Below, piece by piece: positions 1-64,000 of a stretch of DNA of 64,000 nucleotides. Source of the stretch: Oribacterium parvum ACB1. GTDB lineage: Bacteria > Bacillota > Clostridia > Lachnospirales > Lachnospiraceae. Each line of letters opens with the position of its first letter. Position 1 is the stretch's first letter. The notes beneath the pieces are model-generated. The model worked only from the letters and a program-made list of their open reading frames with translations, ran no database searches and was not told where the DNA came from. Location: positions 1,856,501 to 1,920,500 of the forward strand of contig NZ_KE148312.1 of assembly GCF_000238055.2 (NCBI RefSeq), given 5' to 3'. Made by a program: the position numbers and the translations under genes.

Positions 1-1
1 C

Positions 2-616
2 GGAGGTTTGGATCCGGAGAAGGCCAAGGTTATCGTTTGCCACTTAGGAAATGGAGCTTCTATTTCCGCATCTATCGGTGGAAAGGCTGTGGATACCTCC
101 ATGGGACTTACCCCGCTTGAGGGTCTGATCATGGGAACCCGTTCCGGTGATGTAGATGGTGCCGTTATCCAGTTTATTGCAAACCACGAGAACAAGACTG
201 TGGATGAGGTTTTAAACATTTTAAATAAGAAATCCGGTGTTCTTGGAATGACAGGTATTTCTTCCGACTTTAGAGATATTGAAATTGCTGCGGAGAATGG
301 TGATCACATGGCTGAAGTTGCTCTTGATGCATTCCGTTATAGAGTGGCGAAGTATATCGGAGCTTATGTTGCGGCAATGAACGGTGTTGATGCTATTGCA
401 TTTACTGCCGGTGTAGGAGAGAATGATAAGGTTACCAGAAGACTGGTAACGGAGCAGTATCTTTCTTATCTTGGAGCAAAGATTGACCCGGAAAGAAATG
501 ATGTAAGAGGAAAGCAGAGATTAATTTCCACTGATGATTCCAAAGTTAAGATTTTCCTTATTCCTACAAATGAAGAGTTGGCAATTGCAAGAGATACAAA
601 GCGCTTAACGGAGTAA
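2..616 (+). CDS. ackA: Acetate kinase, C-terminal part (5' end outside window)
   Basis: This is the last 204 codons of acetate kinase, which makes ATP and acetate from acetyl phosphate at the end of acetogenic fermentation. The frame is open to the left edge, so the gene starts upstream; the family is about 400 residues. Visible family motifs are CHLGNGAS near the start, the DTSMGLTPLEG and GTRSGDVD stretch of the substrate and nucleotide site, and FTAGVGEND towards the C terminus. The TTG at position 8 is not the real start, because the reading frame continues upstream of it (G-G-L-D). Its partner phosphotransacetylase (pta) would be expected upstream, outside the window. Confidence 0.96.
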   Translation, partial: GGLDPEKAKVIVCHLGNGASISASIGGKAVDTSMGLTPLEGLIMGTRSGDVDGAVIQFIANHENKTVDEVLNILNKKSGVLGMTGISSDFRDIEIAAENGDHMAEVALDAFRYRVAKYIGAYVAAMNGVDAIAFTAGVGENDKVTRRLVTEQYLSYLGAKIDPERNDVRGKQRLISTDDSKVKIFLIPTNEELAIARDTKRLTE

Positions 617-730
617 AGTAGATTCTTTTATAAATTAGAAATTTATGCTTGCTTTTTACCGCAAGATAGTGTATTTTATCATGAGTGTGTTTTTCGACGG
701 GACTGTCTTTATTACTTTACCCGTTAAAGG

Positions 731-748
731 CGTGAGGAAGGGCTCACG
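731..748 (+). promoter_or_regulatory. Hairpin in the leader of rpmF
   Basis: A 6-bp perfect stem (CGTGAG/CTCACG) with a 6-nt loop lies 64 nt upstream of the L32 start codon, in the 195-nt gap after ackA. No T-run follows, so it is not a classical terminator. It may be part of an mRNA leader structure; I cannot match it to a known ribosomal-protein leader class. Confidence 0.3.
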
Positions 749-811
749 TTATGATTAAAAAGCATGAGCAAATCTACCGATGTTAAGTCGGTTAAGACGG
801 GAGGTGTAAAT

Positions 812-994
812 ATGTCTATTTGTCCAAAAAATAAATCATCCAAGGCCCGCAGAGACAGCAGAAGAGCAAATTGGAAGATGGGTGCTACTAACCTTGTAAA
901 GTGCTCCAAGTGTGGTGCGTTGGTTATGCCTCATAGAGTTTGTAAAGCTTGCGGATCTTACAATAAGCGTGAGATTATCAAAGTAGAGGACTAA
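812..994 (+). CDS. rpmF: 50S ribosomal protein L32
   Basis: This 60-residue protein is a component of the large ribosomal subunit. It begins MSICPKNKSSKARRD, as expected for the zinc-binding form, and carries two CxxC pairs (C-S-K-C and C-K-A-C). The ATG at 812 is chosen because GGGAGG lies 8 nt upstream and the family starts at this Met; the in-frame ATG at 764 would add 16 unrelated residues. In many Firmicutes a DUF177 (YceD) gene sits between ackA and rpmF and fatty-acid genes follow. Here neither is present: the next gene is rubredoxin. Confidence 0.96.
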   Translation: MSICPKNKSSKARRDSRRANWKMGATNLVKCSKCGALVMPHRVCKACGSYNKREIIKVED

Positions 995-1000
995 AAAAAC

Positions 1001-1036
1001 AAAAAGAGTTTCCTTATGGAAACTCTTTTATTTTTT
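1001..1036 (+). terminator. Intrinsic terminator after rpmF
   Basis: A perfect 9-bp stem AGAGTTTCC/GGAAACTCT (1005-1013 and 1018-1026) has a TTAT loop, A-rich sequence on its 5' side and a T-rich tail. Confidence 0.9.
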
Positions 1037-1184
1037 AAAAATAGAACGGAAGTCGTCTAATCAATGTATTCAATTTAAAAACAGAAATTATTCCTAAAAT
1101 TACTAGACTTGTGCACAATCTAATGATAATATACCAACGAACAAAGATTCAAACACTTAAGTTTATAAGAAAAGGAGATTTATC

Positions 1185-1349
1185 ATGAAAAAATATGTTT
1201 GTACAGTTTGCGGTTATATCTATGATCCGGAAGTAGGTGAAGAGGGTGCAGGAGTTGCAGCCGGAACAGCTTGGGAAGATGTTCCTGAAGACTTCCTTTG
1301 CCCGCTTTGCGGAGTAGGTAAGGATCAGTTTGAAGTTTCTGAGGATTAA
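1185..1349 (+). CDS. Rubredoxin
   Basis: This 54-residue iron protein carries single electrons in the cytoplasm. It has the two rubredoxin knuckles, C-T-V-C-G-Y near residue 6 and C-P-L-C-G near residue 39, and the conserved aromatic and acidic positions between them ([14 protein letters not shown]). AAGGAG lies 8-13 nt before the ATG. It is directly followed by a flavodiiron protein gene, the usual electron acceptor of rubredoxin in oxygen or nitric oxide reduction by anaerobes. The 150-nt gap after the rpmF terminator implies its own promoter, but I cannot place one with confidence. Confidence 0.96.
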
Positions 1350-1409
1350 TTTCAAAATCGAAAATTCCGAGATGTAAGGTTAGAAAAAAGCGGTAGAGGA
1401 GAAATAGCG

Positions 1410-2615
1410 ATGTATTCATGCAGAAAAATCACAGATGACTTAGTATATGTAGGAGTAGATGACAGAAGACTGCCTCTCTTTGAAAATATTTTTCCTCTGG
1501 ATAGAGGCGTTACATACAATTCCTATCTGCTTTTAGATGATAAAACAGTTTTAATGGACTGCTGTGATCAGACAGTTGCCCATCAATTTCTGGAAAATGT
1601 TAATTTTGCATTGGGAGGAAGAACGCTGGATTATCTGCTCATTCATCATATGGAGCCGGATCATTGCGGTTCGATAGAAGAGATTTTTAGAAGATATCCT
1701 AAAATGAGTATCATTGCCAATATGAAGACTTTTCAGATGCTGGATCAGTTCTTCTCTTTGGCGCTTCCGGAAGAACAAAAGCTGGTAGTGAAAGACGGTG
1801 AGGAGTTTTCTTTTGGAAAGCACAGCTTTAAGTTCCTTTTTGCTCCGATGGTGCACTGGCCTGAGGTTATGTTCTCCTATGATACAACGAATTCCATCCT
1901 GTTTTCAGCGGATGCATTTGGAGTCTTCGGTTGTAACAATGGAAATATTTTTGCGGATGAGCAGAATTACAAGGAGAAAGATTTCTTGGATGATGCAAGA
2001 CGCTATTATGCCAATATTGTAGGAAAATACGGTCAGCAAACACAGGCGGCATTGAAAAAAACTTCAGCTTACCCTATAAAGATGATTTGTCCTCTTCACG
2101 GCCCAATTTGGAGAGAAGATATTTCGTTTATCATTGATAAATATGATTTATGGTCCCGTTATGTTCCGGAAGAACAGGCCGTACTTATCCTGTACAATTC
2201 TGTTTACGGTCATACGGAGTCCATTATTAACTATTTTGCTATGGAACTGGGGAGCAGAGGGATTCGGAATATTCGAATTTATGATGTTTCGAAAACGGAA
2301 GTTTCTTATCTTATCGCAGAAGTTTTTCGTGCCAGCCATATTGTTCTCGGGGCAACAACTTATAACAACGGGCTTTTCCCGAAAATGGAGAGCCTGTTGA
2401 CGGATATGAAGAATTTAAATGTTCAAAATCGTAAGCTCGCTATTATTGAGAATGGAACTTGGGCACCGCAGAGCGCCAAACTTTTAAAGGGAATTTTGGA
2501 CGGTATGAAGGATATATCCTATATTGGTGAATCTCTTACCGTTAAGTCTTCTACGGTTAACAGGGAAGCTTTAGAAAACTTGGCTGATGCAGTAGCGGAT
2601 GATTTGTTAAAGTAA
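1410..2615 (+). CDS. Flavodiiron protein (FprA family A-type flavoprotein)
   Basis: This 401-residue cytoplasmic enzyme probably reduces O2 to water and/or NO to N2O with electrons from rubredoxin. The N-terminal metallo-beta-lactamase-like domain (about 1-250) has the diiron ligand pattern: H-M-E-P-D-H near residue 80, then H in MVHWPE, D in SADAFG and H in PLHGPIW. The C-terminal flavodoxin domain (about 255-400) starts with a phosphate-binding loop YNSVYGHTES that should bind FMN. Length is typical of the two-domain class, with no fused rubredoxin domain, which fits the separate rubredoxin gene 60 nt upstream. AGAGGAG precedes the ATG. Confidence 0.94.
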   Translation: MYSCRKITDDLVYVGVDDRRLPLFENIFPLDRGVTYNSYLLLDDKTVLMDCCDQTVAHQFLENVNFALGGRTLDYLLIHHMEPDHCGSIEEIFRRYPKMSIIANMKTFQMLDQFFSLALPEEQKLVVKDGEEFSFGKHSFKFLFAPMVHWPEVMFSYDTTNSILFSADAFGVFGCNNGNIFADEQNYKEKDFLDDARRYYANIVGKYGQQTQAALKKTSAYPIKMICPLHGPIWREDISFIIDKYDLWSRYVPEEQAVLILYNSVYGHTESIINYFAMELGSRGIRNIRIYDVSKTEVSYLIAEVFRASHIVLGATTYNNGLFPKMESLLTDMKNLNVQNRKLAIIENGTWAPQSAKLLKGILDGMKDISYIGESLTVKSSTVNREALENLADAVADDLLK

Positions 2616-2665
2616 GAAAGACAATTTTATTTTGATATAATATCTTTATAAGATTTAAAAAATGT

Positions 2666-2713
2666 AAGTCATGAGGTATTTCGGAATTTTCCGTTTACCT
2701 TGTGGCTTTTTTT
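2666..2713 (+). terminator. Terminator after the flavodiiron gene
   Basis: A 13-bp stem (2666-2678 with 2696-2708, including several G-U pairs) is followed by a run of seven T. It lies 50 nt after the flavodiiron stop codon. Confidence 0.75.
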
Positions 2714-2731
2714 GTCCAATCCCAAATTTTC

Positions 2732-2759
2732 TTGTAATAGACCTGCAAAGTGGTATAAT
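2732..2759 (+). promoter_or_regulatory. Sigma-A type promoter for the lipoprotein-uvrC unit
   Basis: TTGTAA (2732-2737), a 16-nt spacer and a perfect TATAAT (2754-2759). It lies just after the terminator of the previous unit and 33 nt before the next start codon. Confidence 0.75.
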
Positions 2760-2791
2760 TGAACCAAATTTTTATAGAAAATAGGAGGATT

Positions 2792-4069
2792 ATGAGAATA
2801 AAATCTTTTCTCTTGATTTTATTTCTGATTTCCATTTCTCTTCAGGCTTGTAAAAGTAAAGAGCCTCTCCAGTATAAAGTCAACAAGACTCCCGAGTTGC
2901 AACAATATGAATCTGAATTGGCTGAAAAAGCGGAGTTCCAGGAGTCTTTGGCTAAAGAGAGCATAGAGGCAAGAGAAAAAGCCGAGGAAGAAGAGAAAGC
3001 AAAGGAAGCGTTGATTTGGAAGAAAAAGGAAGTCGGAAAGAAAAGACAGAAAGTTAAAGGAATATATCTGACTGACAATACTGCAGGTTCTGAGCGGGTA
3101 TATGAAATTCTTCAGTCTATGAAAAACACGGAGTTGAATGCCGTGGTAATTGATGTAAAGAATGATGACGGAAGAATCAGCTTCAGATTGGACAATCCGA
3201 AACTTCGTGAAATCGGTTCGGACACGGAAATCATACCGGATATATCCGGACTCCTGAATGCTTTTCATAATGAGGGAATTTATGTTATTGCCCGCATTGT
3301 TTGTTTCAGAGACCCCTACATCGGAACGAAACATCCCGAGTGGATGAATCAGAAAGCGGATGGTAGTCTTTTTGTCGATAATAGCGGTATGAACTGGGTC
3401 AATCCATACCAGAAGGATTACTGGGAATATATTGCTCTAATCGGTGAATCTTGTGCAGACCTGGGATTTGATGAAGTACAGCTGGATTATGTGCGTTTTT
3501 GTACGGAAAAAGGAATGCAGGAGGTGGTTTATCCGGAGGAGGCACAGTCGGACAAAACAAAGATTATAACCGAATTTGTACAATTTATTTCTGATCGGAT
3601 GGCGAGCAAACAGGTTTTCTTTTCAACTGATGTATTCGGCACCATTATCGGCTCTTATGTGGACAGTATGTCAGTAGGACAGGATTATTCACTTATGGCC
3701 GGTTGTGTAGATTATATGTGCCCTATGATTTATCCTTCTCATTACGGAAATGGAAATTTTGGGATAGAATATCCGGATACGGAACCCTATAAGACCATTG
3801 AAGGAGCGCTTCGTGCTTCTAAGAAAGATTTGTCTTTGGAAATGCGGGACGGAGAATATCAGGCTGTTGTTCGTCCCTGGTTACAGGGATTTACGGCTTC
3901 CTATCTTCAACATTACATTTCTTATGGAAAAGAGCAAATCAGAGCTCAGATTCAAGCGGTTTACGATAGTGGATATGATGAGTGGCTGATTTGGAATGCG
4001 GCGAATAACTATGATTTTTCCGCCTTTCTGACAAAAGAAGAAGCAGAGCGGATTGAAACACAGAGATAA
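2792..4069 (+). CDS. Putative glycoside hydrolase-like lipoprotein (DUF4015 family)
   Basis: This 425-residue protein is predicted to be exported and lipid-anchored: a hydrophobic signal is followed by a lipobox L-Q-A-C with Cys20. Residues about 30-95 are a charged, Lys/Glu/Ala-rich helix, probably a coiled-coil spacer. The rest (about 95-425) resembles the DUF4015 TIM-barrel family related to glycoside hydrolases, with KGIYLTDNTAG, VIDVKNDDG, the FDEVQLDYVRF strand and MCPMIYPSHY. Substrate and activity are unknown. The ATG at 2792 has AGGAGG 7 nt upstream; the in-frame TTG at 2759 overlaps the -10 box and cannot be the start. It overlaps uvrC by one base. Confidence 0.8.
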   Translation: MRIKSFLLILFLISISLQACKSKEPLQYKVNKTPELQQYESELAEKAEFQESLAKESIEAREKAEEEEKAKEALIWKKKEVGKKRQKVKGIYLTDNTAGSERVYEILQSMKNTELNAVVIDVKNDDGRISFRLDNPKLREIGSDTEIIPDISGLLNAFHNEGIYVIARIVCFRDPYIGTKHPEWMNQKADGSLFVDNSGMNWVNPYQKDYWEYIALIGESCADLGFDEVQLDYVRFCTEKGMQEVVYPEEAQSDKTKIITEFVQFISDRMASKQVFFSTDVFGTIIGSYVDSMSVGQDYSLMAGCVDYMCPMIYPSHYGNGNFGIEYPDTEPYKTIEGALRASKKDLSLEMRDGEYQAVVRPWLQGFTASYLQHYISYGKEQIRAQIQAVYDSGYDEWLIWNAANNYDFSAFLTKEEAERIETQR

Positions 4070-6030
4070 TGAAAAGAATGGCAAAAGAAGAGATTAAAGA
4101 AGTTCCTGTTCAAGAAGAGGAAAAAGATTTTAAGATACAGGATGAACTAAGTAAACTCCCGAAGCTTCCGGGGGTTTATTTAATGCACGGGCCTATGGAT
4201 GAAATTATATATGTCGGTAAGGCGAAAATACTTCGGAACAGAGTAAAGCAATATTTTCAAAAGTCATATAAAAAATCCATTAAAATCCAGCAAATGGTAT
4301 CTCAAATTCAACGTTTTGAGTATATCGTGGTCGATTCGGAATTGGAGGCCTTGGTTCTGGAATCCAATCTGATAAAGGAATTTAAACCGCGGTACAATAC
4401 TGTTTTAAAGGACGATAAAAGCTACCCGTATATTCGTTTTAGTGTGGAGGAGGAATATCCGCGCTTATTTATAACGCGATCGAAGAAGAATAAAAGATCC
4501 AAATACTACGGACCCTATACTTCCGTAGAGCAGGTACGGGAAGTAATAGAACTTCTTCGCAAGACGATTCGGATTCGAAACTGTAGTAAGGTATTCTCGG
4601 AAGAAAAGCCGCTGTCCCGTCCTTGCCTTTATTATGATATGGGACAATGTGATGCTCCTTGTATTTTGAAACAGAGTAGAGAAGAGTATAGGGCATTGAT
4701 TCCCAAAGTATCCGATTTTTTGGCCGGAAAAACGGAAAAAACAATTAAGGAAATGGAAGCAAAGATGCAGGAAGCCTCGGATAAGCTGGATTTTGAAAAG
4801 GCTATGGAATACCGTGACTTGATTAGCGCCATTCACACAGTGGAAAATCGACAAAAGATTACTGCGTTAGACGGGGAAGATCGGGATATTTTAGGGCTTA
4901 GAAGAGATCATAGTGACTGCATTATACAGATTTTCTTTGTTCGTGATGGAAAAATCATCGGAAGAGATCATAGTTTTTTAAAGATTGACGATGAAGATAG
5001 TGATGAGGAAATATTATCTCTTTTTCTTAGGCAGTTTTATAACGGCACTCCCTTTATTCCGAAAGAAATACATTTGCCTTGCAGTCTTCCGGATCAGGAT
5101 ATAATAGAGGAATGGTTAAGTCAGATAAAAGGGAAAAAAGTACGTATTGTGAATCCCAAGCAGGGAGATAAGGAAAAGTTGGTGGAGTTGGCCGGTAAAA
5201 ATGCCGGGATACTGATGCTTCGCTATGTAGAGAAATACAGAAAGGAAAAAAAGAAACAGGAACTTGCTCTTGTGGAGCTTAGAGATGCAATAGGAATGCG
5301 CGAAATTCCTGTAAGAATTGAATCCTATGATATTTCCAATACATCCGGTGCTTTAACTGTGGGATCCATGGTTGTATACCAGGATGGAAAAGAGAAACCG
5401 AACGATTATCGAAAGTTCAGGATCCAGTCCGTGATAGGACAAGACGACTACGCTTCCATGAAAGAAATGCTTTATCGACGTTTCTCTCATGGCTTAAAGG
5501 AAAAGAAGGACAATTTGCAAAAGGGGAAAAAGGATGAGCTTGGCTCATTTTCTCAGTTTCCGGATCTCATCTTGATGGATGGAGGAAAGGGACAGGTCGG
5601 GATATGTCTTTCCGTTCTGGAGGAATTGAAGATTTCCATTCCTGTTTGTGGTATGGTGAAAGATGAGCATCATAGGACAAGAGCCCTTTTGGTTGATTTT
5701 CATGAGGTACCCGTTTCCAAGCACAGTGCATGTTTCAAGCTTTTGACCAAGATTCAGGATGAGGTGCATCGGTTTGCAATCACATACCATCGTTCGCTGA
5801 GAGGGAAAGAACAGATTCATTCTCTTTTGGATGATATCAAGGGAGTTGGGCCGCAAAGAAAGAAAGCTTTGCTCAGAAAATTCCATGATTTATCGGGAAT
5901 CAGTCGTGCAAGTTATGAGGAAATTCGCTCAATTCCGGAAATGGATGAAAAATCCACAGAGGCTGTTTTGCACTTTTTTCAGAACAGGAAAGAAGAATTG
6001 TTCGAAAAAATGAATGAAGACATAGAATAA
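4069..6030 (+). CDS. uvrC: UvrABC excinuclease subunit C
   Basis: UvrC makes both incisions around a DNA lesion in nucleotide excision repair, after UvrA/UvrB recognition. The 653-residue protein has the GIY-YIG nuclease domain at about 30-110 (GVYLM, IIYVGKAK), a Cys-containing linker (C-LYYDMGQC-DAPC), a UVR motif at about 230-265, the C-terminal RNase H-like endonuclease with LILMDGGKGQ at about 500, and helix-hairpin-helix repeats (GVGPQRKKALL). It is slightly longer than most homologues because of extra N-terminal residues. The ATG at 4069 overlaps the previous stop (TAATG), suggesting coupling; ATG 4078 is an alternative. Confidence 0.96.
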   Translation: MKRMAKEEIKEVPVQEEEKDFKIQDELSKLPKLPGVYLMHGPMDEIIYVGKAKILRNRVKQYFQKSYKKSIKIQQMVSQIQRFEYIVVDSELEALVLESNLIKEFKPRYNTVLKDDKSYPYIRFSVEEEYPRLFITRSKKNKRSKYYGPYTSVEQVREVIELLRKTIRIRNCSKVFSEEKPLSRPCLYYDMGQCDAPCILKQSREEYRALIPKVSDFLAGKTEKTIKEMEAKMQEASDKLDFEKAMEYRDLISAIHTVENRQKITALDGEDRDILGLRRDHSDCIIQIFFVRDGKIIGRDHSFLKIDDEDSDEEILSLFLRQFYNGTPFIPKEIHLPCSLPDQDIIEEWLSQIKGKKVRIVNPKQGDKEKLVELAGKNAGILMLRYVEKYRKEKKKQELALVELRDAIGMREIPVRIESYDISNTSGALTVGSMVVYQDGKEKPNDYRKFRIQSVIGQDDYASMKEMLYRRFSHGLKEKKDNLQKGKKDELGSFSQFPDLILMDGGKGQVGICLSVLEELKISIPVCGMVKDEHHRTRALLVDFHEVPVSKHSACFKLLTKIQDEVHRFAITYHRSLRGKEQIHSLLDDIKGVGPQRKKALLRKFHDLSGISRASYEEIRSIPEMDEKSTEAVLHFFQNRKEELFEKMNEDIE

Positions 6031-6056
6031 TAGCCATTATAGGCGATTTCATTATT

Positions 6057-6085
6057 TTGATTAATTCATAAATAATAGCTATATT
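6057..6085 (+). promoter_or_regulatory. Candidate promoter of the prd operon
   Basis: TTGATT (6057-6062), 17-nt spacer, TATATT (6080-6085). It lies between uvrC and prdC, 72 nt upstream of the preferred GTG start. A short direct repeat AATAATAGC occurs at 6028 and 6071, the second copy running into the -10 box. I see no -24/-12 sigma-54 motif (TGGCAC-N5-TTGC) in this gap, although proline reductase operons in some clostridia are controlled by the sigma-54 activator PrdR. Confidence 0.5.
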
Positions 6086-6156
6086 CATTTGTAAAAAAAT
6101 AGGAAATTTATTAGAATGAAATAGTTATGAGTCTAGAAACAAAAGGAGAACGCAAA

Positions 6157-7620
6157 GTGATTAAGACAATTTTACTCAAACAGCATATTGGTGCTCCTAC
6201 CACTGCTGTTGTGAAGGTGGGGGACAGTGTAAAAAGAGGAACCCTTCTTGCGGTACCGGAGAAGTTGGGTGCCAACGTGTTTTCCAGCGTGGATGGTGTG
6301 GTAAAAGACATCACGGAAGAGGCAGTTGTCGTGGAGGCCTCTCCGGAACAAAGTGATGCTTTTGAGCCCATTTCCGGGGAGGACTATCTTTCCCTAGTTA
6401 AGGCGGCAGGTATTGTGGGAATGGGAGGAGCCGGATTTCCTACTGCCGTAAAGCTGAATATTGACTTAAAGGGAGGATATATTCTGGTAAACGCTGCAGA
6501 ATGTGAACCTCTTCTTGAGCACAATATGAAACAGATTTTGGAACAGCCGGAGAAAACCATTCGAGGGATTCACTATGCTATGAAGATCAGCAATGCTGCA
6601 AAAGCGGTGATTGCCATCAAGAAAAAGCATGAGAAAGAAATCAACTTACTCTTGGAACGCCTTGCCGACTTCCCGGATATTACCTTACATCTTCTTCCGG
6701 ATATTTACCCTATGGGAGAAGAGAGAGCGGTAGTTCGTGAGGTATTAGGGAAGTTACTGCCTCCGACAGCCCTTCCGTCCGAGGCGGATGCCGTGGTTAT
6801 CAACGTGGAAACCTGCTTAAGGGTCGCTGAGGCGATTGAAGACAAGAAGCCGTCTTTCCTGAAGAACATCACGGTTGGAGGAAAGCTGAAGAAGGGTACG
6901 GAATCGCAAGTCTTTATGGATGTACCGGTGGGTACTACTGTAGGGGAACTTATTGAAATGGCCGGAGGAATTGACGGAGAGTATGGAGAGATTATTCTCG
7001 GAGGACCTTTTACAGGTTCTGCCGTTTCTCTTTCCACTCCGATTACCAAGACCAGCGGCGGTATCCTTGTTACAGAGCCGTTCCCTGACCTAAAGGGAGC
7101 GAAGATGGGCGTTCTCATCTGTGCCTGCGGTGGTAACATGGATAGAATGGAAGACCTTTGCAAGAAGTACAATGCCGTTCTTACGGATGTACAGGCATGC
7201 AAGCAGGCTACCGATGTGCGCGGCACCTTGAAGTGTGAGAATCCAGGAAATTGCCCGGGACAGGCACAGAAGATTTTGCACTTTAAGAATGCGGGATGTA
7301 CGGATATCCTGATTGGTAACTGTAGTGATTGTACAAATACAGTTATGGGATCCGCACCGAAGATGAACCTCAATGTACACCATCAAACTGACCATGTTTT
7401 GAAAACGGTAGGGATGGAGCCGATGCGCTACCTTACAAAATCCAAAACAGTAGAGCAGCTTCCGCTAAATGAGGCGGGAAGACAGATACCGTTCCCTAAA
7501 GAAGAAGTGAAGGAAACAGAGACTGGAAAGAAAGATTTCAGTTTCAGTACTCAATTAGATGATGGACTGTTCCATATCCGTATAGAGGAAGGGCAGGATA
7601 TTCATATAGAATTTTCATAA
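6157..7620 (+). CDS. prdC: Proline reductase-associated electron transfer protein PrdC (RnfC-like)
   Basis: PrdC is thought to pass electrons (from NADH or the Rnf system) to D-proline reductase. The 487-residue protein resembles RnfC: an N-terminal KQHIGAPT barrel segment, the GMGGAGFPTAVKL dinucleotide/flavin loop at about 85, and a VNAAECEPLL stretch. The C-terminal part (about 315-410) is rich in Cys (ICACGG, CENPGNCPG, GNCSDC) and may bind metal or carry redox thiols. GTG 6157 is preferred because AAGGAG lies 8 nt upstream; the in-frame ATG at 6127 has no ribosome site. Some clostridial PrdC proteins are reported as selenoproteins, but no in-frame UGA occurs here. prdA follows after 17 nt. 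Confidence 0.9.
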   Translation: MIKTILLKQHIGAPTTAVVKVGDSVKRGTLLAVPEKLGANVFSSVDGVVKDITEEAVVVEASPEQSDAFEPISGEDYLSLVKAAGIVGMGGAGFPTAVKLNIDLKGGYILVNAAECEPLLEHNMKQILEQPEKTIRGIHYAMKISNAAKAVIAIKKKHEKEINLLLERLADFPDITLHLLPDIYPMGEERAVVREVLGKLLPPTALPSEADAVVINVETCLRVAEAIEDKKPSFLKNITVGGKLKKGTESQVFMDVPVGTTVGELIEMAGGIDGEYGEIILGGPFTGSAVSLSTPITKTSGGILVTEPFPDLKGAKMGVLICACGGNMDRMEDLCKKYNAVLTDVQACKQATDVRGTLKCENPGNCPGQAQKILHFKNAGCTDILIGNCSDCTNTVMGSAPKMNLNVHHQTDHVLKTVGMEPMRYLTKSKTVEQLPLNEAGRQIPFPKEEVKETETGKKDFSFSTQLDDGLFHIRIEEGQDIHIEFS

Positions 7621-7637
7621 TAGAAAGGAAGATTGCG

Positions 7638-9473
7638 ATGTCTATTTCAGCAGAGTATGCAGAAGAGCATAAAAGCAGTCCGGCAGTCTTATGCTGCAGG
7701 GCAGAAGAGGGAATTGTCCTTACTAACCACAATCTGGAAGATCCCGAGATTTTTGATGATTTGGTTGATCAGGGACTCTTAAAGCTGGATGGCTGCCTTA
7801 CGATTGGGGAGGTTCTTGGCGGAAAGTTATTGAAGACTTCCGATTCTCTGACACCTCTTACCAAGGATTTGGTAGAAGTAACAGCAGAGGCAGGGGATCC
7901 GGCTAAGGAAGAGGAAAAGAAAGAGGATGCTGTAGTAGCTCCTGTGGGTAAGCCTCAGCTTGGCGGAAGCCTTAAGATTCATATCGGAGAAGGTAAGGGA
8001 ATCGATATTCAGATTCCGGTGGGAGCTTTAGGCGGAGTATCCGGTATCCCCGGTGTGGCTGCTGTCGCTGCAGGCGGCAGTGCTTCCGCTCCGGTTGAGC
8101 AGGAAGAAGTAATTGTTCGCTCCCTGGTAAGAAAGCATTTTAAGATTACCGAGGTAAAGCGCGGTCCTGAAACAAAACTCGAGGGAACTGTTCTTACCAT
8201 TCGTGAAGGAATTGAGGCAGAAGCGGTAGCTTCCCAGGAATTGGTAGAAAAGCTCGAGTTGGAAATCATCACTCCTGACAAGTATCATACTTTCTCCAAT
8301 ACCATTATGGATGTGCAGCCGATTGCAACCAAAGAGGGAGATGATGAAATTGGATATGGAACAACCAGAGTTTTAGATGGTGTGGTTATGGTTGTTTCCG
8401 GAACTGATTCTACCGGTGTGCAGATTGGAGAGTTCGGTTCTTCCGAAGGATATCTTGATGAAAATATTATGTGGGGCCGTCCCGGTGCACCGGATAAGGG
8501 CGATATCTTTATCAAGACCAATGTAATCATTAGAGAAAAGACCAACATGGAGCGTCCGGGTCCTTTGGCAGCTCATAGCGCTACCGATTTGATTACCGAT
8601 GAAATCAGAAAGGCATTAAAGAAAGCGGAAGAGAGTCTTGTTGTCGATACAGAGACATTTAACCAGGTTAGAAGACCGGGTAAGAAGAAGGTGGTTATCG
8701 TTAAGGAAATCATGGGACAAGGTGCGATGCATGACAACCTCATTCTTCCTGTTGAACCGGTTGGTGTTCTTGGTGCAAAGCCGAATGTAGACCTTGGAAA
8801 CGTTCCGGTTGTGGTTTCTCCGCTTGAAGTACTGGATGGCTGTATCCATGCTCTAACCTGTATCGGACCGGCATCTAAAGAGATGTCTCGTCACTACTGG
8901 AGAGAGCCGCTCGTATTGGAAGTATTGCACGACAAGGATGTAGACCTTGCTGGGGTTGTTCTTGTCGGTTCTCCGCAAATTAATTCCGAGAAGTTCTATG
9001 TTTCCCGCCGTGTAGGTATGACACTGGAAGCAATTGGTCCGGACGGTGCTTTTGTTACTACCGAGGGATTCGGAAACAACCACATTGATTTTGCAAGCCA
9101 TATCGAGCAGATTGGTAAGAGAGGCATCAAGGTTGTAGGTATGTCTTTCTGTGCTAACCAGGGGGCACTTGTTGTAGGTAACAAGTATATGAATGCTATG
9201 GTGGATAACAACAAGTCCGAGGCCGGTATTGAAAACGAGATTCTTGCAAACAATACCCTTTGTCCGGAGGATGCAATCCGTGCCTTAAATATGTTAAAGG
9301 CGGAAATGATCGGCGAAGAAGTGAAGAAAGCGGAACGTAAGTGGAATCCGAATGTCAAGGCGCAGAACGTAGAATTGATTTCCAATGTTACCGGAAAACC
9401 GATCCAGCTTGTGGAGAATGAAACTTCTCTTCCCATGAGTGATAAGTTTAAGGAAAAGTACTTAAACTCCTGA
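7638..9473 (+). CDS. prdA: D-proline reductase proprotein PrdA
   Basis: PrdA is the precursor of the two non-selenium subunits of D-proline reductase, which opens D-proline to 5-aminovalerate in Stickland fermentation. The family self-cleaves at an internal Cys, which becomes the N-terminal pyruvoyl group that binds substrate. The expected site is visible: A-L-T407 | C408-I-G-P. The 611-residue length is typical. N-terminal residues 1-150 include C19-C20 and a Gly/Ala-rich linker; residues about 155-407 and 408-560 are homologous to the PrdD and PrdE products encoded downstream. The ATG has AAAGGAAG 7 nt upstream. The stop overlaps the next start (TGATG). Confidence 0.95.
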   Translation: MSISAEYAEEHKSSPAVLCCRAEEGIVLTNHNLEDPEIFDDLVDQGLLKLDGCLTIGEVLGGKLLKTSDSLTPLTKDLVEVTAEAGDPAKEEEKKEDAVVAPVGKPQLGGSLKIHIGEGKGIDIQIPVGALGGVSGIPGVAAVAAGGSASAPVEQEEVIVRSLVRKHFKITEVKRGPETKLEGTVLTIREGIEAEAVASQELVEKLELEIITPDKYHTFSNTIMDVQPIATKEGDDEIGYGTTRVLDGVVMVVSGTDSTGVQIGEFGSSEGYLDENIMWGRPGAPDKGDIFIKTNVIIREKTNMERPGPLAAHSATDLITDEIRKALKKAEESLVVDTETFNQVRRPGKKKVVIVKEIMGQGAMHDNLILPVEPVGVLGAKPNVDLGNVPVVVSPLEVLDGCIHALTCIGPASKEMSRHYWREPLVLEVLHDKDVDLAGVVLVGSPQINSEKFYVSRRVGMTLEAIGPDGAFVTTEGFGNNHIDFASHIEQIGKRGIKVVGMSFCANQGALVVGNKYMNAMVDNNKSEAGIENEILANNTLCPEDAIRALNMLKAEMIGEEVKKAERKWNPNVKAQNVELISNVTGKPIQLVENETSLPMSDKFKEKYLNS

Positions 9474-9718
9474 TGCCGAAGTACACGGATAAACTCATTT
9501 ATATGGAAGGTGTCATTGTGGAAGTTCATGATGGCGCTGTGGGAATTGATTTAAAGGGGCGTCTAGGCTTTTTGAAAATTCCCATGCGGATGTTGATTTC
9601 GGATTATGAAATCAAAGTCGGGCAGGAAGTAGGCTTTAATATGAGCTTTATAGAACAGCTCGGTCCGGAAGTAAATGAGAAATACATTAGTAATATTCAA
9701 AAGCATAAAGAGCTGTAG
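9473..9718 (+). CDS. Small conserved protein between prdA and prdB
   Basis: This is an 81-residue soluble protein, translationally coupled to prdA by a TGATG overlap. The sequence (MEGVIVEVHDGAVGIDLKG, GFLKIPMRMLI, QEVGFNMSFIEQLGP) suggests a small all-beta fold. A small gene sits at the same place in other prd operons, and I believe this matches the family NCBI calls CBO2463/CBO2479 domain, but I cannot verify that. Its role is not known to me; the location suggests assembly, maturation or electron supply of the reductase. There are no cysteines, so direct redox or thiol metal binding is unlikely. Confidence 0.7.
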   Translation: MPKYTDKLIYMEGVIVEVHDGAVGIDLKGRLGFLKIPMRMLISDYEIKVGQEVGFNMSFIEQLGPEVNEKYISNIQKHKEL

Positions 9719-9753
9719 AATATTCACATAAAATACAATGAAAGGAGAAAGAC

Positions 9754-10479
9754 ATGGATTTTACAGTAGTAAAAGGGATGCAGTCTGAAATCTTTGTTCC
9801 TGTTACTCCTCCTCCTGTTTGGGCACCGGTAACGAAGCCTTTAAAGGACATGGTAGTGGCCATCGCTACTGCTGCCGGAGTACATCATAAAGATGATAAG
9901 AGATTTAATCTTGCCGGTGACTTTACATTCAGAATCATCAAGGACACGATGCCTTCCAGTGAATTAATGGTATCTCACGGAGGATATGATAATAGTGATG
10001 TTAATAAAGATATCAACTGTATGTTCCCGATTGACAGACTTCATGAGCTGGCAAAAAATGGTGTAATTAAGGGGGTAGCTCCGGTACACATTGGCTTCAT
10101 GGGTGGTGGCGGAAACCAGGAAAAGTTTAAGAACGAAACCGGTCCGGCTATTGCGAAGATTTTAAAGGATGAGGGCGTGGATGCCGTAATCCTTACCGCT
10201 GGCTGAGGAACTTGCCATCGTTCTGCCGTGCTTGTGCAGAGAGCTATAGAGGAGGCTGGCATACCGACAATTATTATTGCCGCCCTTCCTCCTGTCGTAA
10301 GACAGACCGGTACTCCCCGAGCAGTTGCTCCTCTCGTTCCGATGGGTGCAAATGCAGGAGAGCCAAACAATATCGAAATGCAATACAATATAGTAAAGGA
10401 TACCTTGGAGCAGCTTGAAGAAATTGAGTCTGCTGGTAAGATTGTTCCCTTACCTTATGAGTATGTTGCAAAGGTATAA
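9754..10479 (+). CDS. prdB: D-proline reductase selenoprotein subunit PrdB
   Basis: PrdB is the catalytic selenoprotein subunit of D-proline reductase; its selenol is thought to attack the alpha carbon of the PrdA-bound proline. The gene reads through an in-frame UGA at 10204-10206 (codon 151), giving a 241-residue protein. Evidence for recoding: the same frame stays open for 90 further codons of family-like sequence (GTCHRSAVLVQRAIEEAG, QTGTPRAVAPLVPMGANAGEPNN), a Sec-G-T-Cys redox motif is formed, a hairpin follows the UGA at SECIS distance, and selB lies in the same cluster. AAAGGAG precedes the ATG. Reading UGA as stop would truncate the enzyme at its active site. Confidence 0.96.
10221..10241 (+). 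promoter_or_regulatory. SECIS-like hairpin for the prdB UGA
   Basis: TCTGC (10222-10226) pairs with GCAGA (10236-10240), extended by a T-G pair, with a 9-nt loop CGTGCTTGT. The stem begins 15 nt after the UGA and the loop contains two GT dinucleotides, as in bacterial SECIS elements, which sit inside the coding sequence just after the Sec codon and are bound by SelB. Confidence 0.65.
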
Positions 10480-10486
10480 ATGAGAG

Positions 10487-10518
10487 ATCGGAAGCATATT
10501 TTATGCTTCCGATTTTTT
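10487..10518 (+). terminator. Strong internal terminator between prdB and prdD
   Basis: A perfect 12-bp stem (10487-10498 with 10502-10513) has a TTT loop and a run of six T ending at 10518. It begins 8 nt after the prdB stop codon and lies within the prd cluster, so it should reduce prdD-prdE-selB transcript relative to prdCAB. Confidence 0.9.
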
Positions 10519-10569
10519 AAAATCTGGGATAAACTAGAAAAAGAAAAAGGGAGAAGGGAGAATTTATGT

Positions 10570-11343
10570 ATGGAAGAAAGAGTACTTAGGACCTTAAGTA
10601 TAAAGGCTTTCCATGTGAGAGAGGCAGTAGTTGGGGATAGATTTTCCTTGAGTAAGGGAGAAGCAAACGAATATAGCCTGCAATATAATCCGGCTGTTTT
10701 AGAAGAATTTGCTAAGGAAGAATCTCTTATTCATTCCTATTCTTTGCAACTTGTTCCTAAAGAAGGCCGCCATATCCCCATTCATTCCATTATGGATATT
10801 ATTCCGATTTCCACCAAGGTTTTGGGAAAAATCGGGGAGGGAATAACCCATACTCTGACGGGGATCTATATTGTCCTTACCGGAACGGATACGGAGGGGA
10901 ATTATGTTTCCGCTTTTGGTAATTCCGATGGATTTCTGGATGAACAGATTGTTTTTGACCGTGCGGGAACGCCGGGAAAAGATGATTTGATTTTGCTTTT
11001 AGATGTCTGTTTAGAGGCAAAGGCAGGCTATGCTCGTTCGGGGCCGGATGCCTGCCATAGACTTTGTGATAATTTTTGTCAGGAGATTCGACAACTTTTA
11101 AAAAAGAAGAATGGGATGTATTGTACGGAAAGACATGATTATCGAGATATAGAGAGACCGGGAAAAGATAAGGTTGTACTTGTGAAACTGGTGAGCGGAC
11201 AGGGAGCCATGTATGACACGCATTTTCTTTCTCCGGAACCTTCCGGTTTTAACGGAAGTCATTCGATTATAGAAAGTACCGGATCTCCGGTTATTTTATC
11301 CCCAAATGAATATCGGGATGGAGCAATACGGGCATTGTATTAA
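10570..11343 (+). CDS. prdD: Proline reductase-associated protein PrdD (PrdA N-half paralogue)
   Basis: This 257-residue protein is homologous to the middle part of PrdA (about residues 155-407). Shared blocks include IMDIIPISTK versus IMDVQPIATK, VLTGTDTEG versus VVSGTDSTG, SDGFLDEQI versus SEGYLDENI, RPGKDKVVLVK versus RPGKKKVVIVK, and GQGAMYD versus GQGAMHD. It ends RDGAIRALY, aligned exactly with the residues before the PrdA self-cleavage Cys. Function is not established; association with or maturation of the reductase is the usual suggestion. The ATG 10570 is chosen because GGGAGAAGGGAG lies just upstream and the longer in-frame start at 10480 would translate the terminator hairpin. Confidence 0.88.
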   Translation: MEERVLRTLSIKAFHVREAVVGDRFSLSKGEANEYSLQYNPAVLEEFAKEESLIHSYSLQLVPKEGRHIPIHSIMDIIPISTKVLGKIGEGITHTLTGIYIVLTGTDTEGNYVSAFGNSDGFLDEQIVFDRAGTPGKDDLILLLDVCLEAKAGYARSGPDACHRLCDNFCQEIRQLLKKKNGMYCTERHDYRDIERPGKDKVVLVKLVSGQGAMYDTHFLSPEPSGFNGSHSIIESTGSPVILSPNEYRDGAIRALY

Positions 11344-11377
11344 AGACAGATTTGTTTATTTGTTATAGGAGAAAAAT

Positions 11378-11848
11378 ATGGGAATAGGACCTTCGACAAA
11401 AGAAACAACCTTACATCATTTTCGGGATCCCTTGGTGGATGAACTTTGTGATGATACAGACATCGATTTTACAGGAGTTATTGTGGCTGGAATCCCTCAG
11501 GACAATGTCAATAAATATTTTACCGGAGACCGTATAGGTGCTTGGGCTGAAGCGATGCGTGTAAAGGGGGCCATAGTCAGTGAAGACAGCTGGGGAAACA
11601 GCAATGTCGATTTTGCTCATGCCATTGAGGAAATCGGAAAAAGAGATATTGCGGTGGTCGGTATATCCTTTGTGGGGGTACAAGGTGCATTTGTAGTAAC
11701 GAATCAGTATATGAATAATATAGTGGATATTAATAAAAGTGCGGAAGGTGTGGAGACCAATGTTGTCGGGGAAAACAATCTTGTTCGAAGCGATGCAAAA
11801 AAAGCAAAGGCCATTTTAAAATTAAAAATGAGATCGGTAGAGAGATAG
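11378..11848 (+). CDS. prdE: Proline reductase-associated protein PrdE (PrdA C-half paralogue)
   Basis: This 156-residue protein is homologous to the PrdA segment after the processing site. It starts M-G-I-G-P-S-T-K-E where PrdA reads T-C-I-G-P-A-S-K-E, and goes on with FRDPLVDEL, DFTGVIVAG, EEIGKRDIAVVGISF and QGAFVVTNQYMNN, all with clear PrdA counterparts. It lacks the Cys that forms the pyruvoyl group, so it cannot substitute for the catalytic subunit. Together with PrdD it looks like a non-catalytic, pre-split PrdA. ATAGGAG precedes the ATG at 7 nt, and prdD ends 34 nt upstream. Confidence 0.88.
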   Translation: MGIGPSTKETTLHHFRDPLVDELCDDTDIDFTGVIVAGIPQDNVNKYFTGDRIGAWAEAMRVKGAIVSEDSWGNSNVDFAHAIEEIGKRDIAVVGISFVGVQGAFVVTNQYMNNIVDINKSAEGVETNVVGENNLVRSDAKKAKAILKLKMRSVER

Positions 11849-11861
11849 AGTGATAGTGCGT

Positions 11862-13781
11862 ATGGAAGGAAAACATTTTATTATTGGTACTGCAGGGCAT
11901 ATTGATCACGGAAAAACAGCCTTGGTAAAGGCCTTAACAGGATATGATACGGATAGGCTTAAGGAGGAGAAAAAAAGGGGAATGACCATAGAACTGGGCT
12001 TTACCTCTCTTTCTCTTTTCTCAGGAGAGAAAATCGGACTTATTGATACCCCGGGACATGAAAAATTTATACGCACTATGGTTGCCGGTGCAATGGGGAT
12101 GGACCTCGTACTGCTTGTTATTTCCGCAAAAGAAGGAATCATGCCGCAGACTGTTGAGCACTTGGCTATACTCCGTCTTCTTAATGTGACGAAAATAGTT
12201 GTAGTATTGACTATGATTGACTTGGTCGAAGCAAGTATAGTGCAAAAAAGAAAAGAAGAAATCAAGGAATTTTTTAAAGCGGAAAAGATAGAGATTTTTC
12301 CGGTTTCCGCCTATACGGGAGAGGGGATTCAAGACTTAAGTACATTCCTGTCAAAAAAAGCGGGAGAGGTAGAGGGGAAATCCATACGGGGTAGCTTTCG
12401 AATGCCGATAGACCGCGTTTTTTCTGTTGCCGGAGCAGGAACAATAGTGACCGGAACGGCACTTTCCGGTCGTGTTTTCAAAAGTAATACAGAAGCAGAA
12501 AATGAGATAAAATGGGTTCTTTATCCCGAGGAAAGAGAAATACGAATCAGAAATATTCAGGTTCATGGAAAGGATGTGAATTGCGCTTATGCCGGGGAGA
12601 GAATTGCTTTAAATCTCCAAGGAGTAGAGAAAGAGCAATGTTATAAGGGAGAGCTTATCGGAGAAAAAGGGGCACTACAGCCAAGTTCTCTTTTTGATTG
12701 TCGCATTGAAAGTATTCGTGGAACTGCCGGAGACATACACCATAATCAAAGGATGGAAATTCTTCTTGGAACAGCCCATATTCCTTGTAAAGTTGTATTT
12801 TTAGAGGGAGATAGAATCAAAGAGGGAGAATCAGTACTTGTACAGCTTCAGTTAGAAGAAAAAACCGTAGCGGTTTTCGGGGAACGATTTATCTTGCGTG
12901 ATGAATCTCGCTCTATGACACTTGGCGGTGGAGTGGTACTTGATCCTTGTCCTAAAGGAAGGCATAGGAGAGGACGCTTTCCTCTTGCATATCTTGAAAG
13001 CATGGAAACGGGAGGAGAGGAAGCTCTTCTCCATTCCTATTTAAAGAAAAGAAAAAGAAGGTTTGTTTCTATCTCGGAATTAAAGAGGCAATTTAGCGGA
13101 TTCTCAAGAATACAGGCAATTTTAGGGGAGGAAGCCTCTTTATTATTTGTTATTGTGATAAACGGTGAAGCATATGCCCTTCTTTCAGAAGAGGAAGAAT
13201 TAATACGGAAAGAGGTAGAGGATTATCTTCACGAATTCCATAAGAAAAATCCTTATAAATTGGGTGAAAAGCCTATGGTACTGTACAGCAGGCTTTTTTC
13301 TTCTTATAACAAAAATACCTATAAGGCACTTCTTAGAAGCTGGGAAGAGAAGAAATGCTTTCGTTTCGGGGAAGATTTTATAGCCTTAGTCGGATACAAA
13401 ATGGTTAAGGATGAAAAGTATACGAAAATTGCCAATGCCCTTGTGAATGATATGCAAAAAGCAAAGTTCAGTTTCATAAAGCTCTCCGAGCATTTTTGGC
13501 TTCCGGAAGAGAAAAAGCTATTGCCTGACGTTATTGCAAGTCTGGAAAATAAAGGGACTCTTGTGCAATTAGATGGAGAATACTATACGCTTAGAAAACT
13601 CTTCGAAAGCTTAAAGAATTTTTCTCTGGAAAAAATGGAAAAAGAGGGAGAAATCACCATCGATGCTCTAAGGGAAGAGTTCGGAATCTCTCGAAAAAAT
13701 GCGAAGCTTTTCTTTAAGGCAACGGATAAAATGGGAATCACAAAGGACAGAGGCTTTGAAAGCGCGCGCTCTATGCCTTGA
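11862..13781 (+). CDS. selB: Selenocysteine-specific translation elongation factor SelB
   Basis: SelB is an EF-Tu-like GTPase that delivers Sec-tRNA to UGA codons followed by a SECIS hairpin. The 639-residue protein has G1 GHIDHGKT at 12-19, G3 DTPGHE, beta-barrel domains 2 and 3 (FSVAGAGTIVTGT), and C-terminal winged-helix domains for SECIS binding (IDALREEFGISRKNAKLFF). The G4 motif reads T117-M-I-D120, with Met where NKxD/TKxD normally has Lys. It starts 13 nt after prdE (2 nt if GTG 11850 is used), so it is cotranscribed with the selenoprotein operon it serves. ATG 11862 matches the family N terminus; GTG 11850 would add four residues. selA, selD and tRNA-Sec are not in the window. Confidence 0.95.
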   Translation: MEGKHFIIGTAGHIDHGKTALVKALTGYDTDRLKEEKKRGMTIELGFTSLSLFSGEKIGLIDTPGHEKFIRTMVAGAMGMDLVLLVISAKEGIMPQTVEHLAILRLLNVTKIVVVLTMIDLVEASIVQKRKEEIKEFFKAEKIEIFPVSAYTGEGIQDLSTFLSKKAGEVEGKSIRGSFRMPIDRVFSVAGAGTIVTGTALSGRVFKSNTEAENEIKWVLYPEEREIRIRNIQVHGKDVNCAYAGERIALNLQGVEKEQCYKGELIGEKGALQPSSLFDCRIESIRGTAGDIHHNQRMEILLGTAHIPCKVVFLEGDRIKEGESVLVQLQLEEKTVAVFGERFILRDESRSMTLGGGVVLDPCPKGRHRRGRFPLAYLESMETGGEEALLHSYLKKRKRRFVSISELKRQFSGFSRIQAILGEEASLLFVIVINGEAYALLSEEEELIRKEVEDYLHEFHKKNPYKLGEKPMVLYSRLFSSYNKNTYKALLRSWEEKKCFRFGEDFIALVGYKMVKDEKYTKIANALVNDMQKAKFSFIKLSEHFWLPEEKKLLPDVIASLENKGTLVQLDGEYYTLRKLFESLKNFSLEKMEKEGEITIDALREEFGISRKNAKLFFKATDKMGITKDRGFESARSMP

Positions 13782-13841
13782 CGAGACTTGAAGTTTGGAT
13801 ATACAATAAACTGCATTGTTGTAGGAAGATAGAGGTGAAAC

Positions 13842-16259
13842 ATGGCAAGATATAATCATGCGCAAGTGGAAAAGAAGTGGCAGGAATTCTGGGAGAAGAA
13901 TCCCATTAATCCGAAGGATGATAAGAAAGAAAAATACTACTGTTTGGATATGTTCCCGTACCCTTCCGGATCCGGCTTACATGTAGGACACTGGAGAGGG
14001 TATGTGATTTCCGATGCTTGGTCCCGTTACCAGCTGATTAAGGGAAAATATGTGATCCATCCGATGGGCTGGGACGCCTTCGGTCTTCCTGCAGAAAACT
14101 ATGCTATTAAGATGGGCATTCATCCCTCTGTAACCACAAAAAAGAATGTGGAGAACATTAAAAAGCAACTGCACCAAATCAATGCGATTTATGATTGGGA
14201 CATGGAGCTTAACACCACGGATCCGGATTACTTCAAGTGGACACAGTGGATTTTTGTGAAAATGTTTGAGAAGGGTCTTGCTTATGAGAAGGAGTTCCCA
14301 ATCAACTGGTGTCCAAGCTGTAAGACAGGCCTTGCCAACGAAGAGGTGGTGGACGGAAAGTGCGAGCGATGCGGAACTGCAGTGACGAAGAAAAATCTTC
14401 GTCAGTGGATGTTGAAGATTACCGCTTATGCAGACCGTTTACTCGATGACCTTGACACTCTGGATTGGCCGGAAAAGGTGAAGAAGATGCAGGCCGAGTG
14501 GATTGGCCGTTCTTATGGTGCAGAGGTGGACTTTAAGCTGGAGAACTCCGAAGAGAAGATTACCGTCTTTACTACAAGGCCGGATACACTATACGGTGCG
14601 ACATTCCTCGTTTTGGCTCCGGAGCATCCTTTGGTAAGGAATATTACTACAGTGGAGCAGAAGGCTGCAGTAGAAGACTATATTCAAAAGGCTGCAAACA
14701 AATCCAATGTAGATAGAATGGCTGTTACGGATAAGGATAAGACCGGTGTCTTTACCGGAGCTTTCGTTATCAATCCGATGAACGGAAAGAAGACCCCGGT
14801 TTGGATTTCCGACTATGTACTTGCTGACCACGGAACCGGTGCGATTATGTGCGTACCTGCGCATGATTCCCGTGACTTTGCCTTTGCAAAGAAATTTGAT
14901 CTTCCGATTGTGCAGGTTATTTCCAAGGATGGAAAGGAAGAGGAGCTTACAGAGGCTTATACGGAAGCAAGCGGTGTGATGATCAATTCCGGCGCTTGGA
15001 ACGGACAGGAATCCTCCGTATTGAAAGAAACCGCCCCGGAAGAGATAGAGAAGAAGGGACTCGGTAAGAAGACAGTCAGCTATAAACTAAGAGACTGGGT
15101 ATTCTCCAGACAGCGTTACTGGGGAGAACCGATTCCCATCGTGCACTGCCCGAAATGTGGAAACGTAGCGGTTCCGGTAGAGGAATTACCCTTAAAGCTA
15201 CCCGAGGTAGAGCATTATGAGCCGAGTGGAACGGGAGAATCCCCCCTTGCCGGTATTCCCGAATGGGTAAACTGTAGCTGTCCGAAATGCGGGGGAAAGG
15301 CAAAAAGAGAGACGAACACGATGCCTCAGTGGGCAGGCTCCTCCTGGTATTTTATTCGTTATGTGGATAAATACAATGATAAGGAACTGATTAGCAGGGA
15401 AAAGGCGGATAAGTATCTTCCGGTAGATATGTATATTGGAGGAGTAGAGCATGCAGTGCTTCACCTGCTCTATTCTCGGTTCTGGACTAAGTTCCTCTAT
15501 GACATCGGTGTAGTCGGCTTTAAGGAGCCCTTCAAGAAGCTGTTTAACCAAGGCATGATTTTGGGACCGGACGGGCAGAAGATGTCTAAGTCCATGGGAA
15601 ATGTAGTTTCTCCGGATGATCTAGTGGCAGATTACGGCTGTGATGCCTTGCGTCTTTATGAGCTTTTTGTCGGCCCTCCCGAGCTGGATGCCGCTTGGGA
15701 TGCAAGAGGAATAGACGGCGTTTATCGTTTCTTAAACCGTTTTTATTCTCTGGTACTCGATTCCAAAGAAAAGAAGGTGGCTGAGACAAAGGAAATGCTT
15801 CGACTTCGTCATAATCTCATTCACGACATTGAGGAGCGGTTTGAAAGCTTTAACTTAAATACCGTGGTTTCCGGTTTCATGGAGTATAACAATTCTATGC
15901 TGGATATCGCTAAAAGAGAAGGCGGAATGGATTTAGAGACTTTAAGGACTTTCTCCATTCTACTTGCTCCGTTTGCACCGCATATTGCGGAGGAATGCTA
16001 CCACTTATGCGGTGGAGAGACTTCCGTATTCTCCGCAAACTGGCCGGAGTACAGCGATAAGGAGAGAGAAGCGGATGAAATCAAGGTTCCGGTACAGATT
16101 AACGGGAAAGTGAAGACTGTACTCGAGGTGCCGAAAGATATCGATAAGGAGAGCATTTTAAAAGAGGCGAAGAAGGCTATCGGAGATAAGCTTTCCGGCA
16201 ATCTTATAAAGGAAGTCTATGTTCCGGGCAAGATTGTGAATTTTGTTGTAAAGCCATAA
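13842..16259 (+). CDS. leuS: Leucyl-tRNA synthetase
   Basis: This class I aminoacyl-tRNA synthetase (805 residues, typical for bacteria) charges tRNA-Leu. The HIGH signature is H-V-G-H within YPSGSGLHVGHWRGY near residue 45, the editing (CP1) domain includes VFTTRPDTLYGATF, a zinc-type Cys pair occurs near residue 155 (CPSCKTG), and the KMSKS loop is GQKMSKSMGN near residue 580. AGAGG precedes the ATG, which starts MARYNHAQVEKKW as in the family. There is no T-box leader: only 60 nt separate it from selB. Confidence 0.97.
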   Translation: MARYNHAQVEKKWQEFWEKNPINPKDDKKEKYYCLDMFPYPSGSGLHVGHWRGYVISDAWSRYQLIKGKYVIHPMGWDAFGLPAENYAIKMGIHPSVTTKKNVENIKKQLHQINAIYDWDMELNTTDPDYFKWTQWIFVKMFEKGLAYEKEFPINWCPSCKTGLANEEVVDGKCERCGTAVTKKNLRQWMLKITAYADRLLDDLDTLDWPEKVKKMQAEWIGRSYGAEVDFKLENSEEKITVFTTRPDTLYGATFLVLAPEHPLVRNITTVEQKAAVEDYIQKAANKSNVDRMAVTDKDKTGVFTGAFVINPMNGKKTPVWISDYVLADHGTGAIMCVPAHDSRDFAFAKKFDLPIVQVISKDGKEEELTEAYTEASGVMINSGAWNGQESSVLKETAPEEIEKKGLGKKTVSYKLRDWVFSRQRYWGEPIPIVHCPKCGNVAVPVEELPLKLPEVEHYEPSGTGESPLAGIPEWVNCSCPKCGGKAKRETNTMPQWAGSSWYFIRYVDKYNDKELISREKADKYLPVDMYIGGVEHAVLHLLYSRFWTKFLYDIGVVGFKEPFKKLFNQGMILGPDGQKMSKSMGNVVSPDDLVADYGCDALRLYELFVGPPELDAAWDARGIDGVYRFLNRFYSLVLDSKEKKVAETKEMLRLRHNLIHDIEERFESFNLNTVVSGFMEYNNSMLDIAKREGGMDLETLRTFSILLAPFAPHIAEECYHLCGGETSVFSANWPEYSDKEREADEIKVPVQINGKVKTVLEVPKDIDKESILKEAKKAIGDKLSGNLIKEVYVPGKIVNFVVKP

Positions 16260-16310
16260 GGGCTTTCTTACAATTTCTTGACTCTGTATAGAAATATTTT
16301 AGGAAGTTTT

Positions 16311-16340
16311 TCTACACAAAAAAAAATAATGTGGTATGAT
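16311..16340 (+). promoter_or_regulatory. Weak promoter-like sequence
   Basis: TCTACA (16311-16316), 18-nt spacer, TATGAT (16335-16340). It lies immediately before the terminator at 16345, so any transcript from it would be very short or attenuated before the VanW-domain gene. Confidence 0.25.
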
Positions 16341-16344
16341 AAAT

Positions 16345-16380
16345 GGCGTCGTTTTTTGAATTAATACGGCGCCTTTTTTT
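16345..16380 (+). terminator. Intrinsic terminator after leuS
   Basis: GGCGTCGT (16345-16352) pairs with ACGGCGCC (16366-16373) with one G-T wobble and is followed by TTTTTTT. It is 85 nt after the leuS stop codon and 40 nt before the next gene. Confidence 0.85.
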
Positions 16381-16419
16381 ATACACTAACTTAAATATAT
16401 AGAATAATAGAGGAACGAT

Positions 16420-18336
16420 ATGCTAGCAAGTCAAAGAAGATTGTCAAGAGAAGTGAATAGAGCGCAAGGCAGCTCCAGAAGCCGCAGCTCATCTCATACA
16501 TATAGCGGGAAATACAGTAGAACAGGCAGAAGTAGCGGAAGGAGACCGAATAATAAAGCTCCTTTTCCTGCGGTCGCTGTTGGATTATTGGCTATAGTAG
16601 TGCTTGGTAGCGGTGTTTTTGCTCTAACCCGTTCGAAATCCAAGACAGAAGAAACAGAAACGGTAATCGAAACACAGGCTATAAATCCGAATGCAATTCA
16701 GAAGGATTTATATCTGGATTATTCCGCATTTAAGAAGGACGCGGAGCTTTTGAATTTAAAAGGTATGACAGAAGAGGAAGTGGAAGATTTTCTTCGTAAG
16801 TCTTACCAGTGGAATATTGTGATTAAGAATGCTAATCCGAATATTCAATATTTTTCCATGCCGGAATTTCCTGAGCATAAAGAGAATAGCAGCTCTGATG
16901 ACGGGGTAGATGACCAGGGAACTGAAGAAATTGTTAAAGTTGCAAACACTCTTTCCGACGTCAGCATTCGTCCGGAAAAAACGGAATTCGCTATTCCGGA
17001 TATGATGTCTGACAGTATCCATAATTTTGTAGGGCAGATTTTTACAAACTACAAGGAAAATATGGCTACGGAAAGCAGTACGGAAGAAAGTTCTACAGAA
17101 AAAGAGAAAAAGAAGAAAAAGAAGAAAGAAGAAACTACAAGTGAAACAGAGTCTCAAGTTATTCAGGCGGATTATGTTTTACAACTTCCGGATTTTAGTG
17201 ATAAAGTTAACGATTATGTCAATCAGCTTGCTATTGTATGGAAGATGGCACCGCTAAACGGTGACATTACTTCCTACAATAAATCCACCGGAGAGTTTGA
17301 ATTTGGCGGAACCAAGGACGGGTATGCTGTTAATGTAAGTGATACTGCGGAAAAAGTTATGGAATTAATTCGTGCTAAAAACTTTTCCGGGGAGGTGGAA
17401 ACTGTTGGTTCTACAGTGCCTGCGTCAACAGCATCCATTAAGGATAAGTACAAAATCATCGCATCGGTAACAACAAAGACAACTTCCAATGAACTTCGGA
17501 ATACGAATGTGAAGTTAGCTGCTGCCGCAGTAAATGGTACAGTTTTACAACCGGGAGAAGAATTTTCATTCAATACGGTTGTTGGACAAAGAACAGCTGA
17601 AAAGGGATATAAGCCTGCAGCGGCTTATAACCAGGGAGAGGTTGTGGAAGAAGTTGGCGGAGGTGTTTGCCAGATTTCTTCAACCCTATATAATGCAGTA
17701 TTTCGCGCAGGTCTTACCACAACTTACAGAAGAGCGCATACCTTTGCGCCGACTTATGTTACACCGGGAACGGATGCGACCGTCTCTTGGCCGGGACCGG
17801 ATTATAAATTTGTGAATAATTCCAAGCATGCTATCGGTATTTTATCTTGGTATTCCAACCAGACCGCTACAGTACAAATTTATGGCTTACCGGTACTTCC
17901 GGATGGAGTGAAGTGGGAATTAGTCTCTGAAAAAGTAAAGGATCTTCCGGTACCTGCACCGCAGATTATTACTCCGGAGCAAGGGAAGGAGAGCAACGGC
18001 TCTGCAGGATCCGAGTGGCAGGCATATAAAGTGATTACCAAAGACGGAAAGACCGAGAAGGTAAAAGATCATTATGCAAGCTATAAGGGACATACTCCTA
18101 AAAAATATACGCCGGGTACTACTGAGAGTACATCTGCCGGAGAGAGTACCAGCGCTTCTGCGAGTGTTTCCGAAAGTAAATCCTCGGAAACAAAGACGAG
18201 TGAAACAAAGGCTACAGAGACAAAGGCAAAGGAAACCAAGGAAGAGAATCCGGAGATTTCCAATGGCCCAAGCGGAAACAATACTGTAGTGACCAGCTCT
18301 GAAGATGTTATTTCCCCGGGACCGGGTGGAGAGTAA
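16420..18336 (+). CDS. VanW-domain cell-surface protein
   Basis: This 638-residue membrane-anchored protein probably acts at the cell wall. A basic Ser/Arg-rich cytoplasmic N terminus (1-50) is followed by one membrane helix (about 51-70). An extracellular region resembling the peptidoglycan-binding domain found with VanW spans about 85-330 and is interrupted by low-complexity Ser/Glu/Lys sequence around 210-245. The VanW domain is about 365-490 (LQPGEEFSFN, GGGVCQISSTLYNA, RRAHTFAPTYV). The C terminus (from about 565) is a Ser/Thr/Glu/Lys tail of repeated SETK/TETK-like units. VanW proteins occur in vancomycin-resistance clusters, but most chromosomal copies like this one have no link to resistance; function is unknown. 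AGAGGA precedes the ATG. Confidence 0.88.
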   Translation: MLASQRRLSREVNRAQGSSRSRSSSHTYSGKYSRTGRSSGRRPNNKAPFPAVAVGLLAIVVLGSGVFALTRSKSKTEETETVIETQAINPNAIQKDLYLDYSAFKKDAELLNLKGMTEEEVEDFLRKSYQWNIVIKNANPNIQYFSMPEFPEHKENSSSDDGVDDQGTEEIVKVANTLSDVSIRPEKTEFAIPDMMSDSIHNFVGQIFTNYKENMATESSTEESSTEKEKKKKKKKEETTSETESQVIQADYVLQLPDFSDKVNDYVNQLAIVWKMAPLNGDITSYNKSTGEFEFGGTKDGYAVNVSDTAEKVMELIRAKNFSGEVETVGSTVPASTASIKDKYKIIASVTTKTTSNELRNTNVKLAAAAVNGTVLQPGEEFSFNTVVGQRTAEKGYKPAAAYNQGEVVEEVGGGVCQISSTLYNAVFRAGLTTTYRRAHTFAPTYVTPGTDATVSWPGPDYKFVNNSKHAIGILSWYSNQTATVQIYGLPVLPDGVKWELVSEKVKDLPVPAPQIITPEQGKESNGSAGSEWQAYKVITKDGKTEKVKDHYASYKGHTPKKYTPGTTESTSAGESTSASASVSESKSSETKTSETKATETKAKETKEENPEISNGPSGNNTVVTSSEDVISPGPGGE

Positions 18337-18380
18337 ACATTAAAAACTTATTTCCGGTAATTGGAATATCTTATAGTTAG

Positions 18381-18593
18381 AAAAAGGGGCTGTAAAAAAT
18401 TAAAATAATAAAGAGATTCTTTGCAATATAGGTCTGAATGCGGGGTAGTCTGAGCCCGTCGGCACTTGCGAAAAACAAGAGAAACGCAGTTTTTCGCTTA
18501 GTATCCGTTACGTGGCGAAGCTAGCGAGAGCGTGCCCCAAGTTCAGACCTATATTGCTTAGAAAATTATTTTAATTTTTTACAGCCCCTTTTT
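18381..18593 (+). repeat. Palindromic dispersed element, copy 1
   Basis: Perfect 29-bp terminal inverted repeats (18381-18409 and 18565-18593), then perfect 16-bp inner inverted repeats (18423-18438 and 18542-18557), enclose a 97-nt core (18442-18538) that begins GGGG and ends CCCC. The core contains a 9-bp hairpin GCGAAAAAC/GTTTTTCGC. The core is shared, in opposite orientation, with the element at 44405-44609: about 61 of 71 positions match in one block and 23 of 25 in another. The outer arms are not shared. The right arm ends in ACAGCCCC followed by six T, so the outer stem also looks like a terminator for the preceding gene. No coding capacity is seen. Confidence 0.85.
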
Positions 18594-18741
18594 TATATTT
18601 TGTTTTTTATATTTTGATAAAATAGAATTTCAAATGTTTAAAGTTTGTGCTTATAGCTAAGGTTAAATTGGAGAAATACAGGCTAATTAGATTGTGAAAG
18701 ATTTAATAATTGTACTTATTGAGGAACGGAGGGAAATTTCA

Positions 18742-18769
18742 TTGCTTTTCAAAATGGGAATGTTATACT
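18742..18769 (+). promoter_or_regulatory. Probable nifJ promoter
   Basis: TTGCTT (18742-18747), 16-nt spacer, TATACT (18764-18769), 70 nt upstream of the nifJ start codon. Confidence 0.6.
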
Positions 18770-18839
18770 GTTTTTCGGTATGTGAGGCCTGAATTTTGGG
18801 CTTTAAGGATAATATTTCATTTTTTTCAGGAGGGTATTT

Positions 18840-21800
18840 ATGGCAAGAAAAATGAAGACCATGGACGGTAACCAGGCTGCGGCTCACGCATCCTATGCGT
18901 TCTCTGAAGTGGCTGCAATTTTCCCGATTACTCCTTCATCCGTTATGCCGGAGCATGTGGATGAGTGGGCAACCGAGGGAAGACAGAACATTCTCGGGGA
19001 AACTGTTCAGGTTACCGAGATGCAGTCTGAGGCAGGTGCTGCAGGTGCAGTACACGGTGCGTTGGCTGCCGGTGCTTTGACAACTACTTTTACAGCTTCA
19101 CAGGGCTTGCTCCTTATGATTCCGGATATCTATAAGATTGCCGGTGAGCAGCTCCCCGGTGTTTTTGATGTATCCGCAAGAGCTGTAGCTTCCCATGCGC
19201 TTTCCATCTTTGGAGATCACTCCGACGTTATGGCTTGCCGTCAGACCGGCGCTGCACTGCTTTGTGAATCCTCCGTACAGGAAGTAATGGACTTAACTCC
19301 GGTTGCACACCTTGCAGCTTTAAAGGGTAAGCTTCCTTTTATTAACTTCTTCGACGGTTTCCGTACTTCTCACGAGATTCAGAAGATTGAAGAGTGGGAT
19401 TATGAAGACTTAAAGGATATGGTGGACTGGGAGTATATTGATGCTTTCCGTCAGAATGCCCTGAATCCGAATCATCCTGTGGAGAGAGGTTCCGCACAGA
19501 ACCCGGATATCTTCTTCCAGGCAAGAGAGGCTTGTAACCCGTATTACGATGCACTTCCCGCTATTGTGCAGGAGTACATGGATAAGGTAAACAAGAAGAT
19601 CGGAACAAATTACGCATTATTTAACTACCATGGGGCAAAGGATGCAGAGCATGTTATCGTGGCTATGGGTTCTGTAAATGAAACCATTGAAGAGACCATT
19701 GATTATATGATTGAGAAGACCGGTGCAAAGGTTGGTTTAATTAAAGTTAGACTGTACAGACCGTTTGCAACCGATGCTTTCTTAAAGGCTATTCCGAAGA
19801 CTGTTAAGACCATCTCCGTTTTAGATCGTACCAAGGAGCCCGGATCCATCGGTGAGCCTTTATACTTAGATGTTGTGGCTGCTCTTTCCGACAGCGAGTT
19901 TAAGAATGTGACCGTTCTTTCCGGTCGTTACGGCTTAGGTTCCAAGGATACCACTCCTGCGCAGATTGTGGCTGTATACAACAACAAGGATAAGAAGAGA
20001 TTTACGATCGGAATCAATGATGATGTAACCCACCTTTCCTTAGAGGTTGGACCGGCTATTGTTACGACTCCTGCCGGAACTGTAAACTGTAAGTTCTGGG
20101 GACTTGGAGCGGACGGAACTGTTGGAGCAAACAAGAACTCCATTAAGATTATTGGTGACAATACAGATAAGTATGCACAGGCTTATTTCGACTATGACTC
20201 CAAGAAGTCCGGCGGTGTTACCATGTCTCACTTAAGATTTGGTGATAAGCCGATTAAGTCTACTTACCTCATTAAGAGAGCAAACTTCGTTGCCTGCCAT
20301 AACCCTTCCTACATGACCAAGTTCAACATGGTTCAGGAGCTGGTTGACGGCGGTACCTTCCTCCTTAACTGTACATGGTCCAAGGATGAAGTGGAGAAGC
20401 ATATTCCGGGTCAGGTTAAGAAGTACATGGCTGAGCACAATATCAAGTTCTACATCATTAACGGTGTAAAGATTGGTATTGAAACAGGCATGGGACCGAC
20501 TCGTATTAATACCATTCTTCAGTCTGCATTCTTTACTTTAACCGGTATCATTCCGAAGGAGCAGGCTAATAAGCTCATGAAGGATGCTGCTGAGAAGACT
20601 TATGGCCGTAAGGGTGAAGACGTAGTTAAGAAGAACTGGGCAGCGATTGACGCAGGTGCAAATGCCTTCGAAGAAGTGGAAGTAAAGAAGGAATGGGCAA
20701 GTTGCGCTGATGAAGGACTTGAGTTTAAGACTAAGACAGAGGGAAGAAAAGATATTCTTGACTTTGTTAACAATGTACAGAACTATATTTCTGCACAGGA
20801 GGGTAACAATCTTCCCGTTTCCGCTTTTACAAGTTATGTAGACGGTTCTACACCGATTGGAACGGCTGCTTACGAGAAGCGCGGTATTGCAGTTAACGTT
20901 CCTGCATGGAATCCGGATAACTGTATTCAGTGTAACTTCTGTTCCTATGTTTGTCCTCATGCTGCAATTCGAGCATTTGCATATACGGAGGATGAGGCTG
21001 CTAAGGCTCCGGAAGCGGATCAGCAGAAGGCTATGAATGGAATGCCGAATTACAAGTTCGGTATCAAGGTTTCCGTGATGGACTGTGTAGGTTGCGGATC
21101 TTGTGCAAATGTATGTCCGGGAATGAAGGGCGAGAAGGCTCTTGTTATGTCCCCCATCGAGGACAACTTGGATCGCCAGAAGTACTTCGACTATGCAGTT
21201 AAGCTTCCCGAGAAGGAAGAGGTTATTGCAAAGTTTAAGGAGACTACCGTTAAGGGATCTCAGTTTAAGAAGCCGCTGTTCGAGTTCTCCGGTGCGTGCC
21301 CGGGATGTGGCGAGACGCCGTATGCAAAGCTCATCACACAGCTTTTCGGAGAGAGAATGTACATCAGTAACGCTACAGGATGTTCTTCCATTTGGGGTAA
21401 CTCTTCTCCTTCTACACCGTACACGGTAAATGCCAAGGGACAGGGACCCGCTTGGGATAACTCTCTCTTTGAGGATAATGCCGAGTTCGGATACGGTATG
21501 CTTCTTGCACAGAATGCTATCCGTGACAGATTAAAGAAGCAAGTTGAAAAGCTTGTAGAAGACAATAAGGACGCTGCTGTTGTTGAGGCTGCTAAGGAAT
21601 ATTTGGATACCTTCTCTATCGGTGCTACAAACGGTACTGCTACAGAGAAGCTGGTAGCGGCTTTAACCGGTAAGACCGATGAAGTAGCTAAGGATCTTCT
21701 TAAGAATAAGGATTTCTTAGGCAAGAAGAGCCAGTGGATCTTCGGTGGTGACGGTTGGGCTTACGATATCGGATTCGGCGGACTTGACCATGTTCTTGCT

Positions 21801-22376
21801 TCCGGAAAGGATATCAACGTAATGGTATTCGATACCGAGGTATACTCCAACACAGGTGGACAGTCCTCCAAGTCTACTCCGACCGGTGCTGTGGCACAGT
21901 TTGCTGCCGGCGGTAAGGAGACTAAGAAAAAGGATCTTGCCGGAATCGCAATGTCCTATGGCTATGTTTATGTAGCGCACATCGCAATGGGTGCGGATAT
22001 GGCGCAGACTGTTAAGGCTATTTCCGAGGCAGAGGCTTATCCGGGACCGTCTCTTATCATCGCATACTCACCCTGTATCAACCACGGTATCAAGAAGGGT
22101 ATGGCTAAGGCACAGACTGAAGAGAAGCTTGCTGTTGAGGCAGGTTATTGGAACAACTTCCGTTTCAACCCGCTTGGCGGAGACAAGAAGTTCAGCTTAG
22201 ACTCTAAGGAGCCGAAGTTCGAATCCTATCAGGAATTCTTGCAGGGAGAGGTTCGTTACTTATCCTTGGCTCTGAAGAATCCGGAGAGAGCAAAGGCTCT
22301 TGATGAGACGAACGAGAAAGAAGCTAGAGAGAGATACGAGAAGTTAAAGAGATGGGTTGAGTTATATAACAACTAA
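18840..22376 (+). CDS. nifJ: Pyruvate:ferredoxin (flavodoxin) oxidoreductase
   Basis: This single-chain PFOR (1178 residues, normal length) converts pyruvate and CoA to acetyl-CoA, CO2 and reduced ferredoxin in the cytoplasm. Domains in order: thiamine-pyrophosphate-binding pyrimidine domain at the N terminus (FPITPSSVMPEH), domain II, the gamma-like domain, an inserted 2[4Fe-4S] ferredoxin domain (C-I-Q-C-N-F-C from residue 695 and C-V-G-C-G-S-C about 45 residues later), and the C-terminal TPP domain with G970-D-G-W and an additional Cys cluster (CPGCGE). AGGAGGG precedes the ATG. With acetate kinase, also in this window, it forms the pyruvate-to-acetate route. Codon use looks like that of a highly expressed gene. 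Confidence 0.97.
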   Translation: MARKMKTMDGNQAAAHASYAFSEVAAIFPITPSSVMPEHVDEWATEGRQNILGETVQVTEMQSEAGAAGAVHGALAAGALTTTFTASQGLLLMIPDIYKIAGEQLPGVFDVSARAVASHALSIFGDHSDVMACRQTGAALLCESSVQEVMDLTPVAHLAALKGKLPFINFFDGFRTSHEIQKIEEWDYEDLKDMVDWEYIDAFRQNALNPNHPVERGSAQNPDIFFQAREACNPYYDALPAIVQEYMDKVNKKIGTNYALFNYHGAKDAEHVIVAMGSVNETIEETIDYMIEKTGAKVGLIKVRLYRPFATDAFLKAIPKTVKTISVLDRTKEPGSIGEPLYLDVVAALSDSEFKNVTVLSGRYGLGSKDTTPAQIVAVYNNKDKKRFTIGINDDVTHLSLEVGPAIVTTPAGTVNCKFWGLGADGTVGANKNSIKIIGDNTDKYAQAYFDYDSKKSGGVTMSHLRFGDKPIKSTYLIKRANFVACHNPSYMTKFNMVQELVDGGTFLLNCTWSKDEVEKHIPGQVKKYMAEHNIKFYIINGVKIGIETGMGPTRINTILQSAFFTLTGIIPKEQANKLMKDAAEKTYGRKGEDVVKKNWAAIDAGANAFEEVEVKKEWASCADEGLEFKTKTEGRKDILDFVNNVQNYISAQEGNNLPVSAFTSYVDGSTPIGTAAYEKRGIAVNVPAWNPDNCIQCNFCSYVCPHAAIRAFAYTEDEAAKAPEADQQKAMNGMPNYKFGIKVSVMDCVGCGSCANVCPGMKGEKALVMSPIEDNLDRQKYFDYAVKLPEKEEVIAKFKETTVKGSQFKKPLFEFSGACPGCGETPYAKLITQLFGERMYISNATGCSSIWGNSSPSTPYTVNAKGQGPAWDNSLFEDNAEFGYGMLLAQNAIRDRLKKQVEKLVEDNKDAAVVEAAKEYLDTFSIGATNGTATEKLVAALTGKTDEVAKDLLKNKDFLGKKSQWIFGGDGWAYDIGFGGLDHVLASGKDINVMVFDTEVYSNTGGQSSKSTPTGAVAQFAAGGKETKKKDLAGIAMSYGYVYVAHIAMGADMAQTVKAISEAEAYPGPSLIIAYSPCINHGIKKGMAKAQTEEKLAVEAGYWNNFRFNPLGGDKKFSLDSKEPKFESYQEFLQGEVRYLSLALKNPERAKALDETNEKEARERYEKLKRWVELYNN

Positions 22377-22434
22377 TTTTTCAGATGAAAAAAGCGGTAA
22401 GCAAGAAATATGCTGATGGCTTTCGGTTCGCCAA

Positions 22435-22464
22435 AAGGAAGGGGCTTTGCTCCTTCCTTTTTTT
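22435..22464 (+). terminator. Terminator after nifJ
   Basis: AAGGAAGGGGC pairs with GCTCCTTCCTT (one wobble) around a TTT loop, followed by a T-run. Confidence 0.9.
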
Positions 22465-22521
22465 ATTCATGGACTTTACAGTATCAGGGCTGACCTTTGA
22501 AAAATGTTAACTCTGATTCAT

Positions 22522-22550
22522 GTGACATTATTCGGAATTAATGGTAAAAT
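22522..22550 (+). promoter_or_regulatory. Promoter of the der-plsY-gpsA operon
   Basis: GTGACA (22522-22527), 17-nt spacer, TAAAAT (22545-22550), 35 nt upstream of the der start codon. Confidence 0.7.
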
Positions 22551-22584
22551 GAATCGATTTCGAGTATGAAAAGGGAGGAATAGC

Positions 22585-23910
22585 GTGAGAAAAGCCATTG
22601 TTGCCGTAGTGGGGCGTCCTAATGTGGGAAAATCCACTCTATTTAATACTATAGCCGGAAAGCAGATTTCCATTGTAGAGGATACACCGGGTGTAACAAG
22701 GGATCGTATCTATGCAGAAGCTTCCTGGTTGAATTATCATTTTACCTTAGTCGACACCGGCGGGATTGAGCCGGTTTCCGATGATGTTCTACTCAAGCAG
22801 ATGCGTTCCCAGGCGGAGCTTGCCATAGATACCGCAGATGTGATTATTTTTGTTACCGATGTTCGAAGCGGAGTTGTTGATGCGGACTATGAAGTGGCAA
22901 ATATGCTCAGAAAGTCCAAAAAGCCGGTTGTGCTCTGTGTGAATAAAGTAGACAGCGTTAAAAAATTCGGAAATGACATTTACGAGTTTTATTCCTTGGC
23001 TTTGGGAGAACCCTTTGCCGTATCTTCTGCAAACCATATGGGAATTGGAGATTTACTGGAGGCGGTAGTTCAGCACTTTCCAAAGGAGGGGGAGGCTACG
23101 GAAGAGGATGATCGTTTAAAGATAGCACTAATCGGAAAACCGAATGTAGGAAAGAGTTCTCTAACCAATAAGCTATTGGGAGAAAATCGCGTAATCGTTT
23201 CGGATATTGCAGGAACGACTCGTGACGCTATTGATACGGAAATAATCCATAACGGAGTACCCTATGTCTTTATCGATACTGCCGGACTTCGTCGTAAAGG
23301 AAGAGTAACGGAAGATATTGAGCGTTATTCTGTGATTCGTACTGTTTCTGCAGTGGATAGAGCCGACATTTGTATTGTTTTACTGGATGCTACAGAAGGG
23401 ATTACGGACGGAGATACCCGTATTGCCGGTATTGCACATGAATCGGGAAAAGGTGTCATTTTGGCTGTCAATAAATGGGATCTTGTGGAGAAGGACGACA
23501 AGACCATGCAGGAATTTACCAAGAAGCTTCGTGAAAAGTTTTCTTATATGGATTATGCGGAGATTCTTTTTATTTCGGCTGAAACAGGACAGCGTACACA
23601 GAAGATATTCGAAATGGTAGATAGAATTCATGAAAATCAGGTTCTACGCATAAAGACCGGTGTCTTAAATGAAATTATGGCAAGAGCGACTGCTATGAAG
23701 CAGCCTCCTTCCGATAAGGGGAAAAGACTTAAGCTTTTCTATATTACGCAGGCTTCCGTTTCTCCTCCGACCTTTGTGATTTTTGTAAATGACAGAGAAT
23801 TAATGCATTTCTCTTATACTCGCTATATTGAGAATCAGATTCGAGAGAACTTTGGATTTAGAGGTACCCCAATACGTTTTATCATAAGAGAAAGAGGAGA
23901 AGAGAGCTAG
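22585..23910 (+). CDS. der: Ribosome biogenesis GTPase Der (EngA)
   Basis: Der is a double GTPase needed for 50S subunit assembly. The 441-residue protein has two G domains: the first with GRPNVGKST at about 9-17, DTGG and NKVD; the second with GKPNVGKSS at about 186, DTAG and NKWD; then a KH-like C-terminal domain (about 355-441). The start is GTG at 22585 with GGGAGG upstream. It begins an operon with plsY (adjacent) and gpsA, a common arrangement in Firmicutes. Confidence 0.97.
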   Translation: MRKAIVAVVGRPNVGKSTLFNTIAGKQISIVEDTPGVTRDRIYAEASWLNYHFTLVDTGGIEPVSDDVLLKQMRSQAELAIDTADVIIFVTDVRSGVVDADYEVANMLRKSKKPVVLCVNKVDSVKKFGNDIYEFYSLALGEPFAVSSANHMGIGDLLEAVVQHFPKEGEATEEDDRLKIALIGKPNVGKSSLTNKLLGENRVIVSDIAGTTRDAIDTEIIHNGVPYVFIDTAGLRRKGRVTEDIERYSVIRTVSAVDRADICIVLLDATEGITDGDTRIAGIAHESGKGVILAVNKWDLVEKDDKTMQEFTKKLREKFSYMDYAEILFISAETGQRTQKIFEMVDRIHENQVLRIKTGVLNEIMARATAMKQPPSDKGKRLKLFYITQASVSPPTFVIFVNDRELMHFSYTRYIENQIRENFGFRGTPIRFIIRERGEES

Positions 23911-24588
23911 ATGCCGATACGGGAAATTATTATTTGCTTGCTTGCGGGCTATGCTTTCGGGAATATCCCGAACGGCTATTTGTATGCGAAAGCACATGGG
24001 ATTGATATCTATAAGGAAGGGTCAGGTAATCCCGGAAGTACAAATATTCTTCGTACCTTGGGGAAAAAAGCCGGAATCACCGTGCTTCTTATGGACATTG
24101 CGAAGTGTATGTTGCCCATCTTCTTTATGGTACTTTTCTTTAAGCCGGAGAATGAAGACATAAAAAGCCTGATTTTGATGACAACGGGAATAGGAGCGAT
24201 TCTGGGGCATAATTTTCCCTGTATTCCCAAGGTAAAAGGAGGAAAAGGAGTGGCTTGTACAGGAGCTCTTTTGATTGCTCTATCCCCTCTTTATACTCTT
24301 TGCCTATTACTCTTTTTTATACTGGTTGTACTGATTACAGGCTATGTAAGCTTGGGATCAATGCTGGCTATTACGGTTTTCTTTCTCTCTGTTGTATTTT
24401 TCGGAAAAACTTCTCTACTGTTCCCGTTTTCGGGAGCGGTATATCTTCCCATGTGTGCTTTAAGTTTTCTTCTTATGGCAATGCTTATTTTTCAGCATAG
24501 AGGAAACATCAAGAGACTCTTAAATGGAACGGAGAATCGTTTTGGGAAAAAGAAGAAAGAGACTGGAAAAGAAAAGGAGCTGTTATGA
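23911..24588 (+). CDS. plsY: Glycerol-3-phosphate acyltransferase PlsY
   Basis: PlsY is an integral membrane enzyme that transfers an acyl group from acyl phosphate to glycerol 3-phosphate, the first step of phospholipid synthesis. The 225-residue protein has about five to six hydrophobic segments and the family motifs GSGNPGSTNILRTLGKKAG (about 37-55), GHNFPC...KGGKGVA (about 97-113) and a late conserved loop. It starts directly after the der stop, with AGAGGAGAAG as ribosome site, and overlaps gpsA by four bases (ATGA). Its substrate partner is made by GpsA, encoded next. Confidence 0.95.
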   Translation: MPIREIIICLLAGYAFGNIPNGYLYAKAHGIDIYKEGSGNPGSTNILRTLGKKAGITVLLMDIAKCMLPIFFMVLFFKPENEDIKSLILMTTGIGAILGHNFPCIPKVKGGKGVACTGALLIALSPLYTLCLLLFFILVVLITGYVSLGSMLAITVFFLSVVFFGKTSLLFPFSGAVYLPMCALSFLLMAMLIFQHRGNIKRLLNGTENRFGKKKKETGKEKELL

Positions 24589-25592
24589 AGATTACTGTGC
24601 TTGGTGCAGGAAGCTGGGGAACCGCCCTTTCCATGACACTTTGGAAAAATAAGCATACTGTTTATTTGTGGACTCATGATGAAAATGAAGCAAAGTATTT
24701 AAAAGAAAAAAGAAAATGTACGAATTTACCTGAAGTGGTCATTCCGGAAGAGATTACAATCCTTACTTCTTTAGAAGAAGCGGTAAAAGAAGGGGAAATT
24801 CTGGTCTACGCAGTGCCTTCCATTTTTACAAGGTCCATGGGGGAGAGAACCCGAGCTTTTGTTCGAAAGGAACAGATCCTTGTAACGGTTTCCAAGGGTA
24901 TAGAAGAGAGTACACTTTATACTATGACGGATATATTAGAAGAGTTCTTTCCGGAAAATAAAATTGCGGTACTTTCAGGTCCTTCTCATGCCGAGGAAGT
25001 TTCCCGCTTTATTCCGACAACCATAGTTTGTGCATCGAAGGATGAAGAGACGGCAAGAACAATTCAGTCGGCTTTTATCAGTGATACCTTCCGGGTTTAT
25101 ACCAATAAAGATGTGCTTGGAGTGGAAATCGGTGCGGCTTTAAAAAATGTCATTGCGCTTGCTGCCGGAATTGCAGACGGACTGGGTTATGGAGATAATA
25201 CCATGGCAGCTCTGATTACTCGCGGTATTGCGGAGATTGCAAGACTCGGTCAGGCCATGGGCTGCCATTTGGAAACCTTTGCCGGGCTTTCCGGAATCGG
25301 AGACTTGATTGTTACCTGTGCATCGAAACATTCCCGAAACAGAAGAGCGGGAATTCTCATTGGGCAGGGAGAGTCTTACGAAGAAGCGATGAAGGAAGTC
25401 GGTCAAGTAGTGGAGGGCGTATATGCGGCCAAAGCGGCGAAAAAGCTTGGAGAAAAGTACCAAGTGGATCTTCCGATTGTCAAGGAAGTGAATGCGGTTC
25501 TTTTCGAAGGGAAAGCGGCGAAGGACGCAGTTTCCGACCTGATGCTAAGAGACCGAAGAAGCGAAAGTTCTGCTGTCAGCTATGATAAATAA
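24585..25592 (+). CDS. gpsA: Glycerol-3-phosphate dehydrogenase [NAD(P)+]
   Basis: GpsA reduces dihydroxyacetone phosphate to sn-glycerol 3-phosphate, the backbone supplied to PlsY. The 335-residue soluble protein starts with the dinucleotide-binding GAGSWGTAL loop (7-15), and has VSKGIEEST, the LSGPSHAEEV segment near 127, and the catalytic Lys region ALKNVIALAAGIADGLG near 185. It is translationally coupled to plsY (ATGA). The operon ends here; the following intergenic region holds REP-like palindromes. Confidence 0.97.
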   Translation: MKITVLGAGSWGTALSMTLWKNKHTVYLWTHDENEAKYLKEKRKCTNLPEVVIPEEITILTSLEEAVKEGEILVYAVPSIFTRSMGERTRAFVRKEQILVTVSKGIEESTLYTMTDILEEFFPENKIAVLSGPSHAEEVSRFIPTTIVCASKDEETARTIQSAFISDTFRVYTNKDVLGVEIGAALKNVIALAAGIADGLGYGDNTMAALITRGIAEIARLGQAMGCHLETFAGLSGIGDLIVTCASKHSRNRRAGILIGQGESYEEAMKEVGQVVEGVYAAKAAKKLGEKYQVDLPIVKEVNAVLFEGKAAKDAVSDLMLRDRRSESSAVSYDK

Positions 25593-25649
25593 AGAATATT
25601 CATAAAAGCTGCAAGGTTTCTATTCACTGCATTCTTTTCTCTTCTTAGC

Positions 25650-25721
25650 GTGTATCGTGTGCAAAGCGTGCGATATCTCATTCATAACGAGTATCGCTCG
25701 CAAAGCGTGCGGTATCTCGTT
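25650..25721 (+). repeat. Tandem pair of REP-like palindromes
   Basis: Two diverged copies of a GC-rich palindromic unit lie 39 nt apart (key strings GTATCGTGTGCAAAGCGTGC at 25652 and GTATCGCTCGCAAAGCGTGC at 25691). Each can fold into a hairpin with an AAA loop; several differences between copies keep pairing by G-U or compensatory change. The second copy (25681-25721) is identical over 41 nt to the reverse complement of 41263-41303. Confidence 0.8.
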
Positions 25722-25785
25722 TATAATAGGTATTCCTTCGGGTTATAGTGAGATAAAGATTTCATAAAAAATGTTATAAAAAGAA

Positions 25786-25814
25786 TTGACAAGCCTTGCA
25801 CTCTTCCCTATAAT
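25786..25814 (+). promoter_or_regulatory. Perfect consensus promoter of livK
   Basis: TTGACA (25786-25791), 17-nt spacer, TATAAT (25809-25814): both boxes match the sigma-A consensus exactly. It lies 34 nt upstream of the livK start codon. Confidence 0.95.
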
Positions 25815-25848
25815 ACGGAAAGATTTTAAGAATCAAGGGAGGATTGCA

Positions 25849-27054
25849 ATGAAAAAACAAATTAGTTTTGCCTTGGCTATGCTTATGGCTTTGTCCTTAG
25901 CAGCATGTGGTGGAAATGCAAAGAGTAGTAATGAAACAAGTGGAGCCGCTTCAGAAGCTGCTGGTGAGAAAAAAGCGGATGCCAGCGGAAAAGTATGGAA
26001 GATTGGCGCACAGGGACCTTTAACCGGTGGCGCTGCAGTTTATGGTAATGCCGTAGTGAACGGTGCTGAAATTGCGGTGAATGAAATCAATGCAAACGGC
26101 GGAATCAACGGTTATCAGATTGAATATAAGAAAGCCGATGATGAGCATGATCAGGAAAAGGCCATCAATGCGTATAACAGCTTAAAGGACTGGGGCATGC
26201 AGTTTCTTGTAGGACCGACAACCTCTGCTCCTGCTATCGCTGTAGGAACAGAGTCCGAGCCGGATAATATGTTTATTCTTTCTCCGTCGGGTTCCGCTTT
26301 GGAAGTAACTGCACCGAAGAATGTCTTCCGTGTATGCTTCTCTGATCCTGCACAAGGAGCGAAGTCTGCACAGTATATCGGTTCTCATAAGCTGGGAACA
26401 AAGATCGGTATCATTTATGATTCTTCCGATGTTTATTCCACGGGTGTTCATGATTCCTTCAAGGAAGAGGCTCCGAAGCAGGGCTTGGAAATTGTTGCTG
26501 ATGAGCAGTTTACTGCGGATTCCAACAAAGATTTTTCCACGCAGTTACAGAAGATGAAGGATTCCGGAGCGGATCTTGTTTTCTTACCCTTCTACTATAC
26601 GGAGGCTGCATTGGTTCTTACCCAGGCAAATACTATGGGCTATAAGCCGACCTTCTTCGGATGTGACGGTATGGACGGCATCTTGAATGTAGAGAATTTT
26701 GATACAAAGCTTGCTGACGGCTTAATGCTTTTAACTCCGTTTGCTGCAGATGCTAAAGATGATTTGACTGTAAACTTTGTAAAGAATTACAAAGAGAAGT
26801 ATAAGGATACTCCGATTCAGTTTGCTGCAGATGCTTATGATGCAGTATATGCCATTAAGGCTGCTGCTGAGAAAGCGAACCTGACACCGGATCAAAGCGT
26901 TTCCGATTTGGGCGATGCTATGGAGAAGGCTATGACCGAAATCACTTTAGATGGTCTTACCGGTTCCGGCATGAAGTGGGATGCCTCCGGAGATGTAGAT
27001 AAAGAGCCGAAGGCTGTTATCATCAAAGACGGAGCCTATGTTTCCGCAGAGTAA
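25849..27054 (+). CDS. livK: Branched-chain amino acid ABC transporter, substrate-binding lipoprotein
   Basis: This is the extracellular binding protein of a LIV-type importer (401 residues). A signal peptide ends in lipobox L-A-A-C with Cys20, followed by a Ser/Ala/Glu-rich linker to about residue 45 and a two-lobed periplasmic-binding type 1 fold (KIGAQGPLTGGAAVYG, VGPTTSAPA, FRVCFSDPAQG). ATG 25849 is preceded by GGGAGG; the in-frame TTG at 25786 coincides with the -35 box and cannot be the start. The ligand is probably Leu/Ile/Val, but related proteins bind other small molecules. A terminator separates it from the permease genes, which should give excess binding protein. Confidence 0.92.
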   Translation: MKKQISFALAMLMALSLAACGGNAKSSNETSGAASEAAGEKKADASGKVWKIGAQGPLTGGAAVYGNAVVNGAEIAVNEINANGGINGYQIEYKKADDEHDQEKAINAYNSLKDWGMQFLVGPTTSAPAIAVGTESEPDNMFILSPSGSALEVTAPKNVFRVCFSDPAQGAKSAQYIGSHKLGTKIGIIYDSSDVYSTGVHDSFKEEAPKQGLEIVADEQFTADSNKDFSTQLQKMKDSGADLVFLPFYYTEAALVLTQANTMGYKPTFFGCDGMDGILNVENFDTKLADGLMLLTPFAADAKDDLTVNFVKNYKEKYKDTPIQFAADAYDAVYAIKAAAEKANLTPDQSVSDLGDAMEKAMTEITLDGLTGSGMKWDASGDVDKEPKAVIIKDGAYVSAE

Positions 27055-27164
27055 TCTTTTGTAGAGCAGTACTTTATAAAAGAGTGGGGCAGTGATTTAA
27101 GTGTTAGATTGAGTATTCTTTTCTAAAAAATCCAAGCTTCAAGATTTACGTTTTTAGCTATAAG

Positions 27165-27196
27165 GAAAAAGGCAATGCATTCGCTTTGCCTTTTTC
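27165..27196 (+). terminator. Terminator between livK and livH
   Basis: GAAAAAGGCAA (27165-27175) pairs with TTGCCTTTTTC (27186-27196). The stem itself supplies the T-run. It lies in the 166-nt gap between the binding-protein gene and the permease genes. Confidence 0.8.
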
Positions 27197-27220
27197 TTAC
27201 TGATAAGGAGAAATTTTTCT

Positions 27221-28105
27221 ATGATGAGTTTTATTTCATATCTGTTAAGTGGTATAAGCTTAGGCTCGGTCTATGCCATTATTGCGCTTGGCTATACCAT
27301 GGTATATGGAATTGCAAAAATGCTGAACTTTGCACATGGAGATATTCTGATGGTAGGGGGGTATACTGCCTTTATCGCTTTTAATCAGATGGGGCTCCCT
27401 ATTCCGGTGGCAGTTCTTCTCAGTATGGCGGTTTGTACTGCACTTGGTGTATTAATTGAGCGCATTGCTTATAAGCCGCTTCGAAATGCCAATTCCCTTG
27501 CGGTACTGATTACTGCAATCGGTGTTTCCTATTTACTGCAGAATTTGGCTTTATTGCTCTTTAGTGCGAATCCGAAGAGCTTCACTTCTTTCGTAAAAAT
27601 TTCTCCTATTAAACTTGCTGGCGGTAATCTTACTATTTCCGGAGAAACTGTGGTGACTATTGCGGTAGGGGCCATCGTAGCAGTTTGCTTGCTTTTATTT
27701 ATTCAGAAAACAAAGGCAGGACAGGCCATGCTTGCCGTTTCCGAAGATAAGGGTGCGGCAAGTCTTATGGGGGTCAATGTTAATGCAACTATTGCGTTGA
27801 CCTTTGCAATCGGCTCATCTCTTGCCAGTGTGGCAGGAATCCTGCTTTGTTCTGCGTATCCGAGTCTTACTCCGACTACAGGAGCGATGCCCGGAATTAA
27901 AGCCTTTGTCGCTGCGGTGCTTGGTGGAATCGGTTCTATTCCCGGTGCTTTTATAGGTGGGATTTTACTAGGGATTTTAGAAAATCTGTCTAAGGCGTAT
28001 ATTTCTTCAAAGCTGTCTGACGCTATCGTGTTTTCCGTTTTGATTGTGGTTCTCCTGATTAAGCCGACCGGCATTTTAGGAAAGAAGATTATGGAGAAGG
28101 TGTAA
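27221..28105 (+). CDS. livH: Branched-chain amino acid ABC transporter permease LivH
   Basis: This is one of the two membrane subunits of the LIV importer. The 294-residue protein is hydrophobic throughout (about eight membrane segments), begins SGISLGSVYAIIALGYTMVYG, and has the family block LNFAHGDILMVGGY at about 34-47. A coupling segment near GVNVNATIALTFAIGSSLA contacts the ATPases in the family. ATAAGGAG precedes tandem ATG codons at 27221 and 27224. It is separated from livM by one base. Confidence 0.93.
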   Translation: MMSFISYLLSGISLGSVYAIIALGYTMVYGIAKMLNFAHGDILMVGGYTAFIAFNQMGLPIPVAVLLSMAVCTALGVLIERIAYKPLRNANSLAVLITAIGVSYLLQNLALLLFSANPKSFTSFVKISPIKLAGGNLTISGETVVTIAVGAIVAVCLLLFIQKTKAGQAMLAVSEDKGAASLMGVNVNATIALTFAIGSSLASVAGILLCSAYPSLTPTTGAMPGIKAFVAAVLGGIGSIPGAFIGGILLGILENLSKAYISSKLSDAIVFSVLIVVLLIKPTGILGKKIMEKV

Positions 28106-28106
28106 A

Positions 28107-29165
28107 ATGAATAAAACAAGATTAAAGCAATTGAAAGAGATTTTTTTGAACTACGGGATACTTATTCTCGTTTATCTTGTGGTACAGTTCTTTTTACAAG
28201 CCGGATCTGTTTCTTCGCTTATGAAAGGACTTTTGGTACCTCTTTGTATCTATTCTATTTTGGCAATCAGCTTAAACCTGGTAGTAGGTATTTCCGGTGA
28301 GCTTTCCCTTGGACATGCCGGATTTATGTGTGTGGGCGCCTTTTCCTCCGCAACATGTTCTATGCTTTTAAAAGGAAGCGGGCTTTCCCCTATTTTACTT
28401 TTTTGTATAGCTCTTTTTGTAGGTGCACTTTGCGCAGGTGTTCTTGGAATTTTAATCGGTATACCCGTACTTCGTTTGAAGGGAGATTATCTGGCTATTG
28501 TGACCCTGGCTTTCGGTGAGATTATCAAAAACCTCATCAATGCACTTTATTTTGGTGTAGATAAGGCCGGCTGGCATTTTTCTTTAAAGGATAGTAACGC
28601 AATTTCTTTGGGAGAGGGTGGAACATGGATTATTAAGGGAGCGCAAGGAATTACAGGAACTCCGAAGTATAGTAATTTTACAATAGGAATTGTTCTTCTT
28701 ATCCTTTCCATGCTTTTTATCCAGCATTTTATTCACTCCAGAACAGGACGTGCAGTGATGGCGATTCGTGACAATCGAATTGCGGCGGAGAGTATCGGCT
28801 TGCCTGTTACCAGATTAAAGCTTCTTTGTTTTTCTATATCTGCTGCCTTTGCCGGTATAGCCGGTGTGCTTTATGCGCATAATTTAAGCTCTTTACAGGC
28901 ACTTCCGAAGAATTTCGGCTATAATCAGTCCATCATGATTTTGGTATTTGTGGTTTTGGGCGGAATCGGAAATATGCGCGGCTCTATTCTTGCAGCAGTG
29001 GTTTTAACCCTTCTTCCGGAACTACTTCGGTCCTTAAATGATTACAGAATGCTGATTTATGCTGTAGTTTTAATTCTTATGATGCTCTTTACCTCCGCAC
29101 CGAACTTTATTGCTTTGCGTAAGAGTATTGTAGAGAAGTTCCGTAAAAAGGAGGTGGCAGCATGA
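28107..29165 (+). CDS. livM: Branched-chain amino acid ABC transporter permease LivM
   Basis: This is the second membrane subunit of the importer (352 residues, multiple membrane helices). Family motifs are ISLNLVVGISGELSLGHAGFM (about 54-72), LRLKGDYLAIVTLAFGEI (about 121-138) and GRAVMAIRDNRIAAESIG in the ATPase-coupling loop. The C-terminal tail is basic (KFRKKE). AGAAGG precedes the ATG; the 3' end overlaps livG by four bases (ATGA), so livM and livG are coupled. Confidence 0.93.
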   Translation: MNKTRLKQLKEIFLNYGILILVYLVVQFFLQAGSVSSLMKGLLVPLCIYSILAISLNLVVGISGELSLGHAGFMCVGAFSSATCSMLLKGSGLSPILLFCIALFVGALCAGVLGILIGIPVLRLKGDYLAIVTLAFGEIIKNLINALYFGVDKAGWHFSLKDSNAISLGEGGTWIIKGAQGITGTPKYSNFTIGIVLLILSMLFIQHFIHSRTGRAVMAIRDNRIAAESIGLPVTRLKLLCFSISAAFAGIAGVLYAHNLSSLQALPKNFGYNQSIMILVFVVLGGIGNMRGSILAAVVLTLLPELLRSLNDYRMLIYAVVLILMMLFTSAPNFIALRKSIVEKFRKKEVAA

Positions 29166-29920
29166 ATTTATTAGAAGTAAATGCTTTAGGGATTTCCTTT
29201 GGTGGACTTAAGGCTGTAGATAATTTCCATGTATCCGTGAAGAAAAATGAGCTATATGGTTTAATCGGACCGAACGGTGCCGGAAAAACCACGATATTCA
29301 ACCTTCTTACCGGTGTATATAAGCCCAATTCCGGAGAAATCCTTTTGAACGGCAAAAATCTGGTGGGGAAGAGCTGTATCAAAATTAACCATGAGGGGGT
29401 AGCAAGAACCTTCCAAAATATTCGTCTTTTCAATAAGCTGTCTGTTTTGGATAATGTTAAAGCAGGCTATTTTGAGTCTCAAAAGTATAGCTTTTTAGAC
29501 GGAATCTTTTGCCTTCCCAATTATTTTAAGAAAGAAAAAGCCATGGATGAGTTGGCTATAGATTTGCTTTCCGTTTTTCACTTGGAAGACTTGGCAAATG
29601 AATCGGCAGGAAATCTTCCTTATGGAAAACAGCGAAAGCTTGAGATTGCGAGAGCTCTTTCTACAAATCCGTCCCTTCTTCTTCTGGATGAGCCGGCTGC
29701 GGGGATGAATCCGAGTGAGACGGAAGAGTTAATGGAAACAATTCGCCTAGTTAGAGACCGCTTCGATATGACCGTTTTACTTATTGAGCATGACATGAAG
29801 CTAGTTTCCGGAATCTGTGACAGACTGACTGTATTAAACTTCGGTCAGGTTCTTGCTGAGGGAGAGACCGCTGAAGTTCTGCACGATGAGAAGGTTATTA
29901 AAGCCTATTTAGGAGAGTAG
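29162..29920 (+). CDS. livG: Branched-chain amino acid ABC transporter ATP-binding protein LivG
   Basis: This is an ATPase subunit of the importer (252 residues). It has Walker A GPNGAGKTT (about 37-45), signature LPYGKQRKLEIARAL (a Lys/Arg variant of the usual S-Y-G-x-Q-R), and Walker B LLLLDEPAAGMNP, with the Ala-Ala-Gly-Met-Asn-Pro stretch typical of LivG. The extended region after Walker A containing ARTFQNIRLF is also characteristic. It overlaps livM and is one base from livF. Confidence 0.95.
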   Translation: MNLLEVNALGISFGGLKAVDNFHVSVKKNELYGLIGPNGAGKTTIFNLLTGVYKPNSGEILLNGKNLVGKSCIKINHEGVARTFQNIRLFNKLSVLDNVKAGYFESQKYSFLDGIFCLPNYFKKEKAMDELAIDLLSVFHLEDLANESAGNLPYGKQRKLEIARALSTNPSLLLLDEPAAGMNPSETEELMETIRLVRDRFDMTVLLIEHDMKLVSGICDRLTVLNFGQVLAEGETAEVLHDEKVIKAYLGE

Positions 29921-29921
29921 T

Positions 29922-30635
29922 ATGGGAAAGATACTGGAAGTAAAAAATCTACATGTGCATTATGGTATGATTCATGCAATTAAGGGGATTTCCTTTCATG
30001 TGAATAAGGGTGAAATTGTTACCTTAATTGGAGCAAACGGTGCGGGGAAAACCAGTACCTTACAGACGATTACCGGGCTTATTTCGTCTTCCTCCGGAGA
30101 AATTATCTATAATGAAAAACATATTGAAAAGGTCCCTGGACATAAGCTTGTAGAACGGGGATTGGCCCATGTTCCCGAGGGAAGAAGAGTCTTTGCCAGT
30201 CTTTCCGTTTACCAGAACCTTATGCTGGGTGCCTATACCAGAAAAGATAAGAAAGAAATTGAAGATAGTTTGGAAATGATTTATCATCATTTTCCAAGAC
30301 TGAAAGAAAGAAGAAATCAGGTAGCGGGGACGCTTTCCGGAGGAGAACAGCAGATGCTTGCAATGGGAAGAGCTCTTATGTCTAAGCCGGAAATGATTCT
30401 TTTGGATGAGCCCTCGATGGGACTTTCTCCGATTTATGTGAATGAGATATTCTCTCTTATTCAAATGATTCACGATAGCGGAGTTACGGTGCTTTTAGTA
30501 GAGCAAAATGCGAATAAGGCACTGATGATTGCGGATCGCGCCTATGTTTTGGAAACCGGTTCCATTGCGCTCGAAGGAAATGCAAAAGAACTATTAGAGG
30601 ACCCCAAGGTCAAGGCGGCTTATCTTTCGGAGTAA
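29922..30635 (+). CDS. livF: Branched-chain amino acid ABC transporter ATP-binding protein LivF
   Basis: This is the second ATPase of the importer (237 residues). It has Walker A GANGAGKTS at about 37, the Q-loop, LivF-type VPEGRRVFASLSVYQNL, signature LSGGEQQMLAMGRALM and Walker B MILLDEPSMGLSP, followed by the switch His replaced by Gln in LLVEQNANKAL, as is normal in this subfamily. It forms the last transporter gene; a membrane-anchored hypothetical protein follows two bases later. Confidence 0.95.
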   Translation: MGKILEVKNLHVHYGMIHAIKGISFHVNKGEIVTLIGANGAGKTSTLQTITGLISSSSGEIIYNEKHIEKVPGHKLVERGLAHVPEGRRVFASLSVYQNLMLGAYTRKDKKEIEDSLEMIYHHFPRLKERRNQVAGTLSGGEQQMLAMGRALMSKPEMILLDEPSMGLSPIYVNEIFSLIQMIHDSGVTVLLVEQNANKALMIADRAYVLETGSIALEGNAKELLEDPKVKAAYLSE

Positions 30636-30637
30636 AA

Positions 30638-31192
30638 ATGAGTAAAAAAAGTCTGACTCAATTTATCTTCTTTATTATGATCCTACTTGTTTTAGGACTT
30701 GGTATAAGCTTTCTTTTTCAGAGAAGATGGAAAAGAAAGCTTATGCAGTATGAAACGAAGTTAAACGTACAGGATGCTCCTGCAAGAGAAATTTTACCTG
30801 TAGAAGAAGAGGAAGATGAATTTGGGGAAGAGGATAGTATTTTTCATTTTCAAAACGAATTCTCCCGTCTTGAGCAGATAGAAGAGGATTCTGACTGGCA
30901 TAGAGGGCTTCCCTTAAGAAGACGTTATGAAGAAATAGCCGGTCTTTACGATAAGGAGTTGCAGAGGCTTGTTTCTTATTATGCCGGAAAGATTACGGGG
31001 ACGGAGAGAGAAAATTTCTTTGTTGAGCAGAGTATTTTTTTGGCGGAAAGAAGCAGAGAAAGCAAAAAAGAATTGAGTCAGGATAAGACAGGAATAGAAG
31101 AAAATGTAGATTACCTGAAGAAGTATATCGTTCTTACTAAAAATAGATGTAGCGTCATTTTGGATAAGATTGTGGACGAATTTGATGAATAA
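30638..31192 (+). CDS. Membrane-anchored hypothetical protein at the end of the liv operon
   Basis: I do not recognise this 184-residue protein. It starts with one hydrophobic helix (about 7-27) followed by basic residues (RRWKRK), so it is probably anchored by its N terminus. Residues 45-65 are very acidic (EEEEDEFGEED). The C-terminal half is predicted helical, with a YDKELQRLVSYYAGKITG...ERENFFVEQSIFLAERSR pattern that faintly recalls the LprI/DUF1311 arrangement. It is two bases after livF and is followed by a terminator, so it is cotranscribed with the importer; whether it has a transport-related job is unknown. Confidence 0.6.
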   Translation: MSKKSLTQFIFFIMILLVLGLGISFLFQRRWKRKLMQYETKLNVQDAPAREILPVEEEEDEFGEEDSIFHFQNEFSRLEQIEEDSDWHRGLPLRRRYEEIAGLYDKELQRLVSYYAGKITGTERENFFVEQSIFLAERSRESKKELSQDKTGIEENVDYLKKYIVLTKNRCSVILDKIVDEFDE

Positions 31193-31219
31193 AATTGTTT
31201 TCTGTCGGCATTAAAAAGC

Positions 31220-31251
31220 GGGAGAGGGATATCCGTCCTTCTCCTATTTTT
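31220..31251 (+). terminator. Terminator of the liv operon
   Basis: GGAGAGGGA (31221-31229) pairs with TCCTTCTCC (31236-31244; one wobble) and is followed by TATTTTTATA. Confidence 0.75.
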
Positions 31252-31280
31252 ATAGATGCTTTAGCTCTATATTCAGCTTT

Positions 31281-31351
31281 ATTTTACCGAAATATCTTAT
31301 GGAGTCTGCCAAACGCTATTTGGTAAAATACTTAACGCTATTTGGTAAAAT
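31281..31351 (+). repeat. Three copies of an 18-nt motif upstream of the alaS promoter
   Basis: AACGCTATTTGGTAAAAT occurs exactly at 31312-31329 and 31334-31351 (period 22, two helical turns). A diverged copy in reverse orientation lies at 31281-31299 (ATTTTACCGAAATATCTTA). The array ends 8 nt before the -35 box of the alaS promoter, the position of an activator or repressor binding array. Confidence 0.7.
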
Positions 31352-31358
31352 GCCCGGC

Positions 31359-31387
31359 TTGAACTTGTTCTTTGAGTAAGGTATAAT
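31359..31387 (+). promoter_or_regulatory. Promoter of alaS
   Basis: TTGAAC (31359-31364), 17-nt spacer, perfect TATAAT (31382-31387). The transcript would have a leader of about 95 nt. Confidence 0.75.
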
Positions 31388-31489
31388 TTTAAAGTTTTAT
31401 AAGAGAAAGAGCCGGGAAAAAGGGTAAATTTTTCCTTTTATAATCCCGAACAATCAATTTAATATCTTGTGTATTATAGAGGAGATTTT

Positions 31490-34138
31490 ATGGAAAAATA
31501 TGGTGTAAATGAATTACGAAAGATGTTTCTGGACTATTTTCGGGAGCAGGATCATCTTATTATGAAGAGCTTTTCATTGGTTCCTCACAATGATAACAGC
31601 TTGCTCTTAATCAATTCGGGCATGGCACCCTTAAAACCTTATTTTACAGGGCAGGAGATTCCGCCTAAGAGAAGAGTTTCTACCTGTCAGAAATGTATTC
31701 GTACAGGCGATATTGAGAATATCGGAAAGACGGCTCGCCATGGTACCTTCTTTGAGATGCTCGGAAATTTCTCCTTCGGAGATTACTTTAAGTCCGAAGC
31801 TCTGCATTTTGCTTGGGAGTTTTTAACGGAGAGAGTGGGACTTCCGAAGGATAGACTTTATCCCAGTATTTATCTTGATGATGAAGAAGCATTCAAAGTT
31901 TGGACGGAAGAAATCGGTGTTCCGAAGGAAAGAGTTTATCGCTTCGGTAAGGCAGACAATTTCTGGGAGCACGGCGCAGGACCCTGCGGTCCCTGTTCCG
32001 AGATTTACTATGATCGCGGTGAAAAGTACGGTACCGGTCCGGAAGATGTAATGGGCGGAGAAGGTGACCGTTTTATTGAGGTATGGAATGTAGTATTCTC
32101 CCAGTTTAACAACGACGGAAAGGGAAACTACACCGAGCTTGTGCAGAAGAACATTGATACCGGTATGGGGCTGGAAAGACTTGCTGTAGTCTGCCAGGAT
32201 GTTCCCTCTCTTTTTGATGTGGATACCAACAAGGCTATGATGGAAGAGATTGCCGGTCTTTCTCATAAGCGTTATATGGAAAATAAGGAGCATGATATTT
32301 CTTTCCGTATTATTGCAGACCATGTGAAGAGCTGTACCTTTATGGCTTCTGACGGAATCATGCCGTCCAATGAAGGAAGAGGTTATGTCTTCCGAAGACT
32401 CCTAAGAAGAGCGGCAAGACATGGAAGAATTTTAGGAATTGACGGGGCTTTTCTGGCTACTCTTTCCGAAAAAGCAATCGCGCTTTCTAAGGATGGCTAT
32501 CCGGAGCTCGAAGAAAAGAAGGACATGATTCTTCGTGTGATTGCCGAAGAGGAAGAGCGCTTTAATAAGACCATTGATAACGGTCTTGCGATTCTCCAGT
32601 CCTTAATTCAGGATTTACAGAAGAAGAAAGAGAAGACACTTTCCGGAGATGAAGCCTTCCGTCTCTATGACACCTATGGTTTCCCCTTGGATTTAACCAA
32701 GGAAATCCTTGAGGATGCCGGCATGGATTTGGATGAAGAGGCTTTTCATCAGGCGATGAAGGTACAGAAGGATACAGCCCGTGCTGCAAGAAAGACCACA
32801 AACTATATGGGACGTGACGATATTTACCAGACTCTGGATCCGAGCATCAGTTCAGAGTTTACAGGTTATGACAGATTGGAAGAGGACGCTACGGTAAAGG
32901 CTCTTGTATTTTTATCCGATGAAGAAGGGCAGGGCAGTATTTCCGATAAGATTACGGAGGGACAGAAGGCTGCCATTATTACAGATAAAACACCATTCTA
33001 TGCCACCATGGGCGGACAGCAAGGCGATCGAGGAGAAATCAGCGGAGAGAATTCCTTGTTTATCGTAGATGAAACCATTCATTTACAGGGAGGAAAGATT
33101 GCGCACCTCGGTGTAATGGAGCAGGGAGAGATTAGCCTAAATGAAAAGGTACATCTTTCTGTAGACGAAGAAGCAAGAAATCTGACGGCGAGAAACCATA
33201 CGGCTACACATCTCTTACAGAAGGCTTTAAAGACCGTTTTGGGATCTCATGTAGAGCAGGCCGGTGCTTATTATGATGATAAGCGTCTTCGTTTTGACTT
33301 TACGCACTTTGCGGCACTCACTAAGGACGAATTAAAGAAGGTTGAAGAAATGGTCAACCAAGAGATTGCAAAGGGTGAGCTTGTAAAGACTGAGGAAATG
33401 AGCTTAGAGGATGCTAAGAAGTCCGGTGCAATTGCTCTTTTCGGAGAAAAGTACGGCGACAAGGTACGCGTAGTTTCCGTTGGAGACTATTCTGTAGAGC
33501 TTTGTGGCGGAACGCATGTAAGTCAGTCCGGCAGTATCCAGGGCTTTAAGATTGTTTCGGAGCAGGGTATTGCAGCCGGTGTAAGAAGAATTGAGGCCTT
33601 AACCTCTCAGAATCTTTTTGACTACTTCCAGAAGGAAGAGGAGCTTTTAAAGGAATTAAGTGCTAAGTTAAAGGCCGATCCCGAGCATTTATTGCAAAGA
33701 ATCGAAAGCCTTGAGCAGGAACTGAAATCCAGTAAGTCCGATCTCGATAAGCTGAAAGAGAAGATTGCAAAGGAGGAGATGGGAGAACTCAGTGCGGAAA
33801 ATATAAACGGATGCTCCGTAATTATAAAAGAATTGCAGGGGGTAGACATCAACGGTCTTAGAACTTTGGGAGACAGCCTGAAGGATAAGTATGAGAACGC
33901 TTTTGTGCTTCTCCTTTCCGTGGTAGACGGAAAACCGGTTCTTATGGCGACAGCGTCTGATGCCGCAGTAAAGAAGGGAGCACACGCGGGAAACCTGATT
34001 AAAGAAGTAGCAGGCGTTCTTGGTGGTGGCGGAGGTGGAAAGCCGCAGATGGCACAGGCCGGTGGAAAAGATCTTTCCGCAATTCCGGAAGCCCTTAAAA
34101 AGGCAAAGGATATTATTCAGGCACAGCTACAGGGATAA
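31490..34138 (+). CDS. alaS: Alanyl-tRNA synthetase
   Basis: This class II synthetase charges tRNA-Ala and edits Ser/Gly mischarging (882 residues, normal length). The catalytic domain has SLLLINSGMAPLKPYF and RHGTFFEMLGNFSFGDYF; the editing domain has the zinc motif H-T-A-T-H near residue 571 and C-G-G-T-H near 674; the C-Ala domain has the Gly-rich GGGGGGKPQMAQAGG block at about 847-861. ATG 31490 has AGAGGAG 7 nt upstream; an in-frame upstream start at 31469 has no ribosome site. It is a single-gene unit ending at a strong bidirectional terminator. Confidence 0.97.
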   Translation: MEKYGVNELRKMFLDYFREQDHLIMKSFSLVPHNDNSLLLINSGMAPLKPYFTGQEIPPKRRVSTCQKCIRTGDIENIGKTARHGTFFEMLGNFSFGDYFKSEALHFAWEFLTERVGLPKDRLYPSIYLDDEEAFKVWTEEIGVPKERVYRFGKADNFWEHGAGPCGPCSEIYYDRGEKYGTGPEDVMGGEGDRFIEVWNVVFSQFNNDGKGNYTELVQKNIDTGMGLERLAVVCQDVPSLFDVDTNKAMMEEIAGLSHKRYMENKEHDISFRIIADHVKSCTFMASDGIMPSNEGRGYVFRRLLRRAARHGRILGIDGAFLATLSEKAIALSKDGYPELEEKKDMILRVIAEEEERFNKTIDNGLAILQSLIQDLQKKKEKTLSGDEAFRLYDTYGFPLDLTKEILEDAGMDLDEEAFHQAMKVQKDTARAARKTTNYMGRDDIYQTLDPSISSEFTGYDRLEEDATVKALVFLSDEEGQGSISDKITEGQKAAIITDKTPFYATMGGQQGDRGEISGENSLFIVDETIHLQGGKIAHLGVMEQGEISLNEKVHLSVDEEARNLTARNHTATHLLQKALKTVLGSHVEQAGAYYDDKRLRFDFTHFAALTKDELKKVEEMVNQEIAKGELVKTEEMSLEDAKKSGAIALFGEKYGDKVRVVSVGDYSVELCGGTHVSQSGSIQGFKIVSEQGIAAGVRRIEALTSQNLFDYFQKEEELLKELSAKLKADPEHLLQRIESLEQELKSSKSDLDKLKEKIAKEEMGELSAENINGCSVIIKELQGVDINGLRTLGDSLKDKYENAFVLLLSVVDGKPVLMATASDAAVKKGAHAGNLIKEVAGVLGGGGGGKPQMAQAGGKDLSAIPEALKKAKDIIQAQLQG

Positions 34139-34216
34139 TGCCGGATTCCATAGATTCTTATGTCGTAAAAGATAAACTACAGATTTAGACGGATGTAAAG
34201 GATGAGTTGAAGTAAG

Positions 34217-34250
34217 AAAAAACCTCGAGATAGATTTCTCGAGGTTTTTT
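34217..34250 (+). terminator. Bidirectional terminator between alaS and the adhesin gene
   Basis: AAAAAACCTCGAGA pairs perfectly with TCTCGAGGTTTTTT (14 bp) around a 6-nt loop. The A and T tracts allow it to stop transcription from both convergent genes. Confidence 0.93.
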
Positions 34251-34287
34251 GAATGCACAACAAGTTTATTGCCAAGCATGAAATCAT

Positions 34288-36756
34288 TTACTTACTTGTT
34301 TTTCTCCGTCTTATTCTACGGGATTTCTGAGCAATATATACTAACAATGCAGTTCCTGAAATGCCAAAAAGACTTGCCCATAAGAGAAGATGAGAAGCAT
34401 CTTCTGTTGGAATATTCCGTTTATTTTTTACTGCAGCCGGTCTATATTCACCCAGAACTTCCGGAGCCGGACTGTTTTCAACTACTTCACTCGGTGTAGG
34501 AATAGGCTTAAATATGCCCGCTACAGTTGGAGGAGGAGTTGTGGATGTAGACGGTGTAGTCGGTGTGGGATTCGGATCAGGGTTTGGTCCCGGATTCGGA
34601 CTAGGGTTCGGTCTAGGATTTGGATTTGGGTTAGGATTTGGATCAGGATCGGGGGTTGGCGTAGGATTTTTTGTATTGGTTACAATATACCCGTCTTTCT
34701 GATCACCACTTATAGAAGAGCTATATCCGGATAGGGCTACTTCTTCAACTGTATATACAATTTCATTTCCGTCGAACTCATTAAATCTGGGGAGTTTATT
34801 AAAGTAGTGTGTCCATTGCTCTGCCTCGGTTAATTTTACCTTTTCTTTTACAACTCCGTCCGCAAGAAGCTTGATTTCAACTTGATTTGCGGATTCTCCA
34901 TTCCATTTTTTTTCTACGCGAATAGAAGTTTCAGGAATATTAATAATAGTAAAGCCTGTTTTTTGGTTTCCGCTAACTTTTACGGCATAGCCTTCAATAG
35001 GACTTTCCTTCACAAAGTAGCGATATAAATTATTGTTTTCATCTACCTTGGGAATATTTTTAAAGATAAGCTCCCATTTTCCATCGACTTCCTTCATCGT
35101 TTCCGAACCGATATAAACAGGATTTTCGGGATCTTCTTTATTTTCACGATAAAGCTCGATGGTAATGTTGCTTGGGCGAGTATCCGGATTATCAAATTTC
35201 CAGTCCTTTGTAACTTTTAACTCGATTACTTTTCTCTCTCCCATATTAACAGTTCCGTTTGAACCGATACCGCCACCTCTTGTTTTGGAAATATTACCGG
35301 AAATAATGACATCTGCCAAGTATTCAGAGGCACTGTCTTCCGTTACATCCGTATGAAGACCCAAGATTTCGAAGCGGGTTGCATCCAATACACCATTTAA
35401 TTTATTTAAAGGAAGCACTTCATCTCTATCATTTTTCCAATTATAAGGTGTGCCTCCCGGCATAAAAGCGGAAATGTAGTAAGTGGGGAATCCGTTATGC
35501 CTTCCAAAAGAGAAGAGACCGGATTCAATATCAATATCTCCGGCTCTGGTGGCTTGATTATTGAAAATTGCTACACCGTTTTTTACATTAATACTACTGA
35601 GAGAAACAGGGCATGATGCATATCCTCCTCCTGCAATCTCCGCGCTATTCTCTTTTATAACTGCATAGTTCAGATTCAAAATACCGTTCTTTCTGCCGGA
35701 TTCGGGGTTTTCACCATTAACATAGATACCGCCTCCGCCAAACATATGAGGGGTATTTCCTGTCCCGCTCATAGTGTTGTCAATAATCTGACCTGAGTTA
35801 ATATTGGCAACGGAATATCCTTGTTCATATGCAGAGGATTGTACATAGATACCACCTCCGCAGGATCCGGAGATATTCTCGCTGATAATTCCGCCATTCA
35901 TGTTTAGGGTATTTCCTAGTAATGTATCATAATAGGTTCCAACGCTTATTCCGCCACCTATTTCTTCGGACATATTTCCTGTAATCAAGGAATCTCCACT
36001 TATATTAATGGTTGAACTTTGAAAAGCTGCAATACCTCCACCGCTTGCTCCGGCATCCTTTCCCGGATTTGCTTTGTTGTTGCTGATGGTTCCACCGGAC
36101 ATATTGAAAGTGGCATTGCTACCTAAAAATACGCCCCCTCCCATATAAGCGCTATTATTTCGGATAATACCGCCTCGCATGTTAATTGTTTTTTTGGGGG
36201 AGAAAAATTCTGCATAAACAGCTCCTCCAAAAACATTGGTGGATTCAGGGTCGGTGGCAAAGTTGTTTTCTAAAATAGTGCCTTCTTCTATGTTTAAAGT
36301 ACCATTTACATAGATAAGAGATTTTCTGGTCTTATTCTCGTTTTCTTCGCCGCCATCAATGGTGACATCCTGCAATGTTAATTCTTCCCCTTTTGCTACT
36401 TCTAACAGATAATCTCCGTAGCCCGGAGCACGTTTCAGAATAGCGGAGGTTCCTTCCAAGCTGAGCTCTCCGCTTACTGCTGTTTTTCCCGATACATATA
36501 TGATACTAATATCGGGGTTCTCGCTTGCCATTTCCTTTGCTTTTTTAAAGGTCTTTACAGCTGTTTCTTCTGTTTCTCCGTCATTGTTATCATTGCCTTT
36601 TTCTCCGTTTAAATAAATGCTTCCTTCCTCTGCATAAACCTTCTGCAGATTTCCCGGAAGAAGCATCATTATTGCAATAATAAAAAAGAATGAAAAGACA
36701 GAAACAATACTTCTGTGAACCCGTTTCGTAAGGAAACGAGCGAAAGAATTTTTCAT
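34288..36756 (-). CDS. Surface adhesin with beta-helix and Cna_B domains
   Basis: This 822-residue protein is the only minus-strand gene. A long signal peptide (1-43, ending VYAEE) is followed by a right-handed beta-helix region (about 45-500) with recurring NMSGGTISNN and GGGIYV turns, as in polymorphic or pectate-lyase-like surface proteins. Two Cna_B-like domains follow (about 520-620 and 620-705), each with the Lys of VTKDW/VEKKW, an acidic residue in VKES/VEEV and a terminal Asn, so self-formed isopeptide bonds are likely. Next is a Pro-Asn/Pro-Asp repeat linker and a C-terminal anchor: NIPTEDAS, a hydrophobic helix (about 789-809) and a basic tail. The sorting motif is not a canonical LPxTG. 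AGGAGGT precedes the ATG. Confidence 0.88.
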   Translation of the reverse strand: MKNSFARFLTKRVHRSIVSVFSFFFIIAIMMLLPGNLQKVYAEEGSIYLNGEKGNDNNDGETEETAVKTFKKAKEMASENPDISIIYVSGKTAVSGELSLEGTSAILKRAPGYGDYLLEVAKGEELTLQDVTIDGGEENENKTRKSLIYVNGTLNIEEGTILENNFATDPESTNVFGGAVYAEFFSPKKTINMRGGIIRNNSAYMGGGVFLGSNATFNMSGGTISNNKANPGKDAGASGGGIAAFQSSTINISGDSLITGNMSEEIGGGISVGTYYDTLLGNTLNMNGGIISENISGSCGGGIYVQSSAYEQGYSVANINSGQIIDNTMSGTGNTPHMFGGGGIYVNGENPESGRKNGILNLNYAVIKENSAEIAGGGYASCPVSLSSINVKNGVAIFNNQATRAGDIDIESGLFSFGRHNGFPTYYISAFMPGGTPYNWKNDRDEVLPLNKLNGVLDATRFEILGLHTDVTEDSASEYLADVIISGNISKTRGGGIGSNGTVNMGERKVIELKVTKDWKFDNPDTRPSNITIELYRENKEDPENPVYIGSETMKEVDGKWELIFKNIPKVDENNNLYRYFVKESPIEGYAVKVSGNQKTGFTIINIPETSIRVEKKWNGESANQVEIKLLADGVVKEKVKLTEAEQWTHYFNKLPRFNEFDGNEIVYTVEEVALSGYSSSISGDQKDGYIVTNTKNPTPTPDPDPNPNPNPNPRPNPSPNPGPNPDPNPTPTTPSTSTTPPPTVAGIFKPIPTPSEVVENSPAPEVLGEYRPAAVKNKRNIPTEDASHLLLWASLFGISGTALLVYIAQKSRRIRRRKTSK
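34550..34670 (-). repeat. Pro-Asn dipeptide repeat region in the adhesin gene
   Basis: Six-base units of the type GGATT(C/T), read on the plus strand, encode alternating Pro and Asn/Asp/Ser/Arg/Gly residues in the wall-spanning linker. The repeats are near-identical at the DNA level, so length variation by slippage or recombination is plausible. Confidence 0.75.
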
Positions 36757-37149
36757 TAAGTTACCTCCTGATCATTGCTTATATTTTGCCGAATCATGTT
36801 GTAAAAATATAATATCACAATATTAAATTAATACAAGATTTCGAAATAATTTATGAATTATTTTTTAAAAATGAAGAATTTTATTATGTGAATGGAATAT
36901 TAGTTTTAGAACGAAAGCAAATAGAACAGGGTATGCCCTTTTTACTGAAGAGATACCAAACAAATAAATTTCTACTCAGAGAAAGTTTATTTTAAATTGC
37001 TTTATCTTGAATTGAAATAGAGTAGGGTTTAAAATTTGTCTTAACTAATCAGACAGAAACAGAAAAAAGATTGTAAATACGGGAATAAAAAATAGAGATG
37101 ATAAATACGGAAAGAAACAAACAGAGATTTTACATTAGGAGAAGCCGGA
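36757..37149. other. AT-rich divergent intergenic region
   Basis: This 393-nt gap lies between the divergent adhesin (minus) and methyltransferase (plus) genes. It is strongly AT-rich and contains a candidate minus-strand promoter next to the adhesin. I see no RNA gene, repeat or convincing ORF in the remainder. Confidence 0.6.
36809..36836 (-). promoter_or_regulatory. Candidate adhesin promoter
   Basis: Read on the minus strand: TTGTAT (36836-36831), 16-nt spacer, TATTAT (36814-36809), about 53 nt upstream of the adhesin ATG. The AT-rich context makes this call uncertain. Confidence 0.4.
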
Positions 37150-37659
37150 ATGAAAAACTACATGAATAAGGATCAGAAAATGCCTCTTTACGGCATAGGG
37201 CCTTTTCTGATTTTGGCCGTTGCCCTTCTTTCTTTACTGGGAATCCTCTTATCCTACACTGTCTTATCGGGAGGAACGGTGAATGGGACGGGAAAGCTAT
37301 GGTTTTATTTTGCCGCATTTTTTTTGATTTCCTCGGGATTATTGATTTGGTTTTTTGGAGCAGTGCATTCCGATGTGGATAGGTATATTCAGGAAAACAG
37401 ACTGAAAACCGACGGCATCTACGCATGGACAAGAAACCCCATGTATACGGGATGGTGGTTTGTCCTAATCGGGATTCTGCTTCTTTTCCATAACCTTTGG
37501 ACACTTCCTCTTATTCCACTGCAATGGGCGCTTTTAACCGTGGTCTTAAAGAGAACGGAAGAGCAGTGGCTTAGGGAGCTTTTCGGGGAAGAATATGAAA
37601 GATATTGTAAAAGAGTAAATAGACTTTTGCCGTGTAAAAAACAGACTGCTTCCATGTAA
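37150..37659 (+). CDS. Isoprenylcysteine/phospholipid methyltransferase-family membrane protein
   Basis: This 169-residue membrane protein has four to five hydrophobic segments. Its C-terminal half carries the ICMT/PEMT family signature: [17 protein letters not shown] (about 96-112), followed by a hydrophobic stretch and [25 protein letters not shown], where the E-E-Y-x-x-Y pattern is typical. Such proteins methylate lipids or isoprenoid-linked substrates using S-adenosylmethionine, but bacterial members are mostly uncharacterised. AGGAG lies about 10 nt before the ATG. It is a single-gene unit next to rpsU. Confidence 0.78.
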
Positions 37660-37668
37660 AAAAATCAT

Positions 37669-37696
37669 TTGACTTAAAGGAAAATTTTGCTATAAT
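37669..37696 (+). promoter_or_regulatory. Promoter of rpsU
   Basis: TTGACT (37669-37674), 16-nt spacer, perfect TATAAT (37691-37696), 41 nt before the start codon. Confidence 0.85.
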
Positions 37697-37736
37697 AAAG
37701 CGTAGTTTGTGCCCGAAGGGAGGTTTGGGAGTTCGC

Positions 37737-37913
37737 ATGTCAAGTGTTATCGTAAAAGAGAACGAGTCTTTGGACAGTGCATTACGCAGATTCAAGAGAA
37801 ACTGTGCTAAGGCAGGGATCCAGCAAGAAATTCGTAAGAGAGAGCATTACGAGAAGCCGTCCGTTAGACGTAAGAAGAAGTCTGAAGCGGCTAGAAAGCG
37901 TAAGTTCAATTAA
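37737..37913 (+). CDS. rpsU: 30S ribosomal protein S21
   Basis: This small basic subunit of the 30S ribosome (58 residues) begins [21 protein letters not shown] and ends in a Lys/Arg-rich tail ([13 protein letters not shown]), as in the family. ATG 37737 is preceded by GGGAGG (37718-37723) and GGGAG (37727-37731); the upstream in-frame GTG-type starts would add non-family residues. In Firmicutes rpsU often precedes a GatB/Yqey gene; here phoH follows after a strong hairpin. Confidence 0.96.
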
Positions 37914-37950
37914 TTCATGCGAGGCTATTGGTCTCGTTTATAGCGTAGAG

Positions 37951-37981
37951 ATAGCCCCGATTCATTTTGAATTGGGGCTAT
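37951..37981 (+). terminator. Hairpin between rpsU and phoH
   Basis: A 14-bp stem (37951-37964 with 37968-37981; ATAGCCCCGATTCA paired with one wobble) with a TTT loop. Only a short T-run (TTT) follows, so it may terminate partially or protect the rpsU transcript. Confidence 0.75.
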
Positions 37982-38002
37982 TTCCTTCCATGAAGGAGTA
38001 TA

Positions 38003-39028
38003 ATGGCGGAGAAAGAACTGATTTTAGACATCCCCTTAGAGCATGAAATGAATATTCTGGGGGATATGGACAAGTATTTACGAAAGTTACAGAGACAGTT
38101 TTCGGTGAACATCATTGACCGGGACGGTTTATTAAAGATTATCGGGGAAGAAGAAAATGCGGAAAAGACAAAAGAGGTTCTTCTTTCCCTTTTAAAGTTA
38201 TCCGAAAAAGGGAATCGGATTTCAGAGCAAAATGTGGACTATGCCATTTCCCTTACCATAAAGGAGGGGAAGGCGGAGCAGATTTTACAGCTGGAAGAGG
38301 ATTTCGTGGCAAGAACCGCTCTTGGAAAGCCGGTAAAGCCGAAGACCCTGGGGCAGAAGTCCTATGTCGATAAGATTCGGAAAAATATGATTACCTTCGG
38401 CGTGGGTCCCGCCGGAACGGGAAAGACCTATCTTGCGATGGCCATGGCGATTACCGCCTTTAGAGAGGAAGAGGTCTCCCGTATTATTCTGACTAGACCG
38501 GCGATTGAAGCGGGAGAGAAGCTCGGCTTTTTGCCGGGAGACCTGCAGTCGAAGGTGGATCCGTATCTTCGTCCGCTCTATGACGCTCTTTATAATATCA
38601 TGGGGCCGGAGCAGTACCTTGCGAATGCCGAGAAGGGACTCATTGAAGTGGCTCCTCTTGCGTATATGAGAGGAAGAACACTGGACAATGCCTATATTAT
38701 CCTTGATGAGGCGCAGAATACCACTCCTGCGCAGATGAAGATGTTTCTGACAAGAATCGGCTTCGGCTCGAAGGTGATTGTGACAGGAGACCTTACGCAG
38801 AAGGATCTGGAAGAGGGAAAGCGTTCCGGTCTGGAAGATGCCATGTTTATCTTAAAAAATGTGGAAGGAATCGCCTTTTCGGAGCTAACCAGCGAAGACG
38901 TAGTAAGGCATCCTCTTGTGCAGAGAATCGTCAATGCCTACGAGAAGGATGAGGAGAGAAAAAAGAGGGAAAACCATGCAAATCGACATAGAGTGGGAAG
39001 TAGGGAAAGAAACAAGCGTTCCATATGA
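38003..39028 (+). CDS. PhoH family ATPase
   Basis: This 341-residue cytoplasmic P-loop protein has an N-terminal KH-like segment (about 1-100), Walker A G135-P-A-G-T-G-K-T142 and Walker B YIILDEAQN, with the PhoH helicase-like core up to about 320. It is usually encoded with YbeY and linked to RNA metabolism. The last 53 bases overlap the ybeY gene in another frame. AGGAG precedes the ATG. Confidence 0.93.
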   Translation: MAEKELILDIPLEHEMNILGDMDKYLRKLQRQFSVNIIDRDGLLKIIGEEENAEKTKEVLLSLLKLSEKGNRISEQNVDYAISLTIKEGKAEQILQLEEDFVARTALGKPVKPKTLGQKSYVDKIRKNMITFGVGPAGTGKTYLAMAMAITAFREEEVSRIILTRPAIEAGEKLGFLPGDLQSKVDPYLRPLYDALYNIMGPEQYLANAEKGLIEVAPLAYMRGRTLDNAYIILDEAQNTTPAQMKMFLTRIGFGSKVIVTGDLTQKDLEEGKRSGLEDAMFILKNVEGIAFSELTSEDVVRHPLVQRIVNAYEKDEERKKRENHANRHRVGSRERNKRSI

Positions 39029-39473
39029 GAAGATTGCGAGAGAAATTGTGGAAGAGGCGGCGGATTTTGTCGGCTGCCCCTATGATATTTCCGTTTCCGT
39101 TCTTTTTATAGAGGATGAGGAAATGCACAGGATTAATCTGGAAAACAGGGGAATCGATAAGTCTACCGATGTCCTCTCTTTTCCGATGTTTGAACTGGAG
39201 AGTCCCGGAGTTTTTACGGAAGACCTGGAAGAGGATCCCGGTAACTTTGATCCGGACAGCGGTGAGCTTCTGCTCGGAGACATTATTCTAAACTGGGACA
39301 GGGTACTTTCGCAGGCGGAAGAGTACGGACATAGCGTAGAGAGAGAACTGGCCTTTTTGATTGCTCATTCCATGCTGCATCTCTTTTCCTTTGATCACAT
39401 GGAAGAGGAGGAGCGGAAGGAAATGGAAGAGAAGCAGGAAATGATTTTACAAAATAGAGGGTATCTAAGATGA
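38976..39473 (+). CDS. ybeY: Endoribonuclease YbeY (16S rRNA maturation)
   Basis: YbeY is a metal-dependent RNase acting in 16S rRNA 3' processing and ribosome quality control. The 165-residue protein has the zinc motif H-S-M-L-H-L-F-S-F-D-H (H-x3-H-x5-H) near residue 130 and the conserved NLENRGIDKSTDVLSFPM. ATG 38976 fits the family N terminus (MQIDIEW) and has GAGGGA upstream; the longer in-frame start at 38916 lies deep inside phoH. It overlaps phoH by 53 nt and the flippase gene by four bases (ATGA). Confidence 0.94.
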   Translation: MQIDIEWEVGKETSVPYEKIAREIVEEAADFVGCPYDISVSVLFIEDEEMHRINLENRGIDKSTDVLSFPMFELESPGVFTEDLEEDPGNFDPDSGELLLGDIILNWDRVLSQAEEYGHSVERELAFLIAHSMLHLFSFDHMEEEERKEMEEKQEMILQNRGYLR

Positions 39474-41155
39474 GTAAGGGAAGAGTTTCTTCTAAGGCGA
39501 CAGTTTCTACTAAGGCTACAGGACATAGGAATAATTTCGTACTGCAAGGCTCTCTTCTTGCCGTAGCGGGGATTTTAGTCCGCATCATCGGAATGGTTTA
39601 CCGTATTCCTTTGACGGCGATTATTTCCGATGAGGGAAACGGGTATTATACCTCCGCGTTTTCCATCTATACTCTGCTCCTCATTCTATCCAGCTATTCC
39701 ATGCCTACGGCAATTTCCAAGCTGATTTCCCAAAATTTAGCCAAGAAACAATATAGAAACACGGAGCGTGTGCTTCGCGTTTCTTTCCTGTATTCCTCTT
39801 TAATGGGGGCGGTTATGGCGTCGGTCCTTTTCTTCGGAGCGGACGGGATTGCGGAGCTTTTAAAGAAGCCTTATGCGGCCTTTGCGCTTCGCGCTTTAGC
39901 CCCGACTGTTTGGATTATGGCTTACTTGGGACTTCTTCGCGGTTATTTTCAGGGAATGGGAAATATGATTCCCACTGCGATTTCACAGATCTTGGAGCAG
40001 ATTGCGAATGCCATCGTATCCGTTTTAATGGCCTATGTTTTATTTGCCAAGGGACAGCAGGCGGATTTACTCTATAAAAATACGGAGTTTTCCTATGCCT
40101 ACGGGGCAATGGGGGGAGCAATCGGAACCGGTGCGGGTGCGGGATTGGCCCTCCTCTTTATGTTTCTCTTATACCGCTATCAGCGCCCAGCTTTAAGAAG
40201 AAAGGCAAAGCGGGACGAGGGGCTTACGGAGAGCTATGAGCGGTCTGCGATGCTCCTTCTCTTTACCATGTTGCCGATTCTTTTTTCCAGTACGGTTTAC
40301 AATATTTCTTCCGTTTTGGATGATTTTCTCTATTCCTCGATTATGACAAGCCTCGGCTCAAAAACGAAGCAGATTGTCATGGAATGGGGGATTTTCGGAG
40401 AGTATCATGTGCTCTTTAATATCCCGGTTGCCTTGGCCAATGCACTTTCTTCGTCTTTAATACCGGCTCTTACCATGGCGGTAGCATCTCACGACAGACA
40501 GAAAACGCTTTCTCAGATTCGGGTGAGTATTCGCTTTACCCTTCTCATTGCCGTGCCCTGTTCCATCGGTATGGCAGTGCTTGCGGATCCGCTTTCCCGT
40601 ATGCTTTTCCCCGGTAAAAATGTGCATCTTTTAATTCAGCTTACGAGAGTTGGCTCCTTTGCCGTACTGCTGTACTCGCTTTCCACGATTACGAATGCGA
40701 TTTTACAGGGACTCGGGCACTTGAATCTACCTCTTTATCATTCCATGGTTGCCCTCGTTTTACACCTTCTATCCTTGGTGCTTTTCCTCTATGCGGGTCT
40801 TGGAATCTATGGCGTCGTTTTATCGAATATTGTTTTTGCGCTGATTATGTGTTTCTTAAATCAACGTGCTATTTTCCGGCATACCCGTTTTCGGATTGAT
40901 CTCTTCCGAAGTCTGGTGATGCCGATGCTTTCGGGACTGATTATGGGCGGTGCAGCCTATGTGATTTACTTTGTGATATATATTTTGCTTCCGGAAGGCT
41001 TGAGAAAGGGAAGAGTTGGATCAGCTATGTCTCTTCTTCCGGCTGTTTTTATTGCTATTTTGATTTACTTCTTCCTTCTTTTAAAGAGCCATACTTTGAC
41101 AAGGGAAGATTTGGATGAAATGCCGATGGGCGGAAGACTGAAGCGCTTCCTGTAA
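39470..41155 (+). CDS. SpoVB/MurJ-type polysaccharide or lipid II flippase
   Basis: This 561-residue multi-pass membrane protein has about 14 hydrophobic segments and belongs to the MVF/MATE-like superfamily. It begins with a basic tail, then LQGSLLAVAGILVRIIGMVYRIPLTAII, typical of SpoVB and Firmicute polysaccharide-biosynthesis exporters. Later LRGYFQGMGNMIPTAISQILEQ also matches this family. It likely flips an undecaprenyl-linked wall precursor. The start overlaps the ybeY stop (ATGA), so it belongs to the phoH-ybeY unit. Whether it is the sole lipid II flippase cannot be told from the window. Confidence 0.85.
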   Translation: MSKGRVSSKATVSTKATGHRNNFVLQGSLLAVAGILVRIIGMVYRIPLTAIISDEGNGYYTSAFSIYTLLLILSSYSMPTAISKLISQNLAKKQYRNTERVLRVSFLYSSLMGAVMASVLFFGADGIAELLKKPYAAFALRALAPTVWIMAYLGLLRGYFQGMGNMIPTAISQILEQIANAIVSVLMAYVLFAKGQQADLLYKNTEFSYAYGAMGGAIGTGAGAGLALLFMFLLYRYQRPALRRKAKRDEGLTESYERSAMLLLFTMLPILFSSTVYNISSVLDDFLYSSIMTSLGSKTKQIVMEWGIFGEYHVLFNIPVALANALSSSLIPALTMAVASHDRQKTLSQIRVSIRFTLLIAVPCSIGMAVLADPLSRMLFPGKNVHLLIQLTRVGSFAVLLYSLSTITNAILQGLGHLNLPLYHSMVALVLHLLSLVLFLYAGLGIYGVVLSNIVFALIMCFLNQRAIFRHTRFRIDLFRSLVMPMLSGLIMGGAAYVIYFVIYILLPEGLRKGRVGSAMSLLPAVFIAILIYFFLLLKSHTLTREDLDEMPMGGRLKRFL

Positions 41156-41262
41156 AAATGGAAGGATATAGATTTTTTTAGAGATTTTCGCGTATGGATA
41201 CGAGCTGAGCTCGAAAAAGAGAATGAGGAGATCTTCTATAAAAGTTGCCTCAGTCACAGCCC

Positions 41263-41303
41263 AACGAGATACCGCACGCTTTGCGAGCGATACTCGTTAT
41301 GAA
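41263..41303 (-). repeat. REP-like palindrome, third copy
   Basis: This 41-nt segment is the exact reverse complement of 25681-25721. It folds as an imperfect hairpin: AACGAG and CTCGTT ends, GC-rich inner arms, and a short AAA/TTT loop. It lies in the 231-nt gap between the flippase and the BaiN-like gene. Confidence 0.85.
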
Positions 41304-41386
41304 CAAGATGTCTCAGGCTTCACCTGCGCCACTTGTTAAGAATTAAAGAAGAAACAAGATTAAGGAATGGGATAGAATGGAGTGGA

Positions 41387-42751
41387 ATGGAGATGCAGGA
41401 CTGTGTGATAATCGGAGGCGGAGCGGCAGGAATGGCGGCAGCGATTGCTGCGAAGCGTTCCTGCGCGCAGTCGGTTCTTCTTATTGAGAAAAATGACAGC
41501 TTAGGGAAGAAGCTTAAGCAGACGGGAAACGGCAGGTGTAATTTTACGAACCGAAATATGCAAGCTTCCTGTTTTCGTTCGGAATCTCCTTCTTTTATTG
41601 AGGCTTTTTTAAAAGAGTTTTCCTATGAGGACAGCCTCCGCTTTTTCCATTCCGTCGGTGTTTTGGAGAAGCTAAGGGGAGACTATGTCTATCCGCATTC
41701 CGACCAGGCGAAGTCTTTGGTTTTTTCTTTGGAAAATGCAATGCGGGAATTAGGGGTAGATCGGATGTGCTCTACAGAAGTAAAGGCCATTCGGAATAGT
41801 GGAAATAAAGAGAAGCCTCTTTTTGAAATAAGCTGTTGTACAGAAGAAGAGCTAAAAAAAGAGAAGGCTTTAAAGCCGGGGAAAGCTTTCGGAAAAGAGA
41901 AATTTTTAAAGGATGACAAGGTTTTCAAAGCGGAAAAAAATCTAAAGCAAGAAAGAACTTTCAAGATACAAGCCAAGAAGCTTTTACTTTGCACAGGAGG
42001 GCTTGCGATGCCAAGTTCGGGCTCCACCGGAGAGGGCTATCGTTTCGCGGAAGCGCTAGGACACACGGTACTTAGTCCTTTTCCCAGTCTTTGCCCGATT
42101 TATACGGAAGAGAAGTTTGTAAAAGCTTGGGCAGGGGTTCGAGTGGATACGGAGCTGAGTCTTTTTGAGGGAGAGAAGCTTCTTTTTAGAGATAGAGGAG
42201 AATTACAATGCACGGAGTACGGCATTTCCGGCATTGTAGTTTTTCAATGTAGTCGCTTGGTGCATGAGCTTTTGGAAAAAAACGGAAAGGCAATGCTTTC
42301 TCTTTCTTTTTTTCCGGAGTTTAAAGAAGAGGAGTTCCTTAGTTTTTTACTGAAAAGAAAGGAAGAAAGAAGCGCGCAATATGGAAGAGATTTTCTTCTT
42401 GCACTCCTTCCGGATAAGCTTGTGTCCGTTCTATTCCAAAAAGCACATTTTCCCGTAGATAAAACGCTTTCCGAGATTTCCAAAGATAAAATCGGAGAGC
42501 TTTGCAGGCTGCTTTTTCATTTTCCTTTTAAAGCTAGTAAAATAGCGGATTTTACTAAGGCGCAGTGTACTGCGGGAGGAATTTCCGTTTCGGAAGTGTA
42601 TCCGGAAAGCATGGAGAGTAAGCTTTGCCCGAAGCTTTATTTTGCGGGAGAAATCCTGGATGTAGACGGACTCTGCGGGGGATATAACCTGCATTTTGCC
42701 TTCGGATCGGGAATCCTTTCGGGCAGGGCGATGGGGAGAAGAAATGATTAG
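41387..42751 (+). CDS. BaiN/HI0933-like FAD-dependent oxidoreductase with a Lys-rich insertion
   Basis: This 454-residue flavoprotein belongs to the BaiN/RdsA (HI0933) family. It has an FAD-binding CVIIGGGAAGMAAAIAAKR loop at the N terminus, GKKLKQTGNGRCNFTN after it, LLLCTGGLAMPSSGSTGEGY in the middle and YFAGEILDVDGLCGGYNLHFAFGSG at the C terminus. Residues about 160-195 are a run of six hexapeptides of the form K-x-(L/F)-K-x-(E/D), inserted just before the LLLCTGG strand; this is unusual for the family. Substrate is unknown; some members reduce bile-acid enones. The start is uncertain: ATG 41387 or 41393; the upstream TTG 41333 is unlikely. Confidence 0.85.
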   Translation: MEMQDCVIIGGGAAGMAAAIAAKRSCAQSVLLIEKNDSLGKKLKQTGNGRCNFTNRNMQASCFRSESPSFIEAFLKEFSYEDSLRFFHSVGVLEKLRGDYVYPHSDQAKSLVFSLENAMRELGVDRMCSTEVKAIRNSGNKEKPLFEISCCTEEELKKEKALKPGKAFGKEKFLKDDKVFKAEKNLKQERTFKIQAKKLLLCTGGLAMPSSGSTGEGYRFAEALGHTVLSPFPSLCPIYTEEKFVKAWAGVRVDTELSLFEGEKLLFRDRGELQCTEYGISGIVVFQCSRLVHELLEKNGKAMLSLSFFPEFKEEEFLSFLLKRKEERSAQYGRDFLLALLPDKLVSVLFQKAHFPVDKTLSEISKDKIGELCRLLFHFPFKASKIADFTKAQCTAGGISVSEVYPESMESKLCPKLYFAGEILDVDGLCGGYNLHFAFGSGILSGRAMGRRND

Positions 42752-44354
42752 AATTTCGCAAATAAAAATGGGACTCTTCGATGGGGAAGAGGAGATAAAA
42801 AAAGCGGCTGCCAAGCTTTTACATCTGGACAGCTCCGTGATTTCCGATTTTTTGATAGAAAGACGCTCTATAGATGCCAGAAAAAAGCCGAAGCTTTACT
42901 TTGTATATTCGGTTTATCTCAGTTTAAAAGGGGTAAATGAAGAGAAGCTTGTGAAAAAGCTTCGCTCGAAGGATATCGTTCTCACAGCACCGGTGCGCTA
43001 TAAAGCTCCGGAGCTTCCCTTGGAAATAGAGGGAATAGCGCGGAAAGAGTATTTTCAAAAGGAAGAAAACAGGCCTGTGATTGTCGGTTTCGGACCTGCC
43101 GGTATGTTCTCGGGACTCCTTCTTGCAAGAGCAGGGCTTCGTCCCATCATTTATGAGAGAGGGCAGGCTGTAGAAAAAAGACAGGAAGCAGTTACAAGGC
43201 TTTGGACGGAAGGGAAGCTTGATCCAAACTCCAATCCGCAGTTTGGCGAGGGAGGTGCCGGTACCTTTTCGGACGGAAAACTGAACACCTTGGTAAAGGA
43301 CAGCTGCGGCCGCTCTCGTTTTGTTTTGGAAACTTTTGTTCATTACGGTGCAAAGGAAGAGATTTTATACGATGCAAAGCCTCATGTCGGAACAGATGCC
43401 CTGATTTCCATTGTGGCCTCTCTCCGAAAGGAAATAGAGAGCTTGGGTGGAGAAGTCCGTTTTGAGAGCCAGTATCATTTTGAAAAGCATGAAAAAAGAC
43501 CGCTCATTATTGCTATAGGGCATAGTGCAAGAGATAGCTTCCGGGAGCTATATGCGCTGGGGTATCCCATGGTTGCGAAGGACTTTGCGATGGGATTTCG
43601 TGTGCAGCATGAGCAAAAGGATATAGACTTTGCGCTTTACGGGGAAATAGACGAAAAGACGAGAGCACTGCTTGGTGCATCAAGCTATAAAATCAGTCAT
43701 CACACAAAGCATAACCGTGCCTTCTACAGCTTCTGTATGTGCCCGGGAGGCTATGTCGTAAATTCCTCTTCAGAGGAAGGCGGGCTTTGCGTGAACGGGA
43801 TGAGCTATAGCGGTAGAGACAGCGGAAAGGCCAATTCCGCCATTATTTTTTCCGTTTCCAAAGAAGAATACGGTGGAGAAGAGGATCCTTTAGCCGGAAT
43901 TAGCCTGCAAAGGGATTTTGAAAAGAAGGCTTTTAGCTTAGCCGGAGGAAAAGTTCCTTACAGTAGGTACGACAAAATTAAAAATGTCGCAAGTGAAGAG
44001 AAAGCGCAGGACCTTATGCTGAAAGGGCAGGGAGAGGAATGTGATATTTCGTCCCTGTTTCGGTTGGAAAACTATCCGAAATTAAGTCATTTGGAGGAGG
44101 ATTTCGTGGAATCCATGGAAGCCTTCGAAAAGAAAATCAAAGGCTTTTCCAAGGGAAATACCTTGGTCTACGGTGTAGAAAGTCGTACTTCTTCTCCGCT
44201 TCGTATTCTTAGGGGAGAGGACTACAGTACTCTGGGAAGGCGGATTTATCCTGCAGGAGAAGGTGCGGGATATGCCGGAGGGATCATGAGTGCCGCAATG
44301 GACGGCTTAAAGGTAGCGGAAAGTTTGATTTTGTCTTATGATAAGCAGGGGTAA
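42744..44354 (+). CDS. NAD(P)/FAD-dependent dehydrogenase, COG2509 type
   Basis: This 536-residue flavoprotein has an N-terminal domain (about 1-90), then the dinucleotide-binding PVIVGFGPAGMFSGLLLARAG loop, a PNSNPQFGEGGAGTFSDGKLNT block, MCPGGYVVNSSSEEGGLCVNGMSY, and a final YPAGEGAGYAGGIMSAAMDG FAD-binding motif. These match the large uncharacterised COG2509 dehydrogenase family common in Firmicutes. GGGGAG lies just before ATG 42744, which overlaps the preceding gene by eight bases, so the two flavoproteins are cotranscribed. No substrate can be named. Confidence 0.87.
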   Translation: MIRISQIKMGLFDGEEEIKKAAAKLLHLDSSVISDFLIERRSIDARKKPKLYFVYSVYLSLKGVNEEKLVKKLRSKDIVLTAPVRYKAPELPLEIEGIARKEYFQKEENRPVIVGFGPAGMFSGLLLARAGLRPIIYERGQAVEKRQEAVTRLWTEGKLDPNSNPQFGEGGAGTFSDGKLNTLVKDSCGRSRFVLETFVHYGAKEEILYDAKPHVGTDALISIVASLRKEIESLGGEVRFESQYHFEKHEKRPLIIAIGHSARDSFRELYALGYPMVAKDFAMGFRVQHEQKDIDFALYGEIDEKTRALLGASSYKISHHTKHNRAFYSFCMCPGGYVVNSSSEEGGLCVNGMSYSGRDSGKANSAIIFSVSKEEYGGEEDPLAGISLQRDFEKKAFSLAGGKVPYSRYDKIKNVASEEKAQDLMLKGQGEECDISSLFRLENYPKLSHLEEDFVESMEAFEKKIKGFSKGNTLVYGVESRTSSPLRILRGEDYSTLGRRIYPAGEGAGYAGGIMSAAMDGLKVAESLILSYDKQG

Positions 44355-44702
44355 AAAATGGATATCAATACAGGATGTATTTCTTGTTTGTGGATATAGT
44401 AACAGGGGCACGCTCTCGCTAACCTCGCCTGACTGAGCATGGGCTCAGTAGCCCATTGCTCACTTTGCTTCGCAAAGCAACTTCCTTCAGAAGTTGGTCT
44501 TGTACAGTACAACTTTTCTGAAGAAAAGTTTGTCCTTTCGCAGCGGATACTAAGCGAAAAACTGCAGTACCTTTGTTTTTCGCAAGTACCGGCGGGCTCA
44601 GATTACCCCTTGTTCCCATATCCACAAACAAAGAAATGATTCAGTTCTATTGTTTATATCCAATTTTTATAAGCCTGTAAGAGTATAGAGAGGAAATTTG
44701 TA
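44355..44702. other. 348-nt intergenic region with palindromic element copy 2
   Basis: No gene is seen. Nearly all of it is the structured element at 44380-44636, described separately. The last 60 nt are ordinary AT-rich sequence with the miaB ribosome site. Confidence 0.75.
44380..44636 (-). repeat. Palindromic dispersed element, copy 2, with hairpin array
   Basis: Imperfect outer inverted repeats of about 28 nt (44380-44408 and 44606-44636, sharing TTTGTGGATAT and its complement) enclose a core (44405-44609) that matches copy 1 in reverse orientation. Compared with copy 1 it has an extra segment of about 108 nt (44429-44537) made of consecutive hairpins: 44432-44449 (or alternative 44439-44456), 44463-44477, 44479-44495, 44500-44512 and 44511-44530, each with a perfect 6-8 bp stem. 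The conserved 8-bp hairpin CGAAAAAC/GTTTTTCG is retained. The outer arms differ completely from those of copy 1. No coding capacity is seen. Confidence 0.8.
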
Positions 44703-46133
44703 GTGAAGGATTTAGTGTTTGAAGAGATAGAGAAGAATGCGCCGAAGGAGGAGCCGGCTCGGCAGCTTTATTTTATAGAGGCTCTTCGTTCTTTTGTGGA
44801 GATGAAGAAGGGCGAAGGATATGAGGCGAAAGCCATGGTCTCGGTGATAGGATGCCAGATGTCTGCAAAGGACGGAGAAAAGCTTCAGGGGATTCTGGAA
44901 GAGGCCGGTTATCAGAGCACGGAGTCGGAAGAGGAAGCGGATGTGATTCTCTTTACAACCTGTACCGTCCGGGAGAATGCCAACCAGAAACTCTACGGTA
45001 GAATCGGGCAGTTAAAGCATTTATATAAAAAGAATAAGGACATGGTAATCGGGATTACCGGGTGCATGATGCAGGAAAAGGATGAGGTGGAAACCATTCA
45101 AAAGAAATATCCTTATGTGCATCTTATTTTCGGTACCCACAATATCTATAAGCTTGCCGAGCTTCTTTTGGAGGCTTTGATATCCAAGGAGAGAAAGGTG
45201 GAAACCTGGGAGGATACGAATCTTATCGTGGAAAATCTTCCTTCCAAGCGGAAATATCCTTTCCGTGCGTCTGTTAATATCAGCTTCGGCTGTAACAATT
45301 TCTGTACCTACTGTATCGTACCTTATGTGCGCGGAAGAGAAAAATCCAGAGATTCGAGAGAAATCGTGAAGGAGTGCGAGGCTTTAGTGCGGGACGGCGT
45401 GAAGGAAATTATGCTGCTTGGGCAGAATGTCAACTCCTACGGCTTGGACAGGGAAGAGGAACTATCTTTCCCGGAGCTTCTTCGCGCGGTGGCAAAGATT
45501 CCGGGACTTCGGAGAATTCGCTTTATGACGCCGAATCCGAAGGATTTTTCGGAGGAGCTCCTTTCCGTAATACAGGAATATGAGAATATCTGTAATCATA
45601 TTCACCTCCCCTTACAGTCGGGCTCTACGAACATTTTAAAAAGAATGAACCGGCATTATACGAAGGAATCTTATCTTTCCTTACTCCGTAAAATTAAGGA
45701 AAGGCTTCCGGAGCTTGGACTTACCACGGATATTATTGTGGGCTTTCCGGGAGAGACGGAGGAAGACTTTCAGGATACTCTGGATGTTGTGAGAGAGGCA
45801 CAGTTTGACTCTGCCTTTACCTTCCAGTACTCGAAGCGTTCCGGAACGCCTGCTGCGAAGTGGGATGCGGTGGATGAAAAGATTGTGTCGGAGCGTTTTC
45901 AGAGATTACTGGATACTGTGCGAGAGTCCTCCAAGGAACGTGAGGGAAAGTACCTTGGTAAGGTCATGGAAGTTCTTGTGGAAGAGCGAAATACGGAAAA
46001 CAATATGCTGACAGGACGCCTGGAAAACAATATTTTGGTGCACTTTGAAGGCGGAGAGAGACTGCTTGGAGAGATTGTTCCGGTGAAGCTCGAAAAGTCG
46101 ATGGGCTTTTACTATTACGGGAGTGTAGTTTAA
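44703..46133 (+). CDS. miaB: tRNA-2-methylthio-N6-dimethylallyladenosine synthase MiaB
   Basis: MiaB is a radical-SAM enzyme that adds a methylthio group to i6A37 of tRNAs. The 476-residue protein has the N-terminal UPF0004 domain with its three cluster Cys (GCQMS, TTCTVRE, GCMMQ), the radical-SAM motif C197-N-N-F-C201-T-Y-C204, and a C-terminal TRAM domain. It starts with GTG 44703, preceded by AGAGAGGA. It acts on tRNAs first modified by MiaA, encoded at 51.3 kb. The extra N-terminal 40 residues before the UPF0004 domain are common in clostridial MiaB. Confidence 0.95.
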   Translation: MKDLVFEEIEKNAPKEEPARQLYFIEALRSFVEMKKGEGYEAKAMVSVIGCQMSAKDGEKLQGILEEAGYQSTESEEEADVILFTTCTVRENANQKLYGRIGQLKHLYKKNKDMVIGITGCMMQEKDEVETIQKKYPYVHLIFGTHNIYKLAELLLEALISKERKVETWEDTNLIVENLPSKRKYPFRASVNISFGCNNFCTYCIVPYVRGREKSRDSREIVKECEALVRDGVKEIMLLGQNVNSYGLDREEELSFPELLRAVAKIPGLRRIRFMTPNPKDFSEELLSVIQEYENICNHIHLPLQSGSTNILKRMNRHYTKESYLSLLRKIKERLPELGLTTDIIVGFPGETEEDFQDTLDVVREAQFDSAFTFQYSKRSGTPAAKWDAVDEKIVSERFQRLLDTVRESSKEREGKYLGKVMEVLVEERNTENNMLTGRLENNILVHFEGGERLLGEIVPVKLEKSMGFYYYGSVV

Positions 46134-46357
46134 CTTATCTTTAGGAAATAGCTTTATAGGAAATATTTCTATTGAGAAATAACTTCCTGACAAATTGCCT
46201 TAGGAATAAAATATAAAAAAACAGAACTGTTATTTTAAAACATTGAAAAACTATTGTTTAATGTAAATTTACAAGTTATTTTCAGAAGTGTTTTTAGAGT
46301 GCAGTTACATTCCTATAGAATGATAAGTATGAGTAGTGATGTAAAGGAGTTAGGGGA

Positions 46358-49066
46358 ATGGACGAGAGCAAGTTATCGCCAATGATGAGACAGTATTTAG
46401 ACAGTAAAAAAGAATATCCTGATGCCCTGCTCTTTTACAGAATCGGAGATTTCTACGAGATGTTCTTTGACGATGCGCTTACGGCATCGAAGGAGCTGGA
46501 TCTGGTTTTAACCGGAAAGGACTGTGGCCTAGAGGAAAGAGCGCCCATGTGCGGCGTGCCCTATCATGCGGCTGACTCCTATGTCAGTAAATTGGTTTCT
46601 AAAGGCTATAAGGTCGCGATAGGGGAACAGGTAGAGGATCCGAAGAAGGCAAAGGGACTGGTAAAGCGGGAAATTATTAAGGTGATTACCCCGGGAACGC
46701 AGACGGAGGAAACGGCTTTAGAAGAAGGAAAAAACAATTTCCTGATGTCTATTTATTTGGGGGAGAAAAAAAGAGGCATTGTGACGGTGGACATCACTAC
46801 CGGAGAATGCTATGCGACAGCGGTGGATTCGTCTAAAGAATGTCTTGACGAGATTTCCCGCTTTTCTCCGAAGGAAATCCTTATTAATCCTTCTTTAAAA
46901 GAGGAAGAAGAGCTCTTTTCTCAGATAAACAGTCGTTTTAGCATAAGTCTTACTGAAAAGGAAGAAAGATTCTTCTCCTTAACGGAAGCGGATAAGCTGA
47001 TTACGGCGCATTTTCAGTCCTCTATCATGGGACTCGGGCTCTCCGACCAGGCGGATCTTCGAAGAGCTCTCGGAGGCTGTCTTTCTTATCTTTATGACAC
47101 ACAGAAGAACCTGCTTACGCATATTCGAAGGATAGATTTTTTTCAAAATAAGGATTACATGGTTGTAGACAGCTACAGTCAGAGAAACTTGGAGCTGTGG
47201 GAGACGCTTCGAGAGAAAAAGAAGAGAGGTACCCTTCTTTGGGTGCTGGATTACACAAAAACGGCCATGGGAAGTCGTATGCTTCGCCATTTCTTGGAAA
47301 GACCACTTCGGGATAAGAAGAAAATAGAGGCAAGACTCGATGCCGTGGAAGAATTCACCGGGCATTATATTGATATGGAGGAGCTTCGGGAGTATCTGGA
47401 CAGCATTTACGATATAGAAAGACTTCTTTCCCGTATCAGTCTTTCTACGGCAAATGCGAGAGATCTTCTTGCTTTAAAGCTGTCTCTTCAGTATTTACCG
47501 GATATTAAAAAGGCACTTTCGCCATTCCAATCCTCGCTTCTTTCCAAAATGGGGGAGGAGATGGACTCATTAGAGGATATATACCGAAAAATCGAAGAAG
47601 AAATTGTGGAGGAGCCGCCTCTATCCGTTAAGGAGGGAGGCCTTATTAAGGCGAGCTTCAGTAAGGATGTGGAAGACTACCGGAATGCCGGAGTGAATGG
47701 CAAGGAATGGCTACAGGAGCTGGAAGCAAGGGAAAGAGAAAAAACCGGCATTAAGAATTTAAAAATCAAGTATAACCGCATCTTCGGCTATTGCTTCGAG
47801 GTTTCCAAAGCCTACCAGGGAGAAATTCCGGACTATTTTATCCGGAGGCAGACCCTTGCTCAGGGAGAACGCTATATCACAACGGAACTCGAGGAGCTGC
47901 AAAATCGGATTCTCGGTGCGGAAGAGAAGCTGAAGGATCTGGAATATGCTCTTTTTTGTACCCTGAGAGAGGAAATTGCAGCGGAGCTCCCGAGAATTCA
48001 GAAAACGGCAAGAGAGCTTGCTCATTTGGATGCTTACCTTTCCTTGGCGAAGCTTGCCATAAAGGAAAATTATGTGCGTCCCCGTCTTAGCGAGGGCGGA
48101 AGTCTCTTCATCAAAGAGGGAAGACATCCTGTAGTGGAGAAGCTATTAGAGGAAGAGCATTTTATTCCAAACGATACCTCCTTGGAGGAAAATCAGGAAA
48201 TTGCGATTATTACCGGCCCTAACATGGCGGGAAAATCCACCTATATGCGGCAGGTCGCGCTTATCGTGCTTTTATCCGCAATCGGCTCCTTTGTTCCGGC
48301 AAAAGAGGCGGAGCTTCCGATTTGCGACAGAATTTTCACCCGAGTCGGAGCATCGGACGACCTTGCACAGGGACAATCGACCTTTATGGTGGAAATGAGT
48401 GAGGTCGCGAACATTTTACGAAATGCCACAAAGCAGTCCCTTCTTATTCTTGACGAAATCGGAAGAGGAACCTCGACCTTTGACGGGCTTTCCATTGCCT
48501 GGGCGGTTGTGGAGTATATTGCAAGACATATTCAGGCGAAGACGCTTTTTGCAACACACTACCATGAGCTTACGGAGCTGGAAGGAAAGCTGAACAATGT
48601 GAAGAACTATTGCATTGCCGTCTCCAAAAAGGACGGCGAAATCAGTTTTCTTCGGAAAATCATTCCCGGAGGTGCAGACGAAAGTTACGGTATTGATGTA
48701 GCAAAACTTGCAGGTGTGCCGGAGGGCGTTTTAAGCCGCGCAAGAGAGATTTCCGCCTTTTTATCGGACAATGATTTTATGCAGGAAAATAAAAATATCG
48801 TCGCTAAAGAAGGCGGTTTAGAAACAGACGGTAACTTGGAAAGTCAAGATAAGCAGGCGAAAAACGGTGCTTTTGAGAAAGGCGAATCAAAGAACGGTGC
48901 CTCCGGAGCTAAGCTTCTTAAGAGCTTAAATAAACTGGAAGACAGAACTGCCCTTACCGGGGGGGAAGAGGAGGTTCTTAGGAAGCTTCGGAGTATCATT
49001 CCTGAGAAAATCAGTCCCTTTGAGGCTTGCAGTCTTTTGTTTGAATTAAAGGAGCTTTTACAGTGA
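46358..49066 (+). CDS. mutS: DNA mismatch repair protein MutS
   Basis: MutS recognises mismatches and recruits MutL. The 902-residue protein has the mismatch-binding domain with F-Y-E-M (YRIGDFYEMFFDDA, about 28-41), the connector, lever and clamp domains, Walker A G620-P-N-M-A-G-K-S-T628, Walker B LLILDEIGRGTSTFDG and the FATHYHELTEL switch. The C-terminal tail (about 800-870) is a low-complexity Lys/Glu/Gly insertion before the last helix pair, longer than in most homologues. AAAGGAG precedes the ATG. It overlaps mutL by four bases (GTGA). Confidence 0.96.
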   Translation: MDESKLSPMMRQYLDSKKEYPDALLFYRIGDFYEMFFDDALTASKELDLVLTGKDCGLEERAPMCGVPYHAADSYVSKLVSKGYKVAIGEQVEDPKKAKGLVKREIIKVITPGTQTEETALEEGKNNFLMSIYLGEKKRGIVTVDITTGECYATAVDSSKECLDEISRFSPKEILINPSLKEEEELFSQINSRFSISLTEKEERFFSLTEADKLITAHFQSSIMGLGLSDQADLRRALGGCLSYLYDTQKNLLTHIRRIDFFQNKDYMVVDSYSQRNLELWETLREKKKRGTLLWVLDYTKTAMGSRMLRHFLERPLRDKKKIEARLDAVEEFTGHYIDMEELREYLDSIYDIERLLSRISLSTANARDLLALKLSLQYLPDIKKALSPFQSSLLSKMGEEMDSLEDIYRKIEEEIVEEPPLSVKEGGLIKASFSKDVEDYRNAGVNGKEWLQELEAREREKTGIKNLKIKYNRIFGYCFEVSKAYQGEIPDYFIRRQTLAQGERYITTELEELQNRILGAEEKLKDLEYALFCTLREEIAAELPRIQKTARELAHLDAYLSLAKLAIKENYVRPRLSEGGSLFIKEGRHPVVEKLLEEEHFIPNDTSLEENQEIAIITGPNMAGKSTYMRQVALIVLLSAIGSFVPAKEAELPICDRIFTRVGASDDLAQGQSTFMVEMSEVANILRNATKQSLLILDEIGRGTSTFDGLSIAWAVVEYIARHIQAKTLFATHYHELTELEGKLNNVKNYCIAVSKKDGEISFLRKIIPGGADESYGIDVAKLAGVPEGVLSRAREISAFLSDNDFMQENKNIVAKEGGLETDGNLESQDKQAKNGAFEKGESKNGASGAKLLKSLNKLEDRTALTGGEEEVLRKLRSIIPEKISPFEACSLLFELKELLQ

Positions 49067-51171
49067 AAATTCATGTACTGGGAACGGATACGGTAAATCA
49101 AATAGCAGCGGGAGAAGTGATTGAGCGCCCGAGCAGTATGGTGAAAGAGCTTGTGGAAAATGCTATCGATGCCCATGCTACGCAGATTACCGTAGAAATA
49201 AGAGGAGGCGGAATAGAATATCTTCGTGTCACTGATAACGGAGACGGAATCGGGGAGGACGATATCGTAAATGCCTTTCTTCCCCATGCGACGAGTAAGA
49301 TTCGTAGTCTTTCCGACCTCGACAGTATCTTAAGCTTCGGCTTCCGGGGAGAGGCACTGTCCTCGATTGCCGCTGTTTCCAATGTGGAGCTGATTACGAA
49401 GACGAAAGAAGATTTCTTTGCCCATAGAATACAAATTCACGGTGGAGAAATGGGAGAAGTCGAAGAAGTTGCGGGAGTGGACGGCTCCAGCTTTATTATT
49501 CGAAACCTCTTCTTTAATGTGCCGGCAAGAAAGAAATTTTTATACAGTGAGAGTACGGAAAGTAATCGAGTGGAGGATATGGTGGAGAAACTGGCCTTAG
49601 CGAACCACCGCGTTTCCTTCCACTTTATTCGAGACGGAAAGACCCGCTTTCAGTCCATCGGTTCTCCTCGTATTGAGGATGTGGTTTACAGCATTTACGG
49701 GAAAGAGCAGAGTAAGGAAAGTCTCCCTTTAGAAGGGGCGTATTATCCCTCAAAAATTACCGGTATGCCTACCGTGCATATTCGGGGGATTCTCGGAAGA
49801 CCGAGTATTACGAGGGCAAATCGGCAGTATGAACTCTTTTTTGTCAATGGGCGTTTCGTGCATGACGGTCTATTAAGCCGTGCTCTGGAAGACGCCTATA
49901 AACCCTTTTTAATGCAACACAAGTTTCCCTTTGCCATTCTTTTTCTGGATTTGACTCCGAGTTTAGTAGATGTGAATGTTCATCCGCAGAAACTCGAGGT
50001 ACGCTTTCAAAACAGAGACAGCATCTATCAGGCTGTTTTTAATTCGGTGAATACAACGCTTTCCGAAGCGAACCTTATTGACGAGAACCCGCTCTCCGTC
50101 TTCTTAAAAGAGGAGAAAAAGAAGGCGGAATTTCAGCCGGAGCTTCTACTTCGGAAGGAGTCTGAGGAGAGAGCTTTTAGAGCATCGGAGTTTAGTCCTC
50201 TAAAAGAAGAGCATATCGAGTCGGAAAGGAAGGATATCGCTTATCCTGAAACGGTTTTTCGCCAAACTGAGGAAAAACAGGGGACAGGTTTCTCTGAGAA
50301 ACCTTCACAGCCTCTACGATATGAAGAATTCGATCTGACAAAAGGGTTAAAATCCGTTCAGGAGGGAAGCTATTCTCAAGAAAAGAACAGTTTTGCATCA
50401 GAGAAAACTTTCACTTTGAAAGAAGATGTTGTTTCTTCGCAATCGTCTGTATTGGACAAAGGCTTCGAGACAGCTTTTCAGGAAAAGAAAAGAGATAATA
50501 CACCGAGTCCTGAGAGGGAACACTTATGTAACGAAGCCAAAGAAACGAAGGAAGGGCAGGAAAGCCTGTTTACCGCCCCCTTTCTTTCGGAAGAGGCCAG
50601 AATTTCTCATAGAATTATCGGGGAAGTTTTTCAGACTTATTGGCTAATTGAGTATGGAAACAGCCTCTACATTATGGATCAGCATGCCGCGCACGAAAAA
50701 ATCAACTTTGAGCGTATGATGAGACGGAAGAAAGAAAAGGAAGTTTTCAGTCAAAATATTATTCCGCTCTCCATCCATCTTTCCACAGGAGAAAGAGAAG
50801 TTTTAGAAAAGTATAGAAAAGAGTTTCTGGAGATGGGCTACCTTTGGGTGGAAGAGTCAAACGGAATTTCGCTTACGGCAATACCGGTGGATTTTCCGAC
50901 AGTAAGACAAGAGGAGGTATTACTGGAGATTTTAGACGGGCTTACAGAGGACTCCGCTATCTTAGAGGGAGAAAGTATATACAATAAGATTGCCTCCATG
51001 TCCTGCAAGGCGGCTGTAAAGGGAAATCAAAAAATCTCCGTAGCGGAATGTGATACCATTTTGCAAGAACTTTTGCAGCTGGATAACCCCTTTGCCTGCC
51101 CGCATGGAAGACCCACCATTGTTGCTTTTAAGAAGCAGGATTTGGAAAAGATGTTTAAGAGAATTGTGTAA
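49063..51171 (+). CDS. mutL: DNA mismatch repair protein MutL (endonuclease type)
   Basis: MutL links mismatch recognition to strand incision. The 702-residue protein has a GHKL ATPase domain (1-330: NQIAAGEVIERPSSMVKELVENAIDA, DNGDGI, GFRGEAL), a disordered charged linker (about 335-510), and a dimerisation/endonuclease domain with D539-Q-H-A-A-H-E-K-I-N-F-E550, the intact DQHA-x2-E-x4-E nicking motif, plus CPHGRPT at the C terminus. So this is the nicking type found in organisms without MutH. It starts at GTG 49063, overlapping mutS. Confidence 0.96.
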   Translation: MKIHVLGTDTVNQIAAGEVIERPSSMVKELVENAIDAHATQITVEIRGGGIEYLRVTDNGDGIGEDDIVNAFLPHATSKIRSLSDLDSILSFGFRGEALSSIAAVSNVELITKTKEDFFAHRIQIHGGEMGEVEEVAGVDGSSFIIRNLFFNVPARKKFLYSESTESNRVEDMVEKLALANHRVSFHFIRDGKTRFQSIGSPRIEDVVYSIYGKEQSKESLPLEGAYYPSKITGMPTVHIRGILGRPSITRANRQYELFFVNGRFVHDGLLSRALEDAYKPFLMQHKFPFAILFLDLTPSLVDVNVHPQKLEVRFQNRDSIYQAVFNSVNTTLSEANLIDENPLSVFLKEEKKKAEFQPELLLRKESEERAFRASEFSPLKEEHIESERKDIAYPETVFRQTEEKQGTGFSEKPSQPLRYEEFDLTKGLKSVQEGSYSQEKNSFASEKTFTLKEDVVSSQSSVLDKGFETAFQEKKRDNTPSPEREHLCNEAKETKEGQESLFTAPFLSEEARISHRIIGEVFQTYWLIEYGNSLYIMDQHAAHEKINFERMMRRKKEKEVFSQNIIPLSIHLSTGEREVLEKYRKEFLEMGYLWVEESNGISLTAIPVDFPTVRQEEVLLEILDGLTEDSAILEGESIYNKIASMSCKAAVKGNQKISVAECDTILQELLQLDNPFACPHGRPTIVAFKKQDLEKMFKRIV

Positions 51172-51253
51172 TACTCTGTAATAGAATTGCGAAACAATGA
51201 TTTAAACTAGGAATAAATAATTAAAAAATAGGAAGTAGTAGGTGAATAAGCTC

Positions 51254-51271
51254 TTTAAGAGAATTGTGTAA
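51254..51271 (+). repeat. 18-bp duplicate of the mutL 3' end
   Basis: TTTAAGAGAATTGTGTAA at 51254-51271 exactly repeats 51154-51171, the last codons (F-K-R-I-V-stop) of mutL, 100 bp upstream. It lies in the mutL-miaA gap and may be the scar of a local duplication. Confidence 0.8.
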
Positions 51272-51280
51272 AGATAGGAA

Positions 51281-52267
51281 ATGTGGAAGGCTATGAATCT
51301 ATACGAAGAAGATAAACCGCTTTTAATTCTGGCGGGACCCACGGCCGTGGGAAAAAGTGATTTTTCCGTTAAAGTGGCAAAGGCTCTTGGCGGAGAATGC
51401 ATTTCCGCGGATTCCATACAAGTATATAAGGGCCTGAATATCGGATCGGGAAAGATTACGGAAGAGGAAATGGAGGGAGTTCCCCACCATCTTTTGGATA
51501 TCCTGAATCCGGAGGAAGACTATGACGCAAGTTCTTTTCAGCGCATGGCCAGAGAAAAGGTGGAGGAAATTTACCGTAGAGAAAGACTTCCGATTTTGGT
51601 AGGCGGAACGGGGTTTTACATTCAGGCTATGCTGCGAGACATTGATTTTCAGGAAGAGGATGAGGCCGAAAAAGAAAGGCTCCGAAGTAAACTGGAAAAA
51701 GAAATGGAAGAGCGGGGAAGTACAGCCTTACATGAGGAATTAAAACAAGTAGATCCTGTATCGGCCGAAGAAATTCATCCGCATAACCGGCAAAGAATTA
51801 TGCGTGCCCTGGAGTATTTTTATCTTCATAAAAGTCCGATATCGAAGCATAATCGGGAGGAGAAGGAAAAAGAAGCACTTTATGACAGCCTTTTTCTGGT
51901 TCTCAATCGTAATAGAGAAGACTTATATGAGGGGATTAACGCTCGGGTTGAAAAAATGTTTCAAGAAGGCTTGGTTTCTGAAGTGGAGGCATTTTTTAAC
52001 AAAGGCTATACGGAGCATTCTCCGGGCTTTAAGGGAATCGGATACAGGGAGATTTTCCCTTATCTTAGAGGAGAATGCAGTCTTAGTGAGTGTAAAGCAC
52101 TGATTCAGCAAAATTCCAGACACTATGCAAAAAGGCAGTTAACCTGGTTTAAGAGAGAAAAAGAGACTATTTTTGTAGAAGCGGAAAATTTTAAAAGTCG
52201 TGAGGAGGAAGCGGAATGGATTATAGAGAAATGTATGTCGAAATGGGGATTTCTAAAGAGGTCGTAG
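51281..52267 (+). CDS. miaA: tRNA dimethylallyltransferase MiaA
   Basis: MiaA transfers a dimethylallyl group to A37 of tRNAs reading UNN codons, the substrate of MiaB. The 328-residue protein has the P-loop GPTAVGKS (about 19-26), SADSIQVYKGLNIG with the catalytic Asp, VGGTGFYIQAM and RQLTWF near the C terminus. The start is uncertain: ATG 51281 or 51293; neither has an ideal ribosome site. The last 52 bases overlap the next gene. mutSL-miaA followed by a PLP enzyme is a recurrent Firmicute order. Confidence 0.94.
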   Translation: MWKAMNLYEEDKPLLILAGPTAVGKSDFSVKVAKALGGECISADSIQVYKGLNIGSGKITEEEMEGVPHHLLDILNPEEDYDASSFQRMAREKVEEIYRRERLPILVGGTGFYIQAMLRDIDFQEEDEAEKERLRSKLEKEMEERGSTALHEELKQVDPVSAEEIHPHNRQRIMRALEYFYLHKSPISKHNREEKEKEALYDSLFLVLNRNREDLYEGINARVEKMFQEGLVSEVEAFFNKGYTEHSPGFKGIGYREIFPYLRGECSLSECKALIQQNSRHYAKRQLTWFKREKETIFVEAENFKSREEEAEWIIEKCMSKWGFLKRS

Positions 52268-53499
52268 ACTACAGCGAATCTGTGGTGAAAAGCCTTGAGG
52301 AGAGATTTAAAAAAATAGATGAAATCGCAGAGCTGAACCAATTAAAGGTGCTTGCCGCTCTGCAAAAGGCGGGAATCTCCGAAGCACATCTTACGGGAAC
52401 AAACGGTTACGGTCATAATGACATGGGAAGAGATGCTTTGGAAGAGGCTTATGCAGCCTATTTTCATACAGAAGATGCTTTGGTAAGAGGGCAGATTATC
52501 TGTGGAACGCATGCCCTTGCCATTGCTTTACAGGCCAATCTTCGTCCCGGTGATGAAATGCTTTCTCCGGTCGGAAAGCCTTACGATACTTTGGAAGAGA
52601 TTATCGGAATTCGAGAATCTTTGGGTTCTTTAAAGGAATTCGGAGTAAAATACAGACAGGTTGATCTGCTTCCTGATGGATGCTTTGATTGGGACGGAAT
52701 ACGGAATGCGATAAATGAAAAAACGCGTCTTGTGGAGATCCAGCGCTCTAAGGGCTATAGCGATAGACGAAGCTTTAGTCCGAAAGAAATTGGGGAAATT
52801 ATTCGCTTTGTAAAGTCGATTAAGCCGGATCTTATCTGTATGGTGGATAACTGCTACGGAGAGTTTGTCTGTGCCGAGGAGCCGAGTGATTTCGGAGCGG
52901 ATATGGTTGTGGGATCTCTGATAAAGAATCCGGGTGGCGGACTGGCTCCTATTGGAGGCTACATCGCCGGAACAAAAGCCTGCATCGAGAGATGTGCGGT
53001 TCGTTTATATGCACCGGGACTCGGAAAAGAGCAGGGGCCGTCTTTAAATCTGAATAAGGATTTGATTGAGGGATTTTTCCTTGCGCCGACTGTGACCGCT
53101 TCTGCGGAAAAATCAGCGATTCTTGCCGCAAGTCTTTTTGAAAAAGTGGGTTTTTCCTGTCATCCTACGGCAGATACGAAAAGAATGGATATTATTCAGG
53201 CGATTACACTGGGAAGCAAGGAAGCTCTTCTTGCCTTTTGTGAAGGCATACAGGCTGCAGCTCCTGTAGACTCCTTTGTGCGCCCTGAAGCCGATGATAT
53301 GCCGGGCTATGAGGATAAGGTTGTTATGGCCGCAGGAGCTTTTGTGCAGGGTTCCAGCATCGAGCTTTCCGCAGATGCTCCGATTCGTCCTCCCTTTACC
53401 GTATATTTCCAAGGCGGATTAACTTTCCCGCATGGAAAATATGGAGTGATTAAAGCCCTGGATACCATGTATAAAAAAGGATTTATAAAGCTTCTCTAG
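52216..53499 (+). CDS. Methionine gamma-lyase family PLP enzyme (aluminium resistance protein family)
   Basis: This 427-residue PLP-dependent enzyme of the Cys/Met-metabolism fold is related to YnbB and so-called aluminium resistance proteins. Visible features are GYGHNDMGRDALE, GTHALAIALQANLRPGDEM, the Asp of MVDNCYGEF that holds the PLP ring, and the likely PLP Lys in GSLIKNPGGG near residue 240. The physiological reaction is unknown. GAGGAGG lies 7 nt before ATG 52216, inside miaA, so the 52-nt overlap is probably real and translation coupled. Confidence 0.87.
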   Translation: MDYREMYVEMGISKEVVDYSESVVKSLEERFKKIDEIAELNQLKVLAALQKAGISEAHLTGTNGYGHNDMGRDALEEAYAAYFHTEDALVRGQIICGTHALAIALQANLRPGDEMLSPVGKPYDTLEEIIGIRESLGSLKEFGVKYRQVDLLPDGCFDWDGIRNAINEKTRLVEIQRSKGYSDRRSFSPKEIGEIIRFVKSIKPDLICMVDNCYGEFVCAEEPSDFGADMVVGSLIKNPGGGLAPIGGYIAGTKACIERCAVRLYAPGLGKEQGPSLNLNKDLIEGFFLAPTVTASAEKSAILAASLFEKVGFSCHPTADTKRMDIIQAITLGSKEALLAFCEGIQAAAPVDSFVRPEADDMPGYEDKVVMAAGAFVQGSSIELSADAPIRPPFTVYFQGGLTFPHGKYGVIKALDTMYKKGFIKLL

Positions 53500-53540
53500 A
53501 TTTTTGTGAAGCTATTTCGAAAAGTGTAAGAAAAGTTTTT

Positions 53541-53569
53541 TGGCATTGTTTCCAATTCATGGTAGAATA
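53541..53569 (+). promoter_or_regulatory. Promoter of the radC-mreCD-PBP2-rodA unit
   Basis: TTGGCA (53541-53546), 17-nt spacer, TAGAAT (53564-53569), 39 nt upstream of the radC start codon. Confidence 0.7.
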
Positions 53570-53584
53570 AAAACCTCTGTAGAC

Positions 53585-53603
53585 TCCTCCTTTATTAGGA
53601 GGA
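53585..53603 (+). promoter_or_regulatory. Hairpin covering the radC ribosome binding site
   Basis: TCCTCC (53585-53590) is perfectly complementary to GGAGGA (53598-53603), the radC Shine-Dalgarno sequence, with a 7-nt loop. The stem would hide the ribosome site 4 nt before the ATG and could make translation depend on temperature, a protein or transcription speed. Confidence 0.6.
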
Positions 53604-53607
53604 AAAA

Positions 53608-54297
53608 ATGAAAGAAGAATTGAAAAGAAATTATTCGACTTTACCTAGAGAAAAAGCAAAGCAGGGAGGTGTTTCCGTTCTGACCGATGCGGAGCTTTTG
53701 GCATTGATTCTTCGTACAGGAAGAAAAGATGCCAATGTTTTGGAGCTTTCCGAAGAGATTTTACAATTGCGAGGAGAGTGTAAAGGACTTACCGCTCTTA
53801 TGCATTTTTCCATGGAAGAATTGCAGGGAGTATCCGGAATAGGCGGCACAAAGGCAATAGAGCTTCTTGCTATCGGAGAGATGGCAAGGCGTATATGGAA
53901 CAGCAGGGTAAGAGAGGATTTGAAGTCTTTTCGTTCTCCACAGGATGTTTTACTTTATTTTAAAGAGGATTTGCGATATCTCGGACATGAAGAAGTGCGT
54001 GTCCTGTATTTAGATACAAAAGCGAAGCTCCTGAAGGATTGCTTGCTTGCGAAAGGAAGCGGAAGTTCTGCCAGCGTATCCGGTAGAGAGGTATTTCGAG
54101 AGGCCCTGATGCTTGCTGCAAGCTGCATGATTCTGGTTCATAACCATCCGTCAGGAGATCCGACTCCTTCAAGAGAGGATGAACACTTTACTGAATCAGT
54201 ACGTCGTGCCGGAGAATATATAGGTCTTCCGTTGGTGGACCATATTATTATTGGGGACAATTGTTACTATAGTTTTAAGGAACAGGGGAAGTTTTAG
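53608..54297 (+). CDS. radC: RadC family JAMM-domain protein
   Basis: This 229-residue protein has an N-terminal helix-hairpin-helix region (about 60-85: LQGVSGIGGTKAIELL) and a C-terminal JAMM/MPN+ domain with the metal motif H-N-H-P-S-G-D-P-T-P-S-x-x-D near 175-190. Despite the name, a role in DNA repair is doubtful. In Firmicutes it lies upstream of mreBCD, as here (without mreB). The stop overlaps the mreC GTG start by one base. Confidence 0.94.
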   Translation: MKEELKRNYSTLPREKAKQGGVSVLTDAELLALILRTGRKDANVLELSEEILQLRGECKGLTALMHFSMEELQGVSGIGGTKAIELLAIGEMARRIWNSRVREDLKSFRSPQDVLLYFKEDLRYLGHEEVRVLYLDTKAKLLKDCLLAKGSGSSASVSGREVFREALMLAASCMILVHNHPSGDPTPSREDEHFTESVRRAGEYIGLPLVDHIIIGDNCYYSFKEQGKF

Positions 54298-55160
54298 TGG
54301 AAAACAGACGGAGCAAGTACATTTTTATCATTTTAACAGTACTCTGTATCATGATGGTGGTTCTATCGTCCATAAAGGATGGGCTTATGAATCCTCTACG
54401 GAATACGGTTGGAACGGTTCTGGTGCCAATTCAATCCGGTGTGAATCGGGTAGGAAGAGGTCTTTATTCCCAGTGGGAAAGACATAAGAACCTGACGGAA
54501 GCCGAGGCGGAGAATGCGAAGCTTCAGGCGAAGATAGATACTCTTACGGAAGAGAACAATATATTGAAGCAAAACGATGAAGAACTGAAGCGCCTGAGGG
54601 AGCTGTACAGCTTGGATCAGGAGTATTTACAGTATACAAAAATTGCCGCACGTGTTATTGCCAAAGATTCGGAAAACTGGTTTCAGGTATTTCGGATTGA
54701 CAAAGGCTCCAAAGATGGAATCAAAGTGGATCAAAATGTTATGGCAAAGGGCGGTTTAGTGGGTATTGTAACGGATGTCGGGGTAAATTACGCCACGGTT
54801 CGTTCTATTATTGATGATGAGTCCAGAGTTTCCTGCATGGGTATTCAGAGTAGTGATACTTGTATCGTGGCAGGAGATTTAAAGCTTTTCGAAGAAGGGC
54901 GTCTCCGTATTACCAATATGAAGAAAGATGCGGTAATTCAGGATGGAGACAGAATCGTCACCTCCAATATTTCTTCCAAGTTTTTACCGGGTATTCTGGT
55001 GGGATTTGCCATTGATATTGAAGAAGACGAGAAAAGACTGATGAAAAACGGTTATCTTATACCTGTGGCGGATTTTACCGATCTTCAGGAGGTGTTGGTC
55101 ATTACCGATCGAAAGGATGATCGTTTCCAAAAGGAGAGTAGCAGTGAGCTTGGGGAATAG
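54297..55160 (+). CDS. mreC: Rod shape-determining protein MreC
   Basis: MreC is a bitopic membrane protein that scaffolds the wall-elongation machinery outside the membrane. The 287-residue protein has one N-terminal membrane helix (about 8-27), a coiled coil (about 60-105, Glu/Lys/Leu-rich), and the paired beta-barrel domains (about 110-275: ARVIAKDSENWFQ, IDKGSKDGIK, VMAKGGLVGIV). It starts at GTG 54297 on the radC stop codon, with GGGGAAG upstream. mreB is not present between radC and mreC. Confidence 0.94.
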   Translation: MENRRSKYIFIILTVLCIMMVVLSSIKDGLMNPLRNTVGTVLVPIQSGVNRVGRGLYSQWERHKNLTEAEAENAKLQAKIDTLTEENNILKQNDEELKRLRELYSLDQEYLQYTKIAARVIAKDSENWFQVFRIDKGSKDGIKVDQNVMAKGGLVGIVTDVGVNYATVRSIIDDESRVSCMGIQSSDTCIVAGDLKLFEEGRLRITNMKKDAVIQDGDRIVTSNISSKFLPGILVGFAIDIEEDEKRLMKNGYLIPVADFTDLQEVLVITDRKDDRFQKESSSELGE

Positions 55161-55683
55161 GATAAAATCAAGAAAAAAAAGACAGCGTACTCGGATTTTC
55201 TTTTATTTTTTGCTTTTGATTCTGGCTTTTTTACTGCAAACCAGTGTATTTCCTCTGCTTCCTTTTCTTTCTACGAGTCCAAATCTTCTTTTGATTCTTT
55301 GTTTTTCATTCGGCTTTTATTATGGACCACTTCCGGGAATGTTTTACGGACTTTCTGCCGGGCTTTTAATGGACTTGTTTTACTCCGGGCCTTTCGGCTT
55401 TTATTCATTGATTTTTGTTTTGATAGGTTATGGAAACGGATATTTTCATGAATTTTATTATGAGGAGTATATTCAGCTTCCACTGTTCCTTTGCACCTTA
55501 AGCGGCCTATTGTATCACAGCTACATCTATGTTCTTCGCTTTTTAATACGAGGAAAGTGGAGTATTGCTTATTATTCGGTACATATTGTACTACCTTCTA
55601 TCGTATTTTCGTTTTTATTGACCCTGCTTCTTTACCGCTTCTTCTTTAGCGCGAGCAGGAGATTGGAGGAAAAAGCATTATGA
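55144..55683 (+). CDS. mreD: Rod shape-determining protein MreD
   Basis: This 179-residue membrane protein, with a basic N terminus and about five to six hydrophobic segments, is part of the elongasome. Motifs fitting MreD are LQTSVFPLLPFLSTSPNLLLI and GPLPGMFYGLSAGLLMDLFYSGPFG. GTG 55144 is chosen because AGGAG lies 7 nt upstream; the longer in-frame start at 55117 has no ribosome site and lies further inside mreC. It overlaps mreC by 17 nt and PBP2 by four (ATGA). Confidence 0.9.
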   Translation: MSLGNRIKSRKKRQRTRIFFYFLLLILAFLLQTSVFPLLPFLSTSPNLLLILCFSFGFYYGPLPGMFYGLSAGLLMDLFYSGPFGFYSLIFVLIGYGNGYFHEFYYEEYIQLPLFLCTLSGLLYHSYIYVLRFLIRGKWSIAYYSVHIVLPSIVFSFLLTLLLYRFFFSASRRLEEKAL

Positions 55684-58550
55684 TTAAAGAAATTTACAGC
55701 TTAATCAAGGAAATGCTGTCCAGGTTGTTTTCCTCCCGACTTTTTGCGTTGGCTTTGATATTTACCGGACTTTTCTGTATCTTGACAGTGCATTTGTTTC
55801 GTTTGCAAATTATGAACGGACAGAGCTATCTGGAGAATTATCAGAAGAATACAGAGCAGAATATCGTTCTCCCCGGAACAAGGGGGAATATCTATGATAA
55901 AGATGGTAAACTTCTTGCTTATAATGAGCTTCAGTATAATATTACCATTGCTGATACCGGTGCTTTTTCAGGTAATACAAAGGGAATCAACAAGAGAAAT
56001 TTGATGTTGAAAAAGCTTGCAGATATTATTGAAAAGTACAAGTATCCCGTTAAAAGCCAGTTTAAGCTTACGCTTAATGATGACGGGAATTTTTCTTACA
56101 GCACAAACTCGGATCAGGAACGTCTCCGCCTTCTTGCCAATATTTTTCGTAAAGAGCCGGATAAATTGAGTGAAAAGGAAAAGGACAGCACCGCCGAAGA
56201 GTGCTTTGAGCAGGCAAAGAAGCTCTATAATTTCCATAAACTGACAGATGAAAAGGGAAGCCCTATTAATCTTTCCGATAAAACCGCCCTGGATATGATT
56301 GGGATTATCTATACCTTGCGTCTTACCTCCTATCAAAGATATATGAGTACGACCATAGTTGAAAATGTTTCCAGAGAATGCATGGCGGAAGTACTGGAGT
56401 CAAAGTATGACCTTCCGGGAGTAGATATTGAGAATATTTCCGTTCGAAAATACAACTATGCTCCCTACCTGTCTCATATCGTAGGTTACACGGGGCAAGT
56501 GCAGGAAAGTCAACTGGAAGAGCTAAAGAAGATTGACGCTTCCTATGACTTAAATGATACCATCGGAGTTTGGGGTTTGGAAAAAAGTGAGGACCTTATT
56601 TTAAAGGGAAAAAAAGGTTACAAAGAGATGTACCTTAACAATGTGGGAAGCATTATGGAGGTCATTTCTGAAGAGAAACCCATGGCCGGAAATGATATTT
56701 ATACCACTATTTCTGCAAATGATCAGATTTCTATTTATCATTTATTGGAACAGGAACTTGCCGGAATTTTAGCCTCTAAGCTTACAGAGAATAATGAACT
56801 TGACCAAAGTGAACTGAAGCAGTCTCAGTTAATGATACCGGTAAAAGATGCATATTATCAGTTGATTAACAATAACGTCTTGGATAAGGAGCATTTCTTT
56901 AGTGAAGATGCGGGAAATGCTGAAAAAGAAATTGCCGGCAAATTTATATCCAATAAAGAAGAGATGTTGAACAGGATTGAGGATGTTTTGAAAAAGGAGA
57001 GTGGAGGAGAACTTTCTGCATTGCCGCAGGAGATGCAGGGGTATATGGTTTATATCTACGACTACCTTTTAAGTAAAAACGGCGGCATAGTCGATCCGGA
57101 GGATGTACGGTTTAAGTCATCGGACGCCTATGCACAGTGGAAAAATGATGCGATTTCTCTTCATGCATTTTTAAAGAAGGGAATTGAAGAGGGATGGATT
57201 GATACAAGAAAACTATCCTTGGATACGGAATATTCGGATACAGATGAAATTTATGCTCTTTTTGTGAATAAGATCATGGATTACTTACGAAGTGACAGTG
57301 GATTTAATAAGCTATTATATAAGTATGCCATTGCTAAGCAATCTATATCCGGTAATTTGCTTCTTATGGCACTTTTTGAGCAAAATGTTCTCTCACAGGA
57401 TCCTGTTTCTTATCAGGCTCTTTCCGGAGGAGATGCACACTTTGCGTTCACTTTTCTTTTGGATAAGATTCGTAAAATAGAATTAACACCGGCACAGCTT
57501 GCATTGGATCCCTGCAACGGTTCTGTGGTTGTGACGGATGTTAAAACCGGTAAGTTGCGAGCACTTGTAACCTATCCCGGCTTCGATAATAATCGAATCA
57601 GTGATAGTGATTATTTGAAAAAATGTAATGAAGATCTTTCTCTTCCGCTTTTAAACGGTGCAACGCAGACTCAGCTTGCGCCCGGTTCTTCTTTTAAACC
57701 GATCAGTTCCGTTGCTTCCTTGGAAGAAGGGGTAATTACTACGGATACTATTATAGATTGTACCGGTAAATATGAAGAGGTAACGCCGAATATCCGTTGT
57801 TGGATTTGGCCATCCAAGCATGGAAATGAAAATATTGTCGATGGAATTAAAAACTCCTGTAACTATTTCTTTGCAGATTTGGGACATCTCTTAGCAACTG
57901 ACAGCTCCGGAAATTACAGTGCGGATCTTGGGATGGAGCGAATTCAGAAGTATGCGAGTGACTTCGGACTGGATGAAAAAACAGGTATTGAGCTGGATGA
58001 AACAAAACCGAGAATTTCCAACTATGATCCGGAACGTTCAGCTATGGGACAAGGTAACCATGCCTTTAATGCTGCGCAATTATCACGCTATATTACTGCA
58101 GTTGCCAACAGCGGTTCCGTATATAAATTATCCATTCTGGATCGTATTGTGGATCCGAGAAGCAATACGATTGAAGAAGTTGCTCCGGTTCTTGAAAAAA
58201 AACTATCCTATAATGACACCACATGGAATACTGTGCATGACGGTCTTCGCAAGGTTATAACAGAAGGTGTTGCGAAAAATGTTTTTATTGGACAATCTAT
58301 TGCAGTAGCGGGAAAAACAGGAACTGCGCAAGAGCGAGAGGATAGAGGTAATCATGCCGTGTTTGTTTCCTATGCTCCATATGAGAATCCGGAAATTTCC
58401 GTTACGGTAAATATTCCCTATGGATATTCCTCGGGTAATGCGGCAAGTCTTGCTAACATGGTTTATGATTATTGCTTCGGAAAGCTCAGTATGGATACGA
58501 TTCTGGCAAGAGATGCAAGCAGTATAAACTCTGTAACAGTAAGTGATTAA
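55680..58550 (+). CDS. mrdA: Penicillin-binding protein 2 (elongation transpeptidase), unusually long
   Basis: PBP2 cross-links peptidoglycan during side-wall growth, working with RodA, encoded next. The 956-residue protein has one N-terminal membrane helix (about 20-42), a dimerisation/pedestal domain with LPGTRGNIYDKDGKLLAYN, and a C-terminal transpeptidase domain with all three motifs: S670-S-F-K673, S726-C-N728 and K879-T-G-T882. Most PBP2 proteins are 600-700 residues; the extra 300 or so are at about 100-190 and 350-600, hydrophilic and helix-rich, between pedestal and catalytic domains. Long forms do occur in Lachnospiraceae. Start ATG overlaps mreD. Confidence 0.92.
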   Translation: MIKEIYSLIKEMLSRLFSSRLFALALIFTGLFCILTVHLFRLQIMNGQSYLENYQKNTEQNIVLPGTRGNIYDKDGKLLAYNELQYNITIADTGAFSGNTKGINKRNLMLKKLADIIEKYKYPVKSQFKLTLNDDGNFSYSTNSDQERLRLLANIFRKEPDKLSEKEKDSTAEECFEQAKKLYNFHKLTDEKGSPINLSDKTALDMIGIIYTLRLTSYQRYMSTTIVENVSRECMAEVLESKYDLPGVDIENISVRKYNYAPYLSHIVGYTGQVQESQLEELKKIDASYDLNDTIGVWGLEKSEDLILKGKKGYKEMYLNNVGSIMEVISEEKPMAGNDIYTTISANDQISIYHLLEQELAGILASKLTENNELDQSELKQSQLMIPVKDAYYQLINNNVLDKEHFFSEDAGNAEKEIAGKFISNKEEMLNRIEDVLKKESGGELSALPQEMQGYMVYIYDYLLSKNGGIVDPEDVRFKSSDAYAQWKNDAISLHAFLKKGIEEGWIDTRKLSLDTEYSDTDEIYALFVNKIMDYLRSDSGFNKLLYKYAIAKQSISGNLLLMALFEQNVLSQDPVSYQALSGGDAHFAFTFLLDKIRKIELTPAQLALDPCNGSVVVTDVKTGKLRALVTYPGFDNNRISDSDYLKKCNEDLSLPLLNGATQTQLAPGSSFKPISSVASLEEGVITTDTIIDCTGKYEEVTPNIRCWIWPSKHGNENIVDGIKNSCNYFFADLGHLLATDSSGNYSADLGMERIQKYASDFGLDEKTGIELDETKPRISNYDPERSAMGQGNHAFNAAQLSRYITAVANSGSVYKLSILDRIVDPRSNTIEEVAPVLEKKLSYNDTTWNTVHDGLRKVITEGVAKNVFIGQSIAVAGKTGTAQEREDRGNHAVFVSYAPYENPEISVTVNIPYGYSSGNAASLANMVYDYCFGKLSMDTILARDASSINSVTVSD

Positions 58551-58562
58551 GGAAAAAGATGC

Positions 58563-59696
58563 ATGAAATTAGATTATGATTTTAAACAATATGATTTTAA
58601 ATTATTATTCTTTATTGTTGCACTGAATACCATAGGCATTTTTATTGTGCGTTCCGCAACTTCGGCGGAAAGCTTTAAAGACGCCTTGGTAGTCAGACAG
58701 ATATTGGGTTCCTTTGTGGGACTGGCCATGTGTGTAGCTATCTCTCTTTTTGATTATAGAAAATTCTGTAAATATTCTATTTATATTTATATTATTTCTG
58801 TCATCATCCTTGCCGGAGTAAAGATTTACGGTACAGCTTCAGGACATGGTGCAACGCGTTGGATTACCGTTCCTGTTCTTGGTAAAATTCAGCCTGCGGA
58901 GTTTGTAAAGGTAGCATTAATCCTATTTTTTGCAGAATACTTGCAGAAAACCAAGGAAGAAATAAATACTGCGCACGGCTTGATTTTGGAAGGCCTTTAT
59001 TTATTACTTCCTGTCGGACTTGTGTTGATTCAGCCCAATCTCTCCACAGCCATTATCATGACGGTAATTGTATCTGCCATGACCTTTGCTTCTCCTTTAA
59101 AACTTCGTTATATTATGGCTTTTTTAGCTGTGGCAGCTACAATACTTATTCTTTTATTTTACCTTTTTGCCTCCGGACTTTATGATAAAATCCCTATTTT
59201 ACAGGGTTATCAGATTCAAAGAATCCTTACCTTTTTGAAGCCGGATGAAAATTCCAGCGGTTATGCGCAACAGATGTATTCCATCATGGCTATCGGATCA
59301 GGTATGTTTAAAGGAAAGGGGCTTTTTAATAATTCTATATTTTCCGTGAAAAACGGTAACTTTTTGATTGAGGAGGATAATGACTTTATTTTTGCGGTTA
59401 TAGGAGAAGAATTAGGATTTAGAGGGGCCATAATAATTATTATAATCTTCTTGTTGATTATCTTGGAATGTCTTATAATAGCTTATAGAGCGAAGACTTT
59501 AAGCGGACGATTGATATGTGTGGGTGTGATGGCATGGATTGGCTTCCAGACATATACCAATATTGCTGTAGCAACCGGGCTTTTTCCAAATACCGGAATT
59601 ACTTTGCCTTTCTTTTCAAGAGGTGTAAGTTCCCTACTGTCCGTGTATTTTGGATTCGGTATTGTGCTAAATGTAGCTTTACAGCGAAAAACATAG
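58563..59696 (+). CDS. rodA: Peptidoglycan glycosyltransferase RodA (SEDS family)
   Basis: RodA polymerises lipid II glycan strands during elongation and pairs with PBP2. The 377-residue protein has about ten membrane segments and SEDS motifs: GATRWITVPVLGKIQPAEFVK (about 98-118), LIQPNLSTAIIM with the catalytic-region Asp/Asn context, and NTGITLPFFSRGVSSLLS at the C terminus. The neighbourhood with PBP2 supports RodA rather than FtsW. It starts 12 nt after PBP2; minC, minD and minE, often found between these genes in related bacteria, are absent. Confidence 0.93.
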   Translation: MKLDYDFKQYDFKLLFFIVALNTIGIFIVRSATSAESFKDALVVRQILGSFVGLAMCVAISLFDYRKFCKYSIYIYIISVIILAGVKIYGTASGHGATRWITVPVLGKIQPAEFVKVALILFFAEYLQKTKEEINTAHGLILEGLYLLLPVGLVLIQPNLSTAIIMTVIVSAMTFASPLKLRYIMAFLAVAATILILLFYLFASGLYDKIPILQGYQIQRILTFLKPDENSSGYAQQMYSIMAIGSGMFKGKGLFNNSIFSVKNGNFLIEEDNDFIFAVIGEELGFRGAIIIIIIFLLIILECLIIAYRAKTLSGRLICVGVMAWIGFQTYTNIAVATGLFPNTGITLPFFSRGVSSLLSVYFGFGIVLNVALQRKT

Positions 59697-59708
59697 GAGG
59701 AGTAGGCT

Positions 59709-60101
59709 ATGAAAGTGGGTTTGATTGCGCATGATTCCAAGAAAAAACTCATGCAAAACTTTTGTATTGCTTATAGAGGGATCTTAACCAGACATGAATT
59801 ATATGCAACAGGAACTACAGGGAGTTTAATACAGGAAGTTTCGAATCTAAGAATTCATAAATTTTTACCGGGCGAAACCGGTGGAGTAAGACAACTTGCC
59901 TCCCAGATTGAACAGGGGAATCTGGATATGATTATTTTCCTGAGAAATCCTAACCCGAGTATGGAAGAGGAGACGGAAGTGAATTTTGTTTTGCGTCTTT
60001 GTGATATGTACAATATTCCAATCGGGACCAATTTGGCTACTGCGGAGCTGCTCATTCATGCATTGGAAAGAGGAGAGTTGGAGTGGCGAAACATCGGATA
60101 A
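59709..60101 (+). CDS. mgsA: Methylglyoxal synthase homologue lacking family catalytic residues
   Basis: This 130-residue protein has the MGS-like fold: GLIAHDSKKKLM, LYATGTTGSLI and IPIGTNLATAELLIHAL match methylglyoxal synthases, which convert dihydroxyacetone phosphate to methylglyoxal. Residues that are catalytic in the E. coli enzyme are replaced here. The G-G-D-Q-Q segment (Asp71) reads G-G-V-R-Q, and the W-D-P...P-H-D-P-D loop (Asp91, His98, Asp101) reads R-N-P...E-E-E-T-E. Asp20 of the AHD motif remains. It may have a different or non-enzymatic role despite the standard position after rodA. GGAGGAG precedes the ATG. It overlaps the next gene by 19 nt. Confidence 0.85.
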   Translation: MKVGLIAHDSKKKLMQNFCIAYRGILTRHELYATGTTGSLIQEVSNLRIHKFLPGETGGVRQLASQIEQGNLDMIIFLRNPNPSMEEETEVNFVLRLCDMYNIPIGTNLATAELLIHALERGELEWRNIG

Positions 60102-61096
60102 GTCATGTAGTATTTACATCTAGGTCTCGACTTTTATTTTTTGCGTCTATTTTTCTTCTTCTGCTTTTATGTTCATGCGGAAGAAAACCGGAAAAAGCAT
60201 TCTCTGAAGATCAATCCGTGATGCGTTTATCATCAGTGTCCCTACATAGTGGAGCGGAGCATAATACTGAAGCTTTTGCTTCTAAATTAGCTATTCCTGT
60301 CGATCAAAGTTACAATGATCAAAGTATGGATACAGATAGTTTTATTTTGGTGGAAAAGGATGGGAAGGAATCGGATAGAGCTGTTGCCTTTAGAAATCCT
60401 TATAAAAGAGTTTACCCCGCGAGTATAACGAAGCTGATGACGGCACTGGTTTGTGTCAATAACGTAGAGGATTTGGATCAGGAGTTTGTAATTTCTCCAT
60501 CCTCTTCAATCAAGGTCAGCGGTTCTTCCACTGCATTTTTGCAGGTCGGGGAAAGTTTGAAAATTCGGGATTTACTATATGGAACCTTACTGCCTTCCGG
60601 TAATGATGCAGCTGTTGCAGTAGCGGAAGCAAGTTTCGGTTCGGTGGATTCGTTTGTAGAAAAGATGAATGAAGAGGCTATTCGCTTGGGTGCTTTGTCT
60701 ACTCATTTTACAAATCCTCACGGATTACCGGATGAATCTCATTATACTTCAGCTTATGATATTTATCTCATTATGCGTGCTGCAATGGAAAATGAGGATC
60801 TTCGTGAAATTCTCGGTACCAAAGAATATCAAGTTGTTTATAAAGATCGTAACGGGGTGAAGAAATCGCAGGTTTGGAAAGCAACAAATCTGTATAGTAC
60901 GGGAGAAAAGGAACTTCCCTCGGGACTAACTATTCTGGGAGCAAAGACCGGGACAACGAAGGATGCCGGCTATTGTCTGGCACTTGATACGGAAAAAAGT
61001 GATAGTCCATATTCCTATATTTCTGTAGTAATGAAGGGGGAAAACAAGGACAATCTTTATGAAAATATGACAAACTTGCTTGCGAAGATATCTTGA
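60083..61096 (+). CDS. D-alanyl-D-alanine carboxypeptidase (PBP5/DacA family lipoprotein)
   Basis: This 337-residue exported enzyme should trim the terminal D-Ala from peptidoglycan stem peptides. A signal helix (about 15-30) ends in a lipobox-like L-C-S-C32. The penicillin-binding motifs are all present: S-I-T-K (YPASITKLMTAL, about 113-124), S-G-N (LPSGNDAAVAVAE) and K-T-G (GAKTGTTKDAGY, about 292-303). The start is GTG 60083, with AGAGGAG upstream inside mgsA. There is no C-terminal amphipathic anchor, consistent with lipid anchoring instead. Confidence 0.9.
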   Translation: MAKHRISHVVFTSRSRLLFFASIFLLLLLCSCGRKPEKAFSEDQSVMRLSSVSLHSGAEHNTEAFASKLAIPVDQSYNDQSMDTDSFILVEKDGKESDRAVAFRNPYKRVYPASITKLMTALVCVNNVEDLDQEFVISPSSSIKVSGSSTAFLQVGESLKIRDLLYGTLLPSGNDAAVAVAEASFGSVDSFVEKMNEEAIRLGALSTHFTNPHGLPDESHYTSAYDIYLIMRAAMENEDLREILGTKEYQVVYKDRNGVKKSQVWKATNLYSTGEKELPSGLTILGAKTGTTKDAGYCLALDTEKSDSPYSYISVVMKGENKDNLYENMTNLLAKIS

Positions 61097-61165
61097 ATGT
61101 ACTATACTTTTTGTATAAGTTTTAATAAAGAAAGGTTTTCTTGTTAGGTCAAGGAGGGTATGGAA

Positions 61166-61585
61166 ATGGTTCAATTTATTGTAGGACAAAGAGGAAAAGG
61201 AAAAACAAAGCAGCTGATTGAGAAAGCCAATACTGTTGTAAAAGAAGCAAAAGGAAATGTTGATTTTCTTGATCGCTCTGCTCAGCACATGTATGAACTG
61301 AACAACAAGGTTCGTTTGATCAATGTCAATGAATTTCAGCTCGATTCCGAAGATGCCTTTGTAGGTTTTGTAAGTGGTATTATTTCTCAAGATCATGATT
61401 TGGAATATCTTTTTCTCGATAGTTTTCTGAAGTTAGCCTCTTTAGAGGGGAAGCCCATTACCGATTGCATAAGAAAACTGGATTCTCTTTCCGATAAGTA
61501 TAAAGTTAATTTTATTTGCAGTTTGTCTATGAGTCCGGATGAAGTTCCTGAGGATTTGAAGGATCATATCGCGTTAGCACTGTAA
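61166..61585 (+). CDS. Small P-loop ATPase of unknown function
   Basis: This 139-residue cytoplasmic protein starts MVQFIVGQRGKGKTKQLIEKAN, with a Walker A-like G-Q-R-G-K-G-K-T at 7-14. A candidate Walker B is LEYLFLDS near residue 74. Similar small proteins are often labelled twitching motility PilT-like, but it is too short to be a PilT motor and no pilus genes are present. It precedes an HlyD-like gene and sepF, which suggests a link to the cell envelope or division. ATG 61166 is chosen because AGGAGG lies 8 nt upstream; ATG 61160 is only 2 nt from it. Confidence 0.7.
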   Translation: MVQFIVGQRGKGKTKQLIEKANTVVKEAKGNVDFLDRSAQHMYELNNKVRLINVNEFQLDSEDAFVGFVSGIISQDHDLEYLFLDSFLKLASLEGKPITDCIRKLDSLSDKYKVNFICSLSMSPDEVPEDLKDHIALAL

Positions 61586-61587
61586 TT

Positions 61588-62973
61588 ATGTCAAATACAA
61601 GTCACTTAAAGAAAAGAAGATTTTTTTTCAATATAGAGGGAGTAATCTTTGCGATTATTGCTCTCTATATTCTTTTTAGTGTGGTTTCCTTCATGAGAAG
61701 GGATCAAATCCGCTTTTATGAAGTGAGAGAAGGAAGTTTGGTGAAAGAAAATCAGTTCACCGGCTTAATCCTTAGGAATGAAAAAGCTTATGCTGCTAAA
61801 AAAAGTGGTTATATTCATTTCACAGTTATGGAGGGAAGAAGAGTTTCCAAGAATGCGGAGCTTTATACTTTAGATGAAACAGGAAACCTAGAGAATTATT
61901 TATCAGAACATCCTGAGCTTTTGGGAAGTTTAAATGAAAAGCAGATTATGGAACTTCGTCAGCGGTTAGAGAATTTTTCTCGAAGCTTTGAGAATAATCG
62001 TTTTTATACTCTTTACAGCTTTCAATCCGGTATGGATAATAATCACTTCAGTTTTTCCGGTGAAGAAGGTGTGAAGCAGTTAAACAGTATTTTAAGTAAT
62101 TTAGGAATAGCTTATACCACTGGAACAGCAGAAGAAGCCGGAGTTGTATCCTATATCTTAGATGGTTTTGAGAGTTTCAAAGAAAGTGATTTAGCCGAAG
62201 AAGTTTTTAAGAAAACTGATCCCAAAAAGGAATATGTACAAGGTGGAAGTAAAGTTGAAGAAGGAAGTCTAATCTATAAAATTATCAGTGCTTCAAAGTG
62301 GAATGTTTTTTTTCCTTTATCCGAGGAAGAGAACAAAGAACTGGAAAATAAGCATAAAGTAATCTTGCATTTTGATAGTCAAAACCTGGATTTATCCGGA
62401 GAACTCTTTCTTGTAAGAGGAAAAGACGGAAAGAGCTTTGGAAAGGTAGAGTTATCCAATTATCAAGATTATTTTCTGGATGATCGGTTCGTTGCTTTTT
62501 CTTTAAAAGAGAGAGAGGAAAACGGACTTAAAATTCCTGCCTCAGCTGTAGTGAAAAAAGACTTTTATGTTGTTCCGAATGAATTTCTTTCTACTTTAGA
62601 AGATGGCAGCCAAGGCTTCTATCGAAAGGAATCGGATGGCAATTTAAAATTTATTCCCACGGAAATCTACAGGAAGGATCAGCAATATGCTTATATTGAT
62701 ATTCCAAAGAACCAGGATTCTTCTGTACTGAAAACGGGCGATGTTCTCATAAAACAGGAAAGTACAGATTCTTTTATAATTGGACCTACCAAATCTTTAG
62801 AAGGTGTGTATAATATAAACAAGGGCTACGCTGTTTTTCGACAGATTGTTCCTTTAGAAAAAAATGATGAATATATTATAGTAAAAAAAGATACAAGCTC
62901 CGGAATCGAAGTCTATGATCATATTGTTTTACAAGGAGACATGGTCTCGGACGGACAACTTATTTTTCAGTAA
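61588..62973 (+). CDS. HlyD family membrane protein
   Basis: This 461-residue protein has a basic N terminus, one membrane helix (about 16-36), and a long extracytoplasmic part with the biotinyl-lipoyl-like segment of membrane-fusion proteins (SGYIHFTVMEGRRVSKNAELYTLD, about 72-95), a helical hairpin (about 110-230) and a second half (LIYKIISASKWNVFFPLSEEE). It resembles the HlyD-like proteins encoded upstream of sepF in Lachnospiraceae; no exporter partner gene is adjacent, so its task is unclear. It starts two bases after the P-loop gene with a poor ribosome site, suggesting coupling. Confidence 0.78.
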   Translation: MSNTSHLKKRRFFFNIEGVIFAIIALYILFSVVSFMRRDQIRFYEVREGSLVKENQFTGLILRNEKAYAAKKSGYIHFTVMEGRRVSKNAELYTLDETGNLENYLSEHPELLGSLNEKQIMELRQRLENFSRSFENNRFYTLYSFQSGMDNNHFSFSGEEGVKQLNSILSNLGIAYTTGTAEEAGVVSYILDGFESFKESDLAEEVFKKTDPKKEYVQGGSKVEEGSLIYKIISASKWNVFFPLSEEENKELENKHKVILHFDSQNLDLSGELFLVRGKDGKSFGKVELSNYQDYFLDDRFVAFSLKEREENGLKIPASAVVKKDFYVVPNEFLSTLEDGSQGFYRKESDGNLKFIPTEIYRKDQQYAYIDIPKNQDSSVLKTGDVLIKQESTDSFIIGPTKSLEGVYNINKGYAVFRQIVPLEKNDEYIIVKKDTSSGIEVYDHIVLQGDMVSDGQLIFQ

Positions 62974-63125
62974 TATTCTTTGAATGAGGTATTTTTTTGA
63001 GCTACCGGCTGATTAAGATTGGAATGCTTGGTCCATTGTAAATGCTATATGAAAAAGTTAAATACCGATTTATATATAGAATTAAATAAAAACATAAATT
63101 TATTTTTTATAAGATACTTTCAAGG

Positions 63126-63153
63126 TTGACTTTACTCCGAAATTGAGTAAAAT
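63126..63153 (+). promoter_or_regulatory. sepF promoter with overlapping palindrome
   Basis: TTGACT (63126-63131), 16-nt spacer, TAAAAT (63148-63153), 36 nt before sepF. A 7-bp inverted repeat TTTACTC/GAGTAAA (63131-63137 and 63145-63151) fills the spacer and overlaps the -10 box, as an operator would. Confidence 0.6.
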
Positions 63154-63189
63154 AATCTTGTTTGACTTGGCGGATGTTGGGGGAATAGT

Positions 63190-63711
63190 ATGAGCTTTTT
63201 GAGTAACCTAATGACAAAGATGAACTTGAATAGAGATGACGAGGATGATTACGACTTAGATAATGATTATGACTTCGAGGATGATTACGAAGAGGAAGAG
63301 GAAGAAAGTCCAAAGAGAGCATCTTTTTTTTCCAGGAGATCTGATGAAGATGAGGAAGATTCCGAACCAAAGCTTCGTCTTTTTGGAAAACCTAAATCAA
63401 GTGCTAATGAAAGAAAAGCCAGCATGGAAGTAACCATGATTAAGCCGAATTCCATGGGAGATGCAACGGAGATTTGTGATTATCTTTTGAGTGGAAGAGC
63501 GGTTGTTCTCAATATGGAAGGCTTGCATACAGAAGTTGCACAAAGAATTATCGATATTTTAAGTGGAACTGCCTATGCCATCAACGGAAATCTACAGAAG
63601 ATTTCTACATATATCTTTATCATCAGTCCTGAGGATGTTCATTTATCCGGCGAATTTTCCGGAGCAGGCTTCGGTGGAGATGGACAGGGAAGTTTCTTGA
63701 ACTTTAGATAA
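63190..63711 (+). CDS. sepF: Cell division protein SepF
   Basis: SepF bundles and tethers FtsZ filaments to the membrane at the division site. The 173-residue protein has a short N-terminal membrane-targeting helix (MSFLSNLMTKMNL), a very acidic Asp/Glu linker (about 16-60), and the compact C-terminal SepF domain (about 85-160: VTMIKPNSMGDATEICDYLLSGRAVVLNM, ISTYIFIISPEDV). GGGGGA precedes the ATG by 8 nt. It is monocistronic here: a terminator follows directly, whereas in many Firmicutes ylmH and divIVA follow. Confidence 0.95.
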   Translation: MSFLSNLMTKMNLNRDDEDDYDLDNDYDFEDDYEEEEEESPKRASFFSRRSDEDEEDSEPKLRLFGKPKSSANERKASMEVTMIKPNSMGDATEICDYLLSGRAVVLNMEGLHTEVAQRIIDILSGTAYAINGNLQKISTYIFIISPEDVHLSGEFSGAGFGGDGQGSFLNFR

Positions 63712-63725
63712 AGAAAAACCGATAG

Positions 63726-63753
63726 GCATATCCCTAGAGGATATGCTTTTTTT
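63726..63753 (+). terminator. Terminator after sepF
   Basis: GCATATCC (63726-63733) pairs perfectly with GGATATGC (63739-63746) around CTAGA and is followed by seven T. Confidence 0.92.
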
Positions 63754-63797
63754 AATTCTTAATGAGTATATAGAAAGGCTGAGTTTTAGGAGAAAAT

Positions 63798-64000
63798 ATG
63801 CGGAAGTTGGATATTTACGAAAAAGATTGTCACAGTTATTCGATTTATCTGGAAAAGGATTTTTCTCATCTTTCTGAAAAATTGAAAGACTTGCATTGTG
63901 AGGATAGAAGTGCGCTGATTATAACGGATGATATTGTAGCGCCTCTTTATCTATCCGACTTAAGAGATCAGCTTAAAAAGAGTTTTCGTCATGTTGAATC
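63798..64000 (+). CDS. aroB: 3-dehydroquinate synthase, N-terminal part (3' end outside window)
   Basis: The gene runs off the right edge; 67 codons are visible. The protein starts MRKLDIYEKDCHSYSIYL, followed by a helix and ALIITDDIVAPLYLSDL, matching the N-terminal nucleotide-binding half of AroB, which cyclises DAHP to 3-dehydroquinate in the shikimate pathway. AGGAGA lies 5 nt before ATG 63798. The gene follows the sepF terminator, so it begins a new transcription unit, possibly with other aro genes to the right. Confidence 0.78.
   Translation, partial: MRKLDIYEKDCHSYSIYLEKDFSHLSEKLKDLHCEDRSALIITDDIVAPLYLSDLRDQLKKSFRHVE

Follow-up and report, generated by a model that had tools for sequence, protein, structure and literature searches.

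ERIC, a long palindrome, readily undergoes internal deletions that the palindrome itself induces. ERIC and the other MITE-like repeats of enterobacteria are described as mostly intergenic and present in tens to hundreds of copies per genome, with a number that varies by taxon (PMC10969869). In BOX of Streptococcus pneumoniae (boxA-boxB-boxC) the two outer modules may enclose an inner one, which is optional and whose folding is largely independent; repeats are found inserted in one another, and a terminator-like sister repeat, SPRITE, lies close to the 3' ends of genes (PMC3049150). RAYT proteins are reported to recognise hairpins of single-stranded DNA (PMC3733652).

The stretch of DNA analysed here (the window, 64,000 nucleotides) spans contig positions 1856501-1920500 of the 2.47-Mb genome of Oribacterium parvum ACB1. 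It contains two copies of a palindromic repeat that we call R1, one short (copy 1) and one with a second repeat, R2, nested in its core (copy 2):

44384-44408, plus strand: left arm of R1 (copy 2), 88% complementary to 44607-44631
44409-44429, plus strand: conserved 5' core block of R1 (CACGCTCTCGCTAACCTCGCC), also present in other genera
44430-44537, plus strand: R2, the nested 108-nt hairpin module, present in 17 of the 39 R1 copies of this genome
44431-44433 with 44497-44499, plus strand: closing stem of R2 (GAC/GTC, 3 bp), enclosing hairpins 1-3
44434-44462, plus strand: R2 hairpin 1, from family-wide R2 comparison and folding
44463-44477, plus strand: R2 hairpin 2 (CTTTGC/GCAAAG), from comparison of R2 copies
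44478-44496, plus strand: R2 hairpin 3, from comparison of R2 copies
44506-44536, plus strand: R2 hairpin 4, with a perfect part at 44511-44530, from comparison of R2 copies
44538-44609, plus strand: conserved 3' core block of R1 with helices P3 and P4 (P4 is 44554-44562 with 44575-44583)
44607-44631, plus strand: right arm of R1, which shares the last CCC with the 3' core block
18386-18588, minus strand: copy 1, a short R1 without R2, with outer GGGGCTGT/ACAGCCCC arms (R1 match at 18424-18556)

Copy 1 (L040) corresponds to C1:1874886-1875088 of the genome. All 39 R1 copies match at 12 or 13 of the first 13 nt of the 5' core block, and the core motif is common to several genera. The left and right arms vary in sequence from copy to copy and keep their complementarity; between genera both the arms and helix P2 differ yet stay complementary. 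Over positions 1-64000 of the window no Rfam family reached its gathering score and no tRNA was found, and the three Rfam matches around the R1 element (E 0.46-2.9) all fell under that score.

An earlier note on this DNA had drawn attention to a segment of about 108 nt between the core blocks, filled with small hairpins more densely than chance would give and absent from copy 1. The position, the density and the absence from copy 1 all hold, with an exact span of 44430-44537. Folded as DNA, the plus strand of R2 reaches -28.1 against a shuffle mean of -11.7 (z = -7.24), and as RNA -40.9 against -24.5 (z = -4.92); none of the 200 dinucleotide shuffles used as control equalled it in either test, and R2 beats its shuffles on either strand, as DNA and RNA alike. 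The wider region 44370-44650 has a folding z of -6.6. The arrangement as five consecutive hairpins stands only in part. Judged on 24 nested copies (17 from this genome and 7 from O. sinus), the stems at 44463, 44479 (44478-44496) and 44511 belong to the family, while those at 44432 (ACTGAGC/GCTCAGT) and 44500 (TTGTAC/GTACAA) are private to the window copy, each being present in 1 of 24. The family design is rather a 3-bp closing stem around three hairpins, followed by a longer fourth hairpin (44506-44536), and the pairing at 44439, which had been described as a mere alternative, is part of a genuine family hairpin at 44434-44462. The R2 stems do carry the compensatory changes by which the note had proposed to judge them, with pairing-preserving two-sided changes at 10 of 38 predicted pairs (alignment A2, 11 sequences) and the types GAGCATGGGCT/AGCCCATTGCTC, GAGCAGTGGTT/AACCACTGCTC and GAGCAGTAGTC/GACTACTGCTC.

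R1 and R2 are both multi-copy families, R2 being optional within R1 and found outside it as well. BLAST in the O. parvum genome gave 41 anchored matches, and after removal of L020 and L041 as repeats of L028 and L019 there are 39 distinct R1 copies, of which 17 contain R2 and 22 do not. A covariance model made from R1 sequence with R2 left out gave 65 matches at E up to 0.1, or about 57 places once eight matches that are second halves of long copies had been joined; one match is partial. The same repeat has 135 matches in O. sinus (G200) and occurs in 5 of 17 genomes of the genus (O. parvum, G200, G201, G207 and G212) and in 64 of 200 family genomes, O. parvum included, which is about a third of the sampled genera (64/199). 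A phylum sample gave 5 of 398 genomes at E up to 1e-5, four of the five Lachnospiraceae. In named genomes the exact R1 pattern was found in at least 120 stretches; the 80 matches listed are titled mostly as Lachnospiraceae or as genera of that family. The other titles among the matches listed are Selenomonadaceae, Veillonellaceae, Anaerovibrio, Mogibacterium and, for one MAG, Muribaculaceae, and a few of the genomes listed are titled as Negativicutes. Of the 80 listed loci, 74 were carried forward. Viral contigs, searched with one exact pattern, and plasmids and phages, searched with one probe, gave no R1 match.

The R2 covariance model has 23 matches in the O. parvum genome, of which 17 lie in R1, four are credible copies outside it (L020, L074, L075 and L076) and two are marginal. 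At the level of the family it was found in 2 of 200 genomes, a count in which weak matches may be lost with the filters used: O. parvum and G153, a different genus with six R2 copies, all standing alone, in which the R1 search gave no match. A repeat family with free-standing copies, both in this genome and in another genus, does not agree with the suggestion of a designed RNA or DNA scaffold. As an optional module inside the element R2 is supported by its presence in 17 of 39 R1 copies and by seven strong matches in 1.2 Mb of O. sinus; 'expandable', the other word used for it, does not apply, since each of the 24 nested copies read has a single unit.

Compared by architecture, the closest known kind of R1 is that of BOX-like modular interspersed repeats. 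The likeness, which concerns architecture only, lies in an interspersed, structured repeat with an optional module between two core blocks. However, boxB comes in variable tandem numbers and target duplications are reported for BOX, whereas R2 is single in all 24 nested copies read and no duplication was seen for R1; R2, moreover, is a free-standing family in another genus. With ERIC, R1 shares a mostly intergenic location and similar copy numbers, but its arms are conserved in complementarity only, not in sequence, and the host group is another. REP/RAYT sequences are likewise high-copy palindromes, but R1 is much longer and four R1 genomes have no match to a Y1 transposase. A literature search with partial coverage returned no description of an R1/R2 repeat. 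The safest label is a modular interspersed palindromic repeat, apparently undescribed, in which a second repeat is nested; we file it under neither BOX nor ERIC.

With moderate confidence we take 44384-44631 for a copy of R1, and R1 for a non-coding interspersed palindrome of the chromosome, similar in kind to BOX and ERIC. An independent R2 is nested in this copy, and both repeats would have spread as non-autonomous elements. They would move via folded single-strand or cruciform DNA with the help of a putative mobilising enzyme. The arms would be kept matched by the need to fold, by template-switch (quasipalindrome) correction or by both, and not by RNA function. R2 would have entered R1 in an Oribacterium ancestor and then passed between R1 copies by recombination; alternatively, it may have entered the same R1 site repeatedly. 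A more far-reaching version, which we consider unlikely, would make R1 and R2 two classes of new single-strand DNA mobile element, with the core recognised as a folded hairpin, the arms rewritten at each site by templated copying (so that sequence is free and near-exact complementarity is kept) and R2 a hyper-parasite targeting one position of the R1 core.

Many R1 sites differ between the two Oribacterium species. When 53 distinct O. parvum copies were compared with 1.2 Mb of O. sinus, the two flanks lay together there for 17 of them; 11 of these sites are without R1, one has a core-deleted remnant (L111) and five have a match, which is not necessarily the same element. The R1 site of the window is among those empty in O. 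sinus. The comparison yielded no clean empty site with exact ends, the intergenic DNA being too diverged. Movement of R1 is thus inferred from copy number and site differences, because no target duplication, clean empty site or mobilising enzyme was found, and these three absences weigh against the reading that we prefer. A further point against it comes from G101 (L133-L143), where R1 lies in a longer common sequence, which for some pairs of copies reaches up to 185 nt upstream and more than 300 nt downstream and makes for a larger repeat unit in that genome.

Several loci showed other arrangements. Where O. parvum has copy L114, another palindrome stands in O. sinus (L370:6344-6615), possibly of a further repeat family, and at two other places where O. 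parvum has R1 (L365:748-1600 and L362:16168-16963 in O. sinus) there are small gene pairs that look toxin-antitoxin-like by eye. Three tandem R1-like cores with a common intervening sequence occur at L334:5330-6010 of O. sinus. The O. parvum copy L013 (378288) has one flank in common with L012 (1463207) and the other with L011 (1113003), for a few hundred bp each, and from these flanks it looks as if it had recombined or were part of another repeat.

Gene context was scored with genes called by a simple ORF rule, leaving out the copies that overlap a large ORF (7 of 73 at named loci and 2 of 43 in O. parvum); the 73 named-locus copies, our 'other genera' group, include six from O. sinus. In O. 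sinus convergent gaps make up 22 of 61 gaps with an element versus 51 of 510 others (p = 5e-7), and divergent gaps 8 of 61 versus 78 of 510, which is no difference. The 43 distinct O. parvum copies, with L018 and L120 counted as one, comprise two that overlap an ORF, 17 in ++, 15 in +-, 9 in -- and none in -+ context, that is, 15 convergent and 0 divergent among 41 scorable. At the named loci there are 9 convergent and 10 divergent (n = 66). The O. parvum genome also has intergenic, terminator-like short hairpins made of the outermost arms only (GGGGCTGTAAAAAATC and close variants) and flanked by A/T tracts. Core-less hairpins of the GGGGCTGTAAAAAATC type are at the following places:

L043:959-1000
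L044:1273-1320
L048:1736-1780
L054:1812-1855
L055:1382-1427
L056:1022-1066

Sequence of the GGGGCTGTAAAAAATC type also forms the outer arms of many R1 copies of this genome. Three hairpin sites retain remnants of the inner arms, so at least those three are deletion derivatives. In Oribacterium the outermost GGGGCTGT arms, together with their A/T tracts, probably also serve to terminate transcription at the 3' ends of genes.

The arms of R1 keep Watson-Crick complementarity while their sequence changes. Over 89 copies there are 1019 two-sided cells against 298 after shuffling, and 93.9% of cells are paired against at most 43.4% when the pairing is slid, figures that lean toward pairing because this alignment was fitted to the model; the MAFFT alignment A1 shows two-sided change at 24 of 39 pairs, with 97 two-sided cells versus 29 shuffled. 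G-U is scarce: the two outer helices have 20 such pairs among 965 paired cells, and the entire structure has 83 among about 3006; in the stems of 21 tRNAs of the loci it takes 31 of 448 paired cells, a count that has no A-C because the program permits none. Much of the G-U in R1 falls on two inner pairs, one in P3 (20 of 88 cells) and one in P4 (12 of 62), and this use of G-U speaks against the preferred reading. In a test without any advantage for G-U, isolated mismatches in the arms of 255 distinct copies comprise 56 G-U, 76 A-C and 83 transversions; the corresponding numbers are 18, 21 and 56 for P2/P3 and 3, 4 and 35 for P4. By group, one of four ('other') leans to the minus strand in the arms (9 G-U versus 24 A-C, p = 0.01), and an earlier arm test on a looser alignment gave p from 0.04 to 0.9. 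At the loosest setting the arms have 138 G-U versus 200 A-C (p = 0.0009), a slight minus-strand lean, and tRNA stems, a small sample, 7 versus 1. R2 leans to the minus strand too (0 versus 6). The lean could mean that the minus strand is the folding strand, and it too goes against the preferred reading.

These counts bear on the possibility that R1 functions as a structured RNA, in a 3'UTR or in trans for instance, R2 then being an accessory domain at the periphery of that RNA. Covariation is strong, as such an RNA would have it, the unpaired motifs GGCACGCTCnCGCT and TACTAA..AAGTACC are conserved across genera, 32 of 41 scorable distinct O. parvum copies follow a gene of the same direction, and the slight minus-strand lean also agrees with it; strand-specific conservation of core motifs could indeed mean RNA function, which counts against our own reading. 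However, a preference for G-U over A-C on the folded strand, expected of a functional RNA, was not found on the plus strand of the arms, P2/P3 or P4, and at the loosest setting the arms behave differently from tRNA stems, small as the tRNA sample is. The orientation bias is not seen at the named loci (26 of 66), there is no Rfam match and many sites are not common to O. sinus, so that we regard this explanation as rather unlikely. With arms that are complementary and G-U that is rare and no more frequent than A-C, the data agree better with palindromes at the DNA level than with a functional RNA. If imperfect palindromes were corrected by template switching, near-exact covariation would arise without RNA selection. 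As far as these tests go, R1 looks like a palindrome maintained at the DNA level.

The earlier note had suggested a transposase as a possible partner. Neither of the two families sought fits throughout: a Y1 transposase (PF01797) is present in some but not all R1 genomes, and an IS1595 transposase was found in none of ten. IS200/IS605-like or REP/RAYT-like single-strand transposition, with a Y1 (HUH) enzyme in trans, would account for the hairpins, for R2 ends in G153 without an inverted repeat and for the lack of duplication, and O. parvum has four full-length Y1 genes and G153 pieces of them. Y1 matches were found in 6 of 10 genomes, but four R1-bearing genomes gave none (G142, G180, G151 and G129, with completeness of 94, 100, 72 and 86%, two of them thus below 90%), and the IS200 ends in O. 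parvum and G153 look unlike R2, for which reason IS200 was rejected as its source. We consider this route unlikely.

We find it improbable that R1 is a DDE-type MITE, that is, an internally deleted insertion sequence with GGGGCTGT ends, such as IS1595. Terminal inverted repeats, a feature of MITEs, are there as complementary arms in O. parvum, O. sinus and other genera; GGGGCTGT ends are found in the O. parvum copies and in G142 and G061, and ISApl4, of the IS1595 family, has GGGGCTGTACTAGA ends (PMC12561309). But none of 18 copies (16 from O. parvum, 2 from O. sinus) has an 8-bp duplication at the level of at least 7 of 8 identical flanking positions, mean identity being 0.26, and alignment of the arms gave no convincing duplication either. 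No IS1595 transposase was found in ten genomes, G151 and G101 have different ends, and beyond the arms there are A and T tracts as in a terminator. No autonomous element with GGGGCTGT ends was recognised in 15 O. parvum regions outside R1, which are short hairpins, another R1-like copy or single ends. A 12-bp repeat in G151, considered as a duplication, appears to belong either to arms or to longer flanking repeats, and was discounted.

Judging from its junctions and copies, R2 is a separate element from R1, nested at one core site. All seven strong matches in O. sinus (60 stretches of 20 kb, 1.2 Mb) are nested in R1, their sites agreeing to within one or two bases. Across the 24 nested copies the left junction is constant, after CGCC or a base or two away, and the right one varies slightly: CCTT leads into ACGTA, or straight into GCGG or similar sequence. 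The short-form junction CGCC/ACG is identical across copies of several R1 subtypes. Types I and II of R2 are each found in several R1 subtypes, so that subtypes reassort, and R1 subtypes A, A2 and B also occur in short form; R2 must thus have been exchanged between R1 copies or have entered repeatedly. In G153 five of the six R2 copies span approximately TATGACTTC to CTAT or TTAT, the sixth being without the first bases, and no inverted repeats were found at their ends. That the long form is instead ancestral, R2 being part of the original element and short copies its deletion products, is highly improbable: deletion at the palindrome centre does happen (L042, L046, L047 and L358 of O. sinus), but R2 is in 2 of 200 family genomes versus 64 for R1 (although filters can lose weak matches), it stands alone elsewhere, and the short junction is uniform across several subtypes.

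Among the genera of the family that were sampled, about one in three has R1; two Oribacterium genomes have dozens of copies each, and R1 has no match in Rfam. With R2 lodged at one fixed site, it shows plainly how one repeat can sit inside another. The near-exact Watson-Crick covariation of the R1 arms, in which wobble pairs are few, comprises hundreds of natural cases. These data bear on whether maintenance of a DNA palindrome, and not selection on RNA, can yield covariation, which matters for the calling of RNA families.
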